DNA of 11,748 nt, taken from Cytophagaceae bacterium (lineage in GTDB: Bacteria > Bacteroidota > Bacteroidia > Cytophagales > Spirosomataceae). The notes beneath the pieces are model-generated. The model made no database searches. It was not told the DNA's origin and saw only the letters and a list, made by a program, of their open reading frames with translations. The stretch lies in contig JAIXRT010000085.1 of the NCBI GenBank assembly GCA_027485075.1, positions 1 through 11,748 on the forward strand, written 5' to 3'. Position numbers and translations under genes: made by a program. This document shows, in pieces, positions 1 through 11,748 of this stretch (positions are counted from its first letter, which is position 1; each line of letters starts with the position of its first letter).

Positions 1-410
1 CCACCTATACATGCATCAAACTTAAATTCCTCAATCGTATCTAACAGCGTTACCGTTTGCAAGACATTGCGCGAGGCGTATTTGCCAGATTCTTCTTTGG
101 CTTTCCCTTGGTCGATCGAATCCTGCACGTAACGCACAATTAATTCAGCTCCTGTTTCTTTGGCTAACCAATCCCGAAATTCGATCGTTTCTGGAAAGTT
201 GTGGCCTGTGTCAATGTGTACCAGTGGGAATGGAATTTTACCTGGAAAGAATGCCTTTTGGGCTAGGCGAACGAGGGTAATGGAATCTTTCCCGCCAGAA
301 AAAAGCAAAGCAGGGCGCTCAAATTGTGCGGCAACCTCGCGCATAATGTAGATGGACTCATCTTCAAGCTGACGTGGGAAATGGCCGATTTTATCTTGGT
401 ACGTATTCAT
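1..410 (-). CDS. cysD: Sulfate adenylyltransferase subunit 2 (CysD), N-terminal part, cut by left window edge
   Basis: CysD is the small catalytic subunit of ATP sulfurylase. With the GTPase CysN it makes adenylylsulfate (APS) from sulfate and ATP in the cytoplasm, the first step of assimilatory sulfate reduction. I translated it by hand from the ATG at 410-408; 136 complete codons are visible of a family length near 300. The PP-loop ATP-binding motif SGGKDS lies at residues 38-43, followed by the family-typical stretch around QKAFFPGKIPFPL (about 51-63) and DTGHNFPET at 67-75. The start is nine bases after the cysH stop, so the two genes almost certainly share a transcript. No Shine-Dalgarno sequence precedes the start. 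cysN would be expected beyond the left edge; that is inference. Confidence 0.93.
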   Translation of the reverse strand, partial: MNTYQDKIGHFPRQLEDESIYIMREVAAQFERPALLFSGGKDSITLVRLAQKAFFPGKIPFPLVHIDTGHNFPETIEFRDWLAKETGAELIVRYVQDSIDQGKAKEESGKYASRNVLQTVTLLDTIEEFKFDACIG

Positions 411-419
411 AAACAACTA

Positions 420-1112
420 TTAGGCGTGTAAACCACATTCTTTTTGTGAATTTTCCCACCACCAGCGACCTGCGCGGGGATGCTCACCTTCACTAATCGC
501 ACGTGTGCATGGTGCACATCCGATCGATACAAACCCTTTTTTATGTAGCGGGTTTTGGGGTATTTTATGTTCAGTTAAGTATTTTTCAAGCGTTTCAAAA
601 GACCAATCAATCAGTGGATTGATTTTATATAGGTTCTTCTGAGCATCCCACTCAATCATGGGCATCTCGGCCCGATTCTCTGATTGTTCTGCGCGCAATC
701 CCGTAATCCACACATGTGCACCTTGAAGGGCTCGGTTTAAGGGTTCTATTTTGCGGATGAAACAACATTCCTTACGGTTTTCAACCGATGTGTAGAACGA
801 GTTAAACCCTTTTTTAGCTACGAGTTCTTCCACAGCAGCTGTTTGCGGGAAAAAGGTGGTCAGGTTGAATCCTAATTTTTTGACCGTTAGGTCGATGAGT
901 TCATAGGACTCTTGAAATTGCCGACCGGTGTCTAATGTAAAAATTTGAATGGCTAATTTTTGCGAAGCGATTGCGTAGGTAATCGCTTGGTCTTCTTGTC
1001 CAAATGAGGTGGAAAATACCAATTTTTGACCTTGAAAAAGAAGAGCGATTTGGGCGATTCTTTCGTCAAGAGATAAAGGTAGAAGTGATTTTTCGAAATT
1101 TTCCGGGATCAT
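420..1112 (-). CDS. cysH: Assimilatory adenylylsulfate (APS) reductase, 4Fe-4S type, CysH family
   Basis: This 230-residue enzyme belongs to the CysH family and reduces activated sulfate to sulfite using thioredoxin-type electrons. A PP-loop-like segment STSFGQEDQ lies at 34-42, and DTGRQF at 61-66. Cys116-Cys117 together with Cys199 and Cys202 (CAPC) form the cysteine set that binds a [4Fe-4S] cluster. That cluster separates APS reductases from the cluster-free PAPS reductases of enteric bacteria. The redox-active cysteine is Cys226 in the terminal motif ECGLHA. Substrate type is inferred from these cysteines; the gene name follows the family. It is the first gene of a cysH-cysD operon. Its stop TAA is followed in frame by TAG, and cysD begins nine bases downstream. 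A TATCTTTG element lies 15 bases before the ATG, suggesting a very short leader. Confidence 0.94.
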   Translation of the reverse strand: MIPENFEKSLLPLSLDERIAQIALLFQGQKLVFSTSFGQEDQAITYAIASQKLAIQIFTLDTGRQFQESYELIDLTVKKLGFNLTTFFPQTAAVEELVAKKGFNSFYTSVENRKECCFIRKIEPLNRALQGAHVWITGLRAEQSENRAEMPMIEWDAQKNLYKINPLIDWSFETLEKYLTEHKIPQNPLHKKGFVSIGCAPCTRAISEGEHPRAGRWWWENSQKECGLHA

Positions 1113-1127
1113 TTACTAAAATTTTGA

Positions 1128-1135
1128 CAAAGATA
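1128..1135 (-). promoter_or_regulatory. Putative -7 box of the cysH-cysD promoter
   Basis: On the minus strand the sequence TATCTTTG matches the Bacteroidota -7 consensus TAnnTTTG exactly and lies 15 bases before the cysH start, so the leader would be under ten bases or so. No clear TTG -33 element is seen at the usual distance, which keeps confidence moderate. The 93-base gap is shared with the divergent gene at 1206, for which no convincing -7 box was found. Confidence 0.45.
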
Positions 1136-1205
1136 TACAAAGTCTATTGAATTGCTATACTAAGTAAAATAAAATGTGAATGTTTTAAAACTTTGTTAAA
1201 TTGAA

Positions 1206-1916
1206 ATGAGTTTTACTACCATGCGCACAGGGAATGAAATATTGTTGGATGAAGTGTCTGGAGAAGATGCAGATCTATTTTTGGATTTGCGCAATCTGAA
1301 GCATTTGGTTCGCCATGGAGAGGGGCAGCGGTTGGAGTTTAAGATGAAAGTAAAGTTTCCAGAAAAGATTATCAAAGAGTTGGTTGCTTTTGCGAATTCA
1401 GACGGCGGACATTTATTTGTGGGAGTTTCGGATGAAGGACACATTGAAGGTTCTAAGTTTGTTGAGGAAGATCAGTTCTTGTTAGAAAAGGCCATAAATA
1501 CCTATTGTTTTCCTGCATTTACCTATAACGTATACCGGATTCCTTTGGAGAATGGACGTTCCGTACTTGTTTATCACGTCTTTGAGAGTGTGGATAAACC
1601 GCATTTTGTACAGTTGGAATCGGACCCTAACCCGGTTTGTTATGTGCGGGTCAAAGACCGGACGGTGAAAGCAAGTAAAGAAATGAAGCAAATTTTGAGG
1701 CGTGAGAATGAGCCGGGATTAACATTTGCTTATGGAGATTCAGAGAAATGGTTAATGGAATATTTGCGCGAAAATGAGGTGATTACATTAGCTGAATTTA
1801 CCTTAAAATCAGGTTTACCTAGTTGGCTTGCCTCGCGTAAATTAGTTTTACTTGTACTTGGGCGTGTCTTACGGATTGAGCCGGGAGAACAACATGATAT
1901 GTATTATTTACGATGA
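1206..1916 (+). CDS. AlbA_2 / Schlafen-type domain protein with C-terminal winged-helix-like region
   Basis: This 236-residue protein has the hallmarks of the AlbA_2 (Schlafen AlbA_2) family. It carries GEGQRLEFK at 38-46, then KELVAFANSDGGHLFVGVSD at 57-76 and IEG at 80-82, and a basic CYVRVKDRTVKAS stretch at 145-157. The E39/E44/K46 spacing resembles the first part of the carboxylate motif of Schlafen nucleases, and D76 could be a third acidic residue; that comparison is from memory. Residues about 178-236 look like a small helical or winged-helix domain. Family members are variously called DNA-binding regulators, accessory ATPases or RNA nucleases, so the activity is unknown. A start at 1221 (Met6) is possible, and no ribosome-binding site decides between them. 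The stop codon overlaps the next start (ATGA), implying translational coupling with the copper/haem lipoprotein. Confidence 0.82.
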   Translation: MSFTTMRTGNEILLDEVSGEDADLFLDLRNLKHLVRHGEGQRLEFKMKVKFPEKIIKELVAFANSDGGHLFVGVSDEGHIEGSKFVEEDQFLLEKAINTYCFPAFTYNVYRIPLENGRSVLVYHVFESVDKPHFVQLESDPNPVCYVRVKDRTVKASKEMKQILRRENEPGLTFAYGDSEKWLMEYLRENEVITLAEFTLKSGLPSWLASRKLVLLVLGRVLRIEPGEQHDMYYLR

Positions 1917-3277
1917 AAAAAGGGTGGTTGTTCGTTTCTATTTTAGCGTTTGCCTGTTCTAAGGAGGCTACGGATCCGGGTGTGACGCCAGCACCTGAAT
2001 CCAAGGTAATTGCTTCGTTCGATGCATTGCAAGATAAATTTTTAACGCCAAGTTGTGCGACTTCTGGATGCCATTTTTCAGAGAAAGATGCCAGCTTCGC
2101 TCAGCATAAGCTTATTTTGGTAAAAGGGAAAGCGTATGCAAATCTCGTAGGTGTGCCATCTGTCAATGCAGCAGCCTTGGCTCGGTCTATTCCGCGAGTT
2201 AAGAAGTTTGCTTCGAACGAAAGTTTGTTTTTTCATAAGTTAAATTGGGATTTAGCACATCATGGATTAGTTAATTATGGTGCACCCATGCCTTTAGGCG
2301 GAAAGCCAATCAGTAAGGGTCAACTCTCATTTGTTCAAAAATGGATCGATGCAGGTGCGCCATTAGCTGGCGAGGTGGCGGATCCAACTTTGTTAGATGA
2401 TCAAACGCCAAGTTTTGTTGAGGATGCGAATTTTATACCCCTGCCATCACCAGCCGAAGAAGGCAAAGCGGGTGTTCAGTTGAAGGTTGAGCGCTTTGTT
2501 GTCCCTCCAAATTTTGAGCGTGAACTATTTGTGCGCAGGCCCTTGAATAACGCGGCTCCTGTGTATGTGTCCCGCATTAAGTTAAAGTCACGGTCAAATA
2601 GCCACCACATGGTTATTTATGATTTCAGAAATAAATCGGTGCTACCTAAAGAAGACGAGATTCGCGATTTAAGAAATTTAGACAACTCTCTAAATATTTT
2701 AACATTTCTGCAAATGTCGAATCATATTTTTTTAGGCGGTGGTACGGATCCCAATTCAGATTATACATTCCCAGCAGGAATGGCCCTTCAATTACCCGCG
2801 AACGCTTCAGTTGATTTGAATCCACATTACTTTAATCGAACGAAGGAGCCGCTTTATGGTGAAAATTACGTGAACCTATATACGGTGCCTGCGGATCAAG
2901 TTAAAAAAGTAGTTCAGATGATTGATTTTGGTGTTACTAATTTTACGCTACCTGCTAAACAGACGACTACGATAACGCGTGATTTTAAATTTGATAAAGA
3001 TGTCGTGGTTGTTTCCCTTACATCTCATTTTCACGCAAAGGGTAAGTTGTTTCAAATTCGTATTAAAGGTGGGGCGAGAAATGGTGAAATAATTTACGAA
3101 AACACCGATTGGGAGCATCCTAAAGTAATTAACTACGAAGTCCCTATCAATTTGCAAGCCGGTGAAGGCTTAACTTCGGTGGTAACATATGTGAATGATA
3201 CATCGAAAGACATTAGCTTTGGTCTCACCTCAGAAGACGAAATGAATATCATTTTCGGGTATTACTATACGCGCTAA
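1913..3277 (+). CDS. Putative lipoprotein: CX4CH cytochrome-c-like domain fused to copper type II (PHM/DBH-like) monooxygenase domain
   Basis: The protein has 454 residues. A hydrophobic N-terminus ends in AFAC-SKE, suggesting lipidation at Cys15, though the lipobox is atypical (Ala at -3, Phe at -2). A cytochrome-like region spans about 35-152: Cys48, Cys53 and His54 form CX4CH instead of the usual CXXCH, Met126 in APMPLGG is a candidate axial ligand, and the region ends with WIDAGAP, typical of small anchored cytochromes. Residues about 190-454 resemble copper type II ascorbate-dependent monooxygenases. Candidate ligands are His231-His232 (SNSHHMVIYD), His305 (NPHYFN), His372 and His374 (SHFHAKG) and Met444 (EDEMNI), the three-plus-three set of peptidylglycine hydroxylating monooxygenase. 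No other cysteines exist, so the disulfides of animal enzymes are absent. Likely envelope-located. The substrate is unknown, and haem-to-copper electron transfer is inference. Confidence 0.8.
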   Translation: MKKGWLFVSILAFACSKEATDPGVTPAPESKVIASFDALQDKFLTPSCATSGCHFSEKDASFAQHKLILVKGKAYANLVGVPSVNAAALARSIPRVKKFASNESLFFHKLNWDLAHHGLVNYGAPMPLGGKPISKGQLSFVQKWIDAGAPLAGEVADPTLLDDQTPSFVEDANFIPLPSPAEEGKAGVQLKVERFVVPPNFERELFVRRPLNNAAPVYVSRIKLKSRSNSHHMVIYDFRNKSVLPKEDEIRDLRNLDNSLNILTFLQMSNHIFLGGGTDPNSDYTFPAGMALQLPANASVDLNPHYFNRTKEPLYGENYVNLYTVPADQVKKVVQMIDFGVTNFTLPAKQTTTITRDFKFDKDVVVVSLTSHFHAKGKLFQIRIKGGARNGEIIYENTDWEHPKVINYEVPINLQAGEGLTSVVTYVNDTSKDISFGLTSEDEMNIIFGYYYTR

Positions 3278-3320
3278 ATCCCATGCCATCAGGCTTTTGA
3301 TTAAAAAAATTTGATCCTTA

Positions 3321-3350
3321 TTTGATATCAAAAACATTGAACTATATTTG
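3321..3350 (+). promoter_or_regulatory. Putative kup promoter (-33 TTTG, -7 TATATTTG)
   Basis: TTTG at 3321-3324 and TATATTTG at 3343-3350 match the Bacteroidota promoter pattern TTTG-N(17-23)-TAnnTTTG with an 18-base spacer. Transcription would start near 3355-3358, leaving a leader of about 110 bases before kup. The -33 element is itself part of a 12-bp palindrome, TTTGATATCAAA, at 3321-3332. Confidence 0.6.
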
Positions 3351-3357
3351 CCTCCAC

Positions 3358-3377
3358 TTCTTGAAATATTTCAAGAA
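3358..3377. promoter_or_regulatory. Perfect 20-bp palindrome at the predicted kup transcription start (candidate operator)
   Basis: The half-site TTCTTGAAAT is followed directly by its exact reverse complement ATTTCAAGAA, with no spacer. It begins seven bases after the -7 box and so covers the predicted transcription start, the classic place for a homodimeric repressor. A spacer-free palindrome makes a poor RNA hairpin, because the central bases cannot pair across a loop, so a DNA-binding site is favoured. Which regulator would bind is unknown. Confidence 0.5.
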
Positions 3378-3390
3378 AATGGTATGAAAT

Positions 3391-3417
3391 AGTACAATTT
3401 TAGGCATTTTTTGTACT
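3391..3417 (+). repeat. Inverted repeat in the kup leader
   Basis: AGTACAA at 3391-3397 and TTGTACT at 3411-3417 form a perfect 7-bp inverted repeat around a 13-base loop. It could be a hairpin in the kup 5' untranslated RNA or a second spaced protein-binding site. The stem is AT-rich and short, no T-run follows that would suggest attenuation, and function is unproven. Confidence 0.35.
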
Positions 3418-3467
3418 CTTACGTTAAAGCGTCTCTATTTGGAAAAACTTTTACTATCCTAGGTTGA

Positions 3468-5441
3468 ATGGAACACAAACACAAGAATAAAATGACGGCT
3501 GCCGGCCTTCTGGTAGCCATGGGTATCATTTATGGGGATATTGGAACATCTCCACTCTACGTAATGCAGGCCATCATTGGCGATAAGCCGATTAATGAGT
3601 TAACGGTTTTAGGAGGGTTATCCTGTATCTTTTGGACCTTGACATTGCAAACAACTTTAAAATATGTTATTCTAATCCTGCGTGCAGACAACAAAGGAGA
3701 AGGTGGAATCTTTGCATTATTCGCGTTGGTTCGTCGGCATGCCAAATGGTTAACCTTACCTGCAATTATCGGTGGCGCCACACTTTTAGCCGATGGGATC
3801 ATTACGCCGCCTATTTCGGTTTCTTCAGCGGTAGAAGGTCTTCGCATGTTGCATCATGCAGATGGAACGCCTTTTGTGACGGATACCGTGCCATTAGTTA
3901 TCGTTATTTTATCTGGTTTATTCTTGTTCCAAATATTAGGTACTAAGATTGTTGGCAAGTTTTTTGGTCCTGTTATGTTGGCCTGGTTCGGCATGTTAGC
4001 CTTTACTGGGTTACTTGGTATCGAAAATGATTGGTCTATTTTGCGGGCTATTAATCCAACATATGCCTGGGAGTTATTAACGACGCACCAGTCGGGAACA
4101 GCTGGTTTCTGGAGTTTGGGAGCTGTATTTTTATGTACCACGGGAGCAGAAGCGCTCTATTCTGATTTAGGCCATTGCGGTCGTGACAACATTCGTGTTT
4201 CTTGGATATTTGTCAAGATAGCCTTGTTACTACAGTATTTTGGACAAGGAGCTTGGTTATTGTCACAAAATGGAACCTTATTGGGAGTTAAAAAACCAAT
4301 ATTTGAATTGTTGAAATCGGAATTAGGGGTCCAGTTTTTATTCTCCGGAATCATGTTGGCCACTGCAGCCGCCGTGATTGCATCGCAAGCCTTGATTTCA
4401 GGTTCATTTACATTGATTTCAGAGGCCATACGATTGAACTTCTGGCCACGTGTTCGTTTGATTTATCCATCAGATCAAAAAGGTCAATTGTATGTTCCTT
4501 CGATTAATTTATTGCTTTGGATGGGTTGCGTAGGTGTTGTTTTGTGGTTTCGGGAATCAGCGAATATGGAAGCTGCCTATGGACTGGCAATTACGATGAC
4601 GATGTTAATGACAACTTCTTTGATGGCCTATTACCTGCATATCAAGAAGGTTGACATGTGGTGGATCTTATTATTTTTAGTGGTTTATGTATCCTTAGAG
4701 GGGGCTTTCTTAGTTGCGAATCTCCAAAAGTTCTGGCATGGTGGTTATGTATCTTTATTTATTGCCGGAGTAATCATTCTACTTATGTGGGTTTGGTTCC
4801 GTGCCACACGCATTAAGAAAAAGTTGACCGAATATGAGAAATTGGCCGACTACATCGAGCCGCTCAAAGAACTAAGTAAGGATGAAACAATTCCAAAATA
4901 CGCAACTCACTTAGTCTTTATGTCCAATGCCGCTCGGGTGACGGATATTGAATCAAAGATTATTTATTCGATTTTTCAACGCCGACCGAAGAAAGCGGAT
5001 ATCTACTGGTTTGTTCACGTGGATACTATGGATGATCCGTATACCATGGATTATAAAGTGACGGTGATTGAGCGTGATGATATTATTAAAGTGAATTTCA
5101 AGTTGGGCTTCCGTGTTGAGCAACGCATTAATTTATACTTCCGTAAGGTTGTTGAGGAGATGGTTGCTCGGGGAGAAGTGGATATTACGTCACGTTATAA
5201 ATCATTAAATGAGCAAAATGTGATCGGTGATTTCCGATTTGTTGTCCTAGAGAAATTCTTGTCTTATGACAATGAGATGCCATTTATGGATCGTTTGGTC
5301 ATGAAAGCACACTTCTTTGTGAAGCAGTTTACGCACTCGGAGGATAAGTATTTTGGTTTAGATAGTGATGCGGTGAAATTGGAAAAGGTACCTTTGATTA
5401 TTAAGCCGATTACCAAGTGTAATCTTAAACGTATCGACTAA
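3468..5441 (+). CDS. kup: Kup/HAK/KUP-family potassium uptake transporter
   Basis: This 657-residue inner-membrane protein imports potassium, in the family by proton symport. Family signatures are complete: YGDIGTSPLY at 22-31, RADNKGEGGIFAL at 72-84 and ADGIITPP with SAVEGL at 108-125. About twelve hydrophobic segments fill residues 10-445, and a soluble C-terminal domain of about 210 residues (446-657) follows, the usual Kup layout and length. The ATG at 3468 is the natural start because the conserved first membrane segment begins within ten residues. No Shine-Dalgarno sequence precedes it. The upstream 190 bases carry a good promoter, a 20-bp palindrome at the predicted start of transcription and another inverted repeat, so expression is probably regulated. 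The HIT-family gene begins one base after the stop, implying a two-gene operon. Confidence 0.96.
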   Translation: MEHKHKNKMTAAGLLVAMGIIYGDIGTSPLYVMQAIIGDKPINELTVLGGLSCIFWTLTLQTTLKYVILILRADNKGEGGIFALFALVRRHAKWLTLPAIIGGATLLADGIITPPISVSSAVEGLRMLHHADGTPFVTDTVPLVIVILSGLFLFQILGTKIVGKFFGPVMLAWFGMLAFTGLLGIENDWSILRAINPTYAWELLTTHQSGTAGFWSLGAVFLCTTGAEALYSDLGHCGRDNIRVSWIFVKIALLLQYFGQGAWLLSQNGTLLGVKKPIFELLKSELGVQFLFSGIMLATAAAVIASQALISGSFTLISEAIRLNFWPRVRLIYPSDQKGQLYVPSINLLLWMGCVGVVLWFRESANMEAAYGLAITMTMLMTTSLMAYYLHIKKVDMWWILLFLVVYVSLEGAFLVANLQKFWHGGYVSLFIAGVIILLMWVWFRATRIKKKLTEYEKLADYIEPLKELSKDETIPKYATHLVFMSNAARVTDIESKIIYSIFQRRPKKADIYWFVHVDTMDDPYTMDYKVTVIERDDIIKVNFKLGFRVEQRINLYFRKVVEEMVARGEVDITSRYKSLNEQNVIGDFRFVVLEKFLSYDNEMPFMDRLVMKAHFFVKQFTHSEDKYFGLDSDAVKLEKVPLIIKPITKCNLKRID

Positions 5442-5442
5442 T

Positions 5443-5838
5443 ATGGCGACGATATTTACCAAAATTGTGAATCGAGAAATCCCGTGTCATTTGATCGCCG
5501 AGGATGATCGGTTTATGGCCTTTCTTGACGTGATGCCCTTAGTCGAAGGGCATGTTCTCGTTATTCCCAAGCAGGAGGTTGATTATATCTTTGATTTGGA
5601 ACCGGAGCTATTGGGGGACTTGATGAAATTTGCGCAAAAAATAGCGCCTGCAATCAAAAAGGCGATTCCATGTAAGCGGGTAGGTGTGGCTGTTATTGGC
5701 CTGGAAGTTCCGCATGCGCATGTGCATTTGGTACCCATGAATCGGATGTTGGACATTAATTTTTCGCAAGAAAAGTTGAAACCATCGCAAGAATCTTTGG
5801 CATCAACGGCGGCCTTAATTAAGTCTTTCTTACTTTAA
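5443..5838 (+). CDS. HIT-family nucleotide hydrolase/transferase (HINT-like)
   Basis: This 131-residue protein is a histidine-triad protein of the cytoplasm; the family hydrolyses or transfers nucleoside monophosphate groups from phosphoramidates, dinucleotides or related compounds. The defining HxHxH motif is His91, His93 and His95 in PHAHVHLVP, with His93-His95 near the catalytic centre. The N-terminal TIFTKIVNREIP (3-14), the ED at 20-21 and VEGHVLVIPK at 34-43 are also family-typical. The zinc-binding N-terminal cysteine pair of some members is absent. The start is one base after the kup stop, so it is probably translated with kup; whether the function is linked to potassium is unknown. 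Its 3' end overlaps the convergent gpsA gene by nine bases (5830-5838), leaving no room for a terminator between them. Confidence 0.93.
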   Translation: MATIFTKIVNREIPCHLIAEDDRFMAFLDVMPLVEGHVLVIPKQEVDYIFDLEPELLGDLMKFAQKIAPAIKKAIPCKRVGVAVIGLEVPHAHVHLVPMNRMLDINFSQEKLKPSQESLASTAALIKSFLL

Positions 5839-6855
5839 GAAACCTTTTAACTTGTTCATTTCCACTTGCGGATTTGCCTTCTCGTAAACGATGTTGTAGA
5901 CAGCCTCGATGATGGGAAGGTGAATGTGGTGCTGACGGGAAATCGAATAAATACTTCTAACGGCATAATACCCTTCTGCGATCATGTTCATTTCAATCTG
6001 CGCAGATTTAACGGAATATCCTTTACCAATCATGTTTCCAAACGTACGGTTACGCGAAAATTGCGAATAAGCCGTGACTAATAAGTCCCCAAGATATCCA
6101 GAGCTGTTTAGGTCACGTTTTGCTTCGGGGTAAACCACATCTAAGAAAATCTTAATTTCTTGCATGGCGTTACTGACCAGTACCGCCTGAAAGTTGTCAC
6201 CAAATCCCAACCCACGTGTAATTCCGCAAGCAATCGCTATTATGTTTTTTATAACTGCGCAATATTCAACGCCATAGAGATCTTCGATGGCATGTGCCTG
6301 CAAAAATCGACTGTTCAGTAAATTCGAAAAGGATTGCGCAACCGCCAAAGAAGGCGATGCAATAGTCAAATAGGACTGTTTTTCGAGTGCGACCTCCTCC
6401 GCGTGACATGGGCCAGCAATGACACATGTTTGGCTGATGGGCACATTAAATGCTTTTTCCATCCAGTCAGTAACCAACAAATTTTCTTCTGGAATCATAC
6501 CCTTAATTGCGGATACAATTTTCTTTCCCTCGAAGTGTTTTTGGTTTAAATCTTTTAAGGTGGCTGGAATAAATGCAGCGGGTACAGCTAAAATGATATA
6601 TTCAACGCCAGCTAAGGCATCAGACATTTTACTGTATGTTTTTACTTTGCGGGGGTTGATAGCTACATCTGTCAGGTAGCTTGGATTGTGGTTGTATTTA
6701 CGAATGAAGTCAACGTCTGATTTACGGCGGATCCACCATTTAATTTTGACCTGGTTTTCAGATAATATTTTAACGAGTGCTGTTGCCCAACTTCCTCCTC
6801 CGATTACAGCTATTTGTGTAGGGATCTTCTTTTTTAATTCTTCTAATTGACTCAT
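5830..6855 (-). CDS. gpsA: NAD(P)H-dependent glycerol-3-phosphate dehydrogenase
   Basis: GpsA reduces dihydroxyacetone phosphate to sn-glycerol 3-phosphate in the cytoplasm, supplying the backbone of membrane phospholipids. I place the start at the ATG at 6855, giving 341 residues, close to the family norm of about 335-340. An in-frame ATG at 6897 would add fourteen residues ahead of the usual N-terminus and is less likely. The Rossmann dinucleotide motif GGGSWATAL lies at 19-27. SAIKGM lies at 115-120, AGPCHAEEVA at 147-156, and the catalytic lysine is expected at Lys203 in VIKNIIAIA. SRNR lies at 267-270 and AEGYYAVRSI at 293-302, both conserved substrate-side segments. The gene is monocistronic in view, divergent from the GH2 gene across 98 bases, and overlaps the HIT gene tail to tail. 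No clear promoter was recognised. Confidence 0.95.
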   Translation of the reverse strand: MSQLEELKKKIPTQIAVIGGGSWATALVKILSENQVKIKWWIRRKSDVDFIRKYNHNPSYLTDVAINPRKVKTYSKMSDALAGVEYIILAVPAAFIPATLKDLNQKHFEGKKIVSAIKGMIPEENLLVTDWMEKAFNVPISQTCVIAGPCHAEEVALEKQSYLTIASPSLAVAQSFSNLLNSRFLQAHAIEDLYGVEYCAVIKNIIAIACGITRGLGFGDNFQAVLVSNAMQEIKIFLDVVYPEAKRDLNSSGYLGDLLVTAYSQFSRNRTFGNMIGKGYSVKSAQIEMNMIAEGYYAVRSIYSISRQHHIHLPIIEAVYNIVYEKANPQVEMNKLKGFLK

Positions 6856-6905
6856 GGCCGTAAAATTACCTATTAAATTAAAAATTAGCTGAAACAATCA
6901 GAAAA

Positions 6906-6938
6906 TTTGCCAAATTTGTTTCTCGCATAATAACCTTG
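6906..6938 (+). promoter_or_regulatory. Putative promoter of the GH2 gene (-33 TTTG, near-consensus -7 TAACCTTG)
   Basis: TAACCTTG at 6931-6938 differs from TAnnTTTG by one base. TTTG at 6906-6909 lies 21 bases upstream, and another at 6915-6918 is too close. Transcription would begin around 6944, leaving a leader of about ten bases before the ATG at 6954. The element also contains the TTG that would otherwise be read as an upstream start codon. Confidence 0.4.
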
Positions 6939-6953
6939 CGTAAATCTAAACCT

Positions 6954-9647
6954 ATGAAAAAACTATTGATACTCCTATTATTAGGGGCTAACTCAGTTGC
7001 ATTTGCTCAGAAAACATCTCAACCCCTTCCGGAACATCCAAGGCCTGATTTAATGCGGTCACAGTGGTTGAATTTAAATGGTTCGTGGGATTTTACTTTT
7101 GATTCTACCTTTGTTATTCCTTCCAAATTTGCGCATAAAATTCAGGTTCCTTTCCCATGGGGATCGAAGCTTTCTGGTGTGAAGGATGATGCCGATGTGG
7201 CGTGGTATCATCGATCATTTCAAGTGCCTGCCGTGTGGGGTTCTAAGCGTGTGTTTTTGAACATTGGTGCATCCGATTGGCATACATCTGTGTATGTGAA
7301 TGGTCGGTTTGTTGGGGAACATAAAGGTGGATATACGCCGTTTGATTTTGACGTCACTTCATTTTTGAAAGTAGGGATTCAATCGGTCGATATTCGCGTG
7401 GATGATAAGCGGCGGATGTTTACCTTATATGGGAAGCAGGGGTATGGGAATGCGCGGGGGCTTTGGCAGACGGTCTTTTTGGATGCTCGGGGATCGGATT
7501 ACATTGACCATTATGCGGTTTATCCGGATATTGACAAGGGCTCTGTTCGGATCAAAACCTACTTAGCTACTGCTGCTTCAAAAGATGCTGTTTTACAGGT
7601 TAGACTAGCTAATGGGCAGTCGGCTAGCATGCCTGTGAAGAAAGGAGCATCTGTTGCGGAGCTTACATTGAAATTAGCTAAACCGCGTTTATGGTCATTG
7701 GAAGATCCATATTTGTATGATTTGTCGTTGAGTTTAGGGAATGATCAGGTGAAAGGGTATTTCGGTTTTCGGAAGATTTCGGTGACGCCGTTGCCAGGTT
7801 CTAAGATTCCTTACATCGCATTGAATAATAAGCCTGTTTATCTACAGTTGGCCCTTGACCAAAGTTACCATGCTGATGGATTTTATACCTTTCCTTCTGA
7901 CGCCTTTATGAAAGATGAAATCATTCGCAGTAAGCGAATCGGGTTGAATGGGATTCGGACGCACATCAAAGTGGACATTCCACGCAAATTATATTGGGCT
8001 GATAAGTTGGGGTTATTGGTGATGTCGGACGTCCCAAATTCTTGGGGCGAGCCGGATGCCGATATGCGTCGAGAGACAGAATATACCTTACATGAGATGT
8101 TGAAGCGTGACTTTAATCATCCGGCGATTTTTTCTTGGATTACATTTAATGAGACATGGGGTTTGTTTACGAAGCAGGATAAGAAGTCTGTTTATACGCC
8201 TGAAACACAAAAGTGGGTGGCTTCGGTTTATCGTTTGGCAAAATCCTTAGATCCAACACGTCTTGTGGAGGACAATTCGATTTGTTGTGGTCGGGGGCAT
8301 ACGGAGACGGATATTCAGTCTTGGCATGCGTATCAGGCTGGTTATGAGTGGGATCAAGTGATGGCTGATCAATCTAAAAATGTATTTCCGGGGAGTCAAT
8401 GGAATTTTGAAAAGGGCTATGTGCAAGGGTCGCAGCCGATGATTAATTCGGAGTTTGGGAATGTGTGGGGATATCAGGGAAGTACGGGTGATGTGGATTA
8501 TACGTTTGATTATCATAAGGCGATGAATTCGTTTCGGAATCATCCGAAGATGGCTGGTTGGTTGTATACGGAACATCATGATGTGATTAATGAGTGGAAT
8601 GGCTATTATAAATTTGATCGGACGGAGAAGGAAACTGGGTTGGGTGCAATTGTGCCCGGGATGACATTGAAGGATTTGCATGGGCCGTTTTATGTATCGA
8701 CGGGTCAGGAAATTACCTGGGCTGGGAAGGCTGGCCAAACAATCAAGATTCCACTTCATCTGTCATCTATGACGGATTTGTCAGGTGGGCTACGTTTGAA
8801 AATTTCGTTTGCTGGTGTGACGGCATGGGGAGAAAAGCAAACGCATTGGACGAAGGAGGTACCTCTCAAGTTTGCTCCTTGGGATGTGAAGGCTTTGGAT
8901 TCGCTTTCCGTTGTTTTACCAAAAGATAAATCCGTGAATACCCTTTCATTTGTTTTAATGGATGTTGCGGGAAAAGTGTTACATCGGAATTTTGGCCATG
9001 TCATTGTTGAAGAAGGAAATTTAAAGCCTTCGAATCCCAAAATGGAATTTGTTTCTATTCCTGTTGAGCGTTATAGCGCTTCTTTGTGGCCGGAAAAGCA
9101 ATGGACCGGAGTTTTGGGCCAAAAGGTAAATGGGGCAGGTGCCGGTTATTTTGAATATGAATTACCGATTTCTGGAAGTGATATTGCCGAGGTTCGATTT
9201 ATGGTGGAGGCGTCTTCTAAACCAATTTTGGGAAAGGATCGACCAGATGGTGGTAAAATGGATGGGGATTATATGTTGGGGAAAGGGACTTTTGACCCTA
9301 GTGTTAATCCAAACGCCTACCCACAGACGGATATGTATCCTTCTTCTTCCTCGATGCGTGTTTTTGCTAATGGAATTTTGACGTTAGAGACGGTTTTAGC
9401 GGATGACCCAGCTGATCACCAGGGAGTTCTTTCGTGGCATTATCAGGCGCGGAATAAAAAATTGGATGAGGCGGGAACATATGGGTATTTGGTGCAGGGT
9501 GTTATTCCTCCAGCTGCCTGGCAGGCAGCTTTGAAAACGGGAAAATTAGTGCTTCGTTTTGAGTCTACCCGGGGAGGTTTGGCGCTGTATGGGGATCAAT
9601 CTGGGCGCTTTGTAACTGATCCAAGTATTTTGATTTTTCGCAAGTAA
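6954..9647 (+). CDS. Secreted glycoside hydrolase family 2 enzyme (beta-galactosidase/beta-glucuronidase fold)
   Basis: The protein has 897 residues from the ATG at 6954. A TTG 18 bases upstream is in frame but would put six residues, two lysines and a proline among them, before a standard signal peptide (MKKLLILLLLGANSVAFA, cleavage after about residue 19). The mature enzyme probably acts in the periplasm or outside the cell. Order of parts: N-terminal sugar-binding jelly roll about 35-185 (LNGSWDFTFD at 41-50), Ig-like domain about 186-280 with PRLWSLEDPYLY at 244-255, catalytic TIM barrel from about 285. Glu400 in FNETWG is the predicted acid/base and Glu500 in INSEFG the predicted nucleophile. 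About 300 further residues form a C-terminal extension without a family I can name. GH2 covers many beta-glycosidases, so the substrate is open. The GH28 neighbour makes a pectin-derived sugar plausible. Confidence 0.9.
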   Translation: MKKLLILLLLGANSVAFAQKTSQPLPEHPRPDLMRSQWLNLNGSWDFTFDSTFVIPSKFAHKIQVPFPWGSKLSGVKDDADVAWYHRSFQVPAVWGSKRVFLNIGASDWHTSVYVNGRFVGEHKGGYTPFDFDVTSFLKVGIQSVDIRVDDKRRMFTLYGKQGYGNARGLWQTVFLDARGSDYIDHYAVYPDIDKGSVRIKTYLATAASKDAVLQVRLANGQSASMPVKKGASVAELTLKLAKPRLWSLEDPYLYDLSLSLGNDQVKGYFGFRKISVTPLPGSKIPYIALNNKPVYLQLALDQSYHADGFYTFPSDAFMKDEIIRSKRIGLNGIRTHIKVDIPRKLYWADKLGLLVMSDVPNSWGEPDADMRRETEYTLHEMLKRDFNHPAIFSWITFNETWGLFTKQDKKSVYTPETQKWVASVYRLAKSLDPTRLVEDNSICCGRGHTETDIQSWHAYQAGYEWDQVMADQSKNVFPGSQWNFEKGYVQGSQPMINSEFGNVWGYQGSTGDVDYTFDYHKAMNSFRNHPKMAGWLYTEHHDVINEWNGYYKFDRTEKETGLGAIVPGMTLKDLHGPFYVSTGQEITWAGKAGQTIKIPLHLSSMTDLSGGLRLKISFAGVTAWGEKQTHWTKEVPLKFAPWDVKALDSLSVVLPKDKSVNTLSFVLMDVAGKVLHRNFGHVIVEEGNLKPSNPKMEFVSIPVERYSASLWPEKQWTGVLGQKVNGAGAGYFEYELPISGSDIAEVRFMVEASSKPILGKDRPDGGKMDGDYMLGKGTFDPSVNPNAYPQTDMYPSSSSMRVFANGILTLETVLADDPADHQGVLSWHYQARNKKLDEAGTYGYLVQGVIPPAAWQAALKTGKLVLRFESTRGGLALYGDQSGRFVTDPSILIFRK

Positions 9648-9677
9648 AAATATCAGTTACTTGAAGTTTTTCCCCCT

Positions 9678-9712
9678 TACCTTTGCCAAACCTTGGAGGA
9701 TTGGCAAAGGTA
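9678..9712. repeat. 35-bp imperfect palindrome, copy 1
   Basis: The arms TACCTTTGCCAA and TTGGCAAAGGTA pair over 12 bp around the loop ACCTTGGAGGA, inside which CC and GG can pair after an A-A mismatch. The identical 35 bases recur at 10206-10240 in the same orientation. This copy lies between the convergent GH2 and DUF1569 genes, two bases past the DUF1569 stop on the minus strand. Neither strand has a T-run after the stem, so it is not a standard intrinsic terminator, though it may still stabilise or end transcripts. On the plus strand it is preceded by TTTTTCCCCCT. Confidence 0.85.
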
Positions 9713-9714
9713 GG

Positions 9715-10173
9715 CTAAACACCAAATTGTTTGAGGTGATGATCGATATGTTTATACAGCAAATTATTCCATTCTGTTGCTGTCAGTTTTCCTAAACTTA
9801 ACGAAGGAGTTTCAGCTAATTTTTCCGCGCCCATTTCTTGAATGGTTTTGATAAGGTCTTTTAATCTGATCTTTTCTTCAGTTACGTCAAATTGTTCCGT
9901 ACGAATAAAGCTTGGGGCAGTTGGCAAATTTTGTTTATACGGGACTTCGTTAATCATGGATTTTTTGAGAAATAATTTCAAAATGATTCGCATGAACATA
10001 GGAGGTTGGATCGTATTTATTCCTAAAATTTGCTCATAAGGAACAGCACAATGTGATAACATTTGCCCAACTGTCATTTTGCCCCAAACTCCTTTAGAAT
10101 TTTCAGTTAGCTTATCGATTCGCGCATGGAGTAATTGTGTCGTAGAGATATCATAAATAGATGGATATGCCAT
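9715..10173 (-). CDS. DUF1569 / DinB-like four-helix protein
   Basis: This 152-residue protein without signal peptide resembles the DUF1569 family in the DinB/YfiT-like four-helix-bundle superfamily, whose members often bind a metal through histidines and may be thiol-dependent transferases. WGKMTVGQMLSHC at 30-42 supplies His41. TPSFIRTEQFD lies at about 85-95 (as APSFIRTEQFD). The C-terminal LTATEWNNLLYKHIDHHLKQ segment supplies His142 and His146, so a His41/His142/His146 metal site is plausible. The reaction is unknown. The gene lies between two identical 35-bp palindromes, copy 2 being 32 bases before its start and copy 1 just past its stop. Copy 2 contains a minus-strand TACCTTTG that could serve as its -7 box. 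It is unrelated in function, as far as can be seen, to the adjoining GH28 and GH2 genes. Confidence 0.82.
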   Translation of the reverse strand: MAYPSIYDISTTQLLHARIDKLTENSKGVWGKMTVGQMLSHCAVPYEQILGINTIQPPMFMRIILKLFLKKSMINEVPYKQNLPTAPSFIRTEQFDVTEEKIRLKDLIKTIQEMGAEKLAETPSLSLGKLTATEWNNLLYKHIDHHLKQFGV

Positions 10174-10205
10174 AAAATTATCAATTAGTTGAACTATTTT
10201 CCTCC

Positions 10206-10240
10206 TACCTTTGCCAAACCTTGGAGGATTGGCAAAGGTA
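10206..10240. repeat. 35-bp imperfect palindrome, copy 2
   Basis: Identical base for base to 9678-9712 and in the same orientation, with the same 12-bp arms and 11-base loop. It starts five bases past the GH28 stop on the minus strand and ends 32 bases before the DUF1569 start. The flanks differ from copy 1 apart from a similar T-then-C-rich lead-in (TTTTCCTCC here). It may be a 3' hairpin of the GH28 transcript, part of the DUF1569 promoter, or one copy of a dispersed genomic repeat. Confidence 0.85.
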
Positions 10241-10245
10241 AGGGG

Positions 10246-11748
10246 TTAGTTAATTTTCCAGTTTTTCACATGAAATAACTCCGATTTTTTCGCCCCAGTT
10301 TCCGTAAATTTTGCTTGTTTCAAGACAATATCCCTCGCCTCAATTACCCGGTATCCTTGCACACTTTCGATATCCAAATTACTTAGATTGATATGGTGAA
10401 TCGGCATTTCGGGTAAGCCGCGAATTAACAATCCAGTTTCGGCTCCTTTGGCAACTACATTTTCAACGAAAATATGTTTAAACTGTGGCGTTCCTTCATT
10501 GACAGGCAACAATTCAATTTTAGGAGTCTCCCCTCCATCACCAAAAGTTGCCACCGGATCTTTCCCTTGATAATACATATCAAATAGAATCGCCTCACCA
10601 GCTATATTTTTCATTGAAATGTCACGAATAAACACGTTTTCCACGACACCGCCCCGTCCACGTGCTGTTTTAAATCGTAATCCTACATCCGTTCCTAAAA
10701 ACTGACAGTTTCGTACATACAAGTCATGCACCCCTCCCGACATTTCACTTCCCACCACCACTCCACCATGACCATGGAATACAACACAATTCTCAATCAT
10801 GATATGTGCACTTGGCCGACCGCGTTTACGGCCTTCCGCATCTTTGCCAGATTTCAAACAAATTCCATCATCGCCCACATCGAAACGCGAATTACGAACA
10901 GAAACAAACTCACAAGATTCAATATCAATCCCATCGCCATTCTGCGCAAACCAAGGATTCTTTACCGTTATATTTTCAACCGTCAAATGCTTGCAAAGCA
11001 GTGGGTGAATATTCCAGGCTGGTGAATTTTGAAAAGTTACACCTTCCAATAATACTTGCTCGCATTCGCGCAAACTGATCATATTCGGCCGGACAAATTC
11101 TTTAATTTCCTCCGTATTTGCCTCCGTAAATCCTGCTGCAACCACACCTGGACGATCCATCGTAGATGCTTTTAACGCCCCTGCCGACGGGTACCAGGTT
11201 TCTTTTTTAGGATCCAATACTCCTCCTGAACGAACCAATTTATCCCATTCTCCCGCTGTCATTTTCCCTTTCTTAACCGGTCTCCATGCCTCACCCGCTC
11301 CATCTATCACCCCAAAACCCGTAATCGCAATGTTTCGTGCCCCCACAGCCGATATAGGCGATTGAGCCCGAATCGCATCTACACCCTCCCAATTTGTGCG
11401 CACCAACGGATAATCTTTAGGATTATCACTAAACTGCAAAACAGCACCTTGCGCCAAATGTAAATTCACATTCGACAAGATAGATATCGGTCCACTAATC
11501 CAGAATCCAGCAGGAATTAAGACAACCCCACCGCCTTGCTGGCTGGCAACTTGTATCGCCTGTTGGATCGCCCCTGTATTCAATACCCCTACCGCGCGCT
11601 TAGCTCCATATTGTACGATATTAAATGTATCTCTTTTAAATGCTGTCGTTGCCACGGCAGGTAATTCGAATTCATATTTTTCGCTGAAAGCCGATTTACG
11701 TAAGAAGCTTTTCAAATGCTCCGTTGAATTAGCTAAAGCATCTGCTAC
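10246..11748 (-). CDS. Glycoside hydrolase family 28 (polygalacturonase-like), 5' end beyond right window edge
   Basis: Five hundred residues are visible. The reading frame stays open to the window edge, so the true start and any signal peptide are outside; a TTG at 11715 is internal. GH28 enzymes hydrolyse galacturonan or rhamnogalacturonan by inversion on a right-handed beta-helix. All four family motifs are present: NGD (canonical NTD), its Asp at 10933-10935; GDD, its Asp pair at 10867-10872; GHG, its His at 10771-10773; and RFK (canonical RIK), its Arg at 10675-10677. An N-terminal segment FNIVQYGAKR with NTGAIQQAI is the usual beta-helix entry, and GGGVVLIPAG follows. Thr is replaced by Gly in the first motif, which I regard as a tolerated family variation. 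It is followed by a 35-bp palindrome and the DUF1569 gene. Confidence 0.93.
   Translation of the reverse strand, partial: VADALANSTEHLKSFLRKSAFSEKYEFELPAVATTAFKRDTFNIVQYGAKRAVGVLNTGAIQQAIQVASQQGGGVVLIPAGFWISGPISILSNVNLHLAQGAVLQFSDNPKDYPLVRTNWEGVDAIRAQSPISAVGARNIAITGFGVIDGAGEAWRPVKKGKMTAGEWDKLVRSGGVLDPKKETWYPSAGALKASTMDRPGVVAAGFTEANTEEIKEFVRPNMISLRECEQVLLEGVTFQNSPAWNIHPLLCKHLTVENITVKNPWFAQNGDGIDIESCEFVSVRNSRFDVGDDGICLKSGKDAEGRKRGRPSAHIMIENCVVFHGHGGVVVGSEMSGGVHDLYVRNCQFLGTDVGLRFKTARGRGGVVENVFIRDISMKNIAGEAILFDMYYQGKDPVATFGDGGETPKIELLPVNEGTPQFKHIFVENVVAKGAETGLLIRGLPEMPIHHINLSNLDIESVQGYRVIEARDIVLKQAKFTETGAKKSELFHVKNWKIN

What the first reader, a model, noticed from the sequence alone, without database searches (positions are those of the whole stretch)
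1913..3277. Cytochrome-c-like domain fused to a PHM/DBH-type copper monooxygenase in a putative lipoprotein
The sequence shows CX4CH (Cys48, Cys53, His54) with a candidate Met126 ligand, followed by His231-His232, His305, His372, His374 and Met444. These stand in the order and local context of the two copper sites of peptidylglycine alpha-hydroxylating monooxygenase (HH, H; HxH, M). Animal enzymes take electrons from ascorbate and depend on disulfides; this protein has no spare cysteines and carries its own putative haem. It could therefore be a bacterial, envelope-located hydroxylase fed by an electron-transfer chain rather than by ascorbate. Substrate and product are unknown.
Basis: partly seen in the sequence, partly recalled or inferred. 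Interest (0 to 1): 0.72.

Follow-up and report, generated by a model that had tools for sequence, protein, structure and literature searches.

The report
Bacterial haem-wired PHM-type copper hydroxylase
This gene encodes a probable envelope lipoprotein in which a small haem-carrying, cytochrome-like domain is fused to a copper-enzyme fold best known from animal hormone- and neurotransmitter-making enzymes, suggesting that bacteria may power this chemistry with a built-in electron wire instead of vitamin C.

The parts
1913..3277 (+). Whole gene: putative lipoprotein with N-terminal CX4CH cytochrome-c-like domain and C-terminal PHM/DBH-type copper monooxygenase domain, 454 aa
1913..1957 (+). Signal peptide and lipidation Cys15. 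Cys15 is kept in 75 of 75 clade members, but the window's own box AFAC is a loose lipobox
   Evidence: lipobox rule recalled
2015..2398 (+). Helical cytochrome-c-like domain, residues 35-162
2054..2074 (+). CX4CH haem attachment motif, C48-ATSG-C53-H54
2288..2290 (+). Met126, candidate axial haem ligand in MPLGG
   Evidence: 75 of 75 clade members; a Met in 360 of 360 rows as aligned; the sister clade's MPP Met was not aligned to it
2432..3274 (+). PHM/DBH-type copper monooxygenase module, residues 174-454
2603..2608 (+). H231-H232, two predicted CuH ligands
2825..2827 (+). H305, third predicted CuH ligand
3026..3034 (+). H372-x-H374, predicted CuM ligands
3242..3244 (+). M444 in DEM, predicted CuM ligand
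1206..1916 (+). Schlafen AlbA_2-domain gene whose end overlaps the start of the gene by 4 bases. Perhaps translationally coupled; a functional link is not shown

Best explanation
The protein is an envelope lipoprotein that works as a haem-wired PHM/DBH-type copper hydroxylase. Shown by sequence and predicted structure: a C-terminal PHM fold with all six residues of the CuH (H231, H232, H305) and CuM (H372, H374, M444) sites, and an N-terminal helical domain with a conserved CXnCH motif and MP motif. Inferred: the Ccm system attaches haem c at C48, C53 and H54, with H54 and M126 as axial ligands. Also inferred: electrons pass from an envelope donor such as another cytochrome to the haem and then one at a time to the coppers. 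CuM would then activate O2 and hydroxylate a C-H bond of an extracellular or periplasmic substrate. The substrate is unknown and is probably not a glycine-extended peptide.
Confidence: 0.7

Rival explanations
1. A PHM/DBH-fold monooxygenase whose N-terminal domain is a cytochrome but serves another role (docking, redox sensing, protection), with the coppers reduced by small molecules such as ascorbate-like reductants or quinols.
For: A PHM-only lipoprotein relative exists with no cytochrome domain and no cytochrome gene in the 8 kb inspected around it. Animal DBH, MOXD1 and MOXD2 carry an N-terminal DOMON domain before the copper domains (PMC4125168, one passage).
Against: In the phylum sample 27 of 28 assessable PF03712 loci keep a CXnCH domain (28 of the 37 non-window matches), and the triad is invariant across two clades.
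Confidence: 0.15
2. A non-catalytic haem-copper protein: a copper or oxygen sensor, copper store or electron sink that kept the PHM fold and ligands.
For: No substrate gene context; the gene was not found in 8 of 36 other genomes of the genus, including near-complete ones.
Against: The full CuH and CuM sets, including the Met ligand, and the adjoining acidic residue E443 are invariant over 90 sequences, which is more than copper storage should need (inference).
Confidence: 0.1
3. A true peptidylglycine alpha-hydroxylating monooxygenase making amidated peptides.
For: PHM entries give the highest Z among solved structures.
Against: The positions of the PHM carboxylate clamp (R240, N316 and Y318, numbers recalled) are T370, I446 and F448 here; over the 75 clade members they are T 68 and F 7, I 72, and F 73. 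No lyase gene was seen among the window's genes; the rest of the genome was not searched for one.
Confidence: 0.03
4. CX4CH is not a haem site but binds copper or zinc or forms a disulfide.
For: No cytochrome family model scores for the window's own domain.
Against: Homologous position of CXXCH in relatives that match cytochrome c models, tolerance of 2, 3 or 4 spacer residues, an invariant His and a downstream MP motif.
Confidence: 0.07

Closest known systems
Peptidylglycine alpha-hydroxylating monooxygenase (PHM; PDB 3mib, rat 1phm)
   Different: 13% identity; no cysteines left for the disulfides of PHM (recalled); recalled substrate-clamp residues differ; fused CX4CH domain; bacterial lipoprotein; no lyase domain
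Dopamine beta-hydroxylase / MOXD (PDB 4zel)
   Same: Same copper module; Foldseek E 2.5e-13; the sister clade matches by sequence with ligands aligned
   Different: Animal proteins have a DOMON domain before the copper module; here a c-type-cytochrome-like domain takes that place; no spare cysteines here
Sister clade of cytochrome-PHM proteins, mostly with T9SS sorting tails, in Bacteroidota and relatives (annotated in databases, no study found here)
   Same: Same cytochrome-PHM order, homologous over both domains
   Different: Canonical CXXCH and MPP motifs and mostly T9SS tails (11 of 14 by Pfam) instead of CX4CH, MPLGG and a lipid anchor; the cytochrome domains alone align at only 88.5% probability
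Hydrazine synthase (5c2v) and FoxE (5mab), recalled to be c-type haem proteins
   Different: Not significant on their own (FoxE: E 1.5 and 0.19 by profile, Foldseek E 5.5)

Membership tests
PHM/DBH copper type II monooxygenase fold superfamily | Beta fold of the PHM core | tested here: met
PHM/DBH copper type II monooxygenase fold superfamily | CuH ligands HH and H, CuM ligands HxH and M in order | tested here: met
   Invariant in 90 of 90 full-length proteins; one substitution among 360 further proteins. Spatial clustering was not measured
PHM/DBH copper type II monooxygenase fold superfamily | Pfam Cu2_monoox_C and Cu2_monooxygen over cut-off | tested here: inconclusive
   C domain 22.1 bits against 23 for the protein, 26.3; 56 of 59 family members match at E<=1; N domain model not found in the window's protein
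Peptidylglycine alpha-hydroxylating monooxygenase proper | R240, N316, Y318 substrate clamp (recalled) | tested here: not met
   T370, I446, F448 at the positions counted from H372 and M444
Peptidylglycine alpha-hydroxylating monooxygenase proper | Disulfide-stabilised (recalled) | tested here: not met
   Three cysteines only: C15, C48 and C53
Ascorbate-dependent monooxygenase | Ascorbate as reductant, two coppers bound, hydroxylation activity | not testable with these tools
   Needs purified protein
c-type cytochrome | CXnCH motif, conserved | tested here: met
   CX4CH in 68 of 75, CXXCH in 7 of 75 clade members; 15 of 15 sister members CXXCH; CX3CH in some proteins of the set
c-type cytochrome | Cytochrome c fold or family model | tested here: inconclusive
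   Sister clade matches Cytochrome_CBB3 in 11 of 14 at E<=1, under cut-off in the member shown; the window's domain matches no model; weak structural matches
c-type cytochrome | Covalent haem | not testable with these tools
   CcmE and Cytochrom_C_asm genes present in the genome, which is permissive only
Bacterial lipoprotein | Signal peptide with lipobox Cys | tested here: inconclusive
   Cys15 invariant in 75 of 75, but the window's AFAC box is loose; no predictor was run

The most novel reading that the evidence does not exclude
PHM/DBH chemistry in bacteria is carried out by a very large, undescribed family of extracellular and outer-membrane enzymes that carry their own c-type haem. The haem would feed electrons directly into the two-copper site, so ascorbate is a later animal solution. 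The window's clade has in addition widened the haem motif to CX4CH.
Probability: 0.5. Interest if true: 0.78.

Novelty: new variant of a known kind. Interest (0 to 1): 0.62.

Why it matters
How electrons reach and cross between the two distant coppers of PHM and DBH is a long-debated question (recalled), studied mainly in animal enzymes fed by ascorbate. A natural fusion with a spectroscopically visible haem would make each electron step observable. It would also give a bacterial branch to an enzyme family known mainly from neuropeptide and catecholamine biosynthesis, and a cysteine-poor scaffold suited to expression in bacteria.

Tried and rejected
Gene neighbourhood as a guide to substrate: an AlbA_2 Schlafen-type gene sits directly upstream in 34 of the 69 loci that show an upstream ORF, and a Kup-type transporter is the next ORF downstream in 27 of 74. 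Elsewhere neighbours vary, with small conserved groups in some lineages, so no substrate was inferred.

ResB (System II) search in the window's genome found nothing; CcmE and two Cytochrom_C_asm genes were found instead. That the two are CcmC and CcmF is my reading of their frame lengths (267 and 852 aa). The genome is 87% complete.

Direct sequence searches of the PDB with the window protein or its clade found no PHM; the link needed the sister clade (to DBH) or structure.

Single origin of CX4CH: one change in the whole-protein tree of 62 rows (support 83/94), two in the tree of the PHM part alone (one change in 14% of 200 bootstrap trees), so one or two origins. The first tree kept the motif columns; the second warns of long branches meeting.

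Chance resemblance between the two clades' domains: column-shuffled controls gave at most score 17.7 against 38.1 observed for the N domain, and 18.4 against 135.5 for the PHM domain, 30 shuffles each.

Simple pattern counts on the 360 proteins missed ligands in some rows because of fixed spacings; the aligned count replaces them.

Rows dropped before counts: of the 73 loci, eight cut or partial ones were not extracted (L028, L047, L068, L084, L086, L087, L088, L093), and L056 and L092 fell out as short (first Met taken late). Of the 29 loci other than the window, L112, L115 and L123 fell out too. L056, L092 and L112 do hold the CXnCH motif, L123 is cut by its contig end, and L115 lacks the domain. 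L001-L021, found, were not counted, being the window or largely the same genomes.

Whether the six ligands cluster in two sites and how far the haem lies from the coppers could not be measured, because no coordinates were released.

Full report
Observation. The open frame at 1913-3277 on the + strand encodes 454 residues. The only other cysteine is C15 at the end of a signal-like segment. The window lies in a 2.3 Mb, 286-contig, 87% complete genome with one PF03712 match. Its genus seems to be that of named Aquirufa strains: same-genus genome G034 has a contig of the same length, 340137 bases, as the A. ecclesiirivi contig of L041.

Family. The protein search returned 1437 relatives at E<=0.001 among 8000 scored; of the 120 listed, those with a name are called hypothetical protein. 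The genome scan gave 73 loci, mostly from Cytophagales, Chitinophagaceae and other Bacteroidota, and six from Candidatus Neomarinimicrobiota. PF03712 occurs in 35 of 395 genomes of the phylum sample, 32 over the cut-off, and in none of 14 control genomes. In the window's genus 28 of 36 other genomes hold a match to the protein; eight do not, near-complete ones among them, so it is accessory.

Conservation. In an alignment of 90 full-length proteins (75 of the window's clade including itself, 15 of a sister clade), the invariant residues are C48, C53, H54, W144, P180, H231, H232, P287, H305, H372, H374, N428, G437, E443 and M444. Nine of the fifteen are the predicted haem and copper residues. 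In 360 further proteins, the best 120 of each of three searches, H231 and H232 are present in 360 of 360. H305 and H372 are present in 357 with 3 gaps each. H374 is present in 356 with 3 gaps and one Lys. M444 is present in 352 with 8 gaps. C48, C53 and H54 are present in 356 with 4 gaps each. A Met aligns with M126 in 360; in the alignment the sister clade's MPP Met did not align with it. The lists are best hits, not random samples.

Evolution. CX4CH rows form one side of a branch in the tree of 62 proteins (support 83/94). In a tree of the PHM part alone two changes are needed. With the sister clade as outgroup, CXXCH is the likely older state (inference). One Bacteroidota lipoprotein (L115, seen in L127) has the PHM part with no cytochrome domain and no cytochrome gene in the 8 kb inspected. 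It is the only such case among 28 assessable loci; one search gave 37 matches outside the window, of which 29 were fetched and one of these is cut by its contig end.

Mechanism. Known PHM chemistry needs two electrons per turnover, held on CuH and CuM, with O2 activation at CuM (recalled). I propose that the fused haem takes electrons from an envelope donor and passes them to the coppers. In L080 and L082 a separate lipoprotein with a CXXCH motif is encoded 4 and 28 bases upstream, and L083 has a gene of the same cluster 39 bases upstream. Pfam was run on the L080 protein only: Cytochrome_CBB3 E 1.2e-4, 22.8 bits, under the cut-off of 27. That fits such a chain without proving it. The substrate is unknown. 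Counted from the ligands, the PHM carboxylate-binding positions (R240, N316, Y318, recalled) are T370, I446 and F448; over the 75 clade members they are T 68 and F 7, I 72, and F 73. A peptidylglycine substrate is therefore unlikely.

Literature. Ten searches of the held library were made. Two returned nothing and one (27) listed only 15 of 34,975. Among the titles and abstract starts listed I saw no paper on bacterial PHM-type proteins or cytochrome-PHM fusions. The six papers naming PF03712, PF01082 or Cu2_monoox concern animals or, in one case, a receptor-prediction method, judged from the listing; one passage of one of them was read. Passages of PMC6529398 do not mention bacteria or prokaryotes. 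JGI names for a few sister-clade proteins read copper type II ascorbate-dependent monooxygenase or cytochrome c. The fusion is thus visible in databases but I found no description of it in this library, which lacks most subscription journals.

Verdict. The finding is real and the interpretation largely correct. I class it as a new variant of a known kind: membership of the PHM/DBH fold is met, PHM proper is not, and the haem fusion is the novelty.

Noticed in passing
window 1206-1916 +: AlbA_2 Schlafen-type gene overlaps the start of the PHM-like gene by 4 bases; a gene of this cluster is directly upstream in 34 of 69 loci with an upstream ORF
   Followed up: partly
L127 7717-8640 + (same gene as L115): PHM-only lipoprotein of 307 aa without the cytochrome domain in another Bacteroidota family, near genes that look by eye like ribosomal protein and NusG genes
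   Followed up: partly
L080 7131-7952 +, L082 3483-4313 +, and the same-cluster gene in L083: Lipoprotein with a CXXCH motif encoded 4 to 39 bases upstream of the PHM-like gene, a candidate electron donor; SprB repeat and sub-cut-off Cytochrome_CBB3 match tested on L080 only, motif read on L080 and L082
   Followed up: partly
L077, L078, L079, L081, L086 downstream of the match: Conserved pair of genes after the PHM-like gene; by eye on L078 a signal-bearing class V aminotransferase-like protein and a beta-lactamase-like serine hydrolase
   Followed up: no
L089-L094: Candidatus Neomarinimicrobiota relatives are longer (about 580 aa where complete); many proteins of the list carry a dockerin type I match
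   Followed up: no
window 6936-9647 + and 10246-11748 -: Glycoside hydrolase family 2 and family 28 proteins, perhaps pointing to plant-polysaccharide use
   Followed up: no
window 3-1112 -: Two adjacent PAPS-reductase-domain genes, by eye cysD- and cysH-like
   Followed up: no
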